Source: Anaerophilus nitritigenes (GTDB lineage Bacteria; Bacillota; Clostridia; Peptostreptococcales; Thermotaleaceae). From it: a DNA stretch of 64,000 nucleotides. The stretch's first letter is position 1. Each line of letters begins with the position of its first letter. The position numbers and the translations under genes were made by a program. Under the pieces are notes generated by a model. The model made no database searches and was not told the DNA's origin. It was given only the letters and a program-made list of their open reading frames with translations. The DNA is taken from assembly GCF_004138215.1 (NCBI RefSeq), contig NZ_RYYS01000009.1, forward strand, positions 62,001 to 126,000, given 5' to 3'. Shown here one piece after another: positions 1 through 64,000 of this stretch.

Positions 1-1
1 A

Positions 2-565
2 AAAGATGCATTGAATTTAGCCAAAGATCTATTAGGAAAGATATTAGTACGAAAGATAGGAGACCGTTTGATTCAATGCAAAATCGTAGAAACAGAAAGC
101 TATATAGGGCCGCAAGATAAAGGATGCCATGCATACAACAATAAAAGAACAAAAAGAACAGAAGTCATGTTTTGGGATGGAGGATATGCCTATATTTATA
201 TGATTTATGGCATGTATTATTGTTTAAATATTGTAGCTGCTAAGAAAGAGGAGCCTCAGGCAGTACTTATAAGAGCTGTAGAGCCTTTGAATGAATTTGA
301 AATATTAAAAGAAAATAGAAAAATAAAGTCTAAAAAATTAAAGGATTTAACAAATGGACCAGGAAAGCTTTGTAAGGCTCTACATATTACAAAAGAATTG
401 AATGGATATGATATGATTAGTGGAGATGAGCTTTATATAAAAGACAATGATGAAAAAATAGAAATTGTTTCTACAAAGAGAGTTAATATAGATTATGCAG
501 AGGAATATAAAGATAAACTTTGGAGATTTTATATAAAGGATCATTCATTTGTATCTAAAAATTAA
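2..565 (+). CDS. DNA-3-methyladenine glycosylase (AAG/MPG family), 5' partial
   Basis: Removes alkylated purines such as 3-methyladenine from DNA as the first step of base-excision repair. The frame is open from base 2 and the reading KDALNLAKDLLGK matches the family's N-terminal block, so the true start lies upstream of the window and the TTG at 11 is internal. Visible family motifs are ETESYIGPQDKGCHAYNNKRT (base-flipping and catalytic region), GGYAYIYMIYGMYYCLNIV (core strand) and LTNGPGKLCKALHI (C-terminal DNA-binding block). The Glu of VETESY is the expected catalytic residue. An imperfect hairpin with a T-run follows the stop. It is not linked by function to the next gene. Family assignment is firm; only the first few residues are missing. 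Confidence 0.93.
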   Translation, partial: KDALNLAKDLLGKILVRKIGDRLIQCKIVETESYIGPQDKGCHAYNNKRTKRTEVMFWDGGYAYIYMIYGMYYCLNIVAAKKEEPQAVLIRAVEPLNEFEILKENRKIKSKKLKDLTNGPGKLCKALHITKELNGYDMISGDELYIKDNDEKIEIVSTKRVNIDYAEEYKDKLWRFYIKDHSFVSKN

Positions 566-578
566 TGAATCCTTTTTA
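536..578 (+). terminator. Probable intrinsic terminator of the glycosylase gene
   Basis: GGAT plus ATTCATT (538-549, one bulged base) pairs with AATGAATCC (564-572), followed by TTTTT. It overlaps the end of the coding sequence. Confidence 0.5.
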
Positions 579-701
579 TAAATGATTGTAGAAGTCAAAA
601 TGAATATATATTATAATGATGTTAAGAAAAAATGGAATTATAAGAAATCAGAAGAAAACGTTTTGAAAAAAGCAAGATGATATAAAGGAGGATGTATAAA
701 T

Positions 702-1805
702 ATGCAATCTGTGGTAGAAACTGAAAGATATCCTATGCTTGAAGTACATACAAAAAAGATTTATGATAATGTAAAATACATGGTAGACCTTTGCAATGAA
801 AAAGGGATAGAAATAGCAGGAGTGGTAAAAGGATTTAATGGACTTCCTAAAGTAGTAGATCAATTTGTAGAAGCAGGATGTAAGTATATAGCAGATTCTC
901 GTATGGATCAAATTATAAGGTTAAAGGAATATGGGATCAAAAGTCCAATGATGCTTATAAGAATTCCTATGTTTAGTGAGATAGAAGAATTGGTAAAATA
1001 TGTTGATATTAGTTTGAATTCAGAAAAAGAAACTTTAGATCGAATAGAAAAAGAATGTAAAAAGCAAAATAAGCATCATAAAGTTATTTTAATGTTTGAT
1101 TTAGGAGATTTAAGAGAAGGAGTTTTTGAAGAAGACGAATTAATAGAATTAGCAATATATGTAGAGGAAAAACTTCAATATGTAGAATTAGGAGGAATAG
1201 GAACAAATTTAGGCTGTTATGGATCTATTAAGCCTACAAAAGATAATCTAGGGAAACTTTGTGATCTTGCTGAAAGTATTGAAGAAAAAATCAATAGATC
1301 ATTAGAGATTATATCTGGAGGAGCAACAAGCTCTATTCCTCTTTTATTAGATGGAGATATGCCTAATAAAATAAACAATCTCAGAATAGGAGAAGGGGTA
1401 TTACTTGCTAAAGATTTAGATGAATTTTGGGGATATGATATGAGTTCAATGCATCAAGATACATTTGTACTAAAGGCACAAGTAGTAGAAGTGAAAAATA
1501 AACCTACTCATCCTATTGGAGAAATTTTTATTGATGCATTTGGAAATTCTCCTACCTATGAGGATAAAGGAATAAGAAAAAGAGCATTGCTTGCGATAGG
1601 AAAACAAGACTTTGCTCTTGATGATAAGTTAATTCCTAAAATGGAAGGAGTACAGATTGTTGGAAGTAGTAGTGACCATTTAATTATAGATATTCATGAT
1701 TGTAAGGAGAATATAAAGCTTGGAGATATAGTAGATTTTACTATGTATTATCCACCTATGTTGTATTTAAGTGGATCTAATTCTGTACATAAGGTATATA
1801 GATAA
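702..1805 (+). CDS. orr: Alanine/ornithine racemase family PLP enzyme, probably ornithine racemase
   Basis: A fold-type III (TIM-barrel plus beta-domain) pyridoxal-phosphate racemase. IAGVVKGFNG near residue 45 carries the Lys expected to bind PLP. GGIGTNLGCYG, ISGGATSS and LRIGEGVLL are the phosphate-binding and subunit-interface blocks of the ornithine-racemase subgroup (Orr of Clostridium sticklandii), which differ from standard Alr. The 367-aa length fits that group. AAAGGAGG sits 11 bases before the ATG. In ornithine fermenters this enzyme makes D-ornithine for the oxidative branch, but no ord/ora genes lie nearby, so the substrate is inferred. It ends at a hairpin shared with the convergent glutaminase gene. 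Confidence 0.8.
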   Translation: MQSVVETERYPMLEVHTKKIYDNVKYMVDLCNEKGIEIAGVVKGFNGLPKVVDQFVEAGCKYIADSRMDQIIRLKEYGIKSPMMLIRIPMFSEIEELVKYVDISLNSEKETLDRIEKECKKQNKHHKVILMFDLGDLREGVFEEDELIELAIYVEEKLQYVELGGIGTNLGCYGSIKPTKDNLGKLCDLAESIEEKINRSLEIISGGATSSIPLLLDGDMPNKINNLRIGEGVLLAKDLDEFWGYDMSSMHQDTFVLKAQVVEVKNKPTHPIGEIFIDAFGNSPTYEDKGIRKRALLAIGKQDFALDDKLIPKMEGVQIVGSSSDHLIIDIHDCKENIKLGDIVDFTMYYPPMLYLSGSNSVHKVYR

Positions 1806-1845
1806 AAAAATTAGCATGTTGCTACAGCAACATGCTAATTTTTTA
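1804..1845. terminator. Bidirectional terminator between orr and glsA
   Basis: A perfect 12-bp stem (1811-1822 with 1827-1838, loop TACA) is flanked by A-rich sequence on the left and a T-run on the right, so it can stop transcription in both directions between the convergent genes. Confidence 0.9.
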
Positions 1846-1866
1846 TCTATTCTTCTATATATTTTT

Positions 1867-2784
1867 TTAGAAGATACTTAAATGAATTTTTTTTGAAAGC
1901 TCTTCTAAAACTTTCAAACCTCCTATACTATTTCCATTCTCATCAAGAGCAGGACCTACTACTGCAATCCCCATTCTCTTTGGAACAACAGACATGATAC
2001 AACCACCAACACCACTTTTTGAAGGAGTACCTACATTTACAGCAAATTCTCCAGACGCATTATAAAGTCCACATGTCAACATAATCGTTTGTACAATTTG
2101 ACATACCCATTTAGGAAGAAATTGTTCTCCAGACCAAGGGATGATTCCTCTATTGGCAATGACGGATGCAATTTTTGCTATATCTTTCACAGTAACTTCT
2201 ATAGAACATAGTTTAAAATAGGCATCTAATACATCTTCTACATCTCGTTTGATAATATTTGCTCCTTTTAAATAATAGGCAATGGCACGATTTGTATTTC
2301 CGGTAAGTTTTTCAGATTGATATACATGATCATTAATATCAATAGTTGGATTGTTTGCCATAACCCTAATCATTTGAAGTACATGATCAAATCTTTGGGT
2401 GCCATTATCACCAGCAACTAAAGAGGTACAGACAATTGCACCTGCATTAATAAAAGGATTTAGTGGTTTGTGAGAATCTTTAGTTTCTAGTCGAACAATA
2501 GAATTGAAAGGATCAGCAGAAGGTTCATAGCCTACTTTTGAGAATACAGCTTCTTTTCCTTTGTCCATCAGTGCACATGCTAAAGTAATTACTTTAGAGA
2601 CACTTTGCATTGTAAACTTTGTTTCAAAATCACCTGCACAAAATTCGTTACATGCTAAATCAAATACGCAAATTCCTAAAGCATTTGGATTTGACTTTGC
2701 AAGTTCTGGGATGTAAGTTGCAACTTTTCCTTCTTTTATCCAACCTTTATTATTCTCGATAACTTGATTTAATAATTGTTGCAC
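1867..2784 (-). CDS. glsA: Glutaminase A
   Basis: Hydrolyses L-glutamine to glutamate and ammonia; a serine-dependent enzyme of the beta-lactamase/PBP-like fold. FTMQSVSKVITL holds the SxxK catalytic pair. NPFINAGAIV, GNTNRAIAYYLK, VANRGIIPWSGE and the C-terminal SGVGGCIMSVVP are further family blocks. About 305 aa, the usual length. The reading frame also allows a TTG at 2790, but GAGGTGA (2791-2797) would then be only one base away; the GTG at 2784 leaves 6 bases and is preferred. Monocistronic and convergent with orr. In anaerobes it may supply ammonia or take part in acid resistance; nothing nearby decides this. Confidence 0.93.
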   Translation of the reverse strand: MQQLLNQVIENNKGWIKEGKVATYIPELAKSNPNALGICVFDLACNEFCAGDFETKFTMQSVSKVITLACALMDKGKEAVFSKVGYEPSADPFNSIVRLETKDSHKPLNPFINAGAIVCTSLVAGDNGTQRFDHVLQMIRVMANNPTIDINDHVYQSEKLTGNTNRAIAYYLKGANIIKRDVEDVLDAYFKLCSIEVTVKDIAKIASVIANRGIIPWSGEQFLPKWVCQIVQTIMLTCGLYNASGEFAVNVGTPSKSGVGGCIMSVVPKRMGIAVVGPALDENGNSIGGLKVLEELSKKIHLSIF

Positions 2785-3003
2785 TTGCAATCACCTCGGT
2801 TTCTGAAAAATAATATGAAAAATAATGAGATACATTAAATATTTGCACAATACAATTTTAAAACAAATAAAATGCATATGTCAAACTATTTTACCAATTT
2901 TATAAAATAAATCTAAATCTGGGTTAAAATATAAAATTATTTACACATTTTAATATAAAACTATGGTATATTAAAGAAGATTTTATTGCAAAGGATGATT
3001 ACA

Positions 3004-4410
3004 ATGAAATTTTGGCAGAGGATTTTTATTTACAATTTTCTTTTATTTGTAATAATTTTAAATATAGGAGGAGTTATTTTAATAGAAAATAGCCATCAAG
3101 CAGACTTAAAAAGGGAAGTTCAAAGGACTCTTAGTGAACATTTAAGCATTTATTCCGGTATGAATATGATTATAGAAAATAGGATTTATGAAGATGAAAG
3201 ATTTGGACAAAGTTTTTTATATGATCATATCAGAAATTTTTTAGAAAAATTTCATGATGAAAAAATATATGTAGAGCTTTTAGATAAAAACAATGATATA
3301 TTTTTTACTAGTGTAGACTTTAGAATAAACAGAGAAAGAAAGGAATTAAAAAATCCTCTTGAGAATAGAAGAAAATATATTATAAGGGATCTACAGGATC
3401 AAACTTATTTATTTGTTACAAATATGGTAGAGATCAAGAAAGAGCCTCTCAAATTTACATATATTAGAAATATTACAGAGATATATGCAGAAAGAAATAA
3501 GCAATACAAATTTTTATTTCAATTGGAACTTGTAATGTTTATTTTTATGAGTGTAAGCATGTATTTTATGAGTAGATATATTACAAAACCTATTTATAAA
3601 CTTATAGATGCTATAGAGGATATCACAAGAGGAAATTATTCAAATAGGGTGGAGATTTATGGAGAAGATGAAATAGGGACACTTGCAAAGAAGTTTAATG
3701 AAATGACAGATAACCTAGATGAGAAAATAAATGAATTGGAAAAAAATACAAAAGAAAAACAAAGATTTATAGACAACCTAACTCATGAATTAAAAACACC
3801 TCTTACTTCTATCATAGGTTATGCAGATTTTCTAAGATCTACAAAATATAATGAAGAAATTTATATAAAGGGACTTAATTATATCTATCAAGAGGGAAAA
3901 AGACTAGAGATGCTTTCTTCAAAAATGATGAATTTGATTTTATTGAAGAATGAAAATTTCATCATGAAAAAAGAAAATTTAAAAGAAATTATATTAGAGG
4001 TGGAAAAAATTTTAAAGTATCGTCTCAAAGAAAAAGATATAGGGATGATCATTGAGACCAAAGATTTGTACAAAGAAGTTGAAAAAGACCTTATGAAAAA
4101 TCTAATTGGAAACTTAATAGATAATGGAATAAAGGCATCCCAAATAGGAAGTAATATTTATGTAAAGCTTTATGAAAAAAATGAAAAAATAATCATTGAA
4201 GTAAGAGATGAAGGAATTGGAATAAAAGAAGAAGATATAAAAAAAGTATTTGAACCATTTTTTATGGGAGATGGTTCAAGAAGTAGAAAAAATGAAGGAG
4301 CAGGATTAGGACTTTCTATATGTAATGAAATTGCAAAGCTACATAAAGCAAATTTAGAAATTGAGAGTACTTTCGATAAAGGAACTATAATAAAAATTAT
4401 ATTTGATTAA
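3004..4410 (+). CDS. Membrane sensor histidine kinase (HAMP-HisKA-HATPase)
   Basis: Transmembrane kinase of a two-component system. TM1 is near residues 6-28 (IFIYNFLLFVIILNIGG), followed by an extracellular sensor of about 140 aa, TM2 near 171-190, a HAMP domain (ITKPIYKLIDAIEDITRGNY), the H-box NLTHELKTPLTSIIGY with H261 as phosphoacceptor, the N-box LIGNLIDNGIKAS, G1 DEGIGI, F-box VFEPFFMG and G2 EGAGLGLSI. An upstream in-frame TTG at 2986 is possible, but the AAAGG at 2990-2994 fits the ATG at 3004 with about 9 bases spacing. It is followed by a lipoprotein and its probable regulator, so the three likely form one envelope-signalling unit with the kinase gene first, the reverse of the usual order. 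The stimulus is unknown. Confidence 0.93.
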   Translation: MKFWQRIFIYNFLLFVIILNIGGVILIENSHQADLKREVQRTLSEHLSIYSGMNMIIENRIYEDERFGQSFLYDHIRNFLEKFHDEKIYVELLDKNNDIFFTSVDFRINRERKELKNPLENRRKYIIRDLQDQTYLFVTNMVEIKKEPLKFTYIRNITEIYAERNKQYKFLFQLELVMFIFMSVSMYFMSRYITKPIYKLIDAIEDITRGNYSNRVEIYGEDEIGTLAKKFNEMTDNLDEKINELEKNTKEKQRFIDNLTHELKTPLTSIIGYADFLRSTKYNEEIYIKGLNYIYQEGKRLEMLSSKMMNLILLKNENFIMKKENLKEIILEVEKILKYRLKEKDIGMIIETKDLYKEVEKDLMKNLIGNLIDNGIKASQIGSNIYVKLYEKNEKIIIEVRDEGIGIKEEDIKKVFEPFFMGDGSRSRKNEGAGLGLSICNEIAKLHKANLEIESTFDKGTIIKIIFD

Positions 4411-4504
4411 AATTTACAACTTTTTTACAAGTTGGATAAGGTTTGTATCAATAGATTTGTTATTCTTTCATTGTAGATATAACTATGAAAGAGAGGTATA
4501 GAAA

Positions 4505-5563
4505 ATGAAAAAAATATGGATTGCATTATTAGTAGGAGCATTACTTACAGGCTGTGGAACACAAGGGATTCCTAAAGATCAAGTGATGACAGAAAAAGTA
4601 CAACAAGAAGAAAATGTAAATCAAGAAGAGCTTATAAAGAATGCTAAGGACAGTTATAAAAAATACTTTAAAAGAGATATGGATATAAATGGGTTAACTG
4701 TAAAAACTATTTTAATGGAGAAAGATGATTATGTTTGGACAAATGATTATTGGAGAGTTGTTTGGGTAGATGAAAAGGATAAGCAAAAATATAGAGTAGG
4801 TATAGATACAAAAACAGGACAAATTGTAGAAATGGCAGATACAAAATCCATTGATGAACAAAAAAACAGAGAAATAAATTTAAGAGAAGAAAAAGAAAAA
4901 GCACTAGATTTTATAAAAGAAAATAATATAGTAGAAGATACAAAAAATTTAGAGTTATGGAGTGCAGGAGAAGATGGAAAAATTTCTAGCTTTAAATTTC
5001 ACTATAAAGAAGGTAACCATATATATATTAAATTAGATCATGAAAAGGTAGTAGATCTTTATCATACAAAAGGGAAAAATTTTAATAATCAAGATGTAAA
5101 AGTAAAAAAAGAAGAAGCTATATCTATTGCTATAGGGGGGGTAGAAAAGTATTTTGATAAAAAAATAAATAGAAATGATTTTACAGAAAGCATTAATTTA
5201 GTAGATAATACATACGGAGATACAGACGGAAATACATGGTTTATATATTGGCAGGATGTAGAAGGTGAGCTTGATTATAAAGATATTACATATGGTGCTC
5301 AAGTAGATGCTGAAAGTGGAAAATTAGTATTAGTAGAAGGATTAGAAAAAGATTTGAAAAAGCCTACTCAAAAAATGAATGAAGAAGAAGAAAAAGAAAT
5401 TGCTATGAAATATTTAGAAAAAGTAGGTATAAAAGGTGCAAAATATGAAGGGAAAATTGTTGAGAAATATGTAAAATATCTTACTTTTTCCTATAAAAAT
5501 AAAAAAATTGAGTTATATATAGATGATATAGAAAAAAAAGTATATGTGATTGTTTTTAAATAG
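4505..5563 (+). CDS. PepSY-like repeat lipoprotein
   Basis: Predicted lipoprotein: a Lys-rich start, a hydrophobic stretch and the lipobox LLTGC (Cys about residue 17). The mature part contains repeated alpha/beta units ending in patterns such as YRVGIDTKTGQIVEM and YGAQVDAESGKLVLVEG, typical of PepSY/YpeB-like domains, which often inhibit proteases or act as extracellular ligand-binding modules. It lies between a histidine kinase and a response regulator, which suggests an accessory sensor or regulated effector for that system. AGAGAGG precedes the ATG by 9 bases. The family call is by pattern only and a function cannot be stated. A hairpin terminator follows immediately. Confidence 0.7.
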   Translation: MKKIWIALLVGALLTGCGTQGIPKDQVMTEKVQQEENVNQEELIKNAKDSYKKYFKRDMDINGLTVKTILMEKDDYVWTNDYWRVVWVDEKDKQKYRVGIDTKTGQIVEMADTKSIDEQKNREINLREEKEKALDFIKENNIVEDTKNLELWSAGEDGKISSFKFHYKEGNHIYIKLDHEKVVDLYHTKGKNFNNQDVKVKKEEAISIAIGGVEKYFDKKINRNDFTESINLVDNTYGDTDGNTWFIYWQDVEGELDYKDITYGAQVDAESGKLVLVEGLEKDLKKPTQKMNEEEEKEIAMKYLEKVGIKGAKYEGKIVEKYVKYLTFSYKNKKIELYIDDIEKKVYVIVFK

Positions 5564-5595
5564 TATAAGGAAATTCCTTATACTTTTTCTATTTT
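5562..5595 (+). terminator. Terminator/attenuator between lipoprotein and response regulator
   Basis: An 11-bp stem AGTATAAGGAA/TTCCTTATACT (5562-5572 with 5574-5584) followed by TTTTTCTATTTTT. It sits only about 50 bases before the regulator gene, so regulator expression probably depends on readthrough or a short promoter in the gap. Confidence 0.75.
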
Positions 5596-5644
5596 TAAAA
5601 AAGTTATATAATAAATTAAGAAATTATTTTTAGGGGTGTAAAAA

Positions 5645-6295
5645 ATGGGAATCATTTTAATTGTAGAGGATGATGAAGCTATTTCAGATTTGATTAAATT
5701 AAATTTAGAAATGGTAGGATATAAAGTTAGACAAGTGTATGATGGAAAAAAGGCTTTAGAGATTATAAAAGAAGAAGACTTTGATTTAATTTTACTAGAT
5801 GTAATGCTTCCTATAGTAGATGGATATACTATTATGGAAAATATTCATCATTTGGGTATTCCTGTGATTTTTCTTACAGCAAGAGATCATTTATCTGACA
5901 GAGTAAAAGGACTCAAAATGGGAGCAGATGATTATATTATAAAGCCATTTGAATCTATAGAGCTTTTAGCAAGAGTAGAAGCAGTTTTAAGAAGATGTAC
6001 AAAAAAAGAAGAACTTACTTTTAAAAATATTAATATCTATTTAAAAGAGAGAATCGTAAAAAAGAATGATGAAAATATAGATCTTACATTAAAAGAATAT
6101 GAACTCTTAATACTTTTAGTAGAAAATAAAGGGATTGCTTTATCAAGAGAAAAAATTCTTCGAAAAATATGGGGATATGATTATATAGGAGAAACAAGAA
6201 CTGTAGATATGCATATTCAAAAGCTTAGAAAAAAATTAGATTTATTTGAAGAAATTACTACTGTATATAAAGTTGGATACAGATTAGAAATATAA
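5645..6295 (+). CDS. OmpR/PhoB-type response regulator
   Basis: 216-aa DNA-binding response regulator. The receiver domain (1-120) shows the acidic pair VEDDEA, the phosphoacceptor D52 in LILLDVMLP, the switch Thr in FLTAR and the Lys in IIKPF. A winged-helix output domain follows, with LTLKEYELLILLVEN and the recognition segment TVDMHIQKLRKKL. AGGGGTG precedes the ATG by 7 bases. The likely partner is the kinase at 3004-4410. It is bracketed by two hairpins sharing the same AGTATAAGG stem. Confidence 0.95.
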   Translation: MGIILIVEDDEAISDLIKLNLEMVGYKVRQVYDGKKALEIIKEEDFDLILLDVMLPIVDGYTIMENIHHLGIPVIFLTARDHLSDRVKGLKMGADDYIIKPFESIELLARVEAVLRRCTKKEELTFKNINIYLKERIVKKNDENIDLTLKEYELLILLVENKGIALSREKILRKIWGYDYIGETRTVDMHIQKLRKKLDLFEEITTVYKVGYRLEI

Positions 6296-6329
6296 TAGGG
6301 GAAAAGTTTTTAATATAAAATTTGAATAC

Positions 6330-6382
6330 CGTTTAATAATAAAAAGTATAAGGTTATACCTTATACTTTTTATTATTAAACG
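6330..6382. terminator. 25-bp perfect palindrome, terminator after the response regulator
   Basis: Arms 6330-6354 and 6358-6382 are perfectly complementary with a TAT loop. The inner part (AGTATAAGGT/ACCTTATACT then TTTTTATTATT) has the form of an intrinsic terminator, and the mirrored A-tract would allow function on both strands. 6383-6516 shows no gene. Confidence 0.8.
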
Positions 6383-6516
6383 ATATACTGTAACTCCTAT
6401 CTAATAGTTTACTTTAATATAGTATTACCATGCTAGAATGGTAGTTTGTAATAAAAACATAATAATATCATATATATAATATAAAATCAAATAAATTTTG
6501 AAAAAAAGAAGGAATT

Positions 6517-6544
6517 TTGAAATAAAGGAAGAAATTTGTAATAG
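6517..6544 (+). promoter_or_regulatory. Candidate promoter of the c-di-GMP riboswitch transcript
   Basis: TTGAAA (6517-6522), 16-base spacer, TAATAG (6539-6544). It is the best-placed sigma-A-like pair upstream of the aptamer, but the -10 element is weak. A short AGACCT/AGGTCT hairpin (6551-6571) follows. Confidence 0.35.
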
Positions 6545-6585
6545 GAAGAAAGACCTAAAATATATAGGTCTTTAACCTTAAAATA

Positions 6586-6737
6586 TCATGTAGTCAATAG
6601 CAAACTTATTGAAAAATAAGGACGCAAAGCCATGGGTCTAAGGAAATTTATATTTCTATGATTGCCAGGTTACCAAAGCATGAATGTAGATGAATTGCCA
6701 TTTTAAAGAAAGGCGCCTACATCATAGGGGTCTTTTT
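6586..6737 (+). ncRNA. Cyclic di-GMP-I (GEMM-I) riboswitch with expression platform
   Basis: The aptamer spans 6586-6683. P1 is TCATG/CATGA (6586-6590 with 6679-6683). The conserved core reads AGCAAAC, a GAAA-capped hairpin, GGACGCAAAGCC, GGGTCTAAGG and later GCCAGGTTACC, which matches the GEMM-I consensus including the tetraloop-receptor side. The platform follows: ATGTAG (6684-6689) can pair with CTACAT (6717-6722), with an inner GCC/GGC, before GGGGTCTTTTT (6727-6735), a terminator-like end. A second ATGTAG lies in the P1 5' strand (6588-6593) and could compete for the same partner. The regulated gene encodes a GGDEF protein, so the switch closes a loop on the c-di-GMP pool. Confidence 0.92.
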
Positions 6738-6786
6738 ATTTTATATGAACCAGAAAATGAAAAACATCAACAAGGGGGTGCTTTCA

Positions 6787-8043
6787 TTGAAAAGAAATTT
6801 GTGGACAGAAAAAGATAAGGCCTGTAAGAAATACATATGGATGGGTGTTATATATCTATTAAATGTAGGCTTGTTTATATGGAGTATAAAAAATTATTGT
6901 TCTTGGGAGAGCTGTTTTTTATATTTACTAGGAATTTCTGTAGGATTTTCTTTTTTCCACAATATGACAGATGTAAATTTTTATACAGGAATTACTTTTA
7001 TCATAAATATAGCAGGAATTTTGATGGTTCCATACATAAAAATTGGAAAAGATATATATTTTATTTATACTTTATGTATACTTATTATTTTTTATATGAT
7101 TACCCGCCGAAGAATTAAAACAGAATGTAATATGATTGAAAGAAAGTTATTTGACAAAACGAGATTCGATCATATAAAAGATGGAATTTTAGTATTTAGA
7201 TATGAAGATTTAACAGTAATAGAGTATAATGATACAATCAATTCTTTTTTACAGGAAAAAGAACTAATTGGAAAATGTATAGACGAAATTTTTCAAGAGT
7301 CAATAGCTATGACAATGCATCAAACGCAATTAAAAAATTATTTTAAAAATGGAAATGAAAAAGTGATACTTCAAAATAAAAAATTGGGATCTAAATGGGT
7401 AGACCTAAATCTGAAAATATTTTATGTTTTTGATAAAAAATATTTACTTCTTTGTATATCAGATGTAAGTGCTCATAAAGAGGATAAAGAAAATATAGAG
7501 TATTTAGCTTATCATGATTGTCTTACGAATCTACCAAATAGAAGGTATGGAAATGAAAAGCTAAAATGTATCCTTGAGAAAGCAAGAGATGAAAAAACAA
7601 TGGTAGGGGTTATGTTTATAGATCTTGATAAATTTAAATTTGCAAATGATTTACTAGGACATGCAGCAGGAGATGAACTTTTGAAAAAAGTAGCAAAAAG
7701 AATACAACAAAGTATAAGAAAAAATGATTTAGTAGTTCGGATCGGTGGAGATGAATTTATGATTTTAATGGATGGTTTTTGTTTTGAAGATGAAGTAATA
7801 CAAATTGCTGATAGAATTTTAAATGTATTTTCTAAACCTTTCTTTATAAAAAAACGAGAAATATATGTAACTTGTAGTATAGGAATTTCAATTTTTCCAC
7901 ATCATGGAGCAACTATGGAAAATCTTTTAGAACAGGCAGATATAGCTATGTATGAAGCAAAAAATAACGGGAGAAACAATTACAAAATATATAATAAAAA
8001 AATGGAACAAAATATTTTGATTCAAAAAACAGTTCATTTTTAA
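6787..8043 (+). CDS. Membrane PAS-GGDEF diguanylate cyclase
   Basis: Makes c-di-GMP from two GTP. The N-terminal third holds four to five hydrophobic membrane segments (about residues 15-110), then a PAS-like region (about 125-240) and a GGDEF domain starting at YLAYHDCLTNLPNRR. The active-site signature RIGGDEF is intact (GGDEF 320-324), and RKND five residues upstream is an RxxD inhibitory site, so product inhibition is expected. AAGGGGG (6772-6778) supports the TTG start at 6787; the in-frame ATG at 6745 lies just after the riboswitch T-run and has no ribosome site. Controlled by the c-di-GMP-I riboswitch just upstream. A strong terminator follows. Confidence 0.93.
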   Translation: MKRNLWTEKDKACKKYIWMGVIYLLNVGLFIWSIKNYCSWESCFLYLLGISVGFSFFHNMTDVNFYTGITFIINIAGILMVPYIKIGKDIYFIYTLCILIIFYMITRRRIKTECNMIERKLFDKTRFDHIKDGILVFRYEDLTVIEYNDTINSFLQEKELIGKCIDEIFQESIAMTMHQTQLKNYFKNGNEKVILQNKKLGSKWVDLNLKIFYVFDKKYLLLCISDVSAHKEDKENIEYLAYHDCLTNLPNRRYGNEKLKCILEKARDEKTMVGVMFIDLDKFKFANDLLGHAAGDELLKKVAKRIQQSIRKNDLVVRIGGDEFMILMDGFCFEDEVIQIADRILNVFSKPFFIKKREIYVTCSIGISIFPHHGATMENLLEQADIAMYEAKNNGRNNYKIYNKKMEQNILIQKTVHF

Positions 8044-8048
8044 AAAAT

Positions 8049-8100
8049 CAAGGACGGTTCTTGAGATTTGTAAATATAAATCACAAGAACCGTCTTTTTG
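8049..8100 (+). terminator. Intrinsic terminator after the GGDEF gene
   Basis: Long stem of GGACGGTTCTTG (8052-8063) with CAAGAACCGTCT (8084-8095), extended inward by AGATT/AAATC-like pairing, followed by TTTTTG. Confidence 0.88.
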
Positions 8101-8185
8101 TTTTCTTAATATTTTTTATTTTTGAATCAATGAAAAACGTGAGTAGAACATAGATATATGCAAATTTTTATAAAATGAGAAGTGA

Positions 8186-8214
8186 TTGAAAAGGAAGAAA
8201 AAAAATGCTACAAT
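8186..8214 (+). promoter_or_regulatory. Promoter of the ribose operon
   Basis: TTGAAA (8186-8191), exactly 17 bases, TACAAT (8209-8214). The expected start near 8221 falls inside the operator, consistent with repression by steric block. Confidence 0.8.
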
Positions 8215-8219
8215 TAAGG

Positions 8220-8242
8220 TAAACGTTTAACTTAAATGTTTA
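8220..8242 (+). promoter_or_regulatory. Tandem LacI-type operator for RbsR
   Basis: A perfect dyad TAAACGTTTA (8220-8229) and a one-base variant TAAATGTTTA (8233-8242), offset by 13 bases, match the central-CG operators of LacI/RbsR/CcpA proteins. They overlap the predicted start of the rbsR-K-D-A-C-B transcript, so RbsR (the first gene) is the likely ligand; CcpA could also bind. Confidence 0.7.
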
Positions 8243-8263
8243 TCGTAATATTGGAGGAAGAAT

Positions 8264-9271
8264 ATGAAAGTTACAATCAAAGATATTGCAAGAATAGCAG
8301 AAGTTTCAACAGCAACTGTTTCGAAAGTAATTAATCATAAAGATGAACATATTAGTGATCCTACAAGAAAAAAGATACTAAAAATCATGAAAGAATATAA
8401 TTATATCCCAAATACAGCAGCAAGAAGTCTTGTGACAAAGAAAACAAATACAATTGGGCTGATTATTCCAGATATACGAAATCCATTTTTTCCCGAACTT
8501 GCTAGAGGGGTAGAGGATAGAGCTAATGAATCGGAGTATAATGTGATTTTTTGCAATACAGATGATGATGAAGAGAAGGAAGAAAAATGCGTAAGTATGC
8601 TCATTGAAAAAATGGTAGATGGTATTATATTTACAGCTTCATCTAAAAGAACGGGAGAGTTTCGTCGCTTTAAAAATAATAAAATTCCTATTATTTTAGT
8701 AGATAGAGATCTTGATTTAAAGCATATAAAAGGAAGAATAAAAGCAGATAATAGAAATGGTGCTTATGAAGGAGTAAAACATTTGATTACATGTGGATAT
8801 AAAGACATCCTTTTCTTATCAGGACCCTATACATCTTATACATCTATGGAAAGGTTAAAGGGATATAAAAAAGCATTTAAAGAATATTCTATAAAATATA
8901 AAGAAGAAAATATCATAGAAGGAACTTATCAAAGTGGATGGGGTTATGAAATTATTAAAAAACTTTTAAGACAAAAAAGAAAATTTGATGCTTTATTTTG
9001 TGGAAATGATTTAATTGCTATAGAAGCAATAAAGGCCCTACAGGAAGATGGTATAAAAGTTCCACATGAAGTGGGAGTCGTAGGTTTTGATGATATTTAT
9101 ATGAGTAGATTTATTGATCCTACTTTGACAACCATCAAACAACCCATTTATGAAATGGGATACAAAGCGGTACAAATGCTTATAGAGACTTTACAAGGAA
9201 AAGTGAATAGTTATCAAAATATTTTATTAGACACTCAATTGATGATTCGAAATTCTACTTTAAAGAAATAA
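8264..9271 (+). CDS. rbsR: LacI-family ribose operon repressor
   Basis: 335-aa regulator: an N-terminal helix-turn-helix with hinge (IKDIARIAEVSTATVSKVIN, then AARSL) and a periplasmic-binding-protein-like effector domain (TIGLIIPDIRNPFFPELARG, VVGFDDIYMSRFIDPTLTTI). AGGAGGA is 8 bases before the ATG. It is first in the ribose operon, downstream of a matching operator, and so is probably autoregulated and released by ribose or a ribose phosphate. Identification as RbsR rests on the neighbours. Confidence 0.92.
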   Translation: MKVTIKDIARIAEVSTATVSKVINHKDEHISDPTRKKILKIMKEYNYIPNTAARSLVTKKTNTIGLIIPDIRNPFFPELARGVEDRANESEYNVIFCNTDDDEEKEEKCVSMLIEKMVDGIIFTASSKRTGEFRRFKNNKIPIILVDRDLDLKHIKGRIKADNRNGAYEGVKHLITCGYKDILFLSGPYTSYTSMERLKGYKKAFKEYSIKYKEENIIEGTYQSGWGYEIIKKLLRQKRKFDALFCGNDLIAIEAIKALQEDGIKVPHEVGVVGFDDIYMSRFIDPTLTTIKQPIYEMGYKAVQMLIETLQGKVNSYQNILLDTQLMIRNSTLKK

Positions 9272-9283
9272 GGAGGCAATACT

Positions 9284-10198
9284 GTGAGAAAAATTACAGT
9301 GATCGGAAGTATGAATATGGATTTGGTAGCAAATGTAGATCATATGCCAAAAGTAGGTGAGACCATAATAGGGAAGTCGTTTGAAGAAATTCCTGGAGGA
9401 AAGGGAGCCAACCAAGCAGTAGCTATTGCTAGATTAGGTGGCCAAGTTCATATGATTGGAAAACTTGGAGATGATGGATTTGGAAAAACTCTTTTAGAAG
9501 GACTGACAAAAGATAAAATTTGTGTAGAGGGTGTAAAAATAGAAACAAATACTCCTTCGGGAGTTGCACTTATTACAGTAAGTGAAGAAGGAGATAATTC
9601 GATTATTGTTGTTCCAGGGGCAAATTTTACATTAAATAAAGAAGATATAGATAAAAACATACAAATCATAAAAGAATCAGATTTTTTAGTGCTTCAATTA
9701 GAAGTTCCCCTAGATACAGTAAAGTATTCACTAAAGTGTGCTAAAGAATTAGGGGTATATACTGTACTAAATCCTGCACCTGCACAAAAACTAGATGATA
9801 TGATCATTAAAAATATAGATCTTTTAATTCCTAATGAAACAGAGCTTGAGATATTAACTGGCATAGAAATAAATAATGAAGAAGATGTACTAAGAGCTTC
9901 AAAGAATTTAATAGAAAAGGGAGTAAAATCTTTGATTGTTACCTTAGGATCAAAAGGATCTATGTATATAGATAAAAAAGGATTTAAAAAATTTCAAGCC
10001 CATAAAGTAAAAGCGATAGATACTACAGCAGCAGGAGATAGTTTTATAGGAGGAGTATGTGTTTGTCTATCAGAGGGTAAGACTATAGAAGAGGCAATAA
10101 GATATGGTTCAAGGGTAGGAGCTTTAACGGTAACAAAAAAAGGAGCACAAAGATCTCTTCCATATAAAGAAGAAATAGAAGCATTAAAGGAGGACTAA
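9284..10198 (+). CDS. rbsK: Ribokinase
   Basis: Phosphorylates D-ribose to ribose 5-phosphate. PfkB/ribokinase fold, 304 aa: [20 protein letters not shown] at the N-terminus, the substrate motif [21 protein letters not shown], and the C-terminal anion-hole/catalytic signature [11 protein letters not shown], whose Asp is the general base. The GTG start lies 6 bases after AAGGAGG. Twelve bases after rbsR and two before rbsD, so co-transcribed. Confidence 0.97.
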
Positions 10199-10200
10199 AA

Positions 10201-10620
10201 ATGAAAAAGACAGCTTTAATTCATAGTGAAATTTCTTATATGATTTCTCAAATGGGACATACAGATGGAATCGCTATAGCTGATAGTGGGCTGCCTATTC
10301 CAAAAGAAGTAAAAAGAATAGATCTAGCACTTAAAAAAGGAATTCCTAGCTTTATGGATACACTAGATACAATTTTAGAGGAATTAAAAGTGGAAGAAGT
10401 AGTTATTGCACAGGAAATGGAGACAGTTAGTCCTGTTCTTTATGAAAAGTTTATGAGAAAAATTTACGAAGTAGAAGAAAATGAAAATATAAAAATAAAA
10501 ATCACAAAAGTAGATCATGAAACTTTTAAGAATATGACAAAAGAATCAAAAGGAATTGTTAGAACAGGAGAACATACTCCATATGCAAATGTAATCTTAA
10601 AATCAGGCGTTGTATTTTAA
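10201..10620 (+). CDS. rbsD: D-ribose pyranase
   Basis: Interconverts beta-pyran and beta-furan forms of ribose so that the kinase receives the furanose. 139 aa, standard length. [17 protein letters not shown] contains the catalytic His20, and the C-terminus [18 protein letters not shown] completes the active site from the neighbouring subunit. It follows rbsK by two bases. Confidence 0.97.
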
Positions 10621-10632
10621 GGAGAGGTGTTA

Positions 10633-12126
10633 ATGAATAAACCTATTTTTGAAATGAAGGGGATTGTGAAAGAATTCCCAGGAGTAAAAGCATTAGATGG
10701 TGTGGATCTTAAAATTCATCAAGGAAGAGTAATGGCGTTACTTGGAGAAAATGGAGCAGGAAAGTCTACTCTTATGAAAATATTAAGTGGTGTATATCAA
10801 AAAGATCAGGGACAACTTATTTATGAGGGAGAAGAAATTCATTTAAAAGGACCAAAAGATGCACAAGATCTTGGAATTAGCATTATTCATCAGGAGCTGA
10901 ATTTAATTCCTCATTTGACTATTGGAGAGAATATATTTTTAGGAAGAGAACCTGTAAATAAATTTAAAAAAATAGACTGGAAAAAGCTTTATGAAGATAG
11001 TGAAAAATTATTAAAAAAACTTAAAGTAGACAAAGATCCTAGACAAAAGGTGTCTCAATTAAGTGTTGGAGAGCAGCAAATGATTGAGATTGCAAAGGCT
11101 CTTTCTTTACATGCAAAAATTATTATTATGGATGAGCCTACAGATGCTTTGACAAAAAAAGAAACAGAAAGTTTATTTGAGGTAATTGATGAATTAAGAA
11201 AAGATGAAAAAGGAATTGTCTATATATCTCATAGACTTGAAGAAATTTTTAGGATGTGTGACGATGTAACTGTTTTAAGAGATGGAAGATTTATTGGAGA
11301 AGATGAAGTGAAAAATTTAGATGAAAATAAATTGATAGAAATGATGGTAGGAAGAAAGCTTACAGAACAATTTCCAAGAATTGAAGTCAAAAAGGGAGAA
11401 CTTGCTTTAGAAGTTAAAAATCTTTCTAATGAATATATAAAAGACATTCATTTTACATTAAGAAAAGGAGAGATATTAGGAATTTCTGGACTTATGGCTT
11501 CTGGAAGAACAGAACTTGCAAAGACTTTATATGGAGTTATTCAAAAGATTTCAGGAGAAATTTATATAGAAGGAAAAAAAGTAGAAATAAAATCTCCACA
11601 ACAGGCTTTACAAAAAGGAATTGCTTATGTATCTGAGGATAGAAAAGGAGAAGGTTTAATTTTAGGGCTTTCAGTAAAAGAGAATATGACTATATGTTCT
11701 TTGGAAAAATTTGAAGAATCTCTAAGGATTAGTTCTAAAAAAGAAAAGGAAGCTGTTAAAAGATATATTGGTCATATGAATATCAAAACTCCTAGTGAAA
11801 ACCAAAAGATTAAAAATTTAAGTGGAGGAAATCAGCAAAAAGTTTCTATTGCAAAGGGACTAATGACAAAGCCTAAGATTTTAATATTGGATGAACCTAC
11901 TAGAGGAGTAGACGTAGGAGCAAAAAAAGAAATATATGATTTAATTAATGAATTTAAAAAAGAGGGTATGAGTATTATTATGATTTCTTCAGAAATGCCA
12001 GAAGTATTAGGAATGAGTGATCGTATTTTAGTTATGTATCAAGGAAGAATTAGTGGAGAATTTTCTATAGAAGATGCTTCTCAAGAAAAAATCATGAAAT
12101 GTGCTGTAGGAATAAAGGAGGCTTAA
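10633..12126 (+). CDS. rbsA: Ribose ABC importer, tandem ATPase subunit
   Basis: 497-aa double ATPase of the sugar (CUT2) importer class. The first domain is complete: [35 protein letters not shown]. The second has the degenerate Walker A typical of RbsA ([13 protein letters not shown]), [15 protein letters not shown] and [18 protein letters not shown]. An in-frame GTG at 10627 exists, but AAGGAG (10619-10624) is correctly spaced for the ATG at 10633. Powers import together with RbsC and RbsB. Confidence 0.97.
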
Positions 12127-12132
12127 AAAAGT

Positions 12133-13065
12133 ATGAATAAAAAAGTACTTATGAAATTTAAATCGATCATAGGACTTGTGGTATTTTCTTTTATTGTTTC
12201 TTTGCTAAGTCCTAGATTTTTAACATTACCCAATATACTCAATGTATTAAGACAAACTTCTATTAATTCTATTATTGCAGCAGGGATGACCTTTGTTATT
12301 TTAACAGGTGGAATCGATTTATCTGTAGGGTCTATTTTGGCGTTTTCTGGTGCTGTATCTGCGTATTTGATTTCATCAGGAGTAAATGTCTTATTAGCAG
12401 TAGTCATGGCTTTAGTGATTGGGGCATTAGCAGGATGTTTTAGTGGAATTATTATTAGTAAAGGAAAAGTTCAGCCATTTATTGCAACTTTAGTGACTAT
12501 GACTGTTTTAAGAGGAGCTACACTAGTGTTTTCTGATGGAAAACCTATTACTTTAGCAGGAGATAAAACTTCTGAAGTTTTTTCAAACATTGGAGGAGGA
12601 TACTTCTTAAAAATTCCTATTCCAGTTTATTTGATGGTCTTGGTATTTATAGTATCTTATTATGTTTTAACACAGACAAGGATGGGAAGATATATTTATG
12701 CTTTAGGTGGAAATGAAGAAGCCTCAAAACTTTCAGGACTGAAGGTATCTAATATAAAACTTTCTGTATATGCAATAAGTGGATTTTTAGCAGCTTTAGC
12801 AGGAATTATTACTACATCAAGAATTTCCTCAGCAGATCCTAATGCAGGGATTGGATATGAATTAGATGCAATTGCAGCGGTTGTATTAGGAGGAACAAGT
12901 CTTGCAGGAGGGGCAGGAAGTATACTAGGAACCATCATAGGAGCTTTAATTATAGGAATTTTAAATAATGCTTTAAATTTACTCAATGTGTCTTCTTATT
13001 ATCAAATGATTGCAAAGGGAGCAGTTATATTAATTGCAGTATTATCTGATCGAAAAGAAAAATAA
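12133..13065 (+). CDS. rbsC: Ribose ABC importer, permease
   Basis: 310-aa permease with about eight hydrophobic segments. Family blocks: GMTFVILTGGIDLSVGS, the coupling-loop segment YALGGNEEASKLSGLKV and AIAAVVLGGTSLAGGAGS. GGAGG is 12 bases before the ATG, overlapping the end of rbsA. A 228-base non-coding stretch with several hairpins separates it from rbsB. Confidence 0.97.
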   Translation: MNKKVLMKFKSIIGLVVFSFIVSLLSPRFLTLPNILNVLRQTSINSIIAAGMTFVILTGGIDLSVGSILAFSGAVSAYLISSGVNVLLAVVMALVIGALAGCFSGIIISKGKVQPFIATLVTMTVLRGATLVFSDGKPITLAGDKTSEVFSNIGGGYFLKIPIPVYLMVLVFIVSYYVLTQTRMGRYIYALGGNEEASKLSGLKVSNIKLSVYAISGFLAALAGIITTSRISSADPNAGIGYELDAIAAVVLGGTSLAGGAGSILGTIIGALIIGILNNALNLLNVSSYYQMIAKGAVILIAVLSDRKEK

Positions 13066-13135
13066 ATAGTTTATTTTTTCTAGATAAGGATAAAATAAAC
13101 ATTGTTATGCTGGATTTGGTCTTTCCGAATCCATA

Positions 13136-13162
13136 CATCTAAACTAAGACTCAGTTTAGATG
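13136..13162 (+). ncRNA. Intercistronic hairpin in the rbsC-rbsB gap
   Basis: CATCTAAACT (13136-13145) pairs with AGTTTAGATG (13153-13162), 7-base loop, no T-run. Probably an mRNA-stabilising or processing stem rather than a terminator. Confidence 0.5.
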
Positions 13163-13193
13163 AAATAATGAAACAATCTAAACATTAAGTCGT

Positions 13194-13269
13194 GTTATCT
13201 AGGAACTGTACAATTCTTATTGTTCGCGTAAAAAGTGAGAACATTGGAATTGTTAGTCATCAGATAAAC
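13194..13269 (+). ncRNA. Nested stem structure in the rbsB leader
   Basis: Three nested pairings read directly: TTATCT (13195-13200) with AGATAA (13263-13268), CAATTC (13211-13216) with GAATTG (13247-13252) and TGTTC (13221-13225) with GAACA (13239-13243). The structure ends just before the rbsB ribosome site. No known riboswitch consensus was recognised. Confidence 0.4.
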
Positions 13270-13293
13270 TATAAAGGAATGGGGGAATTAAAA

Positions 13294-14199
13294 ATGAAAA
13301 AGGTAGTATCTATTTTTATGGTAGCCATTTTGGCTATGGGATTATTAGCAGGTTGTACAGGGCAACAAGGAGAGCCTCAAAAAGAGGAAGTACAAAAAAT
13401 AGGATTGATCATTTCAACTTTGAACAACCCATTTTTTGTAACATTAAAAGAAGGTGCTGAATCAAAAGCAAAAGAATTAGGATATGAATTAATTGTATTA
13501 GACTCACAAGATAAGTCAGAAAAGGAACTTTCTAATATGGAAGATATGGTAATAAGAGGAGTTTCTGTCATTATGATCAATCCAACAAACTCTGACACAG
13601 TAGGTAATGCTATTAAGATTGCAAATGATGCAAACATTCCAGTGCTTACTTTAGATAGAGGAGCAAATAGTGGAGAGGTAGTATCTCACATTGCTTCTGA
13701 TAATGTAGCAGGTGGAAAAATGGCAGGAGACTATATTATAGAAAAGCTAGGCGAGAAAGGAAAAGTAGTAGAATTAGAAGGAATTCCAGGAGCTTCTGCT
13801 ACCGTAGATAGAGGAGCAGGATTTAATGAAGCCATCAAAGGAAAAGAAATAACAGTAGTGGCAAAACAAACTGCAAACTTCAACAGAACAGAAGGGTTGA
13901 CAGTTATGGAAAATATCCTACAAGCACAACCAGAAATCAATGCTGTTTTTGCTCATAATGATGAAATGGCTTTAGGAGCATTAAAGGCTATTGAAGGAAG
14001 TAAAAGAGATATTATGGTTGTTGGTTTTGATGCTACAGATGATGCAGTTACATCTGTAAAAGAGGGAAAACTTTCTGCTACAGTTGCACAACAACCAGAT
14101 AAAATAGGATCTTTAGGAATAGAAACTGTAGATCAAATGATCAAAGGAGAAAAAGTAGAAAAGTTTATTCCTGTTGATTTAAAATTAATAACAGAATAA
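13294..14199 (+). CDS. rbsB: Ribose-binding lipoprotein
   Basis: Substrate-binding protein of the RbsABC importer, anchored as a lipoprotein: signal peptide with lipobox LLAGC (about residues 17-21), then a type-I periplasmic-binding fold with IGLIISTLNNPFFVTLKEGA, VIMINPTNSDTV, TLDRGANSGEVVSHIASDN and VVGFDATDDAV. The open frame begins at 13192, but AATGGGGGA (13279-13287) and the signal sequence fix the ATG at 13294, giving 301 aa. It is last in the operon after a structured gap, consistent with its higher required dose. Confidence 0.96.
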   Translation: MKKVVSIFMVAILAMGLLAGCTGQQGEPQKEEVQKIGLIISTLNNPFFVTLKEGAESKAKELGYELIVLDSQDKSEKELSNMEDMVIRGVSVIMINPTNSDTVGNAIKIANDANIPVLTLDRGANSGEVVSHIASDNVAGGKMAGDYIIEKLGEKGKVVELEGIPGASATVDRGAGFNEAIKGKEITVVAKQTANFNRTEGLTVMENILQAQPEINAVFAHNDEMALGALKAIEGSKRDIMVVGFDATDDAVTSVKEGKLSATVAQQPDKIGSLGIETVDQMIKGEKVEKFIPVDLKLITE

Positions 14200-14205
14200 T
14201 AAGAC

Positions 14206-14234
14206 TTTACAAATAACAAAAATAGGAATACAAT
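14206..14234 (+). promoter_or_regulatory. Promoter of the TPP-riboswitch/thiC transcript
   Basis: TTTACA (14206-14211), 17 bases, TACAAT (14229-14234), just upstream of the aptamer. Confidence 0.7.
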
Positions 14235-14253
14235 GAAGTCAACATAATAGTTT

Positions 14254-14371
14254 TGCTAGGGGGGCCATTTGGCTGAGAAGGATTTTTCCTGACCCTTATT
14301 ACCTGATGCAGGTCATACTGACGTAGGGAAGCAACGAAAGATTAAGCTTACCTTTGGGTAAGCTTTTTTTG
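14254..14371 (+). ncRNA. TPP (THI-box) riboswitch with terminator
   Basis: The aptamer spans about 14254-14338 and contains the THI-box consensus: GGGGGG, GGCTGAGAAGG, CCTGACCC, TTACCTGATGCAGGTCATAC and GACGTAGGGAAGC. The terminator follows: AAGCTTACC (14344-14352), TTTG loop, GGTAAGCTT (14357-14365) and a T-run to 14370. TPP binding should favour termination before thiC. Confidence 0.97.
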
Positions 14372-14395
14372 ATTTTTTTAAGGGGGATAAAAAAT

Positions 14396-15706
14396 ATGTA
14401 CACAACTCAAATGGATGCTGCTAAAAGAGGGATCATCACTAAAGAAATGGAAATTGTATCAAAAAAGGAGAATATAGAAGTAGAATTTTTAAGAAAACTT
14501 ATTGCAGAGGGGAAAGTAATTATTCCTGCTAACAAGAATCATAAATCATTAGATCCTGAAGGAATAGGAGAGGGACTTAAAACAAAGATCAATGTAAATT
14601 TAGGTATTTCCAAAGATTGTTGTGATATAGAAAAAGAGCTTGAAAAAGTGAAAGTAGCTTTAGATATGAATGTAGAAGCTATTATGGATTTGAGTTCTTA
14701 CGGAAAAACAGAAGAATTTAGAAGAAGGTTAATTGAGATGTCTAATGCTACGATCGGGACTGTGCCTATATATGATGCAGTAGGTTTTTATGATAAGGAA
14801 TTAAAAGATATCACTGCCAAAGAATTTTTAGATGTAGTAAGAAAACATGCAAAAGATGGAGTAGATTTTGTAACGATTCATGCAGGACTTAATAAAAATA
14901 CAGCACAAACTTTTAAAAGAAACAAAAGGCTTACTAATATTGTTTCAAGGGGTGGGTCTTTACTTTATGCATGGATGGAGCTAAATGGTAAAGAAAATCC
15001 GTTCTATGAATATTATGATGATCTATTAGATATTTGTGGTGAATATGATGTAGCATTGAGTCTAGGAGATGCATGTAGACCTGGAAGCATTCACGATTCT
15101 ACAGATGCAAGTCAAATTCATGAACTCATGGTATTAGGAGAGCTTACGTTAAGGGCATGGGAGAAAAATGTTCAAGTTATGATCGAAGGACCTGGACATA
15201 TGGCAATCAATGAAATTCATGCGAATGTATTATTAGAAAAGAAACTTTGTCATGGAGCACCTTTTTATGTATTAGGACCTATTGTAACAGATATAGCACC
15301 TGGTTATGATCATATTACAAGTGCCATTGGAGGGGCTTTAGCTGCAAGCTGTGGAGTAGATTTTTTATGTTATGTGACACCAGCAGAACATTTAAGATTA
15401 CCAACATTAGAGGATATGAAGGAAGGAATTATTGCAACGAAAATTGCAGCTCATGCAGGAGATTTAGGCAAAAATATAAAAGGCGCAAAGGATTGGGATC
15501 ATGCTATGAGTACTGCTAGACAAAAGCTAGATTGGGAGAGTATGTTTTCACTAGCTATTGATGAAGAAAAAGCAAGAAAATATAGAAAAGAATCTATGCC
15601 TGCTCATGAAGATAGTTGTACCATGTGTGGAAAAATGTGTTCTATGAGAAATATGAATAAGGTGATGGAAGGAAAAAATATTAATATGTTAAGAGATGAT
15701 GATTAA
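14396..15706 (+). CDS. thiC: Phosphomethylpyrimidine synthase
   Basis: Radical-SAM enzyme that rearranges aminoimidazole ribotide into HMP phosphate, the pyrimidine branch of thiamine synthesis. 436 aa, without the N-terminal extension of proteobacterial ThiC. Visible: [59 protein letters not shown] and the C-terminal cluster CTMCGKMC. The cluster reads CX2CX3C, one residue shorter than the CX2CX4C of E. coli-type enzymes. The frame is open from 14354, inside the terminator; AAGGGGGA with the ATG at 14396 is the true start. Regulated by the TPP riboswitch; no other thi genes are in the window. Confidence 0.97.
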
Positions 15707-15752
15707 ATATTATATTTTTCTGAAAAAAATAATATTTATAATAAAAATAATA

Positions 15753-15781
15753 TTGACAAAATGAAGAAATGTTGGTAAGAT
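15753..15781 (+). promoter_or_regulatory. Promoter of the Leu T-box transcript
   Basis: Consensus TTGACA (15753-15758), 17 bases, TAAGAT (15776-15781). A dyad ATTTTTCTGAAAAAA (15714-15728), 12 of 15 matches to the CodY box, lies upstream. Confidence 0.75.
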
Positions 15782-15807
15782 TAACAACAATATAAATAAT
15801 TATAGAT

Positions 15808-16062
15808 AAAGCGATGACGGAGAGAAAAATATACTCTTGGTTTTTAGAGAGTCAGTGGTTGGTGAAAACTGATAACAAGGTATATATAATACTCACTCCC
15901 AAGCTATGAGATTGAAAAATTTTTTGAGTAGATCAATTCGATTTGCAATCGTTACATTGCAAGGTTTAAACCGATAAAGTGATGTTTGTATTTATAAACA
16001 TAAAAAGGGTGGTACCGCGAGATGAGCTTCTCGTCCCTATAGGGATGAGGAGTTTTTTTTAT
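15808..16062 (+). ncRNA. T-box leader, specifier read as CTC (leucine)
   Basis: Stem I begins AGCGATGACGGAG with the kink-turn motif. It has AGAGAG and GTGGTTGGTGAAAAC apical elements and closes with CTCC-CAA-GCT (15896-15905). The T-box AAAGGGTGGTACCGCG is at 16004-16019, and TGGT expects an ACCA tRNA end. The terminator is CTCGTCCC/GGGATGAG (16030-16050) plus T8. In the window's tyrS leader the specifier TAC is followed by one A, then the helix CTCT, GGA and GTTT. The same position here is CTC (15892-15894), then A, CTCC, CAA, GCT, so the specifier is Leu. TAC (15889-15891) is the alternative if the register is off. Confidence 0.85.
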
Positions 16063-16087
16063 ATAAAAAAATAGAGGAGGAAAATGG

Positions 16088-17290
16088 ATGAGTTTGATGA
16101 TGGCATTTTGTGTAGTTCTTTTGGTACTTGCTATTGGAGATGTTGTATCTACTAAAACAAAGGCATTTGTACCATCTGTGTTTGTATCAGCATTGTTGTT
16201 TTTATTTGGATTTTGGACTTTTTTCCCAGCGGATATTGTAGGGTTAGCAGGGTTTGAAAAGACAATTATTACATTATCTATGTACTTATTAATTACTCAT
16301 ATGGGTACGATGCTAAGTATTAAAGAACTTATATCCCAATGGAGGACAGTAACTGTTGCTTTAGCTGGAGTTGTAGGGATTTGTATGATGACTTTAACTA
16401 TCGGTAGAGTATTATTTGGATGGGAGACAGTAGTTGCTGCTACTCCTCCTTTAACAGGTGGAATTGTAGCTGCTATTATGATGTCAGATGCAGCAGCAGC
16501 AAAGGGAATGGAGAATTTAGCAGTTCTTGCAATTATCATGTATGTGATGCAGGGATTTGTAGGATATCCTCTAACAGCTATTATGCTAAAAAAAGAAGGG
16601 AATAGACTTTTAGATTTATTTCGAAATGGAATAGTAAATATTCAAAAGGATGTAATGGCTGAGACAGCTGTAACAGTAGAGGAGAGTAAATATAAAATTT
16701 TTCCTCCACTACCTATTAAATATCAAACGACTTATATGCTTTTATTAAAATTAGGAATAGTGGCATGGGCTGCAGTAGGATTTTCGGCTTGGTTTCAAGA
16801 GACTACAGGATTTACTTTCTTATCTCAATATGTAGTCTGTTTAATTTTTGGAGTTATTTTTTCTGAAATAGGATTATTAGAGAGAAAGCCACTTAACCTT
16901 TCAGGATCTTTTGGATTTTTTATGACAGGTCTTATGGCGTTTATATTTACAGGACTTGCAAAAGCAACTCCTCAAATGTTAGTGCAAATTGCAGGATCTT
17001 TAATGGGAGTTATTGTTCTTGGAGTTTTAGGAATGGGAATTTTATCTATGGTGGTAGGTAAATTATTAGGATACACAAAAGAAATGGCATTTGCTGTAGC
17101 CCTTACAGCTCTTTATGGATTTCCACCGAACTATATTTTAACAGAAGAAGCTACAAAAGCATTAACAGAGGATGAAGAAGAAAGAAAATATTTAATGGAT
17201 CAAATGCTTCCTAAAATGCTAGTAGGTGGATTTACAACAGTGACAATTGTATCTGTTATTGTTGCAGGATTGTTTGTAAATATGTTTTAA
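16088..17290 (+). CDS. Multi-pass membrane permease, possibly DUF3100-like
   Basis: 400 aa with about ten hydrophobic segments. Notable: PPLTGGIVAAIMMSDAAAAKG in a loop, a conserved-looking glycine-rich pair, and a cytosolic segment near residues 185-210. It resembles the DUF3100/sodium:glutamate-symporter-like permeases, but I recognise this by general character rather than a diagnostic motif. GAGGAGG lies 7 bases before the ATG at 16088; the ATG at 16084 is in another frame. It heads a two-gene operon with an M20 amidohydrolase under a Leu T-box, so it probably imports an N-acyl-leucine, a leucyl peptide or a similar leucine precursor. The substrate is inferred. Confidence 0.65.
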   Translation: MSLMMAFCVVLLVLAIGDVVSTKTKAFVPSVFVSALLFLFGFWTFFPADIVGLAGFEKTIITLSMYLLITHMGTMLSIKELISQWRTVTVALAGVVGICMMTLTIGRVLFGWETVVAATPPLTGGIVAAIMMSDAAAAKGMENLAVLAIIMYVMQGFVGYPLTAIMLKKEGNRLLDLFRNGIVNIQKDVMAETAVTVEESKYKIFPPLPIKYQTTYMLLLKLGIVAWAAVGFSAWFQETTGFTFLSQYVVCLIFGVIFSEIGLLERKPLNLSGSFGFFMTGLMAFIFTGLAKATPQMLVQIAGSLMGVIVLGVLGMGILSMVVGKLLGYTKEMAFAVALTALYGFPPNYILTEEATKALTEDEEERKYLMDQMLPKMLVGGFTTVTIVSVIVAGLFVNMF

Positions 17291-17316
17291 ATATTATAGA
17301 TAGAGGTGAATAAATT

Positions 17317-18483
17317 ATGAGTGTAAAAGAATTATCTAAAAAGTACAAAGAATATGTGATTGAATTAAGAAGGGAGTTTCATCAACATCCTGAGCCAAGT
17401 TGGAATGAGGAGAGAACTTCTAAAAGGATTAAGGAAGAACTAGACAAAATGGACATTCCTTATGTTTCTATAGCTAAAACAGGAGTTTTAGCAACAATCA
17501 AAGGAAAAACCCCTGAAAAAACAATAGCGCTAAGAGCTGATATAGATGCTTTGCAAGTAAATGAAGAAAATGATGTAGCATATAAGTCTCAAAATCCAGG
17601 GATTATGCATGCATGTGGTCATGATGGTCATGCAGCTATGCTTTTAGGAGCAGCAAAGATATTAAATGAAATGAAGGAACAAATGAATGGAGTTGTAAAA
17701 TTATTTTTCCAACCAGCAGAAGAAGCAGCTCGAGGTGCTCAAAAGATGATAGAAGAAGGTGCTATGGAAGGGGTAGATGAAGTATTTGGAATTCATCTAT
17801 GGAGTGATTTAAAAAGTGGAGTTATTTCAGTAGAAGAAGGACCTCGCATGGCATCAGCAGATATGTTTACAATTCATGTAAAAGGAAAGGGTGGACATGG
17901 ATCTTTACCTCATCAAGGGGTAGATGCAGTAGTAGTGGCTTCTGCTATTGTAATGAATTTACAATCTGTAGTAAGTAGAGAGATTAGTCCACTAGAGTCT
18001 GCTGTAGTAAGTGTAGGACAAATCCAATCTGGAACAAGATTTAATGTAATTGCAGGAGAAGCTACGTTGGAAGGAACTACAAGATGTTTTAATAATGATA
18101 TAAGAGATGAATTTCCTAATATTTTAGAAAGAGTTGCAAAATCTACAGCTCAGGCTTATCGTGCAGAGGCAACACTTGAATATGTAGCAGGAACATCAGC
18201 TACTATTAATGAAAGAAATTCTTCTATAAGAGCAGCAAAATCTGTTGAAAAAATCCTTGGAAAAGAAGGTGTATCTCTTATGGAGAAAGTAACAGGAGGA
18301 GAAGATTTTGCTGAATATCTTAAATTAGCTCCAGGACTCATTGCTTTTGTAGGTGTAAGAAATGAAGAAAAGGGAGCAGATTTCCCACATCATCATCCAA
18401 GATTTAATATAGATGAAGATGCACTAGAGTCAGGATCAGCTTTATATGCTCAATATGCTATAGATTTCTTAAATGAAAAATAA
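17317..18483 (+). CDS. M20D-family amidohydrolase/aminoacylase
   Basis: Metal-dependent hydrolase that removes an acyl or aminoacyl group from amino-acid conjugates. 388 aa: REFHQHPEPSWNEERTS, LRADIDALQV, MHACGHDGHAAMLLGA and FQPAEEAARGAQKMIEEG carry the metal ligands, and the dimerisation domain contains VKGKGGHGSLPHQGVDAV. The C-terminal VTGGEDFAEYL and HHHPRFNIDE complete the site. It follows the permease by 26 bases in the Leu T-box operon, which points to release of leucine from an imported conjugate. Similar to the second M20 protein at 43564-44754. Confidence 0.93.
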   Translation: MSVKELSKKYKEYVIELRREFHQHPEPSWNEERTSKRIKEELDKMDIPYVSIAKTGVLATIKGKTPEKTIALRADIDALQVNEENDVAYKSQNPGIMHACGHDGHAAMLLGAAKILNEMKEQMNGVVKLFFQPAEEAARGAQKMIEEGAMEGVDEVFGIHLWSDLKSGVISVEEGPRMASADMFTIHVKGKGGHGSLPHQGVDAVVVASAIVMNLQSVVSREISPLESAVVSVGQIQSGTRFNVIAGEATLEGTTRCFNNDIRDEFPNILERVAKSTAQAYRAEATLEYVAGTSATINERNSSIRAAKSVEKILGKEGVSLMEKVTGGEDFAEYLKLAPGLIAFVGVRNEEKGADFPHHHPRFNIDEDALESGSALYAQYAIDFLNEK

Positions 18484-18531
18484 GATAATATAATATAAAA
18501 GTCATAAAACATTACAAATTATTAATAATAA

Positions 18532-18560
18532 AAACTCAGATTTTTTAATCTGGGTTTTTA
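18532..18560 (+). terminator. Terminator of the permease/amidohydrolase operon
   Basis: AAACTCAGATT (18532-18542) pairs with AATCTGGGTTT (18547-18557, one G-U), followed by TT. Confidence 0.8.
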
Positions 18561-18590
18561 TTATTGAGAAAAATGTATATATTTGTAATA

Positions 18591-18626
18591 AAATGCTAAA
18601 TGTTTTTGGAGGAACATTTAGCATTT
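18591..18626 (+). ncRNA. 14-bp perfect hairpin with GGAGG in the loop
   Basis: AAATGCTAAATGTT (18591-18604) pairs with AACATTTAGCATTT (18613-18626). The 8-base loop is TTTGGAGG. There is no T-run beyond TTTATA. It sits about 70 bases before the kinase start and could be a second terminator, a stabilising stem or a protein-binding hairpin. Confidence 0.5.
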
Positions 18627-18703
18627 TATAGAAAGATATAATCATGTAAATAAATGTAAAGATATCACTAGATTTGTAGGCTATCAACAAGGGGGAGATG
18701 GGA

Positions 18704-20668
18704 TTGAAAGTGACAGAGATAGAGAATCTAAGGGAGGTAGAAAAATTAAGATTTAATAATGATTTTATAAAGAATTATATAGGACCACTTATAACGTTGA
18801 TACTATTTGGATGCACTCAAATGATATATTATTTTGATATGAAAAGTCCTGATTTAATTGGAATGTTTGCAATTTTAGTAGGATATTCTGCGTGGCAAGA
18901 AAAAAGAAGTGGTTATTTTAGTGCTCTGATTAGCATTATATATTTAGCACAAGCTATATATACAAGAATTTTTATTTTTCCTCATTCTATAATATATTTA
19001 TTCTGTAGACCGATCAATAGTCTTTTGTTGATAGGAGCATCTCTTCAAATAGGTTTAATTACCAAAAGACTTAGGATATCTAATCAAAGATTATTTACTC
19101 AACAAATTCAAATTCAAAAAGCAGAAGAATTATCTTATGTTATGGTTACTCGTAGTCATATAAGTGGGAAAGTAATTAAAGTTCCTCCTAGTTTTATAAA
19201 AATGCTAGGATATTCTTATGAAGAATTGATGAATATGAATGTAAAAGATTTTACTCATCCTGATGATTTTAAAAAACAAATGAAAAAAATGGAAGATTTA
19301 TGGGAAAAAAAGTATGCTTCCTTTGATATAGAAAAAAGATATATTAATAAAAATAAAGAAATAGTTTGGGCATATATTAATATTTCATTAGTATGTGATG
19401 AAGATGGAAATCCTCTATATTTTTTAAGTTATGTAAAAGATATTTCAAAAAGAAAACAAGTAGAAGAAGCATTAGAAAAAAGTGAAAAAAGATTAAGACA
19501 GATTACAAATAATATGTCTGATATGATTAGCCAAATCAACGATCAAGGAATTATTGAATATGTGAGTCCATCATGTATGAGTATTTCGGGTTATAGAGAA
19601 GAAGAACTTATAGGAAAATCTATATTTGATTTTATACATCCCAAAGACTTAGATAAGGCAATGGATACATATAAAAAAACTATAAAAGAACATATAGAAA
19701 ATAGAGTAGAGTGTAGATATCGTCATTCTGATGGACATTACATATGGATTGAAGAGATAGGAAAACCTTGTTATGATAAAAATGGGAAAAATATATATAG
19801 TACCATTTGTAGTCGTGATGTGACGGATCAAAAAAGGGCAGAAGAAAATGAAAGATTATTAAGAGAAGCAAAAGAATATGATGAACTTAGAAATGAATTT
19901 TTTGCAAATATTTCTCATGAGCTAAGAACTCCATTAAATGTTATATTAGGAGCTATACAATTGTTAGAATTTTGCAACGAATCTTTGGCATATGTTGATA
20001 ATGAAAAAAAAATAAATAAATATATAAAAGTAATGAAACAAAATTGCAATCGGTTATTGAGACTTGTGAACAATCTTATTGATATGACTAAAATTGATGC
20101 TGGATTTTTAGAAATTCATTTAAAAAATGTAGAAGTGATCAATATATTAGAAGAGATTACATTATCTGTAGCTGATTATGTAGAGAATAATGGGATTACT
20201 CTTGAATTTGATACAGATGTGGAAGAAAAAATTATAGCTTGTGATCCAGATAAAATTGAAAGAATCCTTTTGAATCTTCTTTCTAATGCAGTAAAATTTA
20301 CAGATCCAGGAGGGAAAATTACTGTAAATGTAAAAGATAGTGGTAAAAGTTTATGCATCAAGGTAAAAGATACAGGAATAGGGATTCCAAAAGAAGAATG
20401 TGAGAAGATCTTTGAAAGATTTAGACAAGTAGATCAATCTTTAACCAGAAATAGAGAGGGAAGTGGGATTGGACTTTCCTTAGTAAAATCATTAGTAGAA
20501 ATGCATCATGGAACAATTCAATTAAACAGTGAATGGAAAAAGGGAAGTGAATTTATTATCAATATTCCAATTGATCTAGTAATAGAGAAAACTTCTGGTG
20601 ATCATGAATATGTAGATTGGGAATGCAAAGAGAGAATTCATATTGAGTTTGCAGATATTTATGCATAA
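18704..20668 (+). CDS. Orphan membrane PAS-PAS histidine kinase
   Basis: About 654 aa. An N-terminal membrane domain with roughly four segments (residues 25-120), two PAS domains (about 135-265 and 270-395, both ending in PAC-like KDISKRK and RDVTDQKRA), then a kinase core: FFANISHELRTPLNVILGAI with H405, LLNLLSNAVKFTD, DTGIGIPKEECEKIFERF and REGSGIGLSLVKSLV. GGGGGAG (18691-18697) abuts the ATG at 18698, so the TTG at 18704 is the better start. No response regulator is adjacent; orphan kinases of this form often feed the sporulation phosphorelay in Clostridia, but that is inference. Confidence 0.92.
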   Translation: MKVTEIENLREVEKLRFNNDFIKNYIGPLITLILFGCTQMIYYFDMKSPDLIGMFAILVGYSAWQEKRSGYFSALISIIYLAQAIYTRIFIFPHSIIYLFCRPINSLLLIGASLQIGLITKRLRISNQRLFTQQIQIQKAEELSYVMVTRSHISGKVIKVPPSFIKMLGYSYEELMNMNVKDFTHPDDFKKQMKKMEDLWEKKYASFDIEKRYINKNKEIVWAYINISLVCDEDGNPLYFLSYVKDISKRKQVEEALEKSEKRLRQITNNMSDMISQINDQGIIEYVSPSCMSISGYREEELIGKSIFDFIHPKDLDKAMDTYKKTIKEHIENRVECRYRHSDGHYIWIEEIGKPCYDKNGKNIYSTICSRDVTDQKRAEENERLLREAKEYDELRNEFFANISHELRTPLNVILGAIQLLEFCNESLAYVDNEKKINKYIKVMKQNCNRLLRLVNNLIDMTKIDAGFLEIHLKNVEVINILEEITLSVADYVENNGITLEFDTDVEEKIIACDPDKIERILLNLLSNAVKFTDPGGKITVNVKDSGKSLCIKVKDTGIGIPKEECEKIFERFRQVDQSLTRNREGSGIGLSLVKSLVEMHHGTIQLNSEWKKGSEFIINIPIDLVIEKTSGDHEYVDWECKERIHIEFADIYA

Positions 20669-20743
20669 AAGATATATAGTAATAAAGATAGAAAATCTTA
20701 TGATAAAATAGATCATAATAAAAAGACTTTAGGAGGGATTGTA

Positions 20744-21772
20744 GTGGAATATAAGGATATGCTTCAAAATGCTAAAAACATTTCTGATTTTACATGTAGA
20801 GTTTGTTCTACATGTAATGGAAAGGTATGCAAAGGAGAAATTCCAGGAGTAGGAGGAAAGGGAACGGGGTCTACATTTATACGTAATGTAGAAAAGCTAG
20901 AAGAAATTTTACTCAATATGGATACGATCTATGATTTTGGTAATATAGATTCTTCTATAGAATTGTTTGGAAAAAAATTTAGATATCCAGTTTTTGCAGC
21001 TCCTATAGGAGGACTTATTCCTTGCTATGGAGAAAAGTTGACAGATTACGAGTATACAAAGGCTATTATTACAGGATGTAAAAATGCAGGGACTATTGGA
21101 TTTACAGGAGATGGAGTAAAGGATGAATACTTTATGGATCCATTAAAAGCGATTGAAGAAAATGAAGGATGGGGAATTCCAACCATAAAGCCTTGGAGTA
21201 AAAAAGAAATATTAGAAAGATTATATGCAGCAGAGAAAAAAAATGTTTTAGCAGTCTGTATGGATATTGATGCTGCAGGGCTTTCTATACTAGCTAAAGC
21301 TGGTAAACCTGTAAGGCCACAGTCAGTAAAAGATTTAAAAGAAATTATTCATGCTACGAAGCTTCCATTTATTTTAAAGGGAATTATGACAGTAAAAGGT
21401 GCTGTGAAAGCTATGGAGGCAGGAGCTTATGGAATTGTTGTCTCTAATCATGGAGGTAGAGTACTAGATTATACTCCTGCAACAGTAGAGGTGCTTCCTC
21501 AAATTGTAAAGGCTGTAGGAGGAAAAATGAAAATATTTGTAGATGGTGGGATACGAACAGGATTAGATGTTTTAAAGGTTTTAGCATTAGGAGCAGATGC
21601 AGTATTGATTGGAAGACCTTATGCAGTAGCAGCCTATGGAGCAGGTTCTGATGGAGTAGCTATGTATACAGAAAAAATAGGACAAGAATTAGTGGAAGGC
21701 ATGATTATGACAGGATGTAGAAATATAAAAGAAATAAATGATGAAATTTTATTTAAGCCGTCTTTTTTATAG
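20744..21772 (+). CDS. FMN-dependent alpha-hydroxy-acid dehydrogenase/oxidase family protein
   Basis: TIM-barrel flavoenzyme related to glycolate oxidase, lactate oxidase and LldD. GIVVSNHGGRVLDYTPATVE carries the catalytic His and the substrate-binding Arg. ILKGIMT, VDGGIRTGLDVLKVLALGAD and VLIGRPYA bind FMN phosphate. 342 aa. Unusual is an N-terminal cysteine group, C18, C21, C24 and C29 (FTCRVCSTCNGKVC), which is absent from classical members and could bind metal or an Fe-S cluster. The GTG start follows AGGAGGG. Monocistronic with its own terminator. The substrate is unknown. Confidence 0.85.
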   Translation: MEYKDMLQNAKNISDFTCRVCSTCNGKVCKGEIPGVGGKGTGSTFIRNVEKLEEILLNMDTIYDFGNIDSSIELFGKKFRYPVFAAPIGGLIPCYGEKLTDYEYTKAIITGCKNAGTIGFTGDGVKDEYFMDPLKAIEENEGWGIPTIKPWSKKEILERLYAAEKKNVLAVCMDIDAAGLSILAKAGKPVRPQSVKDLKEIIHATKLPFILKGIMTVKGAVKAMEAGAYGIVVSNHGGRVLDYTPATVEVLPQIVKAVGGKMKIFVDGGIRTGLDVLKVLALGADAVLIGRPYAVAAYGAGSDGVAMYTEKIGQELVEGMIMTGCRNIKEINDEILFKPSFL

Positions 21773-21783
21773 ACGGTTTTTTT
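21755..21783 (+). terminator. Terminator overlapping the stop of the FMN enzyme gene
   Basis: AAGCCGTCT (21755-21763) pairs with AGACGGTTT (21771-21779) and is followed by a T-run; the TAG stop is inside the structure. Confidence 0.85.
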
Positions 21784-21932
21784 GTAGGGAGTAGAAAACT
21801 TACAAAGGAATGAGAAATTTTATTGATCATATGATTATACGGTATAGCATAATGTGAATCTTTTGTTTTGTATGAGTCATATATATATGATAGAATAAAA
21901 TATAAAATATAACATTTATAGGAGATTATAGA

Positions 21933-23591
21933 ATGAAAAATAAATTAATGATTTATTTAACTATAATTTTAATTTGTTTTAATATTTTTTTAGTATCTAT
22001 TTTTGAAAATTATGTACAATACAAAACAAATTTATCATTGAGGATTATAATGTTCTCTTTTGCTATGGCTATTCTTAATTTTTTAATCATTTATCAATTT
22101 CTTTATAAAGATATAATTAGAAAAATGAATAGGATTAATCATGTATTAAGTCAAATACAACAAGGAAAATATGATGAAATGATTTTTTTAGATTCTAATG
22201 ATGCATTTGGATTAGCCATTCAAAATTTAAATAAGATAAAGCAAAAAATAGAGGACAGAGAACAAGAATTGTTTAAAAAACAAGAAAAAATTCATTATTT
22301 AGCAGATTATGATCCTTTAACAGGACTTTATAATCGAGTATTCTTTGAACAGAAGTTAGCTTATGTATTAGAAGAAGCAAAAACAAAAAAAGAAAAGATT
22401 GGACTTTTATATTTTGACTTAGATAATTTCAAGAAAGTAAATGATACCATTGGACATTTGTTTGGAGATTTACTCCTAAAAAATGTAGGTGGATTAATGA
22501 AAAAATATTTGGGAGAAGATGCAATTACTGCTCGATTAGGAGGAGATGAATTTGTGGCTCTTTTGCCAAATGTAGAAATGAATCAAGTTAAAAATGTTGC
22601 ACAAAGTATCATACAGTCTTTTCAAAATCCTTGGATTTTAGATGATCGAGAATTTTATATTACAATAAGCATGGGCATTACCATATATCCTAAAGATGGG
22701 GAAAATGCAAGTATATTACTAAAAAATGCAGATACAGCTATGTATGAAGCAAAAAATAATGGAAAAAATAGCTACTCTTTTTATACCTATGATATGCATC
22801 AGAAGATGTTAGAAAAATTAGAAATGGAAAATGATTTAAGACATGCTATAGAAAAAGAAGAATTTATTGTTTATTATCAGCCTAAAATAGGAATCAGAAG
22901 TTGCAAAATTGAAGGAACAGAAGCGCTTATTAGATGGAAACATCCTACTAAGGGAATGATTTCTCCAAATACATTTATTCCACTCGCAGAAGAGACAAGA
23001 CTCATTATTCCTATAGGAGATTTTGTATTAAGAACTGCTTGTAATCAAATTAGAAAGTGGCAGGAAAATGGTAAACCTTCTATGTATGTGTCTGTAAATA
23101 TTTCAGTGATTCAAATTCAACAAGATGATTTTGTTAAAAAAGTAGTGAATATAGTAAAAGAAACAGGAATAGATCCTTCTTGTTTAGAGCTTGAAATTAC
23201 AGAAAATACAATTATGCAAAATTTTGAATATACAAATGAAATCTTACAGGAGTTACGAAGTTTAGGAATACACATTTCTTTAGATGATTTTGGAAAAGGT
23301 TATTCTTCTTTAAATTATTTAAAACAGCTAGAAATAGATGTTTTAAAGATTGATAAATCCTTTATTGATGATATTACTCAAAGTAATAATCAACAAGCTA
23401 TTGTAAAATCTGTTATTGAAATGGCTCAGAGCATGAATATGCGTGTGATTGCAGAAGGTGTGGAAATGTGGGAGCAATTTCATTTTTTAAAGAAATTAGG
23501 ATGTGATGAAGTACAAGGATATTTGTTTAGCAAGCCATTATCTGTTATCAATATGGAGAAGATGATAAAAGAAAAAAGACAAGTTTGTTAA
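21933..23591 (+). CDS. Membrane GGDEF-EAL c-di-GMP turnover protein
   Basis: 552 aa. Two N-terminal membrane segments (about 5-25 and 34-58), a short HAMP-like linker, GGDEF (YDPLTGLYNRVFF; RLGGDEF, 203-207) and EAL (TEALIRWKHP, EAL 330-332). Phosphodiesterase residues are intact: NISVIQ, LEITEN, DDFGKGYSS, LKIDKSFI and AEGVE. The inhibitory site is degenerate (LGED instead of RxxD). Both active sites look complete, so it could be bifunctional or mainly a phosphodiesterase. AGGAG precedes the ATG. It may oppose the riboswitch-controlled cyclase at 6787. Confidence 0.95.
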   Translation: MKNKLMIYLTIILICFNIFLVSIFENYVQYKTNLSLRIIMFSFAMAILNFLIIYQFLYKDIIRKMNRINHVLSQIQQGKYDEMIFLDSNDAFGLAIQNLNKIKQKIEDREQELFKKQEKIHYLADYDPLTGLYNRVFFEQKLAYVLEEAKTKKEKIGLLYFDLDNFKKVNDTIGHLFGDLLLKNVGGLMKKYLGEDAITARLGGDEFVALLPNVEMNQVKNVAQSIIQSFQNPWILDDREFYITISMGITIYPKDGENASILLKNADTAMYEAKNNGKNSYSFYTYDMHQKMLEKLEMENDLRHAIEKEEFIVYYQPKIGIRSCKIEGTEALIRWKHPTKGMISPNTFIPLAEETRLIIPIGDFVLRTACNQIRKWQENGKPSMYVSVNISVIQIQQDDFVKKVVNIVKETGIDPSCLELEITENTIMQNFEYTNEILQELRSLGIHISLDDFGKGYSSLNYLKQLEIDVLKIDKSFIDDITQSNNQQAIVKSVIEMAQSMNMRVIAEGVEMWEQFHFLKKLGCDEVQGYLFSKPLSVINMEKMIKEKRQVC

Positions 23592-23594
23592 AAA

Positions 23595-23628
23595 TTCACA
23601 TGTTGTGATTACAACATGTGAATTTGTT
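23595..23628 (+). terminator. Terminator after the GGDEF-EAL gene
   Basis: A perfect 12-bp stem TTCACATGTTGT/ACAACATGTGAA (23595-23606 with 23611-23622, loop GATT) then TTTGTTATTC. Confidence 0.8.
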
Positions 23629-23698
23629 ATTCTTTAGAAAATTATATAAATGAATAAATTATAAATATTTTAGAAAGTTAGATTTTCATTAAATTTTA

Positions 23699-23768
23699 AG
23701 CAACGGAAATTCTGAATGAAATGAAAAAATTTCGTTGGCGATATGAGCAGTTCCGATAGGAACATGCG
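23699..23768 (+). repeat. Two-hairpin structured element of unknown type
   Basis: Hairpin 1: CAACGGAAATT (23701-23711) with AATTTCGTTG (23728-23737), one bulged G. Hairpin 2: GCAGTTCC (23747-23754), GATA loop, GGAACATGC (23759-23767), one bulged A. It is more G+C-rich than the surrounding intergenic DNA and has no T-run. It could be a dispersed repeat or a small RNA; no second copy is seen in this window. Confidence 0.4.
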
Positions 23769-23835
23769 AATTTTTATAATATAAAAAGATTGAATTTGTT
23801 ATAATACATATAGTAATGTAAGAGAGGAAGATTTT

Positions 23836-25002
23836 ATGGAAAATATAAGAAATTTATTTAATCAAATTATACAAGAAGAAAGTTTGATAGAATGTATTAT
23901 TAGTAATGTAAGAAAAAAAGAGGATTATAATAAAGTAAATATAAGACCTGTTCTTTTGAAAGAGAAAATTATGTATCAATTTATATATCATTATGATAAA
24001 AAAGTAGTTCATGAAAATGTGGAAAAAAATCAAATGATAGAAAAGATGATTTCTTTGTTTGAAACAAATTTTAAACAAGGACAAATCTATACAAAAGAAG
24101 CGGATTATCAAATCCTTATTAGTAAAAAATTTAAAGTAAAGATTTTAAAAAAATCTCCTACAAAAAAGCCAAAAAATTTATCTCACAATAGAAAGAAAAA
24201 CTATATGATTCCTGAGAATACTCCAAATCCATTTTTATATAGATTAGGAGTAATGAATGAAAAGGGAAAAGTATTTGCTCAAAAGTATGATAAGTTTAGA
24301 CAAATCAATAGATTTTTAGAAATGGTAAGAGATGTAGTAGATAATTTAAAAAAGAAAGAAAAAGTTACTGTGATTGATTTTGGATGTGGAAAATCTTATT
24401 TAACATTTGCACTTTATTATTATTTTGTGGATATCTTAAATATGAATGTGGATATTATAGGACTTGATTTAAAAGAAGATGTAGTTATGCATTGTAATGA
24501 AATTGCAAAGGATTTAAAGTATGAGAATTTAAAATTTATGATGGGAGATATTGCCCATTTTAATCAAAAAGATCAAGTAGATATGGTAGTTACTCTGCAT
24601 GCTTGTGATACAGCAACAGATGCAGCTTTGGTAAAAGCTATAGAGTGGAATGCAGATATTATTTTATCTGTTCCTTGTTGTCAACATGAATTATTAGATC
24701 AAATACATAATTCTTTGATGATTCCTATGGAAAAACACGGGATTATCAAAGAAAGAATGTCAGCTTTAATTACAGATAGCATAAGAGCAAATATATTAGA
24801 AATTATGGGATATGACACTCAAATTTTAGAATTTATTGATATGGAGCATACTCCAAAGAATTTATTAATTCGATCAGTAAAGGGAAACAGATCTTATGAA
24901 CAAGCAGCGAAGGAATATAGATCCTTTAAGAAATTTTGGGGCATTACACCTTATTTTGAAAAAGAATTAGGAGAAAAATTACAAAAAAGAATTACTGAAT
25001 AA
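23836..25002 (+). CDS. Class I SAM-dependent methyltransferase (Methyltransf_32-like)
   Basis: 388 aa. The N-terminal half is lysine-rich and probably binds nucleic acid. The C-terminal half is a Rossmann methyltransferase: VIDFGCGKSYLTFALYYY is motif I, IIGLDLKEDV motif II, and VVTLHACDTATDAALVKAI with ILSVPCCQHEL are characteristic of the Methyltransf_32 group, which includes eukaryotic GSTCD/METTL25-like proteins. The substrate is unknown; an RNA target is plausible from the basic N-terminus. AGAGAGGA precedes the ATG. Monocistronic, convergent with tyrS. Confidence 0.82.
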   Translation: MENIRNLFNQIIQEESLIECIISNVRKKEDYNKVNIRPVLLKEKIMYQFIYHYDKKVVHENVEKNQMIEKMISLFETNFKQGQIYTKEADYQILISKKFKVKILKKSPTKKPKNLSHNRKKNYMIPENTPNPFLYRLGVMNEKGKVFAQKYDKFRQINRFLEMVRDVVDNLKKKEKVTVIDFGCGKSYLTFALYYYFVDILNMNVDIIGLDLKEDVVMHCNEIAKDLKYENLKFMMGDIAHFNQKDQVDMVVTLHACDTATDAALVKAIEWNADIILSVPCCQHELLDQIHNSLMIPMEKHGIIKERMSALITDSIRANILEIMGYDTQILEFIDMEHTPKNLLIRSVKGNRSYEQAAKEYRSFKKFWGITPYFEKELGEKLQKRITE

Positions 25003-25041
25003 ATTGTGGATAATTTTATAAAAATATAGAATAATCCACAA

Positions 25042-25072
25042 CTAAAATAGAAGCCATAGGCTTCTATTTTAG
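25042..25072. terminator. Bidirectional terminator between methyltransferase gene and tyrS
   Basis: A perfect 14-bp stem (25042-25055 with 25059-25072, loop ATA) whose arms are A/T-rich at the outside; it overlaps the tyrS stop codon. Confidence 0.88.
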
Positions 25073-26290
25073 TCTGATTTGATGATATACTTTTTTTCCT
25101 TTTTTGATCATAAGAGCACCATCTTTAAAGTGATCCTTTGTAATTAATGTATTCATATCTGTTATTTTTTCATCATTTAAAGCAACTCCACCTTGCTGGA
25201 TTAATCGTCTACCTTCACTACGAGAAGGAATTAATTTAGCTTCAGATAAAAGAGATAAAATATTCATTCCTTCATTAAATGAATCAGAAGGTATTTCTGT
25301 AAAAGGAATATTATCTGTTTTAGGACCAGAACCAAATAAAGCTTTTGCAGCATCTTCTGCTTTTTTAGCTTCTTCTTCTCCATGAACTAATTTTGTAATT
25401 TCAAAAGCTAGTATTTCTTTTGCCTTGTTAATTTCAGCTCCCTCTAAGCTACTAAGTTGTCTTACCTCATCCATAGGAAGGAAAGTAAGAAGAGATAAAC
25501 ATTTTTCAACATCTGCATCATCAACATTTCTCCAGTATTGATAAAATTCATAAGGAGATGTTTTTTCAGGATCAAGCCATAAAGCTCCAGATTCTGTTTT
25601 ACCCATTTTCTTTCCTTCGCTAGTAGTAAGAAGAGAAAAAGTCATACCATAAACAGATTTTTGATCTACTCTTCTAACTAAATCTACTCCCCCTAATATA
25701 TTAGACCATTGATCGTCTCCACCTAATTCTAAGGAGCATCCATATTCCCTACTTAATTTTAAAAAGTCATAAGATTGCATGATCATGTAGTTAAATTCCA
25801 AGAAAGAAAGTCCTTTTTCCATACGACTTTTAAAACATTCTGCTGTAAGCATTCTATTTACTGAAAAATGTCTTCCTATATCTCTTAAGAAAGGAATATA
25901 CTCAAGGTTTAATAGCCAATCGCCATTGTTAACCATGATAGCTTTTCCTTCTGAAAAATCAAGGAATTTTGAAAGCTGTTTTTTAAAGCAGTCACAATGA
26001 TACTGTACAGTCTCTGGTGTCATGAATTTTCTCATATCAGTTTTTCCAGTAGGATCACCAATCATACCAGTTCCTCCACCTATTAATATAATAGGACGGT
26101 GACCTGCACGTTGCATATGCATCATAGTGATGACTTGTACAAAGTGACCTACATGTAAACTATCTGCAGTAGGGTCAAAACCAATATAAAAGGTAACAGC
26201 TTCTTTTCCAAGAAGTTCTCTGATTTCATCTTCGTGAGTTGCTTGCTGAATAAATCCTCTTTCCTTCAGCACATCAAATACATTTGACAT
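25064..26290 (-). CDS. tyrS: Tyrosyl-tRNA synthetase
   Basis: Class I synthetase charging tRNA-Tyr. 408 aa: the HIGH-type motif [30 protein letters not shown], tyrosine-binding YDFLKL and the KMSKS-type loop [12 protein letters not shown], with a C-terminal S4-like RNA-binding domain ([19 protein letters not shown]). The frame is open to 26338, but that part lies in the T-box terminator; GAGGAGG before the ATG at 26290 sets the start. Controlled by the Tyr T-box. Confidence 0.98.
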
Positions 26291-26299
26291 AATAAAAAC

Positions 26300-26552
26300 C
26301 TCCTCTATATTTACACAAAAATAAAAGGACCCTCTCATCTAGTAAGGACGAGAAAGCCCGTGGTACCACCTTAGTTCGCATAAAGCCTCTGGCCACGATA
26401 ACGAGTGGAAGCCGTCGAAGTTTTTAGCTTCGAAACTCCAGAGTGTAATTCATCTTTTATGTACTACAGACTTTTCACCAACCAGTCTGCTCTCTTGATT
26501 GTTACCATAAAAGACTACTAGGTTCCTTCATAGTTTGTATAAATTTATTTTA
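26300..26552 (-). ncRNA. Tyrosine T-box leader of tyrS
   Basis: On the minus strand: a stem I base AAACT/AGTTT, ATGA kink-turn, AGAGAG, GGTTGGTGAAAAG, and a specifier loop GAATTAC with TAC at 26447-26445 followed by A. Then AAGGTGGTACCACG (T-box) and a terminator TCTCGTC/GATGAGA with CCTTTTATTTTT. The codon TAC agrees with tyrS and provides an internal ruler for reading the leader at 15808. Confidence 0.97.
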
Positions 26553-26557
26553 CCCAT

Positions 26558-26586
26558 ATCTTAACACAAATATGAATAGGGGACAA
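26558..26586 (-). promoter_or_regulatory. Promoter of the tyrS transcript
   Basis: On the minus strand TTGTCC (26586-26581), 17 bases, TAAGAT (26563-26558). The -10 is identical to that of the Leu T-box operon. Confidence 0.7.
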
Positions 26587-26670
26587 GGTATTATTAAAAA
26601 TAAATGAAAATACATGATTCAAGAAAGAAATTCAAATACTAAAAGAAAAGCAATGCTGGAGGAAATATGC

Positions 26671-27771
26671 ATGCATAAAGAAAATATCTCTACAAAACAA
26701 GGAGTTTCCTTGATTATTTTATTTATAATTGGTTCCAGCTCTATATTTACACAAGGATTAGAGGCAGGAGGAGATTTATGGTTAGCTTTTATTATAGGAA
26801 TAGGTATGGTAATTCCTATAATCATAATTTATGCAAGACTTCATTGTCTTTTTCCAAATAAAAATTTATTTGATATAATAGAAATATGCTTTGGAAAAAT
26901 TATAGGAAAAGTAATGATTGTATTATATACTTGGTTTGTTTATTTTATGATGAGTGATATAGTAGTCAATTATAGTCAGTTTATTCATGTAGTGAGTTTT
27001 CCTGAAACTCCCCAGATCATTATACAAATAGTATTTGTATTTTTATGTGCATGGGGTCTTAAAGAAGGTATGGAGGTAATGGGTAGATGTAGTGAAGTAT
27101 TTTTATATATACCTATATTATTATTAGTATTTATTGTATTGTTGTCTATTCCAAATATGGATATAAATCATATAGCACCTGTATTGTCAAAAGGAATGAA
27201 GCCGGTATTTGAAGGGGCTTTTAGTGTAATGACATTTCCATTTATTCAAATGATAGTTTTTACTATGGTATTTGAAGATCTGAATACAAATAAATCTATT
27301 TATAAGATTTATTTAGGAGGGGTACTGATTGGAGGTATATATTTATTATTACTTTCTATGACGAATATTTTAGTATTAGGAGTAGAGAGTGCAACAGGTA
27401 TATATTATCCATCTCATGAAACTGCCTCAAGAATAAAAATTGGAGATATACTACAAAGAATGGAAGCGATTGTAAGTATTGTGTTTTTATTAGGAGGCTT
27501 TATTAAAATCAGTATATTGTTGCTATGTACTTGTAAGGGAATTTCTAAAATATTTAAAATTAAAGAATACCACTTGATTATTTTACCAGTAGCATTATTA
27601 CAAATTAATTTAGCTTATTTTCAATACGATAGTGTAATGTATTATTTCGAATTTAATAGAGACATATGGCCTTATTATCATTTTCCATTTCAAATTATTT
27701 TTCCTATTATAATATGGATTGTTGCTGAAATAAAACAAAAAAATTCATTGACAATAGGTTATAAAAAGTGA
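26671..27771 (+). CDS. Spore germination permease, GerAB family
   Basis: 366 aa of the APC-superfamily GerAB/endospore type, the nutrient-sensing integral membrane subunit of germinant receptors in the spore inner membrane. It starts with the usual ENISTKQG, has about ten membrane segments and ends with a short charged tail. The frame is open from 26614, but GGAGGA (26658-26663) sits 7 bases before the ATG at 26671. No GerAA or GerAC partner is adjacent, which is unusual for a tricistronic receptor family; it may work with subunits encoded elsewhere. The gene shows that the organism probably sporulates. Confidence 0.88.
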   Translation: MHKENISTKQGVSLIILFIIGSSSIFTQGLEAGGDLWLAFIIGIGMVIPIIIIYARLHCLFPNKNLFDIIEICFGKIIGKVMIVLYTWFVYFMMSDIVVNYSQFIHVVSFPETPQIIIQIVFVFLCAWGLKEGMEVMGRCSEVFLYIPILLLVFIVLLSIPNMDINHIAPVLSKGMKPVFEGAFSVMTFPFIQMIVFTMVFEDLNTNKSIYKIYLGGVLIGGIYLLLLSMTNILVLGVESATGIYYPSHETASRIKIGDILQRMEAIVSIVFLLGGFIKISILLLCTCKGISKIFKIKEYHLIILPVALLQINLAYFQYDSVMYYFEFNRDIWPYYHFPFQIIFPIIIWIVAEIKQKNSLTIGYKK

Positions 27772-27800
27772 TAATATAGCCACTAGGTTTATATATTTAG

Positions 27801-27845
27801 TGTCAGTTCGCAATATCCTGACAATAAAAAAAACTACGGAGGGTA
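27801..27845 (+). ncRNA. preQ1-I riboswitch
   Basis: P1 TGTCAG/CTGACA (27801-27806 with 27818-27823), loop TTCGCAATATC with the conserved TTCGC and CC-forming region, then an A-rich tail ending AAAAACTACGGAGG. The tail forms the pseudoknot and leads straight into the ribosome site (CGGAGGG), so control is probably translational. The position before queT confirms the ligand class. Confidence 0.9.
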
Positions 27846-27850
27846 AAAAA

Positions 27851-28318
27851 ATGAAAAAAACAAATTATATTGTACAAGCCGCATTCATTGCAGCTATTTA
27901 TGCTGCACTTACAATTTTATTTGCACCTATTAGTTATGGACAGATTCAAGTGAGAATCTCAGAGAGCTTAACTATTTTGCCTATGTTTACACCTGCTGCC
28001 ATACCAGGACTTTTTGTAGGATGTATTTTGGCAAATATTTATGGAGGTGGAGGATTAGTAGATATCATATTTGGTAGTTTGGCTACTTTATTAGCAGCTT
28101 ATCTATCTTATAAGATGCCTAAAAAGTTTCTTGTTCCTATACCACCAGTTATTGTAAATGGAATTGTAATAGGATTTGTACTTCGGTATCTTTATGGACT
28201 ACCTCTTTTGATCACTATGGGATGGGTTACATTAGGACAACTCATTGCATGCTATGGATTAGGGTATCCTTTGATTTTGACACTAGATAAATATAAAGAT
28301 AAGATATTTAAAAGATAA
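27851..28318 (+). CDS. queT: Queuosine precursor transporter QueT
   Basis: 155-aa integral membrane substrate-binding (S) component of an ECF-type importer for queuosine precursors. Hydrophobic throughout with about six segments; motifs FAPISYGQIQVRISESLTIL and GGGGLVDIIFGS match QueT. The frame opens at 27800 inside the riboswitch; GGAGGG and the ATG at 27851 are the real start. The required ECF ATPase/T module must be encoded elsewhere. Confidence 0.95.
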   Translation: MKKTNYIVQAAFIAAIYAALTILFAPISYGQIQVRISESLTILPMFTPAAIPGLFVGCILANIYGGGGLVDIIFGSLATLLAAYLSYKMPKKFLVPIPPVIVNGIVIGFVLRYLYGLPLLITMGWVTLGQLIACYGLGYPLILTLDKYKDKIFKR

Positions 28319-28348
28319 AAAGAGATGAAAAAATTCATCTCTTTTTTA
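28318..28348 (+). terminator. Terminator after queT
   Basis: AAAAGAGATGAA (28318-28329) pairs with TTCATCTCTTTT (28334-28345), loop AAAA, plus a T-run. Confidence 0.88.
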
Positions 28349-28530
28349 TATAAAAACACTTGCGAAATTTCAGGAAAAAAGTCTTGTTTTTACATAATTT
28401 AGAATTAAGAGAAGGATTTTCTATAAATATGTCGAATGATTGGATAAATAAACCATTATACATAATACATGGGAAATATTTTTTATAATATTTATGTGCA
28501 TCAAGGATAAACAGAAAGAGGTGTTTTGGT

Positions 28531-30354
28531 ATGAGATTTAAAAAAATAATAGGAATACGAAAGAAAAAAGATTTAGAAAAAGAAAAACAGGAAAAGAACT
28601 CTAAAAAATTGCATATAAAGAATAAGTTCGCAAAATTTGGATGGAATCATATAAGAATAGGATATAAATATGGGTTAGTTTTGTTCATTGTAGGTATATT
28701 TTTTTTAACATCTACTTTTGTAACTATTCAAGCCCTTAACGATATAAAAGAAAATATAGATACACTAGACCAGGTAGGAAAAAGTGCATTAGACATTACA
28801 AAAATGGGATCTTTATTTAGAGAGAAGGATGCAAAGATTGGAGAATATATATTCTTTAAAAAAGATAGATACTTAGATGATTATAAAAAAGTAGATCAAG
28901 AATTTCAACAATCAGTTGAAGATGTAAAACTAATTATAAAAGATATAGAGAGCTTTGTGGATGTAGATGAATTAAAATTTTTGTATACTCATATTCAATC
29001 TAATGATGAAAAAATGGATGATATTTTACAAAAGGATATTATACCTGCTATTAAAGAAAATGATGATAGAAAAGTTATAGAGCCTAAAATTACTACAGCT
29101 TCTCTTAGACAAAGAACAATTTTGTTACTTGAAAAGATGAGAGAAATCGTACAGGAAACTAGAGGAAAGGCCATAGAAGAAGCACATACAAGTATGAAGA
29201 GAGCTACTTTTATTTTAATGATTAGTGTGGCATTATCTATTGTTTTGGGAAGTATTATTATGATCATTATAGGAAGAATGATCCGAAAAAATTTAGATAA
29301 GGTTATTCATGTAAGTGATGAAGCTGCAAAAGGAAACTTACTTGTGGAAAAAATTGATTATGAAGGAAAAGATGAAATAGGAAAATTATCAGCTTCTATC
29401 AATCAAATGGTAGGTAATTTAAGAGATATGATGAAAGACGTTATGAATGTATCAAATGAGGCAAATAATCAAACAGAAGCTTTTGGAAATATATCTGAAG
29501 AAGTGAGAAGGGGAAGTGAGCAAATTGCAGCTACTATGCAACAAATGGCAGTAGGAGCAGAAGAACAAGCAAATTCAGCTACAGAGATTGCACATGCTGT
29601 AAATCAATTGGGAAAATTAATAGAACAAACCCATGAAAAAGGAGAAGAATTAGATCAAAGTACAAGGGAAGTATTAGATATTGCTCAAGTTGGAAATCAA
29701 CAAATTTTAGCATCTGTAGATCAAATATATGTTATTAATGATGTAGTTAAAGATTCTGTCAATAAAGTACAAAGATTAAATGAAAAAGCTCAAAATATTT
29801 CTCAACTTGTAGAAGTGATCAATCAAATATCAGATCAAACAAATCTATTAGCTCTAAATGCAGCTATTGAAGCAGCAAGAGCAGGAGAAGCAGGAAGAGG
29901 TTTTGCTGTAGTATCAGATGAAATAAGAAAATTAGCAGAGCAAGTAGGAGATTCTGCTACAGAAATTCGAGGAATTATAGAAGGAATACAAGAAGAATCA
30001 CAAGATATGACAAAGTCTTTACAAGATGGATATAAGCAAGTAGAAACTGGAACAGAGCAAATTAAAAATACTGAAAAATCATTTCAACAAATTAACAATA
30101 AAGTAGAGGATATGGTATTAAGAATAGAAAAAGTATCTCAAAATTTAGATAAAGTATCTGAGCATAGTTTAGAAATAACCTCATCTGTTGAACAAGTAGC
30201 AGGTATTGCAGAAGAAAACTCAGCTTCTATTGAACAAACTTCTGCTTTAGCTCAAGAAGAAAATAGTGCTATGGATCTTATGAAAGAAGAAAATGATAAA
30301 ATGATTTCACTGATTGAAAAATTAAGACATTCTATGAGTAAATTTAAAATATAG
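28531..30354 (+). CDS. Methyl-accepting chemotaxis protein, four-helix-bundle sensor
   Basis: 607 aa. An unusually long basic cytosolic leader (about 48 residues, rich in Lys) precedes TM1 (50-70). The extracellular region (about 70-220) is helical, consistent with a 4HB sensor rather than Cache. TM2 (225-248), HAMP (250-305), then the signalling hairpin with the tip [20 protein letters not shown] and [17 protein letters not shown]. It interacts with CheA/CheW, which are not in the window. It ends in SKFKI like the other two MCPs here. AGAGGTG precedes the ATG. Confidence 0.95.
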
Positions 30355-30537
30355 GTATATTTTCATTTAATATGAAAAAACTTATGAAGTAGAAGGAGTT
30401 TATGTCTTATATAAAGAAGTATACATAAATCGACATTTAATATGAATAGGATTGTTATTAGCTGTAAATTATTAAGTTATATTGTACGATAATATATTTA
30501 ATGAGAAAATTTACAAAAAATATGAGGAGGTTGGATG

Positions 30538-31116
30538 ATGGCAATTAGCTTACAAAAAGGACAAAAGGTAGATTTAACAAAAACTAATCCAGGACTTACG
30601 AAAGTATTAATAGGATTAGGATGGGATACAAATAAATATGATGGAGGACATGATTTCGATTTAGATGCAGCAGCTTTTATGCTAGGAGAGAATGGAAAAG
30701 CTTCAAGTGATAATGATTTTATCTTTTATAATAATTTAAAAGATCAAGCTCAATCTGTGATGCATCTTGGGGATAATCTTACAGGAGAAGGAGATGGGGA
30801 TGATGAGCAAATTAAAATAGAGCTTTCTAAAGTTCCATCTCATGTGCATAAGATTGATTTTACAGTAACTATTCATGAGGCTACAGAAAGAAATCAAAAT
30901 TTTGGACAAGTGTCTAATGCATTTATTAGAATTGCTAATGAACAAACAGGAGAAGAATTAATCAGATATGATCTTGGAGAAGACTTTAGTGTAGAGACTG
31001 CTGTTGTAGTAGGAGAACTTTATCGTCATAATGAAGAATGGAAATTTAATGCCATTGGAAGTGGATTTAGCGGAGGTCTTGCAGCTTTATGTCAAAACTT
31101 TGGAATCAATGTATAG
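30538..31116 (+). CDS. TerD-family calcium-binding stress protein (copy 1)
   Basis: 192 aa. Canonical TerD signatures: [37 protein letters not shown] and [15 protein letters not shown], which build the Ca2+ sites; C-terminal [28 protein letters not shown] lies 7 bases from the ATG at 30538 (an ATG at 30535 is closer). First gene of the Ter island. TerD proteins are linked to tellurite, phage and chemical stress responses, but no reaction is established for this one. Confidence 0.96.
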
Positions 31117-31135
31117 CAGAGCCGTAAGGCTCTGT
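31117..31135 (+). terminator. Short hairpin after TerD copy 1
   Basis: CAGAGCC (31117-31123), GTAA loop, GGCTCTG (31128-31134), then TCTTTG. The T-run is poor, so it may only attenuate. Confidence 0.5.
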
Positions 31136-31164
31136 CTTTGTATAAAATAAAGGGAGGAATTTAT

Positions 31165-31845
31165 TTGGATTATAAAATATTATATGAAGGAGCTTTTCCA
31201 TTAGTAGAAGTAAATTTACAAAGAGGAGAAAATATAAAAGCTGAATCAGGAGCCATGGTATCTATGTCTAATACTATAGAAGTAGATGGACGTATGGAAG
31301 GAGGTCTTATGCAAGGGCTTGGAAGAATGCTTGCAGGAGAAAAGTTTTTCTTTCAAACTCTTGAGGCTACTAGAGGACCAGGAAAAGTACTCCTTGCAGC
31401 AACGGCTCCAGGAGGGGTTGTAGATGTAAATTTGGATGGATCATATAATCTTTCTGTACAAAAGGATGGGTTTTTAGCGGCTACATCAGGGATAGATGTT
31501 TCTAGTAAAATGCAAAATTTAGCAAAGGGATTATTCTCAGGAGAAGGATTTTTTATTGTGAAGATTAGTGGAAAAGGAACGGTATTTATAAGCTCTTTTG
31601 GAGCTATTCATCCTATTAATCTTTCTGAAGGAGAAGAGGTTATTATAGACAATAGTCATCTTGTAGCATGGCCTGAGTATATGAATTATACTATTGAAAA
31701 AGCGTCAAAGGGATGGATCTCAAGTATTACATCAGGAGAAGGACTTGTTTGTAGATTTAGGGGCCCTGGAACAGTGCTCATTCAAAGTAGAAATCCAGGA
31801 GCTTTTGGTGGGTGGATTAGACAATTTATGCCTGCTCAAAAATAA
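31165..31845 (+). CDS. AIM24/TIGR00266 family protein
   Basis: 226 aa, beta-rich. ESGAMVSMSNTIEVDGRM, TAPGGVVDVNLDG, FLAATSGIDV, GLFSGEGFFIVKISGKG and GEEVIIDNSHLVAWPEYM are the repeating blocks of the DUF124/AIM24 family, often found with TerD genes and at membranes. The start is the TTG at 31165, 6 bases after GGGAGGA; the TTG at 31138 is within the preceding hairpin region. No enzymatic role is known. Confidence 0.88.
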   Translation: MDYKILYEGAFPLVEVNLQRGENIKAESGAMVSMSNTIEVDGRMEGGLMQGLGRMLAGEKFFFQTLEATRGPGKVLLAATAPGGVVDVNLDGSYNLSVQKDGFLAATSGIDVSSKMQNLAKGLFSGEGFFIVKISGKGTVFISSFGAIHPINLSEGEEVIIDNSHLVAWPEYMNYTIEKASKGWISSITSGEGLVCRFRGPGTVLIQSRNPGAFGGWIRQFMPAQK

Positions 31846-31956
31846 GAATTATATTTTTAGAGGAATTTTTTTAAAAAGTTAGAATTAATAATATTATATA
31901 AAAATTTATCATAAAAAGTCTTTGCTTAAAGGATTTATAATAGAGGAGGAGTAGTT

Positions 31957-32568
31957 ATGGCAATTAATTTGCAAAAAGGCCAAAGAATCGATCTTACAAA
32001 AGGAAATAAAGGACTTTCTAAACTATTAATAGGGTTAGGATGGGATCCTATTGAAAGAGAAAAAAGTGGGGGATTTTTATCAGGTTTATTTGGAGGGAGT
32101 AGTGCGAGTGCAGATATTGATTGTGATGCATCTGTACTTATGTTAGATATCAATGGAAAGCTTTCGAGAAAACAAGATCTTGTTTATTTTGGAAACTTAA
32201 GAAGTATGTGTGGAAGTATTATTCACACAGGCGATAATCTTACAGGCGAGGGAGAAGGAGATGACGAACAAATCCTTGTGGATTTACATTTAGTTCCTCA
32301 AGAAATTCATAAATTAGTGTTTGTTGTAAATATTTATGATTGTATAAGACGCAAACAAGATTTTGGACTCATACAAAATGCTTTTATTCGTGTAGTGAAT
32401 ACAGATCATCAAGAAGAGTTAATCAGATACAATCTAACAGATAATTATGCAGGAAAAACTACACTTATTGTAGGAGAAATTTATCGTCACAATGCAGAAT
32501 GGAAGTTTGCTGCTATTGGAGAAGGTACTCAAGATGCTTCATTAAGTGAAATTGTCAAAAAATATTAA
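31957..32568 (+). CDS. Divergent TerD-family protein with Gly/Ser insert (copy 2)
   Basis: 203 aa. TerD fold, but the first Ca2+ loop is changed: after LGWDP there is an insert [16 protein letters not shown] (about residues 35-50), and the usual FDLDASAF reads IDCDASVL. The second acidic loop [15 protein letters not shown] is intact. GAGGAGGAG precedes the ATG. Between two canonical copies; it may have a different binding partner or assemble with them. Confidence 0.92.
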
Positions 32569-32585
32569 TTTATAGGAGGTATAAA

Positions 32586-33164
32586 ATGGCTATTAATCTT
32601 ACAAAAGGACAAAGGATTGATTTAACAAAATCTAATCCAGATTTAACAAAGGTTATTATAGGACTTGGATGGGATACAAATAAGTATGGAGGAGGACATG
32701 ATTTTGATTTAGATGCATCTGCTTTTTTAGCAGGAGAGAATGGAAAAGTATTAAATGATGCAGACTTTGTATTTTATAATAATTTACAGGGTGGAAATGG
32801 ATCAGTGATACATACAGGAGATAATAGAACTGGAGAAGGAGAAGGAGATGATGAACAGATTAAGGTTGATTTTACAAAAATCCCTGCACATGTTCATAAA
32901 ATAGGTATTACGGTTACTATACATGAAGCAAATGAGAGAGGTCAAAATTTTGGACAAGTATCTAATGCTTATGTTCGAGTAGTGAATGAAGAGAATAATG
33001 AAGAAATTTTGAGATATGATTTAGGAGAAGAATTTTCAGTCGAAACAGCGTTAGTAGTTTGTGAGCTTTATAGACATGGCCAAGAATGGAAGTTTAACGC
33101 TATTGGAAGTGGTTTTAGTGGCGGGTTAGCAGATCTTTGCAGAAATTATGGTCTTTCCGTGTAA
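32586..33164 (+). CDS. TerD-family calcium-binding stress protein (copy 3)
   Basis: 192 aa and very close to copy 1 ([55 protein letters not shown]). It lies 17 bases after copy 2, with AGGAGG before the ATG. Copies 1 and 3 probably arose by duplication, with copy 2 diverging. It is followed at once by a strong terminator that separates the TerD group from the enzyme genes. Confidence 0.96.
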
Positions 33165-33208
33165 AAATAATAGAAACCTAACCTTGGGGTTTAGGTTTCT
33201 ATTATTTT
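33164..33208 (+). terminator. Strong terminator inside the Ter island
   Basis: A perfect 18-bp stem AAAATAATAGAAACCTAA with its complement (33164-33181 and 33191-33208) and a 9-base loop; the 3' arm ends in T-rich sequence. Confidence 0.85.
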
Positions 33209-33229
33209 CTAATATAGAGGAGATGAAGT

Positions 33230-34321
33230 ATGAGATATTTTAGTTATTTGACTAATGAAGAAGAAAAGTCTATTTTTTATAAACTTCCTGAAGATTTTCA
33301 TAAAGAAAGTCCTAAAGAACTTCTTTCCTATGCTCTTGGAGGAACTCTTTACATGCCAGCTGTAAAAGAAAATATTGCAAAGGATTTATTATCCTTAAAA
33401 CATCCTATTACATCTATGGTGATTTGTTTAGAAGATGCTATTGGAGATTTAGCTGTAGAAAAAGCAGAAAAAAAAGTAATAGAAGAATTTAAAATGATTG
33501 ATGAAAGTGTAAAAAATGGGAAAATAGATATAAGAGATTTTCCTTTTATTTTTCTTAGAATAAGAAATAAAGAGCAAATGGTAAGATTATCTTATGAGTT
33601 GAAGGAATATAGTTCATATCTTATGGGATTTGTATTTCCAAAGTTTTCAGTAGAAAATGGATGGAGTTATTTTGAAAGTTTAAAAGAGGTTTGTAAGGAA
33701 TTAGGGAAAAAATTTTATGCTATGCCTATTTTAGAAACAAAAGAAATTATATACAAAGAAAAAAGAATAGATACTCTTTTGAAGATCAAAGATATTTTAA
33801 GAGAAAATAAAGATTTGGTTTTAAATATAAGAGTCGGAGGAACAGATTTTTCAAGCATTTTTGGAATAAGAAGAAGTCCTAAAGTTTCTATTTATGATAT
33901 TGTAGTCATAAGAGATTGTCTTTTAGATATTCTTAATTTTTTTATAAGAGAAGAGAATGATTTTGTAGTTTCAGGTCCTGTTTGGGAATATTTTTCGGAT
34001 AATCATGTAAATGGATTTATAAAAGAAATTTTATTAGATCAGGAGAATGGATTTGTAGGAAAAACTATTATTCATCCAAATCAGCTAAAAGTAGTTCAAG
34101 CCCTTTATGCAGTAACTCATGAAGAATATATGGATGCTTTGAGTATTATAAAAAATCATAATGGAAATCTAGGAGTTGTGAAGAGTGAATATAAAAATAA
34201 AATGAACGAAATCAAGCCTCACTTAAATTGGGCAAAAAAGATACTAAAAAAATCGAAAATATATGGGGTGTATCATGAAGGAAAAAACTTTACCCACTTA
34301 TGCAATAGAAAAGATTTATAA
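33230..34321 (+). CDS. HpcH/HpaI-type aldolase/citrate-lyase-beta-like protein of the Ter island
   Basis: 363 aa, TIM-barrel C-C lyase superfamily: MVICLEDAIGD (metal-binding acids), FIFLRIRNKEQM, GFVFPKFS, MPILETKEI, LNIRVGGTDFSSIFGIRRS and GKTIIHPNQLKVV. This subgroup occurs in the biosynthetic half of Ter-associated operons, predicted to make a nucleoside-like metabolite. AGAGGAGA is before the ATG. Its last 47 bases overlap the next gene's start, so the two are translationally coupled. Substrate unknown. Confidence 0.88.
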   Translation: MRYFSYLTNEEEKSIFYKLPEDFHKESPKELLSYALGGTLYMPAVKENIAKDLLSLKHPITSMVICLEDAIGDLAVEKAEKKVIEEFKMIDESVKNGKIDIRDFPFIFLRIRNKEQMVRLSYELKEYSSYLMGFVFPKFSVENGWSYFESLKEVCKELGKKFYAMPILETKEIIYKEKRIDTLLKIKDILRENKDLVLNIRVGGTDFSSIFGIRRSPKVSIYDIVVIRDCLLDILNFFIREENDFVVSGPVWEYFSDNHVNGFIKEILLDQENGFVGKTIIHPNQLKVVQALYAVTHEEYMDALSIIKNHNGNLGVVKSEYKNKMNEIKPHLNWAKKILKKSKIYGVYHEGKNFTHLCNRKDL

Positions 34322-36770
34322 TATGGATCAAGAAATATCTGTCAAAGTAAAAATAAATAAAAATATATATCATATTCCTATGGAAGCTCTTTTTTTGATG
34401 GCTGCAAGAAAAAATAAAAAAAGATCTTTCTTATTTGTTAGTAAAGTCTTAGGAAAGCATATTCCAGTTACACCTGGGGCTTCTCTTTTAACAAGTATGT
34501 TATTAGCCACTTGTTATTCAAAAGAAGTATATCATATCCATAAGTCATATGAAGAAGAAATCGCAAGAGGAATAATAAATCAAGAAGAAGCACCAAATAT
34601 TTATGAAAAATTTAAAAAGGATAAAATAAATATAGATGAATCTATGTTATTTATTGGATTTGCAGAAACAGCTACAGCTTTAGGACATGGAGTGTTTGAA
34701 TGTTTTGAGGGAGATATAGAATATATTCATACTACGAGAGAAAAAATTTTAGGAGTAGATCAGTCTATTGAATTTGAAGAAGAACATTCTCATTCTACTA
34801 CCCATAGGTTATATCCTATAGAAGATAGGCTTTTTACATCAGATTGTCCTATTGTTTTTATTGATGATGAGATTACAACAGGAAAAACAATATTAAATAT
34901 GATCAAAGAGATTCAAAAGATTTATCCAAGAAAACAATATGGTGTATTATCTATACTAGACTGGAGAAATCAAGAAAATATAAAAAAATATAAGTATCTT
35001 GAAAAAGAATTAGGAATAAAAATCAATACAGTATCTTTACTATCAGGAGAAATAGAAGTATCAGGAGAAGTAAAAAATGAAAATGATTTTTTACAAAATA
35101 AAAAAAAGAGTAGTCTAGATATAAATATAATAAAGCTTTCAGAAAATGAAAATTTATTTGAAAGTATTCTTTTATCTTCAGAGAATAGTAAACAAGATAT
35201 AAATAATTGCCCTTATATAAAAGAAACGGCAAGATTTGGAATACATGAAAAAAACAATAAAAAACTAGATGCTTTATGTAAGAAAATAGGTAGTGACTTA
35301 CAAAAAAAGAGGATAGGGAAGAGTACTCTTTGTCTTGGAACAGGAGAATTTATGTATATTCCCATGAAGATTGCTTCTTATATGGGAGAAGGTGTAAAGT
35401 ATCATTCTACGACTAGAAGTCCTATTTATCCATTAGACCAAGATGAGTATGGAGCAAAAAATGTATATTCATTTGAAAGCTTTGATGATCCTTCTATTAT
35501 AAATTATTTTTATAATGTTTCCTATGAAGAATATGATGATTTATTTATTTTTATAGAAAGAGAAATACCACAAAAAAAATTAGATTCTTTTATAGAAAGT
35601 CTCAAATATACAGGTATTTTAAATATTTCTTTTGTAGTTTGTGCCGATAATTATTATCATATTAAAAAACCTGATGCTATGGGAAGTTATAAAAAAGAAG
35701 ATGTGATTTTTTTATTAAAAGATATAAGCTTGTCTATGAGAGAAAGAGGAACAAAGGATAGGGAAGAAGCAATACAAAGTGGAATACATTATTCAGAGAT
35801 GCTTCCTATAGAGTATATGCCATCTTCTGAATATATGAATCTTTTTTATTCTTCTTTAAATAAATCATCTAAAAAAATTGCCAAAGCAGTAGGGATTGTA
35901 GCACAAAAGATCATAAACAAAAAAGGAAAAAATACTATACTCGTTTCATTGGCAAGGGCAGGAACGCCTATAGGAATTTTGATTAAAAGATATATTCTAC
36001 ATCATTATGGAGTAGATCTGCCTCATTATAGTATTTCTATTATTAGAGGAAAAGGAATAGATGAAAATGCTATAAAATATATACTTAAAAATCACCCTAA
36101 CCAAGAAATACAATTTATTGATGGATGGACTGGAAAAGGAGCTATTGCAAAGGTATTAAAAGATGCATGTGAGAGTTTTAAAAATAAATATGGAGTATCT
36201 TTAGATGCTACATTAGCGGTATTAGCAGATCCTGGGCATTGTGCTTCCATATTTGGAACAAGAGAAGATTTTTTAATTCCAAGTGCATGTTTAAACTCTA
36301 CTGTTTCAGGGCTTGTAAGTCGAACAGTTCATACAAAAGATTTGATTGAAGAAGATGATTTTCATGGAGCAAAATATTATAAAGAATTAAAAGAAAAAGA
36401 TGTATCTAATTTTTTTATTGATGAGATTACAAAAGAATTTATTTATGTAGAACATAAAATAGATATAAACATAAAAGAAGAAAGTGTTCCAACTTGGGAA
36501 GGACTAAAAAATATAAAAAATATTCAAAAGGATTTTGGAATAGAGGATATTAATTTGATTAAACCAGGAATTGGAGAAACTACTAGAGTACTTTTAAGAA
36601 GAATTCCATGGAAGATTTTAGTTAAAGAAAAAGGACATCCAAATTTAGAACATATTGAACTTTTAGCAAAAGAAAGAAATGTTTTAGTAGAAGTATATCC
36701 TCATATGACATATGAATGTTGTGGGATTATAAAGACTTTAAAGGGTGATAAAAATGATCTTTGCAAGTGA
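34275..36770 (+). CDS. Multidomain phosphoribosyltransferase-TRSP-StiP-PELOTA protein
   Basis: 831 aa. Domains in order: PRTase_2 (about 15-260, MAARKNKKRSFLFVSKVLGK and the PRPP loop VFIDDEITTGKT near 194-206); TRSP domain (about 320-450, with the naming motif TTRSPIYP near 378); a StiP/PRTase_1-like domain (about 500-720, LARAGTPIGILIKRY, FIDGWTGKGAI, VLADPGHC); a C-terminal PELOTA-like RNA-binding domain (about 735-830, ETTRVLLRRIPWKILV, VEVYPHMTYECCGII). These units are often separate genes in Ter biosynthetic modules; here they are one chain. The ATG at 34275 overlaps the previous gene; 34263 is an alternative. Predicted to build a modified (deoxy)ribosyl product; unproven. Confidence 0.85.
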   Translation: MKEKTLPTYAIEKIYNMDQEISVKVKINKNIYHIPMEALFLMAARKNKKRSFLFVSKVLGKHIPVTPGASLLTSMLLATCYSKEVYHIHKSYEEEIARGIINQEEAPNIYEKFKKDKINIDESMLFIGFAETATALGHGVFECFEGDIEYIHTTREKILGVDQSIEFEEEHSHSTTHRLYPIEDRLFTSDCPIVFIDDEITTGKTILNMIKEIQKIYPRKQYGVLSILDWRNQENIKKYKYLEKELGIKINTVSLLSGEIEVSGEVKNENDFLQNKKKSSLDINIIKLSENENLFESILLSSENSKQDINNCPYIKETARFGIHEKNNKKLDALCKKIGSDLQKKRIGKSTLCLGTGEFMYIPMKIASYMGEGVKYHSTTRSPIYPLDQDEYGAKNVYSFESFDDPSIINYFYNVSYEEYDDLFIFIEREIPQKKLDSFIESLKYTGILNISFVVCADNYYHIKKPDAMGSYKKEDVIFLLKDISLSMRERGTKDREEAIQSGIHYSEMLPIEYMPSSEYMNLFYSSLNKSSKKIAKAVGIVAQKIINKKGKNTILVSLARAGTPIGILIKRYILHHYGVDLPHYSISIIRGKGIDENAIKYILKNHPNQEIQFIDGWTGKGAIAKVLKDACESFKNKYGVSLDATLAVLADPGHCASIFGTREDFLIPSACLNSTVSGLVSRTVHTKDLIEEDDFHGAKYYKELKEKDVSNFFIDEITKEFIYVEHKIDINIKEESVPTWEGLKNIKNIQKDFGIEDINLIKPGIGETTRVLLRRIPWKILVKEKGHPNLEHIELLAKERNVLVEVYPHMTYECCGIIKTLKGDKNDLCK

Positions 36771-37563
36771 TTTAGATAGAACTCTTATATATTCTGAAAA
36801 ATTTATTAAAGGTCTTTCCAAAGAGAAGATAGAGGTCGTGGAAAGAAAAAAAGAAGAGCCGTTATCTTATATGACAAAAGAGGCTGTGAAAAATCTTAAA
36901 AAGCTTCATGAAAAAATATTATTTGTTCCTGTCACTACTAGAAGCATAGAGCAATACAGAAGAATTCATTTGCTCAATCATATGAATATAAAATATGCTA
37001 TTACAAGTAATGGAGGCAATATATTAATCGATGGATTAGTAGATAAAGAGTGGAATGATTTTATTAAGCGTACAATAAAAAAAGAATGTGTATCTTTTAA
37101 AGATGTATTTTTAAAATTTAAAGAAATAGAATCAAAAGAATGGGTTATAAAAAAAAGAGTAGCAGATGATTTGTTTATTTATTATATTGTTAACAAGAAT
37201 TATATCCCTAAAGAATTAGATTCTTTTATAAAATGGTTAGAAGAAAGAAGTTTTAGGGTGTCTATTCAGGGAAGAAAAATGTATTTTGTTCCAAAGTGTG
37301 TATCAAAAGGGAAAGCTTTATCTTATATTAAAGAAAGAGAAGGGGATAAGGACGTGATTGCAGCAGGAGATTCTCTTTTGGATATTCCTATGTTAAAAAT
37401 AGCAGATCACTCTATTTCTCCACCTCATGGAGAAATCTATCAAATAAAAGAAAAAATAGATTTTATAGATTTTACGAAACAAAAAGGAATTTTTGCTGGA
37501 GAAGAGATATTAAAAAAAGTAGAGGAAATTAGTCAAATTGAGAAGAGTTTATATTCTTTCTGA
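36754..37563 (+). CDS. HAD-superfamily phosphatase of the Ter island
   Basis: 269 aa. Motif I SDLDRTLIYSE (nucleophile Asp and general-acid Asp), motif II VTTRS, Lys in VSKGKALSYI and motif IV AAGDSLLDIPML place it with Cof/sucrose-phosphatase-like HADs. The ATG at 36754 lies 17 bases inside the preceding gene (GTG at 36745 possible), so the lyase, PRTase and HAD genes form one coupled unit. It probably dephosphorylates the product of the module. A strong terminator ends the island. Confidence 0.9.
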   Translation: MIFASDLDRTLIYSEKFIKGLSKEKIEVVERKKEEPLSYMTKEAVKNLKKLHEKILFVPVTTRSIEQYRRIHLLNHMNIKYAITSNGGNILIDGLVDKEWNDFIKRTIKKECVSFKDVFLKFKEIESKEWVIKKRVADDLFIYYIVNKNYIPKELDSFIKWLEERSFRVSIQGRKMYFVPKCVSKGKALSYIKEREGDKDVIAAGDSLLDIPMLKIADHSISPPHGEIYQIKEKIDFIDFTKQKGIFAGEEILKKVEEISQIEKSLYSF

Positions 37564-37593
37564 ATAAAATATATTGTAAATATACTTAATATA

Positions 37594-37632
37594 AACACAA
37601 AAGCGACCCAATAGGTCGCTTTTGTGTTTTGG
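37594..37632 (+). terminator. Terminator ending the Ter island
   Basis: A perfect 15-bp stem AACACAAAAGCGACC with its complement (37594-37608 and 37614-37628), loop CAATA, then TTGG. Confidence 0.85.
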
Positions 37633-37711
37633 TTTAAAAAATATTACATTATTTTATTGATTTTCTGTTTGTATTGTTCATAAATAGATTGATGATACAT
37701 ATAAAAAAGAG

Positions 37712-37740
37712 TTGAAATTGAAATGATTATCATTTACAAT
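37712..37740 (+). promoter_or_regulatory. Promoter with Fur-like operator in the spacer
   Basis: TTGAAA (37712-37717), 17 bases, TACAAT (37735-37740). A 7-1-7 dyad AAATGAT-T-ATCATTT (37721-37735) fills the spacer and resembles Fur-family boxes. It should control the dCache MCP at 37795. Confidence 0.65.
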
Positions 37741-37794
37741 TGATACAGAAGGACTAGAAAAATTTACTATATTATGAGAAGTGGAGGATGAAAG

Positions 37795-39804
37795 ATGAAT
37801 AAAATTTTAAAAAGAAGAATAGGTATTCAAAGTAAAGTGATTATAATTGCTATAATTTTGATTGCTATTCCTCTTATTATATTAGGACGAAATACTTATA
37901 AAAAATCAGTAGAAGTAACAGGAGAAGAATTACAGAGGTCTTCCTTAGCATATATTGAGCAGCTAGAAATTTCTATTAGAAATGAATTAAAAGGAGTAGA
38001 TCAAATCCTTAGATTTATGAGTACAGATTCTATTTTTCAAGAAATTAAATACTCAGAATATACTTCTAATGAAATAATTTATCATTTTAAAAAATTAAAA
38101 GAAAGCAATCCTAATATTTTGAATTTGTATTTTGTAAAAACAGACAAAACAATTTATGATTATCCTGTTTCTTCTAGAGAAAATAATAATGATCTTACTC
38201 AAAGAAATTGGTATAAAGATGCTATAGAAAAGAAAGGAATGATTTGGACACAACCTTATGAAGATTTACATACACATGAATATGTAGTTTCTTTAGCTAC
38301 TCCTATTTATGATGAAAATAATCAAGTTTTAGGAGTATTAGGGGCAGATGTGTCTATGGAAACGATAAATAACATGATGAAACATGTAAAAATAGGAAAT
38401 AGAGGATATGCTTTTATAGTAAATGATGAATACAAAGTAATTGGTCATAAAAATAAAGATTGGATAGGAAAGAATTTTCCAGTTCAAAAAGTAATAGATG
38501 AAATAAAAAAGAATAAAACAGGAATAGTTACTTATTCATGGAAAGAAAACCAAGAAGAATATGAAAAATTTGCTGTATATACAAAATTAGAAGAGTTGAA
38601 TTGGACAATCCTTGGAGGAATGTATATAGATGAAATTAAAGATAAGACGTATGTGATTTTGCATCATATTTTATGGATTGGAAGTATATCATTACTTTGT
38701 GCAATTTTTATTGCCTATTTGTTTTCAAACCATATGACAAAAGCAATAAAAATGTTAGTAGAGGGTATGCAAAAAGTGAGAGATGGAGATTTAAATATTT
38801 ATGTACAAAGCAATAGAAAAGATGAAATAGGAACACTTGCTAAAAATTTTAATGATATGGTAGATCAATTAAAGAATTTGACAAAGAAGATTCAAGACGT
38901 GTCTATAGATGTAACCTCTTCTTCTCAAAATTTAGTAGCTACTTCTGAAATTACAAGTGCTTCTTTAGAACAAGTTTCATCTGCATCAGAAACTATTGCA
39001 CAAGGAGCATCAGAACAAGCATTAGAGGCAGAAAAAGCAGCTCATCTTACTATGGATTTAGCAGAAGTTTTCAAAAAATTAATGGATCATATGGAATCTA
39101 TTGACAGATCTTCTGAAGAAGCTATTCTTAGAGGGCAAGATGGAATAGAGGCCGTAGTGGAGTTGCAGGAAAAGACGAATACTACTCAAAGAGAAATAAA
39201 TGAAATAGAAAGGGCTATTATGGATTTAGATACAAGAATTAAAACGATTGGAAAAATTTTAGATACTATAGATGCTATATCAGAGCAAACAAATTTATTA
39301 GCCCTCAATGCTTCTATAGAAGCTGCAAGAGCTGGAGAATCAGGAAGAGGCTTTGCAGTTGTGGCAGAAGAAATAAGGAAGCTTGCAGAGGAATCTAAAA
39401 ATTCTTCTAATGGTATTAAAGATATTATTATGAACATTGAAGCAGAAAGTCAATATACTGTAAATACTATGAAAGAAGTAAAAGAAACTACATTAACCCA
39501 AACAGAAGGAGTAAACAAAGTCAATGAATCTTTTACAAGAATAGATAAGTCCATACAAGAAGTGACAAGGGATGTTGAAAATATTAAAATGGTAGTAGAA
39601 AAGTTAGATGGACAAAAAGATGAGATTGTAAGATCTATAGAAAATATTTCTTCTATTTCACAAGAGACAGCTTCATCATCAGAAGAAGTAAGTGCAGCAA
39701 TCGAGCAACAAGCTATGGCTATGAAAGAAATTTCAGTAGCTTCAGATGAGTTAGATGAATTATCCATAAGTTTAAATGAAGAAATAGAAAAGTTTAAGAT
39801 TTAA
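37795..39804 (+). CDS. Methyl-accepting chemotaxis protein with dCache sensor (1)
   Basis: 669 aa. TM1 (about 13-32), a large extracellular double-Cache domain (about 35-280; [48 protein letters not shown] are typical Cache strands), TM2 (about 285-308), HAMP (310-362) and signalling domain with [20 protein letters not shown] and [17 protein letters not shown]. Preceded by a promoter carrying a Fur-like dyad, which suggests iron- or metal-responsive expression. Cache sensors usually bind small acids or amino acids; the ligand is unknown. Confidence 0.95.
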
Positions 39805-39805
39805 T

Positions 39806-39848
39806 AAACCCCCTCAACGAATAACAAAATATTCCTTGAGGGGGTTTT
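39806..39848 (+). terminator. Terminator after dCache MCP 1
   Basis: AAACCCCCTCAA (39806-39817) pairs with TTGAGGGGGTTT (39836-39847), followed by T; 18-base loop. Confidence 0.88.
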
Positions 39849-39881
39849 ACATATATTTCATTTCACAAAAAATTCTTCCTA

Positions 39882-39910
39882 TTGATTAGTCGTTCATATT
39901 TCCGTATAAT
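39882..39910 (+). promoter_or_regulatory. Promoter of the DUF4230 gene
   Basis: TTGATT (39882-39887), 17 bases, TATAAT (39905-39910). It leaves a leader of about 130 bases before 40049 in which I see no recognised structure. Confidence 0.7.
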
Positions 39911-40048
39911 AAAGGAAAAAGACGATAATTGTAGAAAAATATCAAAAAATACAAAATAAAAGTTTGAAATGGACATGAATAAGGTGTAGCTTTAAATAAT
40001 AATATGTTTGTATCTAGGGCTTAGGAAAGGATCAATAAGGGGGAAAAT

Positions 40049-40633
40049 ATGAAAAAATTTAAAAAAGATATAATTATTTTTATTTTGATAGGGATAGTCA
40101 TTGGATTAGGGTTATTACAATATGGAGATTTAAAAAGTGAAAAAGAAAATATAAGTGCAGAGATTGTAGAACAAACTATATCTCAAATGTCTGAACTTGC
40201 TACGGCAAAGTATAATTACAAAAATGTAGTATCTTATGAAAATGTAAGGAAATTTAATGGTATAGAGGTGCCTTTTACAAAGAAATCATTTTTGATTGTG
40301 TATACAGGATATATAAAGGCAGGAGTAGATTTAAAGTCAGTAGATATAAAAATTAGTTCAAATGAAAAAATAGATGTAACTATAGATCAAGCAAGAATAT
40401 TAGATCATGTGATCAATGAAGACGAAGTTACAGTTTATGACGAGGATTCCCGTCTTTTGAACCCACTAAAGATTGATGATGTAATGAAAGTATTAACAAA
40501 AGAAAAGACAAAAGTAGAAAAAGAAGTGATTGAAAAAGGATTCTTAAAAGAATCCAATGAGTATACAAAAAAATTAATAGAAACCAATTTAAATAATATG
40601 GGTTTTGAAAAAGTAAACATTCGTTTTAGATAA
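40049..40633 (+). CDS. DUF4230 domain protein, membrane-anchored
   Basis: 194 aa. One N-terminal membrane segment (about 8-25) then an extracellular domain with SELATAKYNYKNVV, FLIVYTGYIKAGVDLKSV, RILDHVIN and a C-terminal helix, the pattern of DUF4230 proteins. Function unknown. AGGGGG lies 7 bases before the ATG. It stands alone between two MCP genes with its own promoter and terminator. Confidence 0.82.
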   Translation: MKKFKKDIIIFILIGIVIGLGLLQYGDLKSEKENISAEIVEQTISQMSELATAKYNYKNVVSYENVRKFNGIEVPFTKKSFLIVYTGYIKAGVDLKSVDIKISSNEKIDVTIDQARILDHVINEDEVTVYDEDSRLLNPLKIDDVMKVLTKEKTKVEKEVIEKGFLKESNEYTKKLIETNLNNMGFEKVNIRFR

Positions 40634-40640
40634 TTATATA

Positions 40641-40677
40641 AAATCTCTTCTTTTGTAAACATAGAAGAGATTTTTAT
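40641..40677 (+). terminator. Terminator after the DUF4230 gene
   Basis: AAATCTCTTCT (40641-40651) pairs with AGAAGAGATTT (40663-40673), then TTATAT. Confidence 0.82.
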
Positions 40678-40766
40678 ATAGAAAGGAGGAAATTATTTAA
40701 TTTAACATATAATGGGTATTTTTATAAAAATAATGAAATTTTAAAAATGAAAAAGGGGGATTTTTA

Positions 40767-42785
40767 TTGAAGAGCATAGGAAATAAACTGATTATTTATT
40801 TTTCAGTATTATTGTTAGTAGTCTGTAGTGGAATGGGGTGGTTTGCTCAGTATGAAGTAGCTAATGCAGTGATCTATGAATTACAAAAGACTCTACCTCA
40901 AAGTGCAAAGGAAGCAGGAGAACTTATTTATGCTCAAGTAGACAGACAATTTGAATTTTTAGAAGGAGTTGCAAGCCGTGATAGAATTTCTAATCCACAA
41001 AATGCAATAGAAGATAAAATCAATATCTTAAATGAAGCCACAAAAAAAGAAGAATATTTGAGGATGGGTGTAGCAGATCTAGAAGGAAATCTTTATTTGA
41101 CAGATACATATGGAATCAATGGACAAGTAGTAAATATATCTAGTAGAGACTATTACAATACAGCACTACAGGGAAAAAGAGGAGTTATGGAGCCTACCAT
41201 AAGTGTCAATCCAGATGACAATGGAGCTTTAGTCATGGTATATTCTGTACCCCTTTATTATAATGGAGTTATGACAGGTGCATTAATTGCTGTAGGAGAT
41301 GGAAATTTTTTAAATAATGTTACAAATAAAATTGCTTTCGGACAAACAGGATATGCGTATATGATTAATAAAGACACAACGGTTATTGCACATAGAGATC
41401 CTAGTTTAGTAATAGAGGCAAAAAATATTATAGAAGAAGCTAAAAAAGATAAAGGATGGGAAGGTATAGGAACGCATGCTCAAAATATGCAAAACCAAGA
41501 AAATGGGTTTGGAGAATATTCATTTAGAGGGAAAGAGCTATATCTTGGATTTTCTCATATAAAAAATACAAATTGGATTGTAATTCTTACAGCAGATCAA
41601 AATGAATTACTTTCTATGCTACCTTCCCTTAAAAGAAAGGTAGTATTGGTTACACTCTTTATGTTATTGATAGGAATTGGCGTAGCATATTTCATTGGAA
41701 AAACAATTTCAAAACCTATTGTAGGAATCAAATATTATGCAGAAAAAATAGCTGATTTGGATGTTAGAGAAGATGTAGATGAAAAATATACAAAAAGAAA
41801 AGATGAGATTGGAATATTGGCAAATTCTTTTCAATTGGTGACTCATAATTTAAGAGAATTTATTGAACATATACAAAATTCTTCAGAGCAAGTAGCCAGT
41901 TCGTCAGAGGAGTTAAAGGCTACATCAGAACAATCAGCACTAGCCTCTGAACATGTAGCTACCGCTTCTACGGAAGTAGCATCGCATACAGGCAAACAGC
42001 TCAATGAAGTACTCAATGCTACTTCTGCTATGCAGCAAATATCTGCAAGTATTGAGGAAATATCCGCAACTTCTCAAGAAGTTAATCAATTAAGTAGTAC
42101 TGTATATGAAAAGTCTAACATAGGGAAGCAAGAAATTAGTGGAGTGATTCTTCAAATGAATCATATTGGAAAGAGTACGAATGAAGTTCAAAATGCTTTG
42201 GCTCAAATTACAAATAGTTCTAAAAAAATTGATAATATTATTAATTTGATTCAAGATATTTCTCAACAAACAAATCTTTTAGCTTTAAATGCAGCCATAG
42301 AAGCTGCACGTGCAGGAGATGCAGGTAAAGGATTTGCAGTAGTTGCAGAAGAAGTAAGAAAGCTTGCAGAAGAAACTCAAAGAGCTACTGAGGACATTAA
42401 TGATTTGATTAAAGAAAATGGAGATAATATTATTTATGCAGATCAAAAGATGAATGAAGGACTTATAGAAGTAGATAAAGGAATAGAGGCAGTACAAGGA
42501 ACAGAAAAAACTTTTGGTGAAATTTCGTATTTGATAGATCAAGTAAATGATCAAATTGATACTATGTCAGAGTCTATTCGTCAAGTAGCAGAAGGTAGCC
42601 AAGACATTGTTTATTCTACTACTCAAATAGAAGAAACAAGTAAAGAAGTATCAAGTCAAATTCAAAATGTATCTGCTGCAGCTGAGGAACAAACAGCATC
42701 TATGGAGGAAATTGCATCAGCTAGTGAGAGTTTGTCAGAGCTTTCTATGGAACTTCAAGAATTGGTTAAAAAGTTTAAAATTTAG
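40767..42785 (+). CDS. Methyl-accepting chemotaxis protein with dCache sensor (2)
   Basis: 672 aa. TM1 (about 7-27), double Cache domain (about 30-285; [40 protein letters not shown]), TM2 (about 290-310), HAMP and signalling hairpin with [20 protein letters not shown] and [20 protein letters not shown] start 6 bases after AGGGGGA. Same architecture as the MCP at 37795 but a clearly different sensor sequence, so probably a different ligand. Confidence 0.95.
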
Positions 42786-42791
42786 TATAAT

Positions 42792-42827
42792 AAATAAGAG
42801 GCTGTATAATACAGGCTCTTATTTTTA
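42792..42827 (+). terminator. Terminator after dCache MCP 2
   Basis: AAATAAGAG (42792-42800) pairs with CTCTTATTT (42816-42824), with inner CTGTAT/ATACAG, then TT. Confidence 0.82.
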
Positions 42828-42839
42828 ATGAAAGGATAG

Positions 42840-43385
42840 ATGAGTAGAATGAATGATTTAAAAACATATATAAAGTCTCACCCTATTTATGAATTAAAAG
42901 AAATAAACATAGATGATGTAATTATTGCTCAAAAGGTAAGAGATGCATGTATTCGAAATAAATGTGGACAATATGGAAAAAATTTTATGTGTCCTCCTTA
43001 TGTAGGAGAAATAGAAGATTTTTCAAAAAAGTTAAAAGAATATAAAAGAGGCTTTTTAATAACGATTCAAGATTGTATAAAAGAACCTTCTGTCATGGAA
43101 GATTTTTATGTATCTGCTAGTAAGCTTCATCATATCCTTTTAGATATAGAAAATAAAGCAAAAGAGTTAGGCTATGATAAAGCTTATGCCTTGATTGGAG
43201 GAAATTGCAAATTATGCAAGGTATGTAATGCAAGACTGGGAAAAGATATTTGTAACGATCCTAAAAGGGCAAGACCATCTTTAGAAGCAGTAGGAATATC
43301 TGTAATAGATACTTGTAAAAAAGTAGGGATATCTATTGAATTTAAAAAAAATGAAGTCGTGTGGGTAGGCATGCTTCTTATATAA
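42840..43385 (+). CDS. DUF2284 cysteine-rich metal-binding protein
   Basis: 181 aa. Family pattern: RDACIRNKCGQYGKNFMCPP near the N-terminus, then GGNCKLCKVCNARLGKDIC with at least four clustered cysteines and KKARPSLEA-like text (here KRARPSLEAVG). Predicted metal or Fe-S binding; function unknown, common in anaerobes. GAAAGGAT precedes the ATG by about 5 bases; an ATG at 42849 is an alternative. No operon partner. Confidence 0.85.
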   Translation: MSRMNDLKTYIKSHPIYELKEINIDDVIIAQKVRDACIRNKCGQYGKNFMCPPYVGEIEDFSKKLKEYKRGFLITIQDCIKEPSVMEDFYVSASKLHHILLDIENKAKELGYDKAYALIGGNCKLCKVCNARLGKDICNDPKRARPSLEAVGISVIDTCKKVGISIEFKKNEVVWVGMLLI

Positions 43386-43417
43386 AAAACTTTTTATAAT
43401 AAATAAAAGAAGAAATA

Positions 43418-43446
43418 TTGAAAATAAACTGAAATCATTGTATAAT
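43418..43446 (+). promoter_or_regulatory. Promoter of the M20/AbgT operon
   Basis: TTGAAA (43418-43423), 17 bases, TATAAT (43441-43446). Start expected near 43453. Confidence 0.8.
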
Positions 43447-43479
43447 ATATAATTATATTCCATGAGGAGAAACATATTT

Positions 43480-43539
43480 ATGAAAGTTATCCTAGATGGA
43501 ATTTATTTTTTATCTGATTGCTTTAGTACGTTAAATTAA
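43480..43539 (+). CDS. Candidate 19-aa leader peptide upstream of the M20/AbgT operon
   Basis: An ATG follows GAGGAGA by 9 bases and opens MKVILDGIYFLSDCFSTLN, then TAA. It lies just after the operon promoter and 24 bases before the amidohydrolase start. No downstream hairpin with a T-run was seen, so classical attenuation is not supported; it could be a translated leader or a chance frame. Confidence 0.35.
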   Translation: MKVILDGIYFLSDCFSTLN

Positions 43540-43563
43540 AAAAGTGAAAAGGGGAATGAAGAA

Positions 43564-44754
43564 ATGTTGACAGATGGAATCAAAGAGTTATCACAAAAAT
43601 ATTTTGAAAGAATGAAAGAATTAAGGCATCAGTTTCATATGCATCCAGAGTTAGCTTTTGAAGAATATGAAACATCAAGGGTTGTAGCAGAAGAACTAAG
43701 GAAACTAGGAATACAAGTAAAAACCAATATAGCAAAAACAGGAGTAGTAGGACTCATAGAAGGTAAATATCCTGGAAAGACCGTTTTACTAAGAGCAGAT
43801 ATGGATGCTTTACCTATTGAGGAAGAAGCAGATGTTTCTTATAAGTCAAAAGTAAAGGGAAAAATGCATGCTTGTGGACATGATGGTCATACTGCAGGAC
43901 TTTTAGGAGTAGCTATGATTTTAAATGAATTAAAAGATCAGCTCCATGGAAATGTAAAATTGGTTTTTCAGCCAGCAGAGGAAGATGATGGAGGAGCAAA
44001 ACCTATGATTGAAGAAGGGATTTTGGAAAATCCAAAAGTAGATGCAGCTTTTGCATGTCACTTGATGGGATTTGTTCCAAAGAATCATATTATGGTCAAA
44101 TATGGACCTATGATGGCAGCTCCAGATAAATTTGTATTTAAGATCATTGGGAAAGGTGGACATGCAGCTAGTCCTCATATGTGTATAGACCCTATTATGA
44201 CTGCAGTACAAGCCATTAATAATATGCAATCTATTATTAGTAGAAGAGTAGATCCAGTAAAACCTGCTGTAGTTTCCTTTTGTACTATTCATGGAGGAGA
44301 AGGACATAATGTCATACCTAATGAAGTAGAGGTAGGTGGCACTATAAGAACTTTTGATGAAAAGATTAGGGAATGGATTCCAAAGACTATGAAAGAAATT
44401 TTAAAAGGAATTTGTTTAGGATGTGGCGCATCTTATGAATTTAAGCTGACAAAGCATTTTCCACCTTTAATCAATAATGATGAAATGACACATTTAGTAA
44501 AAGATTCTGCTCAAAAAATAATAGGACAAAAAAATATTCTAATTGCAAAAGAACCGAATATGGGAGGAGAAGATTTTGCTTATTTTGCTCAATCTGTACC
44601 TTCAGCTTTCTTTTTTGTAGGGATTGCACCTGATGAACAAAATCTGATACAAATGCATCACCCTAAATTTAGCTGGGATGATGAACATTTACTGATATCT
44701 TCTCAAATTTTATCACAGATTAGTATAGATTTTTTGAATCAATGGAAGGGATGA
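43564..44754 (+). CDS. M20D-family amidohydrolase, possibly pABA-glutamate/aminoacyl hydrolase
   Basis: 396 aa. Metal ligands in MHACGHDGHTAGLLGVA and VFQPAEEDDGGAKPMIEEG; LRADMDALPIEEEA; lid domain KFVFKIIGKGGHAASPHMC; C-terminal MGGEDFAYFAQ and HHPKFSWDDE. Standard length. AAGGGGAATG precedes the ATG. It is followed after 21 bases by an AbgT transporter gene, the same pairing as E. coli abgA/B with abgT, where p-aminobenzoyl-glutamate is imported and hydrolysed. The substrate is inferred from that pairing. Confidence 0.92.
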   Translation: MLTDGIKELSQKYFERMKELRHQFHMHPELAFEEYETSRVVAEELRKLGIQVKTNIAKTGVVGLIEGKYPGKTVLLRADMDALPIEEEADVSYKSKVKGKMHACGHDGHTAGLLGVAMILNELKDQLHGNVKLVFQPAEEDDGGAKPMIEEGILENPKVDAAFACHLMGFVPKNHIMVKYGPMMAAPDKFVFKIIGKGGHAASPHMCIDPIMTAVQAINNMQSIISRRVDPVKPAVVSFCTIHGGEGHNVIPNEVEVGGTIRTFDEKIREWIPKTMKEILKGICLGCGASYEFKLTKHFPPLINNDEMTHLVKDSAQKIIGQKNILIAKEPNMGGEDFAYFAQSVPSAFFFVGIAPDEQNLIQMHHPKFSWDDEHLLISSQILSQISIDFLNQWKG

Positions 44755-44775
44755 CAAAAAGAAAGGAATGATCAA

Positions 44776-46329
44776 ATGAAAGTAGAACAAGTAAAAAAGA
44801 AAAAGATATTTGAAAAAATATTTGAAAAATCTTTATCTTTTATTGAAACAGCAGGAAATAGATTACCTGATCCTATTACATTGTTTGTAATATTCTGTGG
44901 AGTTATTTTGCTAACTTCATATATAGGAGCAAAGATAGGGGTATCTGTAGTACACCCATCTACTAAAGAATCCATTCAAATAGTAAACTTAATAACAAAA
45001 GATGGACTAAGACAAATTGTTGGACGTATTGTAGGAAACTTTCAATCATTTCCTCCTTTAGGATTGGTATTAGTAGTTATGATTGGAGCAGGAGTAGCTG
45101 AAAAGTCAGGACTTATCAAGGCTGTTTTAGAAAATTCTGTTACCAAGGTTCCTAAAAATTTTATGACAGCTATGATTATATTAGTAGGAATTTTAGCTAA
45201 TGCAGTGGGAGATGCTGGATTTATTGTTCTTCCTCCATTGGCTGCTATTATATTCTTAGGAACAGGAAGACACCCTTTAGTAGGATTATTTGCAGCTTAT
45301 GCAGGAGTATCAGGAGGATTTGCAGCCAATCTTATGATTAATATGGCAGATGTGTTGGCAGCAAGTTTTACAATTCCTGCAGCTCAAATGATTGATCCAA
45401 CTTATCAAGGAACTCCTGCCATGAATCTTTATTTTATTGCTGTATCTACTATTTTCCTTGTAGGGGTTGGTGTATGGGTAACAGAAAAAATAGTAGAACC
45501 ACGATTTCCAAAATATGAAGGAAAAGATTTAGAAGAGCATACAAAAAGTTTAAGTGAAATTGAGAAAAAAGGATTAAAGTATGCAGGTTGGTCTGTACTT
45601 ATTTTGATTTTGATGATTATAGGACTTTGTATTGGAAAAGATGCATTTATGCAAGATCCAAAGTCAGGGTCTATACTAGCTTATGAATCTACCTTGATGC
45701 AAGGAATTATACCTATTGTAACACTTGTATTTTTAATTCCAGGGCTTATATATGGAAAGATTATAGGCACTATTAAGACAGATAAAGATGCAACAGCTAT
45801 GATGGGATCAGCTATGAGTGATATGGGTCCTTATATTGTTTTGGCATTTGTAGCATCACAGTTTTTAGCATATTTTAAATGGAGTAATGTAGGAATTGTC
45901 CTTTCTATTAAAGGAGCAGAATTTTTAAAAAATGCAGGAATGACAGGATATGGACTCATCATTGGATTTGTTTTTATCTCTTGTTTGATCAATATATTCG
46001 TAGGAAGTGCTTCAGCAAAGTGGGCAATAATGGCACCTGTATTTGTACCTATGTTTTTACTGTTAGGATACGATCCAGCTTTGACTCAAATGGCTTATCG
46101 TATAGGAGATTCTATTACAAATACTATTAGTCCGTTATTTCCGTATTTTCCAATTCTTCTTGCATTTATTAATAAATATGATAAAAATGCAGGAATGGGT
46201 ACAGTCATTGCCAATATGATTCCTTATTCTATAGCTTTTGGAGTTTTGTGGACGATTTTATTAATTGTATTTATGATTATAAATATACCACTAGGACCAA
46301 ATTCAGGAATTTATTATTTACTTCAATAA
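44776..46329 (+). CDS. AbgT-family transporter
   Basis: 517 aa, about eleven to thirteen membrane segments. ETAGNRLPDPITLFVIF near the N-terminus, GDAGFIVLPPLAAIIF, GVSGGFAANLMI and the late block FVGSASAKWAIMAPVFVPMF are AbgT signatures. AbgT members import p-aminobenzoyl-glutamate or, in others, export antimetabolites. Together with the adjacent hydrolase and the folate operon on the other strand, a role in pABA/folate salvage is likely but not shown. Confidence 0.92.
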   Translation: MKVEQVKKKKIFEKIFEKSLSFIETAGNRLPDPITLFVIFCGVILLTSYIGAKIGVSVVHPSTKESIQIVNLITKDGLRQIVGRIVGNFQSFPPLGLVLVVMIGAGVAEKSGLIKAVLENSVTKVPKNFMTAMIILVGILANAVGDAGFIVLPPLAAIIFLGTGRHPLVGLFAAYAGVSGGFAANLMINMADVLAASFTIPAAQMIDPTYQGTPAMNLYFIAVSTIFLVGVGVWVTEKIVEPRFPKYEGKDLEEHTKSLSEIEKKGLKYAGWSVLILILMIIGLCIGKDAFMQDPKSGSILAYESTLMQGIIPIVTLVFLIPGLIYGKIIGTIKTDKDATAMMGSAMSDMGPYIVLAFVASQFLAYFKWSNVGIVLSIKGAEFLKNAGMTGYGLIIGFVFISCLINIFVGSASAKWAIMAPVFVPMFLLLGYDPALTQMAYRIGDSITNTISPLFPYFPILLAFINKYDKNAGMGTVIANMIPYSIAFGVLWTILLIVFMIINIPLGPNSGIYYLLQ

Positions 46330-46367
46330 AAACAGCTCAAAAGATTTAAATCTTTTGAGCTGTTTTT
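46328..46367. terminator. Bidirectional terminator between the AbgT and aroF genes
   Basis: A 20-bp perfect inverted repeat without loop bases (46328-46347 with 46348-46367), A-rich on one side and T-rich on the other, serving convergent operons. Confidence 0.9.
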
Positions 46368-47143
46368 TAAATACTATTAAATATGTTTTTGTATTCTTCG
46401 AAAGTCAAAGATTGAGGTCCATCGCTTAAAGCTTTATCAGGATTTGGATGAACTTCTACCATAATACCATTGGCTCCTGCTGCAATAGAAGCTTTTGTCA
46501 TAGGAGCAATAAGTTTTTTGATACCTGTTCCATGACTTGGATCCACGATAATAGGAAGACCTGTTTCTTCTTTCATGATAGGAATACAAGATAAATCTAA
46601 TGTGTTTCTTGTATAGGTTTCAAAGGTTCTTATACCTCTTTCACAAAGGATAATTTGATTATTTCCATTAGATGCAATATATTCAGCGGCCATAATCCAT
46701 TCTTTGAGGGTAGCACTCATTCCTCTTTTTAAAAGAATAGGTTTATTTACTGTCCCTAATGTTTTTAAAAGAGGGTAGTTATACATATTTCTAGATCCAA
46801 TCTGAATCATATCTACATATTCTAAAGCAATATCTAGATATTTTTCTTCCATAATTTCTGTAACAATAGGAAGATCTACTTTATCTCCAGCTTCTTTTAA
46901 AAGCTTTAGTCCCTCAACTTCAAGACCTTGAAAGTCATAAGGGCTTGTTCTTGGTTTAAATACTCCACCTCTTAAAATGTCTACTCCAATTTTTTTTAGA
47001 GTGGTTGCAGATTCAAATATTTGTTCTTTTGATTCTACAGAACAAGGACCTGCGATCCAAACAGGAGGATGATTTGCTCCTATTTTTATATTTTTTATAG
47101 AGACAATAATCTCTTTTCCTGTTAATATACGTGCATTATTCAT
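46367..47143 (-). CDS. aroF: 3-deoxy-7-phosphoheptulonate (DAHP) synthase, type I-beta
   Basis: First enzyme of the shikimate pathway: condenses phosphoenolpyruvate and erythrose 4-phosphate. 258 aa, short form without a regulatory ACT or chorismate-mutase domain, like Thermotoga/Bacillus KDO8PS-type enzymes. Motifs WIAGPCSVES, GGVFKPRTSPYDFQG, KPILLKRGMSAT, ILCERGIRTFE and VDPSHGTG. The ATG overlaps the folK stop by 8 bases. Its place at the end of a folate operon suggests it raises chorismate supply for p-aminobenzoate. Confidence 0.95.
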   Translation of the reverse strand: MNNARILTGKEIIVSIKNIKIGANHPPVWIAGPCSVESKEQIFESATTLKKIGVDILRGGVFKPRTSPYDFQGLEVEGLKLLKEAGDKVDLPIVTEIMEEKYLDIALEYVDMIQIGSRNMYNYPLLKTLGTVNKPILLKRGMSATLKEWIMAAEYIASNGNNQIILCERGIRTFETYTRNTLDLSCIPIMKEETGLPIIVDPSHGTGIKKLIAPMTKASIAAGANGIMVEVHPNPDKALSDGPQSLTFEEYKNIFNSI

Positions 47144-47615
47144 AACAAACCTTCCTAATCTCTTCTTTTTTCATATTTTTTACAATATCTTTGATAGGCT
47201 TTTGATCAATCATTAAATCTTTATTGATTTCTAATAAAGGAATCATAACAAAAGCTCTTTCAATCATCCTAGGATGAGGAATAGTTAATTTTTCATCATT
47301 CATATAGATATTTTCATAAAGTAAAATATCTATATCTATCGTTCTAGGACCCCATCTTATGATTCTCTTTCTTTTTAATTTTTGTTCAATTTCTTGACAA
47401 TATAAAAGAAGTTCATAAGGGTTTAAGGAGGTTTCAATTTGGATAGCCATATTTAAAAACCAGTCTTGATCTGTATATCCTACAGGTTCTGTTTCGTAAT
47501 AAGAAGATACAGAAACGATGTGTACAGATTCACTTTCTAAATATTTTAAAGCATTTTCTATATTTTCTTTTTTATTTCCCAAATTACTTCCTAAACTTAA
47601 ATAGGCCTTATTCAT
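47136..47615 (-). CDS. folK: HMP-dihydropterin pyrophosphokinase
   Basis: Transfers pyrophosphate from ATP to 6-hydroxymethyl-7,8-dihydropterin. 159 aa: AYLSLGSNLGNKKENI, YYETEPVG, FLNMAIQIET and GPRTIDIDILLYENI are the conserved blocks. Overlaps folB by 8 bases at its start (ATGAATAA) and aroF by 8 bases at its end. Confidence 0.97.
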   Translation of the reverse strand: MNKAYLSLGSNLGNKKENIENALKYLESESVHIVSVSSYYETEPVGYTDQDWFLNMAIQIETSLNPYELLLYCQEIEQKLKRKRIIRWGPRTIDIDILLYENIYMNDEKLTIPHPRMIERAFVMIPLLEINKDLMIDQKPIKDIVKNMKKEEIRKVCYE

Positions 47616-47973
47616 TTCTTTTTCTCCTTATTTCAACTCCCATATAATCAAATATTCCTTCTACAGGAGCTTGAGGTTTTTTAATGATAGTATGGATCTT
47701 TTGTACTAATGGAAAAGAAGTAAAAATTTCTTTTGTAATATTTTCAGCTAAAGCTTCTATTAAAGAAAATCTTTTATTTTCCACGATTTCTTTTACTAAT
47801 ATATAAACTTCTCCGTAATGAATAGTATCTTTTACAGAGTCTGTTTGACCTGCTTTTTTTAAATCTGCACAAAGCTCTATATCTATAAAGAATTTTTGAC
47901 CTAATTTATTTTCCTCAGGCAATGCACCGTGATAGCCATAAAAGCTAAGGTTTTTCATGATTATTTTATCCAT
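47608..47973 (-). CDS. folB: Dihydroneopterin aldolase
   Basis: Cleaves dihydroneopterin to hydroxymethyl-dihydropterin. 121 aa, with FYGYHGALPEENKLGQKFFI, YGEVYILVKEI, SLIEALAENI and KKPQAPVEGIFDYMGV. The frame also allows a GTG at 47982, but AAAGGG and the ATG at 47973 are better placed; that start overlaps the folP stop by 8 bases (ATGGATAA). Confidence 0.96.
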   Translation of the reverse strand: MDKIIMKNLSFYGYHGALPEENKLGQKFFIDIELCADLKKAGQTDSVKDTIHYGEVYILVKEIVENKRFSLIEALAENITKEIFTSFPLVQKIHTIIKKPQAPVEGIFDYMGVEIRRKRNE

Positions 47974-48793
47974 GATAATCACCCTTTATAATGGCATCAG
48001 CTACTTTTACAGCTCTTATATTTTCAACGATATCATGAACTCGTAGTATATCGACACCCTTCATTATTCCTATAACGGATGTAGCAATGGTTCCTTCCAC
48101 CCTCTCTTTTGGAGGAAGATCAAGAATTTTCCCGATCATGGATTTTCTAGAGGTTCCTAATAAAATAGGATAGCCCATATTTTTTATTTCATCTAGTCTT
48201 GAAATGACATGTATATTTTGCTCTGATGTTTTCCCAAAACCAATTCCTGGATCTAAGATGATATTTTCTTCTTTAATACCAGCTTGCGTTCCTATATGAA
48301 TAGATTTTTCAAAAAAAGAGCAAATTTCTTCTATGATATCTTTTTTATATTCAGTTGTGTCTTGATTGTGCATAATAACAATAGGCACATTATATTTTGC
48401 AACTATTTTAGCCATATTAGGATCTTTTTGAAGCCCCCATATATCATTGATCATATGAGCGCCTACTTTTAGTACTTCCTCTGCTACACTAGCTTTATAG
48501 GTATCTACAGAAATGGGAGCATTTACTTCTTTGACAAGTTTTTTGACTATAGGAAGTACTCTTTTTAATTCTTCTTCACTACTTACTTTTGTATGTCCAG
48601 GTCTTGTAGATTCTCCACCGATGTCAATAAAATCTGCTTGATTTAAAACCATTTCCTTTGCATGATCTATAGCATCTTCTACATTTATATAGTCTCCTCC
48701 ATCTGAAAAAGAATCAGGAGTTACATTGAGAATACCCATGATATATGTTTTTTTTCCTAATGGAAAATTATAATCTCTACATCTGATACCCAT
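47966..48793 (-). CDS. folP: Dihydropteroate synthase
   Basis: Joins p-aminobenzoate to the pterin pyrophosphate; target of sulfonamides. 275 aa TIM barrel: MGILNVTPDSFSDGG, IDIGGESTRPGH, APISVDTYKASVAEE, MINDIWGLQ, ILDPGIGFGKT, LLGTSRKSMIG and RVHDIVENI. Starts 12 bases after the folE stop. It receives pABA, which may also come from the neighbouring AbgT/M20 pair. Confidence 0.97.
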   Translation of the reverse strand: MGIRCRDYNFPLGKKTYIMGILNVTPDSFSDGGDYINVEDAIDHAKEMVLNQADFIDIGGESTRPGHTKVSSEEELKRVLPIVKKLVKEVNAPISVDTYKASVAEEVLKVGAHMINDIWGLQKDPNMAKIVAKYNVPIVIMHNQDTTEYKKDIIEEICSFFEKSIHIGTQAGIKEENIILDPGIGFGKTSEQNIHVISRLDEIKNMGYPILLGTSRKSMIGKILDLPPKERVEGTIATSVIGIMKGVDILRVHDIVENIRAVKVADAIIKGDYHG

Positions 48794-48805
48794 TATTATT
48801 CCCCC

Positions 48806-49366
48806 TTACCATTTGATTAATGAAAGAGCTTCTGATCTGGCTTTAACATCTTTTTGAAAAAGACCTCTTACAGCAGATGTAACTGTTTTAGATCCGGGTT
48901 TTTTAATTCCTCTCATAGTCATACACATATGTTCAGCTTCTACTACTACAATGACTCCATAGGGGTTTAAATTTTGTACTAAAGCATCTGCAATAGAAGC
49001 AGTAAGTCTCTCTTGCAGTTGAGGTTGTTTTGCCACGGTATCTACAACTCTTGCCAATTTACTAAGGCCTGTAAGCTTTCCGTCTCTAGGAAGATAACCT
49101 ACATGAGCTTTTCCAAAGAAAGGTACAAAATGATGTTCACACATAGAGTAAAAAGGAATATCTTTTACCAAAACCAATTCATCATGTTTTTCTTCTTGAA
49201 AAAATATTTCCAAGTGTTTTTTTGGATCGTCATGAAGACCTGAAAATATTTCTTCATACATCTTAGCAATTCTTTTAGGTGTATCTTTTAGACCTTCTCT
49301 ATCAGGATTTTCTCCAATAGCTAATAAAATTTCACGTACAGCTTTTTCTATTCTTGGCTTGTCCAT
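48806..49366 (-). CDS. folE: GTP cyclohydrolase I
   Basis: Opens GTP to dihydroneopterin triphosphate. 186 aa with Zn ligands in [17 protein letters not shown] and [14 protein letters not shown], plus [29 protein letters not shown] precedes the ATG. With folP, folB and folK it covers all but the triphosphate-removal and final ligase steps of dihydrofolate synthesis. Confidence 0.97.
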
Positions 49367-49389
49367 ATAAATCCCTCTTTTCTAAAGAA

Positions 49390-49869
49390 TTAATAAGTTA
49401 AAATAGGCTTTTCTTGATTTATAAAATTTTTGCAATTTTGTATGGCTTTACAAGTAAAGCAGTTACGAGAAGATTTATCACTTTCATAGATGATTTCATC
49501 TAGTAAAGTCTTTTGTAAGTCTTTTTGCCTATGAGCAAATATGGCATGAATAATTTGTTTAGATTCCTTTTGATTAAAATCTGTTTGAATCAATATATTT
49601 TCTGATAGTTGTGCACTGACTATAGCATGATCTGTTTTATCTTTATATTCTTTCCATCTTCCTATATCGTGAAGCAGTGCTGCTGCATAAATAATTTCCT
49701 TGGGAATAGAAAGTTTTTTTTCTAAGTTTAGTATATATGCAATTCTAGCTACATCCAAAGCATGAGATAAATCATGATGACAAAATACACGTTTTTTTTC
49801 TGCTTCTTCATTTTGTTTAAGATAGCTTATATATTCTGAATTTGTAAGTATTTTATTGATTCGATTCAT
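49390..49869 (-). CDS. HD-domain phosphohydrolase-like protein at the head of the folate operon
   Basis: About 159 aa. HD residues: HHDLSHALDVARIAY, ALLHDIGRWKEY, DHAIVSAQLSEN. Near the end there is a small cysteine group (NCFTCKAIQNC). HD proteins hydrolyse phosphoesters; placed before folE it could act on a pterin or nucleotide phosphate, for example the dihydroneopterin triphosphate step for which no gene is seen, but this is speculation. The start is uncertain: ATG 49869 is chosen, TTG 49881 is possible. Confidence 0.75.
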   Translation of the reverse strand: MNRINKILTNSEYISYLKQNEEAEKKRVFCHHDLSHALDVARIAYILNLEKKLSIPKEIIYAAALLHDIGRWKEYKDKTDHAIVSAQLSENILIQTDFNQKESKQIIHAIFAHRQKDLQKTLLDEIIYESDKSSRNCFTCKAIQNCKNFINQEKPILTY

Positions 49870-49899
49870 GAAAGTATTCAATCCTTTCTATTTACATCT

Positions 49900-49928
49900 A
49901 TTATATATATTCTTCTATATTCTATCAA
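49900..49928 (-). promoter_or_regulatory. Promoter of the HD-folE-P-B-K-aroF operon
   Basis: On the minus strand TTGATA (49928-49923), 17 bases, TATAAT (49905-49900). Confidence 0.8.
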
Positions 49929-50056
49929 CTTATGTAAAAGAATATATAGTGTTTTTTTAATGTCTCTGAAATAATAGTAGATTCTATTTCATTTAGTATT
50001 TTTTGTACAATAATTTTATACTAGGGAAAGCAGAAATGATTTGCAATAAAAAATAA

Positions 50057-50086
50057 AATTAAATAGGACCTAAGACCTATTTAATT
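50057..50086. repeat. 11-bp inverted repeat in the 49882-50200 intergenic region
   Basis: AATTAAATAGG (50057-50067) and CCTATTTAATT (50076-50086) with an 8-base loop. This 319-base gap otherwise holds the minus-strand folate promoter, this hairpin and the large palindrome at 50097-50149; no coding frame is evident. Confidence 0.5.
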
Positions 50087-50096
50087 AGGCTTATAG

Positions 50097-50149
50097 ACAA
50101 GTTATAATTTATTGAAAATGATTATCGTTTTCAATAAATTATAACTTGT
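50097..50149 (+). promoter_or_regulatory. Promoter inside a 22-bp palindrome with Fur-like box
   Basis: Perfect 22-bp arms (50097-50118 and 50128-50149) flank TGATTATCG. TTGAAA (50112-50117), 17 bases, TAAATT (50135-50140) can serve as the promoter of the GLUG gene. The Fur-like dyad AAATGAT-T-ATCGTTT (50116-50130) sits at the centre, in the same place relative to -35/-10 as in the promoter at 37712. Confidence 0.55.
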
Positions 50150-50200
50150 TGTATTTTATAGAAAACGATAAAATCACATTTTAATAAGGAGGAGTTTATA

Positions 50201-51925
50201 TTGCAAGTAAAAAACATATTTAATAAAAAAATGTTTCTACTGTTATCTTTTTCTATGCTATTAATTTCATTTATGGGAATGAATACATGGGCAGCTTCTG
50301 ATTTTGCATCTGGGGATGGTTCTAAAGAAAAACCTTATGAAATTAAAACGGAAGCACAATTGAATAAAATTCATGATCATTTAGATAAGAATTTTATTTT
50401 AACATCAGATATTATACTAACAAAAGATTTTGAACCTATTGGAACTTACGAAAAAACAAAAGATGGAATAGATACGGCAAAAGCTTTTACAGGTTTTTTT
50501 GATGGAAATGGTCATAGTATATCTAATTTGGTGATCAATCAAGGAAATAAAGATTATATTGGTTTTTTTGGAGTTGTATCTGGAGATCATCAAAAAAAGG
50601 CAATTATTAAAAATCTCAATATTTCTGGGAGTAAAATAAATGGAGCGAATAATGTGGCTGCTATTGTTGGTTTTGCATATGATAATGTAGATATTGAGAA
50701 TGTACATTTGATAGATTCTAATTTAATAGTAGGGAAGGATTCTATAGCAGGTATTGTTGGAAAAACAGAAAAATCTGTTCGTATTCATAATAGCTCTTCA
50801 CGTTGTGAGATAAAAGGAGAAGAAGGATTAGGTGGAATAATTGGTTTTATTTCTAAAGATACTATTGTTAGCAATAGTAATACAAATAGTAAAATTACTG
50901 GTGTAGGTCATATTGGAGGGTTTGCTGGTAGAGTGTATGGGAAAATTGATCATTCTTTTGCCAATGCAATTGTTATAGCTGTTGGGGATGATCATGATGC
51001 AGCAGGTTTGGTAGGAACGTTGTTTAATGGAGGAAAAATAAGTGATTGCTATGCATTAGGAAAAGTAAAAGGATTTACTAATGTGGGAGGTCTTGTAGGT
51101 AGAACGCTTAACTATTATCCTGAAGGAATAGTACCTCCTAATCCAAAACCAAGTCCATCTATTATCAACTCATATGCTGATGTAGAAGTACAAGGAGTTT
51201 CTTTAGTAGGTGGATTGATAGGATATATAAAAGAAAATTCAATAGTTGAAAATTGTTATGCTTTAGGCAATATAACTTTGATTGAAGATGTGAAACCCAT
51301 AGACTCAGTAGCTGTAGGAAGTCATGGTGGAGGTTTAATAGGTAAAGTAGATGCAAGTAGTAAGATCATAGGGTGCAGAAGTTTTGGATCAGTATCAGGT
51401 GATGAAGGTATTGCAGGGTTAGTTGGATTTTTAGGGGATGGATGCATTATTAAGAATAGTTCTTCGAGTAGCAATGTAACAGGTAAAGGTCATATAGGAG
51501 GCTTAGTTGGGCGATGCTATGGAAATATTGACAATTGCTACACAACTGGAAATATAACATTAATTGGAGATGATCATGACGCAGCTGGTATTGCAGGAAC
51601 TTTATTTAATAATGGTTCAGTTCAAAATTCTTATGCAATAGGTACAATTAGTGGACATGAAAATATCGGGGGAATTGTTGCTAGAACTATTGTTTATTAC
51701 AAAGAAGGGGAAAATGTTCCTGCTACAATACCTACTCAAAAGATATACAACTGTGAGTTTTATGGATCTGTAAAAGGTGATCTAAATGTAGGAGGTATTG
51801 TAGGGTTTGCACAAAAAAACGCTAATATTATTGAAAATAAAAATTATGGATACATATCAAGTAAAGACCAATCAACTTTGGGATGGATCGCAGGGAAAGT
51901 AGATAAAGGTGCTGTTATCCATTAA
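50201..51925 (+). CDS. Secreted GLUG-repeat protein
   Basis: 574 aa. Signal peptide (KKMFLLLSFSMLLISFMGMN, cleavage near TWAASD), then a repetitive beta-helix-like domain of GLUG units (for example HIGGFAGRVYGKID, NVGGLVGRT, LVGGLIGYI). The two halves are internally duplicated: GDDHDAAGLVGTLFNGGKIS near residue 265 recurs as GDDHDAAGIAGTLFNNGSVQ about 195 residues later. No LPXTG, S-layer or other anchor is visible. TTG start after AAGGAGGAG. GLUG proteins are often adhesins or peptidases with such stalks; no catalytic domain is seen. Possibly iron-regulated. Confidence 0.88.
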   Translation: MQVKNIFNKKMFLLLSFSMLLISFMGMNTWAASDFASGDGSKEKPYEIKTEAQLNKIHDHLDKNFILTSDIILTKDFEPIGTYEKTKDGIDTAKAFTGFFDGNGHSISNLVINQGNKDYIGFFGVVSGDHQKKAIIKNLNISGSKINGANNVAAIVGFAYDNVDIENVHLIDSNLIVGKDSIAGIVGKTEKSVRIHNSSSRCEIKGEEGLGGIIGFISKDTIVSNSNTNSKITGVGHIGGFAGRVYGKIDHSFANAIVIAVGDDHDAAGLVGTLFNGGKISDCYALGKVKGFTNVGGLVGRTLNYYPEGIVPPNPKPSPSIINSYADVEVQGVSLVGGLIGYIKENSIVENCYALGNITLIEDVKPIDSVAVGSHGGGLIGKVDASSKIIGCRSFGSVSGDEGIAGLVGFLGDGCIIKNSSSSSNVTGKGHIGGLVGRCYGNIDNCYTTGNITLIGDDHDAAGIAGTLFNNGSVQNSYAIGTISGHENIGGIVARTIVYYKEGENVPATIPTQKIYNCEFYGSVKGDLNVGGIVGFAQKNANIIENKNYGYISSKDQSTLGWIAGKVDKGAVIH

Positions 51926-51970
51926 AAATTAATTTACTAGTGTAAAGGTTTTGCTTTTGAGACAAGTTAG

Positions 51971-52032
51971 AAACAAATAAAATCACAATCTTGCAATAAT
52001 CTGCTAGAGGGTGATTTTATTTGTTTTTAAAA
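51971..52032 (+). terminator. Terminator after the GLUG gene
   Basis: A perfect 16-bp stem (51971-51986 with 52011-52026) with a 24-base loop, followed by TTAAAA. Confidence 0.75.
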
Positions 52033-52142
52033 TAAGCTTTTTTACTCTTTGTGAAATTGTATACTTTATAAAATTTTGGATAAATATATGTTAGAATATA
52101 CATAAGAAAAGAAACGAATAAAGAAGGGTAGTGGATTGTTAC

Positions 52143-52883
52143 ATGAAAAATATCAAATTAGAAATAGAATATGATGGAAGTAGATATAATGGATGGCAAA
52201 AGTTAGGGAATAATCAAAATACCATCCAAGGAAAAATAGAAGAAGTACTTTCTAAAATGACAAAAGAAAATATAGAAATTATAGGATCAGGAAGAACAGA
52301 TGCAGGAGTTCATGCTATATCTCAAATCGCAAATTTTAAAACAAGTACAGATATGAACATATATGAAATCAAAGATTATTGTAATGAATATCTTCCACAA
52401 GACATTGTAATCAAAAGAATAGAAGAAGTAGATGAAAGGTTTCATGCAAGATACAATGCGAAAGGGAAAAAATATCTTTATAGAATATGGAATGGACATA
52501 CGCCAACAGCTTTTCATAGGAAATATACTTACTATATAAAAGAACCTCTTTATATAGATCGTATGAAAAAAGCTAGTAAATATTTTATTGGGGAACATGA
52601 TTTTAAATCTTTTTGTTCGTCTAAGTCTAAAAAGAAGAAAACGGTAAGAGAAATTTATGAAATAGACATAGAGAAAATAGGACCAGAAATAAACATAGTA
52701 TTTTATGGAAATGGATTTTTATATAATATGGTTCGAATTATAGTAGGAACTTTGATAGAAGTTGGACAAGGAAAAAGAGATATTCATTCTATTGAAGAAA
52801 TATTAAACTTAAAATCTAGAGAAGAAGCAGGAGTAACTGCACCAGCTCAAGGACTTTTCTTATACGAGGTATACTATGATTAA
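52143..52883 (+). CDS. truA: tRNA pseudouridine(38-40) synthase
   Basis: 246 aa. IGSGRTDAGVHAISQIANF carries the catalytic Asp; NIKLEIEYDGSRYNGWQ, RFHARYNAKGKKYLYRI, DFKSFC and GNGFLYNMVRIIVGTL are conserved. The frame is open from the GTG at 52131, but the canonical N-terminus MKNIKLEIEYDG starts at the ATG 52143. Monocistronic. Confidence 0.97.
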   Translation: MKNIKLEIEYDGSRYNGWQKLGNNQNTIQGKIEEVLSKMTKENIEIIGSGRTDAGVHAISQIANFKTSTDMNIYEIKDYCNEYLPQDIVIKRIEEVDERFHARYNAKGKKYLYRIWNGHTPTAFHRKYTYYIKEPLYIDRMKKASKYFIGEHDFKSFCSSKSKKKKTVREIYEIDIEKIGPEINIVFYGNGFLYNMVRIIVGTLIEVGQGKRDIHSIEEILNLKSREEAGVTAPAQGLFLYEVYYD

Positions 52884-52916
52884 GGATTTGTAGAAAAAAC
52901 TACAAATCTTTTTTTG
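52884..52916 (+). terminator. Terminator after truA
   Basis: GGATTTGTAG (52884-52893), loop of six A, CTACAAATC (52900-52908), then T7. Confidence 0.9.
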
Positions 52917-52966
52917 TGTATAGGTAAAATTAATGAAGTTATAGAGAATATATATGAGGATAATTA

Positions 52967-52995
52967 TTGACAAATCCTATCAAAAAAAATATAAT
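52967..52995 (+). promoter_or_regulatory. Consensus promoter of potABCD
   Basis: TTGACA (52967-52972), exactly 17 bases, TATAAT (52990-52995). Start near 53002, which rules out the open-frame start at 52954 for potA. Confidence 0.9.
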
Positions 52996-53103
52996 GAAAT
53001 AGTTTTAGTCCTAATAAACTTTAAGGTTAGAAATACTAAATATTTATTTTTTATAAAAAGCGTACAAATAAGTAATTATAAAAGAAAAGGGAGGGTTATG
53101 AGT

Positions 53104-54147
53104 ATGCAAGATTATATCATTGAATTAAGAGGTATTACAAAGAGTTTTGGAGACAAGGAAGTATTAGGGCATATAGATTTGAGCATAAAGCCTAAAGAAT
53201 TTATAACCCTTTTAGGACCGAGTGGTTGTGGAAAAACTACAACACTAAGAATTATAGGAGGATTTGAGCAGTCTACAAAAGGAGATTTGTATTTTGAAGG
53301 AGAAAGAATTAATGAGGTACCTCCCTTTAAGAGGCAAATCAATACAGTTTTTCAGAGATATGCTCTTTTTCCACATATAAATGTCTTTGAAAATATAGCT
53401 TTTGGATTAAAAATAAAAAAGATGGAAGAATTTTTAATTGAAGAAAAAGTAAAGGAAATGTTAAAGCTTGTAAATTTAGTAGGGTTTGAAAAAAGGAAAA
53501 TAAATTCATTAAGTGGAGGGCAACAGCAAAGAATTGCGATTGCAAGAGCATTAGTAAATGAACCTAGAGTTCTTTTGTTAGATGAACCTTTAGGAGCATT
53601 AGATTTAAAATTAAGAAAAGAAATGCAAATAGAATTAAAAAAGATACAACAAAGGGTAGGTATTACTTTTATATATGTTACTCATGATCAAGAAGAAGCC
53701 CTTACCATGTCAGATCGAGTGATTGTTATGAGTGAAGGAGAAATTCAACAAATAGGTAATCCAGAAGATATTTATAATGAGCCTGTAAATCGATTTGTTG
53801 CTGATTTTATTGGAGAGGGAAATATTGTAGATGGGATTATGGTCAAAGATTTTGAGGTGAAAATTGAAGAACAATTATTTACATGTGTGGATAAGGGATT
53901 TGAGGAAAATGAACTCATTGAAGTATTAGTAAGACCTGAAGACATAGATATTGTAAAAGAAGAAGAGGGAATGTTAAAAGGAAATGTAAGATCAGTTGTA
54001 TTTAAAGGAGTTCATTATGAAATGGAAATAAAGGATGACAATGGGTTTGTATGGATGGTTCATAGTACAGATATGGCAAAAAAGGGAGAACGAGTAGGAC
54101 TTTTTATTGAACCAGATGCCATACATATTATGAAAAAGGTGGGGTAG
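53104..54147 (+). CDS. potA: Spermidine/putrescine ABC importer, ATPase
   Basis: 347 aa. ABC domain with [54 protein letters not shown] and the switch His in [10 protein letters not shown]-terminal TOBE-like regulatory domain ([12 protein letters not shown]). AGGGAGGG (53088-53095) is 2 bases from the ATG 53098 and 8 from the ATG 53104; the latter is chosen. First gene of a four-gene polyamine operon behind a perfect consensus promoter. Confidence 0.95.
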
Positions 54148-54149
54148 AA

Positions 54150-54986
54150 ATGAATAAAAAATGGCTTTCTATACCTTATGCATTATGGTCTTTGATTTTT
54201 AGTATCATCCCAATTATCATTATTACTATATATAGCTTTTGTAAGAGATCTCCTTATGGAAAGATTATTTATGAATTTACTTTAGATAATTATAAACAGT
54301 TTTTAGAACCTATTTATTTAAATGTTTTATGGAGGTCTATTCTTTTGGCAGCTATTAGTACTACGGCTTGTTTGGTGATTGGTTATCCTATGGCTATGAT
54401 TATTTCAAAAACGAGTATAAAAAAAAGAAATGTATTGATTATGTTATTTGTAGTTCCATTATGGACAAATTTTTTGCTTAGAACTTATGCGTGGATGGTT
54501 CTTTTAAGGGATCAAGGAGCGATTAATCAGTTTTTAATATACCTTGGGATCATCAAAGAACCATTACAACTTTTGTATAATCCAGGAGCAGTAGTAATGG
54601 GTATGGTATATAATTTTCTTCCATTTATGGTACTTCCTATTTATTCTGTATTATCTAAAATGGATAATAGTTTAGTAGAAGCTGCTCAAGATTTAGGAGC
54701 GACCTCGGGAGAAGTATTTAGAAAAGTGATATTTCCTCTTAGCATGCCAGGGGTAGTATCAGGACTTATTATGGTGTTTATGCCTGCTGTAAGTACATTT
54801 GTAATTTCTGATTTACTTGGAGGAGGTCAAACTGTACTTTTAGGAAACTTGATTCAAAATCAATTTTTAGTAGCAAGAAATTGGCAGTTCGGTTCTGCTA
54901 TTTCTATGATTATGATGGTACTGATATTAATTGCTATACGTATAAGTAGTAAATATCAAGATGAGGAGGGAGGAGGACTATGGTAA
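54150..54986 (+). CDS. potB: Spermidine/putrescine ABC importer, permease PotB
   Basis: 278 aa, six membrane segments, with the EAA coupling loop EAAQDLGATSGEVFRKVIFPLS. RTYAWMVLLRDQGAIN is typical of PotB. GGTGGGG precedes the ATG two bases after potA stops. Overlaps potC by 7 bases. Confidence 0.95.
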   Translation: MNKKWLSIPYALWSLIFSIIPIIIITIYSFCKRSPYGKIIYEFTLDNYKQFLEPIYLNVLWRSILLAAISTTACLVIGYPMAMIISKTSIKKRNVLIMLFVVPLWTNFLLRTYAWMVLLRDQGAINQFLIYLGIIKEPLQLLYNPGAVVMGMVYNFLPFMVLPIYSVLSKMDNSLVEAAQDLGATSGEVFRKVIFPLSMPGVVSGLIMVFMPAVSTFVISDLLGGGQTVLLGNLIQNQFLVARNWQFGSAISMIMMVLILIAIRISSKYQDEEGGGLW

Positions 54987-55753
54987 GAAAATTATTTAAA
55001 AGAGGATATGCTACATTGGTATATTTGTTTTTGTATCTTCCCATATTTTTCTTAATTCTTTATTCTTTTAATGATTCTAAATATAGAGGAAAATGGAATG
55101 GATTTACACTAAGGTGGTATGAAGAACTTTTAAAAGATAGAGCTATTATGGAAGCTTTATATAATACTTTTATGATTGCTCTTTTGGCAGCTATTATATC
55201 AACGATTGTAGGAACGATTAGTGCAATTGCTATACATAAAATGTCATCAAAATGGAAAGTTGTATTTATGAATGTTACTTATATTCCTGTAATGAATCCT
55301 GATATTGTAATTGGTATTTCTCTTTTGGCATTGTTTGTATCATTAAATATGAGATTAGGATTTGTAACATTGCTCCTTGCACATATTACTTTTAATATAC
55401 CATATGTAATTTTAGCAGTACTGCCCAAGTTAAAACAACTTAATCCATACCTTGAAGAAGCAGCATTAGATCTTGGAGCAACTCCTATGTATGCCTTTTT
55501 TAAGGTTATATTACCTGAGATTATGCCAGGGGTGATTACTGGAGCACTTCTTGCTTTTACATTATCATTAGATGATTTTATGGTAAGCTTCTTTACTACA
55601 GGATCTGGAGTAAATACTTTATCTATAAGGGTTTATTCTATGACAAAAGTAGGTGTAAGTCCTAAAATTAACGCTTTGTCTACTGTGTTGTTTTTAGGAG
55701 TCTTAGTACTTTTGATTTTACTACAAAAAAGAGAAAAAAATCTAAATGAATGA
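54980..55753 (+). CDS. potC: Spermidine/putrescine ABC importer, permease PotC
   Basis: 257 aa, six membrane segments. Starts YLPIFFLILYSFNDSKYRGKW as PotC does, EAA loop EEAALDLGATPMYAFFKVIL, and SLDDFMVSFFTTG near the end. GGAGGGAGGAG lies inside potB just before the ATG. Confidence 0.95.
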   Translation: MVRKLFKRGYATLVYLFLYLPIFFLILYSFNDSKYRGKWNGFTLRWYEELLKDRAIMEALYNTFMIALLAAIISTIVGTISAIAIHKMSSKWKVVFMNVTYIPVMNPDIVIGISLLALFVSLNMRLGFVTLLLAHITFNIPYVILAVLPKLKQLNPYLEEAALDLGATPMYAFFKVILPEIMPGVITGALLAFTLSLDDFMVSFFTTGSGVNTLSIRVYSMTKVGVSPKINALSTVLFLGVLVLLILLQKREKNLNE

Positions 55754-55766
55754 AAGGGTGGTTGGA

Positions 55767-56819
55767 TTGAAAAAAATTGCAGTAATCCTTGTACTTTGCA
55801 TGGCTATGGTTTTATTTAGTGGGTGTGGGCAAGGAAAGGTAAACGAGAAAGGCTATTATGATACGCTAAATGTATACAATTGGGGAGATTATATTGATCC
55901 TGTTGTATTAGAAGAGTTTGAAGAAGAATATGGTATAAAAGTAAATTATGATACTTTTGCGAATAATGAAGAAATGCTTGCAAAGATTCAACAGGGAGGT
56001 AATGACTATGATGTTATTTTCCCTTCAGAATATATGATTGAAACGATGATTAAGGAAGACTTACTTCAAGAACTAGATTATAAAAATCTTTCTAATTTCA
56101 AAAATATAGGAGAACAATTTAAAAATCTTCCTTATGATCCTCAAAATAAATACTCTGTCCCATATTTCTGGGGAAGTATGGGAATTATTTATAACACTAA
56201 AAAGGTAGATGAAAAGGTAGATAGTTGGGACATACTTTGGAATGAGAAATACAAAGGAAATATTTTTATGCTAGATAGTGTAAGAGATACAGTAGGGATT
56301 ACATTAAAAAAATTAGGATACTCTTTAAATACAAAAAATATAGATGAGTTAGAAAAAGCAAAAGAAGAACTAATCAAACAAAAACCTCTTGTAAAAGCTT
56401 ATGAAGTAGACAATTATAAGAGTATGATGATTGCAGGAGAAGGAGCTATGGCTCTTACTTGGTCAGGAGATGCTATGCTTTTAATTGATGAGAATAAAGA
56501 TCTTGCTTATACCATTCCAAAAGAAGGAACAAATCTTTGGTTTGATACTATGGCTGTTCCAGTAACTAGTAAGCATAAAAAAGAGGCTGAACTTTTTATT
56601 GATTATATGATGAGGCCAGAGGTAGCTGCAAAATGTGCGGGATATGTAAAATATGCAACTGCTAATGTGAAAGCTCTAGAGTATCTCCCAAAGGAAGAAG
56701 TGGAAAATGAACTTGCTTATCCAAAAGGAAATATATTTGAAAAAGGAGAAGTATTTATAGATTTGGCAGATTTTACTACAGAATATGATCGTATTTGGAC
56801 AGAAATAAAATCTCATTAA
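55767..56819 (+). CDS. potD: Spermidine/putrescine-binding lipoprotein
   Basis: 350 aa. Signal peptide with lipobox LFSGC and mature Cys; then LNVYNWGDYIDPVVLEEFEE, the PotD N-terminal signature, NYDTFANNEEMLAKIQ, VIFPSEYMIETM, WSGDAMLLI and FIDYMMRPEVA. An ATG at 55746 overlapping potC is in frame, but AAAGGGTGG before the TTG at 55767 gives a standard lipoprotein signal and is preferred. Confidence 0.95.
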   Translation: MKKIAVILVLCMAMVLFSGCGQGKVNEKGYYDTLNVYNWGDYIDPVVLEEFEEEYGIKVNYDTFANNEEMLAKIQQGGNDYDVIFPSEYMIETMIKEDLLQELDYKNLSNFKNIGEQFKNLPYDPQNKYSVPYFWGSMGIIYNTKKVDEKVDSWDILWNEKYKGNIFMLDSVRDTVGITLKKLGYSLNTKNIDELEKAKEELIKQKPLVKAYEVDNYKSMMIAGEGAMALTWSGDAMLLIDENKDLAYTIPKEGTNLWFDTMAVPVTSKHKKEAELFIDYMMRPEVAAKCAGYVKYATANVKALEYLPKEEVENELAYPKGNIFEKGEVFIDLADFTTEYDRIWTEIKSH

Positions 56820-56834
56820 AAATTGTCTAGATAT

Positions 56835-56870
56835 AAAAAAGAATGAAGCAAATGTTTCATTCTTTTTTAT
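56835..56870 (+). terminator. Terminator of potABCD
   Basis: A6-GAATGAA paired with TTCATTC-T6 around a short loop (GCAAATGT region). Confidence 0.85.
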
Positions 56871-56965
56871 ATGAATAAAAACTAGCTATTATCAGAATAT
56901 TTGAAATTAATAACGAAATATGATATAATATTTTACAAGTAAAAAATTATAAAAGGAGTGGTTTT

Positions 56966-57523
56966 TTGTATTTAAAGGAAATAAGGAGTTTATCTAAACG
57001 ATCTATGAGAAAAATGAATGGAAAAGTAAGTAATCTCAAAGTATACTTAGTCCAGGATTTTAATGTAGGTCTTTTAAAAAACATGGTTAATTTTGGACTA
57101 AATATATTTGGCGAATTAGGAATGGATGAATGGGGATTAGTTCCTCAGATTAGACATGGAAATGTTTATGTATTAAAAGAAGAAAACAAAAAAGAAATTG
57201 TTGGAATTGCTATTTTTATGCGAGACTGGGAGAAGGTTGATCAATGTTATTTATTTGATTATGCTATTTCACCAGTTTTTCAAGGAAAAGGTCTAGGATA
57301 TTCATTCCTTAAAATACTTTGTAAAGAGTTGAGATGCCAAGGGTTTGTTAAAATTTCTCTTACAGTAGATATAGAGAATACAGCAGCTATTAAGTTATAT
57401 AAAGATAAAATGGGATTTAAAATAGAATCTTTTAGTAAAGATGAATATGGAAAAGGTCATGATAGATATATTATGGAGCTGGATTTGGAGGATATATCTA
57501 TAAATTTAGAAAAAGTCGTATAA
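56966..57523 (+). CDS. GNAT-family N-acetyltransferase
   Basis: 185 aa. Acetyl-CoA loop FDYAISPVFQGKGLGYSFLK (Q-x-x-G-x-G type) and the following DIENTAAIKLYKDKMGFKIE. TTG start 7 bases after AAGGAG. The substrate is unknown; it lies between the polyamine importer and the agr locus, separated from both by terminators, so no link is claimed. Confidence 0.88.
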   Translation: MYLKEIRSLSKRSMRKMNGKVSNLKVYLVQDFNVGLLKNMVNFGLNIFGELGMDEWGLVPQIRHGNVYVLKEENKKEIVGIAIFMRDWEKVDQCYLFDYAISPVFQGKGLGYSFLKILCKELRCQGFVKISLTVDIENTAAIKLYKDKMGFKIESFSKDEYGKGHDRYIMELDLEDISINLEKVV

Positions 57524-57557
57524 AATATTATTAATGGATTATATAAGGAAAAAATTG

Positions 57558-57603
57558 AAATATAAGAGTATATGATATAAATTTATCATATACTCTTATA
57601 TTT
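57558..57603. terminator. 20-bp palindrome between the GNAT gene and agr locus
   Basis: Perfect arms 57558-57577 and 57584-57603 with a 6-base loop TAAATT; A/T-rich ends allow bidirectional termination. Confidence 0.75.
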
Positions 57604-57736
57604 TTAATAGATTTTAAAAAAATTGGAAAAAGTTTATAATTTATTAGAGGAATATCCAAAACTTTGGCGAATGTAAATATGGGTAGAGAAAAAAATGGGA
57701 GTTATGTCCTATTTAGGGGAAAAAGGGGAATTAAAA

Positions 57737-58360
57737 ATGGGAAATTATATAGAGAAAATTTTGTCTTTTTATCAACATAACGTAGAGATTGATAAAGATC
57801 AAGATGCTATTTTAAGATATGGATTGTACATTTTTATAAGTGGAATGATGTCTTATGCTATGACTTTAATAGTAGGATATATTTTGGGAATTTTGGGGAA
57901 TGTATTTATGATGATGGTGATTGTGTCTATACTTAGATCTGCTTCTGGAGGAGCTCATTGTGAGAGTATGTTCAATTGTGCTTTATTTGGAACAGTTGTT
58001 ACAAATGGATTAGGATGGATTGCACAAGAACTTCCTCTAACAGGAAAAGTAGTATTTTCTATATGTTCAATCGTATTTTTATTTGGAATATGGGCTATAG
58101 GGAAATATGCTCCTGCAGATACACCTCAAAAACCTATTACATCAACAGAAAAAAAATACAAGTTAAAAAGAAAATCTTTTATTTATATTGTTTTATGGTA
58201 TATGGGAGTTGGAATGTATTTTGTTATTTTTCAAAGACTACATGTTTTTATGATTGCAACAGCTTTTGGAGTATTTACTCAATGCTTTTCTATTACACAA
58301 CTGGGGTATAAGATTTGGGCTGGAGGAGATTACTTAATAGAGAAGTTAAGATTTCATTAA
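57737..58360 (+). CDS. agrB: AgrB-type accessory gene regulator peptidase
   Basis: 207-aa membrane cysteine peptidase that trims AgrD and forms the thiolactone/lactone ring. RSASGGAHCESMFNC contains the catalytic His74 and Cys81 in the family spacing (H-x6-C). About five to six membrane segments; C-terminal half has APADTPQKPITSTEKK, as in AgrB. The frame is open from 57695, but AAAAGGGG and the ATG at 57737 are better. agrD follows after 105 bases that hold a hairpin. Confidence 0.95.
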   Translation: MGNYIEKILSFYQHNVEIDKDQDAILRYGLYIFISGMMSYAMTLIVGYILGILGNVFMMMVIVSILRSASGGAHCESMFNCALFGTVVTNGLGWIAQELPLTGKVVFSICSIVFLFGIWAIGKYAPADTPQKPITSTEKKYKLKRKSFIYIVLWYMGVGMYFVIFQRLHVFMIATAFGVFTQCFSITQLGYKIWAGGDYLIEKLRFH

Positions 58361-58386
58361 GAAGCAAAGACAATTCTAATTTATGC

Positions 58387-58437
58387 TATCTATGAAGGCT
58401 ACAATTTTTATGTAGAAAAATTGTAAGCCATTAGATA
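58387..58437 (+). ncRNA. Intercistronic hairpin upstream of agrD
   Basis: TATCTA (58387-58392) with TAGATA (58432-58437), GGCT with AGCC, and ACAATTTTT (58401-58409) with AAAAATTGT (58416-58424), loop ATGTAG. No T-run. Confidence 0.55.
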
Positions 58438-58465
58438 AAATACATAATACAAAGGGGGATGCCTC

Positions 58466-58591
58466 ATGAAGGCAAAATTATTAAAAATTTCTATTGCTGT
58501 ATTTACATTTCTAGCATTTACAAGTGCTGTATCAGCTTGTTCTACTGTTAGCTATCAGCCAGAATTGCCAGAGCAATTAAAAGAAATGTAG
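58466..58591 (+). CDS. agrD: AgrD-type autoinducing peptide precursor, 41 aa
   Basis: An ATG 6 bases after AAAGGGGGAT opens a 41-codon frame ending at TAG. An N-terminal basic amphipathic/hydrophobic helix (MKAKLLKISIAVFTFLAF), a core ACSTVSY with a single cysteine (C25), and an acidic, proline-containing tail QPELPEQLKEM, exactly the three-part plan of AgrD. By analogy with Listeria (C plus four residues, before a YEP-type tail), the ring would be C-S-T-V-S. Directly downstream of agrB and upstream of the receptor genes. Confidence 0.93.
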   Translation: MKAKLLKISIAVFTFLAFTSAVSACSTVSYQPELPEQLKEM

Positions 58592-58598
58592 TAGGCTA

Positions 58599-58626
58599 GG
58601 TAGCAAAGCATTTTGGCTTTGCTACC
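58599..58626 (+). terminator. Hairpin after agrD
   Basis: A perfect 11-bp stem GGTAGCAAAGC/GCTTTGCTACC (58599-58609 with 58616-58626), loop ATTTTG, then AAATTTAG. The T-run is weak, so partial termination or 3'-end stabilisation of agrBD mRNA is likely. Confidence 0.6.
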
Positions 58627-58656
58627 AAATTTAGCTTTTAGACAGAAGGTGAAAAT

Positions 58657-59142
58657 ATGATGATTGTAGAAAAATTATTAGCGCATTTTATGGAGATTTT
58701 TCTAATGCTAGGAGCAGGATTAGGAGTATTAGGAATAAGGCCAAACTTTAAAAAAATGATAAGGATAGGGATTGTATTTTCACCAATTGTATATGGAATT
58801 AGAGAAATATATATTTACTATAAAATCCCATTTGGAACGCATATATTTATATTATTTATTTGTTTTATATTGTTAATAAGAATCATAGGAAAACAAAGAA
58901 TATTAGATAGTATGATTGCAGGACTTATTAGTTTTTCATTATTACTTTGGGGAGAAGGATTTTTTTTGTTTCCTATGTTAAAAATCTTTTGTTTAGATCC
59001 TAATACATTAGTGTTTAGACCAGGGGGAACATTGTTGGCAGGCTTTATTTCAGATATACTATTAATCATAGCGTTTGTTGTAGGATATGTTTTTAAAATT
59101 ACTTTGATTGATTTTTCGTATTTTCATAATTATGATAAATAA
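58657..59142 (+). CDS. Integral membrane protein, possible sensor half of a split AgrC
   Basis: 161 aa, four to five membrane segments (about 8-28, 35-52, 60-78, 83-105, 122-145) and no catalytic domain. MMIVEKLLAHFMEIF is followed by long hydrophobic stretches similar in layout to the N-terminal sensor of AgrC receptors. The stop is 11 bases before the chosen kinase start and the two are co-directional. I do not recognise a named family. The context suggests it forms the ligand-binding membrane part of the receptor. Confidence 0.7.
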   Translation: MMIVEKLLAHFMEIFLMLGAGLGVLGIRPNFKKMIRIGIVFSPIVYGIREIYIYYKIPFGTHIFILFICFILLIRIIGKQRILDSMIAGLISFSLLLWGEGFFLFPMLKIFCLDPNTLVFRPGGTLLAGFISDILLIIAFVVGYVFKITLIDFSYFHNYDK

Positions 59143-59153
59143 GGATGGTATCT

Positions 59154-60017
59154 ATGAAGCTTTCGATTCGTGCATATATATTAGTAGGACTCATATTGTT
59201 GCAAAGTTTTATGATTATGTTTTTGACAAATAATACCATTTTAAATTTAATGGGGAATATAATTATTCAATTTCAGTACCCATATTTTATGGGAATCATT
59301 ATTAATATTCTAGGAATTAGTGCAATTATTTGTGTTTTTTATATGGTACATTTTTTAAAAAAAGAAAAAGAATCTATTATGAAGCTAAATCATTCTAAAG
59401 AAGTGATCGATGCATTACAAGGACAAAAACATGATTTTATCAACCACTTAAATTTGATTGCAGGACTTTTGCAATTAAAAAAAAGTGACAAGGCTTTAGA
59501 ATACATTTTTAAAGTTTCGCAAAGAGTAGAAGAAGTTTTTTCTATTTCTAAAATAGAAAATGTTGAGATTGCTGCTACTTTAGGAAGAAAATGTGCTATT
59601 GCACAAAGTAAAGGAATTAAAGTAGAATTAGATATAAGTTCTACATTAGACCATTTATATATAGATTCTATTGATTTGTCTCAAGTATTATTTAATTTGA
59701 TAGACAATGCAATTTATGAATTAGAACGTTGTAAAGAAGATGATAAAGTGCTTACTATAGATATTCAAGAGTGTGAAGATGAATGTGTAATTGCTATAGG
59801 CAATTCTTATCCAATTTTATCAGATGCATTGTATAATAAAATATTTGAAAAAGGGTATTCTACTAAAGAGGGTAGTGACCATGGATATGGTTTAAACATT
59901 GTAAAACAATTTATTCAAAATAATAAAGGGAAAATTCAAGTTGAAAGCTATGAAGGTGTAGGAACAATTTTTACTATTTTTTTGCCTGTCAAAAAGAAAT
60001 TGGCTACATCTAATTAA
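59154..60017 (+). CDS. Short GHKL sensor kinase, AgrC-like
   Basis: About 287 aa. Only two membrane segments (about 6-25 and 45-68), then a SpoOB/GHKL-type core: GQKHDFINHLNLIAGLLQLK with phosphoacceptor H93, VLFNLIDNAIYELERC (N-box), SDHGYGLNIVKQFI (G-box). Typical AgrC proteins have six to seven membrane segments, so this one looks N-terminally short. The ATG at 59154 is 9 bases after AAGG; 59145 is too close. No AgrA-type regulator follows; the next gene is pyrE with its own promoter. Confidence 0.88.
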   Translation: MKLSIRAYILVGLILLQSFMIMFLTNNTILNLMGNIIIQFQYPYFMGIIINILGISAIICVFYMVHFLKKEKESIMKLNHSKEVIDALQGQKHDFINHLNLIAGLLQLKKSDKALEYIFKVSQRVEEVFSISKIENVEIAATLGRKCAIAQSKGIKVELDISSTLDHLYIDSIDLSQVLFNLIDNAIYELERCKEDDKVLTIDIQECEDECVIAIGNSYPILSDALYNKIFEKGYSTKEGSDHGYGLNIVKQFIQNNKGKIQVESYEGVGTIFTIFLPVKKKLATSN

Positions 60018-60032
60018 GATACAAATAATAAA

Positions 60033-60061
60033 TTGACAAGACGAAAATATGATGATAACAT
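60033..60061 (+). promoter_or_regulatory. Promoter of pyrE
   Basis: TTGACA (60033-60038), 17 bases, TAACAT (60056-60061). The transcript would begin near 60068, just before the PyrR-type element. Confidence 0.75.
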
Positions 60062-60072
60062 AATTGAGAAAT

Positions 60073-60108
60073 ACCTTTAAAAGGAGTCCAGTGAGGCTAA
60101 CAAGGAGG
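60073..60108 (+). promoter_or_regulatory. PyrR-binding RNA element overlapping the pyrE ribosome site
   Basis: The loop GAGTCCAGTGAGGCT (60084-60098) closely matches the PyrR-binding consensus (TCCAGAGAGGCT core). It is closed by CCTT (60074-60077) with AAGG (60102-60105). That AAGG is the first part of the AAGGAGG ribosome site (60102-60108), so UMP-bound PyrR could block translation rather than trigger termination. Confidence 0.75.
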
Positions 60109-60115
60109 ATAAAAT

Positions 60116-60751
60116 ATGAATATAAGTCAAGAAATTGCTAAAAATCTTTTGGAAATTAAAGCTGTTGCTATAAGAAGTACAGATAATCTTTTTACATGGG
60201 CATCAGGAATCAAATCACCTATTTATTGTGACAATCGTCTGACTATGAGTTATCCCCATGTAAGAAATATGATTGCAAATGGATTTGAAAAATTGATTAA
60301 GGAAAAATATGAAGACGTTGAGATAATTGTAGGAACAGCTACTGCAGGAATTCCTCATGCGGCATGGGTATCTGAAAAGATGAATCTTCCTATGGCATAT
60401 GTAAGAAGTAGTGCAAAGGGTCATGGAAAGGGAAATCAGATTGAAGGCATTGTAAAAAAAGGTCAAAAGGTTGTAGTCATAGAAGATTTACTTTCTACTG
60501 GAGGAAGCTCTATAAAAGCTGTGAAAGCTTTAACAGAAATAGGAGCAGAGGTACTAGGGGTTGTAGCTATATTTACTTATAATTTTGATCAAGTAGATGA
60601 ATCTTTTTCAAAGATGAAAGTTTCTTATGATACACTAACTGGATATAATATTCTTCTTCCTATTGCAATAGATATGGGTTATATCAAAGAAGAAGAAAAA
60701 GAAATGTTAACAAAATGGAGTAAAAATCCTTATATATTTACAAAAGAATAA
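60116..60751 (+). CDS. pyrE: Orotate phosphoribosyltransferase
   Basis: Converts orotate and PRPP to OMP in pyrimidine synthesis. 211 aa: FTWASGIKSPIYCDNR, VGTATAGIPHAAWVSEK, YVRSSAKGHGKGN and the PRPP loop VVVIEDLLSTGGSS. AAGGAGG is 7 bases before the ATG and lies within a PyrR-type structure. It stands alone; the other pyr genes are elsewhere. Confidence 0.97.
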   Translation: MNISQEIAKNLLEIKAVAIRSTDNLFTWASGIKSPIYCDNRLTMSYPHVRNMIANGFEKLIKEKYEDVEIIVGTATAGIPHAAWVSEKMNLPMAYVRSSAKGHGKGNQIEGIVKKGQKVVVIEDLLSTGGSSIKAVKALTEIGAEVLGVVAIFTYNFDQVDESFSKMKVSYDTLTGYNILLPIAIDMGYIKEEEKEMLTKWSKNPYIFTKE

Positions 60752-60797
60752 AAGGATATGCCTTAGGCATATCCTTTTATTCTTTTGTAAATATATA
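60731..60797. terminator. 32-bp perfect hairpin overlapping the pyrE 3' end
   Basis: Arms 60731-60762 and 60766-60797 are fully complementary with a TTA loop. The left arm contains the last seven pyrE codons. The part with GGATATGCC/GGCATATCC followed by TTTTATTCTTTT acts as the terminator. Confidence 0.85.
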
Positions 60798-60853
60798 AAC
60801 TTAAATTATAAAATTAAGAACATGAAAGAACGACAGAGGATCTATGGATAAAT

Positions 60854-60935
60854 AGGTCAAAACCTGTAGGAATTCATTTAAAAGAAACATTGTCATAAGT
60901 GGGGACAATGGTGCATAATATACAATATGTGGTGT
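60854..60935 (+). promoter_or_regulatory. Structured leader and NrdR-like box upstream of nrdD
   Basis: AGGT/ACCT (60854-60865) and CATTGTC/GACAATG (60888-60894 with 60904-60910) form small stems. ATACAATATGTGGTGT (60920-60935) resembles the NrdR box (ACACnATATnTnGTGT). Only one box is evident; functional sites usually come in pairs, so this is tentative. Confidence 0.35.
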
Positions 60936-60969
60936 AAGCTAAAGAAAGAAACACAATAGGAGGGGTAGT

Positions 60970-63096
60970 ATGTCAGTTACAAAGGTTCAAAAGAGAAATG
61001 GTGAAATTGTCGACTTTGATAGTAGTAAAATCAAGCTTGCTATATTTGCTGCTGCTAAATCTGTAGGCGGAAAAGATGAAATGGTTGCAGCAAGATTGGC
61101 AAAAATAGTAGTTGATATTATTCACGAGACTTACGGAGCAAGTATTCCATCTGTAGAAGATGTTCAAGATATAGTAGAAAAAGTATTGATTGAGGAAGGT
61201 CATGCAAAAACATCAAAGGCTTATATATTATATAGAAAAAAACATGAAGAAATTCGAGAAGTGAAAAATTTATTCATGGATGCAGAAAGAATGATTGAAG
61301 AGTATGTTAATTTGGAAGATTGGCGTGTCAATGAAAATGCCAATATGGGATTTTCATTACAAGGACTCAATAATCACATTGTAGAAAGTATTACGAAAAA
61401 GTATTGGTTAAATAAAATATATAGAAAAGAATTAAGAGAAGTACATATTAGAGGAGATTTACATATACATGATTTAGGACTTTTGGCTCCTTATTGTTGT
61501 GGATGGGATCTTGAATCTTTTTTAAGATATGGTTTTAGAGGAGCAAAAGGAAAAATTGAATCAAAGCCTCCAAGGCATTTAGAATCTGCCCTAGGACAGC
61601 TTGTTAATCTACTTTATACTCTTCAAGGTGAATCAGCAGGAGCTCAAGCTGTATCTAGCATTGATACTTATTTAGCACCTTTTATTTATTATGACAATCT
61701 AAGTTACGAACAAGTAAAAAAAGCTTTGCAGAGATTTGTATTTAATTTAAATGTACCGACTAGAGTGGGTTTTCAAACTCCTTTTACTAATGTTACATTA
61801 GATATTACACCTCATCCACTTCTTAAAAATCAACCAGTAATCATCGCTGGAGAGATTATGGAAAAAACATATAAAGAGTTTCAAAAGGAAATGGATCTGT
61901 TTAATAAAGCATTTTGTGAAGTAATGATGGAAGGAGATGGAGCAGGAAGAGCATTTAGCTTCCCCATTCCTACTGTAAATATTACACCAGATTTTCCGTG
62001 GAATTCAGAATCTGTCAATGCCATTATGGAGATGACAAGAAAGTTCGGAACACCTTATTTTGCCAATTTCTTAAATTCTGATTTATCGCCAGAAGATGTA
62101 AGGAGTATGTGCTGTAGACTAAGACTCGATAATAGAGAACTAAGAAGAAGAGGTGGGGGATTATTCGGAGCAAATCCTTTAACAGGATCTATTAATGTAG
62201 TAACTTTGAATATGGCAAGGATTGGGTATCTCTCAAAAACTGTAGAAGAATTTAAAAGTAGAGTGAAAAACTTAATGGAGATTGCAAAAGAAATTTGTGA
62301 GACAAAAAGAGAAGTGCTAGAACAATATATGGATGCAGGATTATATCCTTATTCAAGATTTTATCTTCAAGGGGTTAAGGATGGAACGGGCGAGTACTTT
62401 AAGAATCACTTCTCAACAATAGGATTAAATGGAATGAATGAAGCGTGCATCAATTTATTAGGAGTAGATATTACTACAGAAGAAGGAAATGAGTTTGCTG
62501 TTGAAATTATGGAATTTATGAATAGAGTGATTCAAATATTCCAAGAAGAAACTGGAAGCTTGTGGAATTTAGAGGCATCTCCTGCTGAGGGAGCTAGTTA
62601 TAGATTTGCAAGGATTGATAAAAAAATGTATCCAAATATCTTTACTCAAGGAGAAAACGAACCGTATTATACAAATTCTACTCAGCTTCCTGTAAATTAC
62701 ACAAATGATGTATTTGAGGCTATTGAACTGCAAGAAAAACTACAATCTCTGTATACAGGAGGAACAGTATTTCATGGATTTATTGGAGAAGAAATTGACA
62801 GTATAGAGACTTGTAAACTTCTTTTAAAGAAAGTAATGGAAAATAGCAGTATTCCTTATGTAACCATTACACCAACATTTTCTATTTGTGCAGATCATGG
62901 ATATATTTCAGGAGAACATTTTAATTGTCCTCATTGTGGAAAAGAATCCGAAGTATGGACACGGGTAGTGGGATTTCATAGACCAGTTCAATCATGGAAT
63001 AAAGGAAAACAAGAAGAATTTAAGGATAGAACAGAATTTTCTCATACACAGAGCCTAAAACATCAACAGCAGAGAGTGTCTATAAAAATTGGATAA
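60970..63096 (+). CDS. nrdD: Anaerobic (class III) ribonucleoside-triphosphate reductase
   Basis: Reduces NTPs to dNTPs by a glycyl radical under anaerobic conditions. 708 aa: N-terminal ATP-cone (TKVQKRNGEIVDFDSSKIKL), catalytic barrel (HIHDLGLLAPYCCGW, LQGESAGAQAVSSIDTYLAP, NLNVPTRVGFQTPFTNVTLD), C-terminal zinc cysteines (ICADHGY, CPHCGKES) and the radical glycine in RVVGFHRP. AGGAGGGG precedes the ATG. Translationally coupled to nrdG. Confidence 0.97.
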   Translation: MSVTKVQKRNGEIVDFDSSKIKLAIFAAAKSVGGKDEMVAARLAKIVVDIIHETYGASIPSVEDVQDIVEKVLIEEGHAKTSKAYILYRKKHEEIREVKNLFMDAERMIEEYVNLEDWRVNENANMGFSLQGLNNHIVESITKKYWLNKIYRKELREVHIRGDLHIHDLGLLAPYCCGWDLESFLRYGFRGAKGKIESKPPRHLESALGQLVNLLYTLQGESAGAQAVSSIDTYLAPFIYYDNLSYEQVKKALQRFVFNLNVPTRVGFQTPFTNVTLDITPHPLLKNQPVIIAGEIMEKTYKEFQKEMDLFNKAFCEVMMEGDGAGRAFSFPIPTVNITPDFPWNSESVNAIMEMTRKFGTPYFANFLNSDLSPEDVRSMCCRLRLDNRELRRRGGGLFGANPLTGSINVVTLNMARIGYLSKTVEEFKSRVKNLMEIAKEICETKREVLEQYMDAGLYPYSRFYLQGVKDGTGEYFKNHFSTIGLNGMNEACINLLGVDITTEEGNEFAVEIMEFMNRVIQIFQEETGSLWNLEASPAEGASYRFARIDKKMYPNIFTQGENEPYYTNSTQLPVNYTNDVFEAIELQEKLQSLYTGGTVFHGFIGEEIDSIETCKLLLKKVMENSSIPYVTITPTFSICADHGYISGEHFNCPHCGKESEVWTRVVGFHRPVQSWNKGKQEEFKDRTEFSHTQSLKHQQQRVSIKIG

Positions 63097-63784
63097 TGAT
63101 TTACTGATTGTAGGTCATGAAAAAACTTCGTTCATAGACTATCCTGAGCAAATATGTACTATGTACTTTTTAGGGGGATGTAATTTTTTATGTTCATACT
63201 GCCATAATGCACATGTAGTATATAGTAAAGAAAATGCAATTACAAAAGAAGAAGTATTTACATTTTTAAAAAAGAGAAAAAAATTCATAGATGCGGTATG
63301 TATATCAGGAGGAGAACCTACAATTTATCAAGGCCTTTATGCTTTTATTGTTCAGATTAAAGAACAAGGATTTTTAGTAAAATTAGATACAAATGGAACA
63401 AATCCTGTTATGATAGAAAGATTAATCAATGAAAAGTTGATAGATTATATAGCAATGGATATTAAAGCTCCTTTTTCAAAATATGAAACAATCACAAACA
63501 CCCATGGGAATATGGATCATATAAAAAGGAGCATAGAGATTATTAAAAATTCAAATATAGAGTATGAATTTAGAACAACTGTATGTGAAGAATTATTGAA
63601 TACAGAAGATATATTAGAAATTGCAAAATATTTAAAGGGTAGTAAAAAATATATACTCCAAAATTTTAGGGATGGAGAAACAATTTTAGGAGGACAAAAT
63701 GTGTTTCATCCATATGAGTTTGAAGTATTAGAAGATATAAAAAAAGAAATAGAAGATTATTTTGAAAGTTTTAAAATAAGATAG
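63089..63784 (+). CDS. nrdG: Anaerobic RNR-activating radical-SAM protein
   Basis: 231 aa. GGCNFLCSYCHNAHVVY contains the CX3CX2C cluster ligands C31, C35 and C38. ISGGEPTIYQG binds SAM, and VKLDTNGTNP and YIAMDIKAPF are typical of the longer NrdG/PflA-like activases. TTG start overlapping the nrdD stop by 8 bases (TTGGATAA). Generates the glycyl radical on NrdD. Confidence 0.95.
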   Translation: MDNDLLIVGHEKTSFIDYPEQICTMYFLGGCNFLCSYCHNAHVVYSKENAITKEEVFTFLKKRKKFIDAVCISGGEPTIYQGLYAFIVQIKEQGFLVKLDTNGTNPVMIERLINEKLIDYIAMDIKAPFSKYETITNTHGNMDHIKRSIEIIKNSNIEYEFRTTVCEELLNTEDILEIAKYLKGSKKYILQNFRDGETILGGQNVFHPYEFEVLEDIKKEIEDYFESFKIR

Positions 63785-63802
63785 AGAGTCTAGGCTCTCT
63801 AT
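63779..63802. terminator. Bidirectional terminator between nrdG and cobO
   Basis: ATAGAGAG/CTCTCTAT with loop TCTAGG, overlapping the cobO stop codon. Confidence 0.75.
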
Positions 63803-64000
63803 TTATCTATTCCTTCTCTGCTAAGTACACCTTTTGTATAATAATGTTTTACTTCTTTCATTTCAGTGACTAAATCAGCTGCATCTATAATTTCTTTAGG
63901 ACAATATCTTCCGGTAAGGATGAGTTCTACATGAGAAGGTTTATTTTGGATTAAAGATAAAACATCTTGTATATGAATAAGACGATAAAAAATGGCGATT
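63799..64000 (-). CDS. cobO: Cob(I)yrinic acid a,c-diamide adenosyltransferase (CobO/BtuR), C-terminal part
   Basis: The minus-strand frame is open from the window edge and ends at TAG (63801-63799). The 66 visible codons read IQDVLSLIQNKPSHVELILT, GRYCPKEIIDAADLVTEMKE, VKHYYTKGVLSREGIDK, which is the C-terminus of CobO, where HVELILTGR, AADLVTEM and KHYY..G are diagnostic. The enzyme adenosylates corrinoids. The rest lies beyond 64000. Confidence 0.92.
   Translation of the reverse strand, partial: IAIFYRLIHIQDVLSLIQNKPSHVELILTGRYCPKEIIDAADLVTEMKEVKHYYTKGVLSREGIDK

Follow-up and report, generated by a model that had tools for sequence, protein, structure and literature searches.

A conserved agrD gene in an agr-type cassette with a putative two-piece receptor and no detected adjacent regulator in Anaerophilus nitritigenes

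Introduction

The closest characterized counterpart of the signal peptide described here is the AgrD protein Clo1313_2818 of C. thermocellum, in which a cut is predicted between A24 and S25 and S25 closes onto F29, and its cyclic pentapeptide has been confirmed in supernatants by LC-MS/MS (PMC5322536). The AgrD encoded in the window, by which we mean the whole 64,000-nucleotide stretch of Anaerophilus nitritigenes DNA that was analyzed, shares with Clo1313_2818 the expected cut positions between residues 24 and 25 and between residues 29 and 30, as well as A24, Tyr30 and Pro35; however, the C. thermocellum ring closes through Ser to form a lactone, whereas the window ring would close through Cys as a predicted thiolactone (PMC5322536). 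The genetic setting also differs, in that the authors of the C. thermocellum report had identified no agrB, agrC or agrA candidates for their peptide, whereas the window has an adjacent agrB and a candidate receptor (PMC5322536). A ring in which Ser takes the place of the Cys is known as well from the autoinducing peptide of Staphylococcus intermedius, a lactone that provides a precedent for some of the orthologues reported below. The window peptide, unlike that of S. intermedius, keeps the Cys, and closure through Thr, seen in five of our orthologues, is not mentioned in that source, where the word threonine does not occur (PMC10482373). An agr operon without agrA, as in the window, has been described for Agr system 1 of Clostridium autoethanogenum, but that system, with the order agrD-agrC-agrB and a single agrC, resembles another locus of our genome, on contig C83, rather than the window locus (PMC8748961). 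Our analysis suggests that what is new is the cassette as a variant agr arrangement, with a putative two-piece receptor and no adjacent AgrA; the AgrD family to which the peptide belongs and an agr operon lacking agrA were known already.

Results

The agrD frame occupies positions 58466..58591 of the + strand, has no internal stop and encodes a predicted 41-aa cyclic autoinducing peptide precursor, MKAKLLKISIAVFTFLAFTSAVSACSTVSYQPELPEQLKEM. A G-rich ribosome-binding-like site, AAAGGGGGA, can be read from the letters 5' of the frame at 58451..58459 (+), and agrD lies after a true agrB and before the genes for a membrane protein, here called X, and a histidine kinase. The product matches the NCBIfam model TIGR04223 (quorum_AgrD) at 38.1 bits and E 1.1e-9, about twice the cut-off of 19, over model positions 2-37 of 38; Pfam gave no match for the 41-aa product. 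When the whole genome (3.06 Mb in 112 contigs, 99.5% complete; G000) was scanned with TIGR04223, two places scored above the cut-off, the window agrD and one on contig C83. Compared with a genome of the same genus (G001), 8 of the 41 codons differ silently and 2 of the 41 by an amino-acid change, and the ring is identical. The TIGR04223 score, the genome-wide scan and the excess of silent substitutions against the congener codons rule out a chance frame; the family match, the two-place scan, the AgrB neighbor and the codon pattern in G001 indicate that agrD is a conserved gene. The original prediction of a 41-codon agrD between agrB and the receptor genes is thus borne out by the TIGR04223 match at 38.1 bits, the PF04647 neighbor and conservation. 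It had also named loss of the frame in relatives that keep agrB as a sign against the gene; such loss was looked for, and agrD is retained in each of the 11 relatives whose AgrB matches best. By its sequence, this AgrD is a new member of the known family TIGR04223, whose leader, ring and Pro-x-x-Pro tail it shares and from which it departs in a leader that is hydrophobic rather than amphipathic and in a ring sequence that is new as far as we have seen. We consider it highly likely that 58466-58591 holds a real agrD, together with its ring, in an agr-type peptide-signaling cassette of the order agrB-agrD-X-kinase.

The agrB gene is located at 57737..58360 (+) and from its preferred start encodes a 207-aa protein with a PF04647 match of E 3e-37, a predicted membrane peptidase that would process and export AgrD. 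An in-frame ATG at 57695 offers an alternative start that would give 221 aa; the AgrB of the congener starts at the preferred site. Residues H74 and C81 are invariant in all 12 aligned AgrBs, with a spacing that we take to be that of the His77/Cys84 catalytic pair in S. aureus, so that the PF04647 domain and the His/Cys pair of an AgrB are both present. Membership of this family suggests that AgrB would produce the cyclic peptide. A search with AgrB across 59 genomes, comprising the source genome and its relatives, gave matches in 28, and the best 11 from other genomes, each at E 6e-39 or better, stand without exception in the agrB-agrD-X-kinase order; an AgrB scan of a first set of named genomes gave no match. 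The carriers include Candidatus Petromonas tenebris, two Marinisporobacter assemblies, Anaerosolibacter carboniphilus, another Anaerosolibacter and Geosporobacter ferrireducens.

The AgrD leader comprises residues 1-24 (58466..58537, +), starts with positive charge, has a hydrophobic segment at residues 5-23 by hydropathy and ends in Val-Ser-Ala before Cys25. The N-terminal helix of S. aureus AgrD is amphipathic, and the same had been claimed for this leader. Our calculation does not agree, as the largest helical moment is 0.17 and is matched or exceeded in 1632 of 2000 shuffles; the leader is hydrophobic instead. We do not treat an amphipathic helix as defining an AgrD, since TIGR04223 is passed without one and the C. 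thermocellum precursor has a predicted signal-peptide cut. Ala is found directly before the ring in 19 of 19 orthologues, and the V-S-A end suits a putative cut by signal peptidase. The predicted ring, C-S-T-V-S at residues 25-29 (58538..58552, +), is a Cys25-Ser29 thiolactone in a register set by the 19 orthologues and the C. thermocellum lactone at 25-29. It is followed by the recognition tail YQPELPEQLKEM (58553..58588, +), which AgrB is proposed to remove. The nucleophile Cys25, the five-residue ring to S29 and the Pro-x-x-Pro tail of YQPELP stand in the order of the family. The ring that had been predicted is supported by the family model, its place after agrB, conservation and a register common to the MS-confirmed C. 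thermocellum peptide.

The 19 AgrDs of the window type (the window, L037-L047, L090-L093 and L163-L165, the last three from the class search) show invariant flanks beside a variable ring. Counting the ring-closing residue as 0, the five columns of the ring have entropies of 1.3-2.7 bits, and Ala -1, Gln 6, Pro 7 and Pro 10 do not vary at all (0 bits), the three tail residues being present in 19/19 and position 5 being Y or F; leader columns also vary, by up to 2.5 and 2.0 bits, and the ring is hence not the only variable region. There are 17 distinct rings among them, and 18 of the 19 sequences finish the ring on G, S, N or A. The ring is closed by Cys in 12, by Thr in five (L042, L045, L090, L163, L164) and by Ser in two (L043, L092). 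As a side observation, the ring of L163 is T-N-G-I-G, in which Thr is the sole residue with a hydroxyl or thiol, predicting a Thr lactone; no account of a Thr-closed AgrD ring was found in a search of the open-access literature that was largely at abstract level and is weak evidence on this point. The original prediction took the lack of bulky hydrophobic residues in the ring to be peculiar. C-S-T-V-S is indeed small and polar, but this is a property of the group, because 18 of 19 orthologues share such a small last residue and the congener has the same ring. The CSTVS ring may plausibly have a signal specificity of its own, as may any new ring. Because the expected cut positions are those of the C. 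thermocellum pentapeptide, we predict by analogy that the product is a tailless five-residue CSTVS thiolactone.

The same residues could be read as a tiny lipoprotein, in which Val-Ser-Ala-Cys is a lipobox and Cys25 is lipidated instead of cyclized. A hydrophobic leader that begins with positive charge favors this, and its V-S-A-C end presumably fits the lipobox consensus; however, the Cys that a lipobox would keep invariant is replaced by Thr or Ser in 7 of the 19 orthologues although the flanks are conserved, and the TIGR04223 match and the AgrB neighbor also speak against this reading, which we have rejected as extremely improbable. The similar C. thermocellum peptide, moreover, is a cyclic lactone (PMC5322536).

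Two further agr loci were observed in the source genome. On contig C83 (L053, about 4168-4281, and L195) there is a second AgrD with a Thr ring-closing residue and, in the register used here, a ring T-L-W-Y-S; the order is AgrD, then a fused 460-aa AgrC, then AgrB, and no regulator was detected in the 10-kb stretch. At the end of contig C7 (L054, 1582-4214) lies a third agr cassette with a LytTR regulator, an X-like protein, a kinase and AgrB; as the contig stops 6 bases beyond this last gene, an AgrD may lie off it.

Downstream of the window agrD, protein X (58657..59142, +; 161 aa) has no Pfam or NCBIfam match and is proposed to be a detached AgrC sensor half. Its AlphaFold2 model has five membrane-length helices at pLDDT 83.6; simple hydropathy gives four. 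Structure look-ups of X returned middling, unrelated membrane proteins and no telling PDB match (Foldseek best E 1.1, VIA-align best Z 5.3), and the missing AgrC match there says little. A relation of X to AgrB was ruled out, as the AgrB profile matches X at a probability of 0.1%. The short sensor kinase that follows (59145..60017, +; 290 aa) matches SPOB_a (PF14689, E 3.2e-17) and HATPase_c (PF02518, E 6.7e-16) and has two N-terminal hydrophobic segments, 10-28 and 50-68, by hydropathy. In 11 relatives, identity to the window is 39-81% for X versus 58-91% for the kinase, so that X is the faster evolving. Between agrD and X, an RNA hairpin of 11 bp without a U-tract is predicted at 58599..58626 (+; z -4.7). 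It is strong in 8 of 10 stretches folded (the window, L037-L041, L045 and L046; z -4.7 to -7.9), is not seen in L042 and L043, and folds weakly in L090, L092 and L093; its sequence differs among relatives, and loop lengths differ such that the DNA alignment is unusable for pair counting. Perhaps the hairpin determines how much AgrD is made relative to the receptor. Over 56800-61000, Rfam gave nothing above the gathering score. A PyrR-binding-site-like match at 60070-60193 (39.4 bits against a gathering score of 54, E 0.0045) overlaps the start of pyrE, and pyrE might on the basis of this match be regulated apart from the agr cassette. Promoter matches numbered 20 against a shuffled expectation of 19.4.

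A one-chain AgrC combines a polytopic sensor and a GHKL kinase, and the window has two genes, of 161 and 290 aa, in its place; we suggest that X and the kinase work like a one-chain AgrC without being one. The fused 460-aa AgrC on contig C83 is the nearest comparison in the same genome. A profile of the short kinase matches AgrC at a probability of 99.9%, covering the kinase part only, and the C83 sensor part resembles X at 64%, but sensor and kinase are two genes in the window and a single chain in C83. The value of 64% comes from a profile of three fused AgrC sensors (the source genome's own, that of G001 and that of G564), which aligns with X over 143 columns at E 6.4e-5 via a Pro-x-Gly-x-His stretch. 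In the other direction, the X profile directly matches the sensor region of a 458-aa fused AgrC in G564 (E 5.7e-7, positions 5-159 of 161), which strengthens the split-AgrC reading. A natural fusion is present in a distant relative (L100 in G134), where a 444-aa protein has X at its N-terminus (E 1.3e-7) and kinase domains behind it, with AgrB, an AgrD-like frame and a LytTR regulator as neighbors; X scores against this N-terminus at a shuffle Z of 8.9, and 0 of 500 shuffles reach the score. The helices add up in a comparable manner: the five of X and the two of the kinase make seven, the number counted in the fusion, and the C83 AgrC has six (hydropathy). Pairwise tests are weak, as 24 of 500 shuffles reach the score of X against the AgrC of its own genome, and 13 and 51 of 500 reach those of the two kinase helices against the last helices of AgrC and against the fusion, respectively; homology of X and AgrC is therefore likely and not proven. 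No description of a split AgrC was found in the open-access literature, in a largely abstract-level search that is weak evidence. Taken from these comparisons, it is likely that X and the short kinase are an AgrC receptor in two pieces. The original prediction, which spoke of receptor genes, had raised neither this point nor the lack of an AgrA-type regulator next to them.

The distribution of X bears on the same question. Searches with X matched 42 of 393 genomes of the order, at 66 places, and 18 of 391 genomes of the class. By phmmer annotation and an AgrD motif test, the 66 places comprise 20 with AgrB, AgrD, X and kinase, five with the same and a regulator, one fusion with a regulator, eight with X, AgrB, AgrD and a GGDEF/HD-like protein, six with X and kinase only (L087, L088, L089, L096, L106, L141), one with X, kinase and regulator, 23 with X alone and two without an X-like frame by our own test. 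X and a kinase thus share a stretch at 26 of 66 places, with a regulator at six more and fused at one, and AgrB is near X at 34 of 66, all 34 of which have an AgrD-like frame by the motif test. Four other groups of X, compared as profiles, match the X group of the window at 97.8-99.4% probability. This recurrence beside agrBD with differing outputs favors a sensing role for X; the 23 of 66 places at which no agr gene or kinase was detected near it speak against a role limited to agr, and X is hence not always tied to peptide sensing. An alternative is that the 290-aa kinase senses the peptide alone and that X is an accessory membrane protein, for example in AgrB function, immunity or peptide uptake. 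The 23 solitary places point that way, as do the weak pairwise similarity of X to AgrC and the eight places where X accompanies AgrB, AgrD and a GGDEF/HD-like protein with no kinase, where X may serve AgrB. However, the six X-kinase pairs without agrBD in the stretch oppose a role tied to AgrB only, and an accessory X accords poorly with the natural X-kinase fusion, with the X profile match to a fused AgrC sensor and with a kinase that has two hydrophobic segments versus six in the fused AgrC of the genome. We regard an accessory X as unlikely and retain the two-piece receptor as our preferred reading.

Several arrangements of X were observed besides these. X, AgrB and AgrD are followed by a GGDEF/HD-like protein in L048-L052, L101, L123, L125, L129 and L135, the GGDEF/HD domains being established in L048 and the other loci being assigned by similarity to the L048 protein; a link from cyclic peptide to cyclic di-GMP is possible at such loci. 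Tandem X-like genes stand before kinase, AgrB, AgrD and regulator in L132 (2394-3612) and L140 (2506-3671). X-like genes stand alone in L103 (2885-3328) and 22 further loci, where neither an agr gene nor a kinase was detected in the vicinity. In L176 (2968-4155), an AgrD-like frame (C-L-F-F-F-Y-Q-P) lies next to a 282-aa protein that matches X weakly (E 9.8e-4); AgrB was not detected in that stretch.

No LytTR regulator, and hence no AgrA partner, was detected in the window locus, and three LytTR-regulator queries (E 1e-4 or better) detected no receiver protein in the 20 AgrB-AgrD-X-kinase stretches. LytTR surroundings were examined in six of the 19 carriers (the source genome, G008, G015, G031, G212 and G012), and LytTR regulators were counted in the other 13. 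The source genome has two such regulators, of which one neighbors LytS and the other belongs to the C7 cassette; G008, G015, G031 and G212 have 2, 2, 1 and 1, all six beside LytS; G012 has one beside LytS and another, at a contig end (L183), that is not. In at least four carriers the phosphate should accordingly go to a regulator other than AgrA, as the LytTR regulators there all belong to LytS-LytR pairs, and an AgrA-type output is unsupported, with the source genome (C7) and G012 (L183) as the exceptions to the four of six carriers that have only LytS-paired LytTR regulators. It may be argued that the window kinase cross-talks to the LytTR regulator of the C7 cassette, which would amount to a normal AgrC-AgrA pathway. 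The C7 regulator does stand beside its own X, kinase and AgrB, and the same-family carrier G012 likewise has a LytTR regulator not beside LytS. Two of the three other same-family carriers examined (G008 and G015), however, have no LytTR regulator outside LytS-LytR, the same holds for G031 and G212, and the C7 kinase has no SPOB_a match; we judge such cross-talk to be quite improbable. Probably the regulator is encoded elsewhere and is of a non-AgrA (non-LytTR) type.

Orphan kinases acting directly on Spo0A in C. acetobutylicum were reportedly described by Steiner in 2011. The action of orphan kinases on Spo0A has also been discussed for clostridia (PMC11210211). Because of such orphan-kinase action, Spo0A is our leading guess for the phosphate acceptor, one that we hold tentatively and with considerable doubt. 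Of the 19 carriers, 18 have Spo0A and one, G012, which is 91% complete, has none, but this presence hardly discriminates. In a census of orphan regulators in the source genome, G008 and G031, with G212 left out, receiver places without a kinase match within 3.2 kb number 6 of 35, 7 of 36 and 7 of 21, respectively. Two of the six in the source genome have a neighboring kinase-like frame, one is chemotaxis-like by eye, one is Spo0A and the other two are at C40:120547 and C52:119220; given these further orphan regulators, including those of G031, Spo0A remains a guess.

Discussion

This study has computed the genes of the cassette, their families and their conservation, the invariant flanks beside the variable ring and a setting in which no adjacent regulator was detected. 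From these we infer the cleavage sites, the ring chemistry, the part of X as peptide receptor and the identity of the regulator. The AgrD precursor would enter the membrane by its signal-peptide-like leader, and AgrB would cut after residue 29, closing Cys25 onto Ser29. Signal peptidase would then cut after Ala24 to leave the tailless thiolactone cyclo(Cys-Ser-Thr-Val-Ser), which a two-piece receptor would sense, X corresponding to the first part of the AgrC sensor domain and the 290-aa protein to the last two AgrC helices and the kinase. Phosphate would pass from this kinase to a response regulator encoded elsewhere, probably non-LytTR, with Spo0A as the leading guess. The account as a whole, that is, an agrB-agrD-X-kinase cassette with a tailless CSTVS ring, a two-piece receptor and a distant regulator, appears to us reasonably probable.

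A broader reading is that X is a portable receptor subunit, an AgrC sensor separated from its kinase that teams up with agrBD and can be coupled to various outputs, in the window as a two-piece receptor without AgrA. The outputs would be a kinase without AgrA, a kinase with a LytTR regulator, a fused kinase or a GGDEF/HD enzyme, and in the lineage of the window X would receive five-residue rings that lack a tail and have Cys, Ser or Thr as the closing residue. We put forward this reading as a speculation with slightly less than an even chance of being right.

The AgrD itself is one more predicted signal in a known family; of more consequence is the cassette, which suggests that an AgrC can exist in two parts, that its sensor half is reused beside kinases and GGDEF/HD-type enzymes, and that agr signaling is possible without AgrA. 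For some agrBD systems of clostridia no receptor is known. In C. difficile, agrBD stands without an adjacent receptor, and an as yet unidentified transmembrane sensor for AgrD1 must exist according to that study (PMC10602386). A recognizable 160-aa sensor subunit would be a concrete search target for the receptors of such clostridial agrBD pairs, and a portable X, if true, would provide a way to find the missing receptors of other clostridial agrBD pairs.
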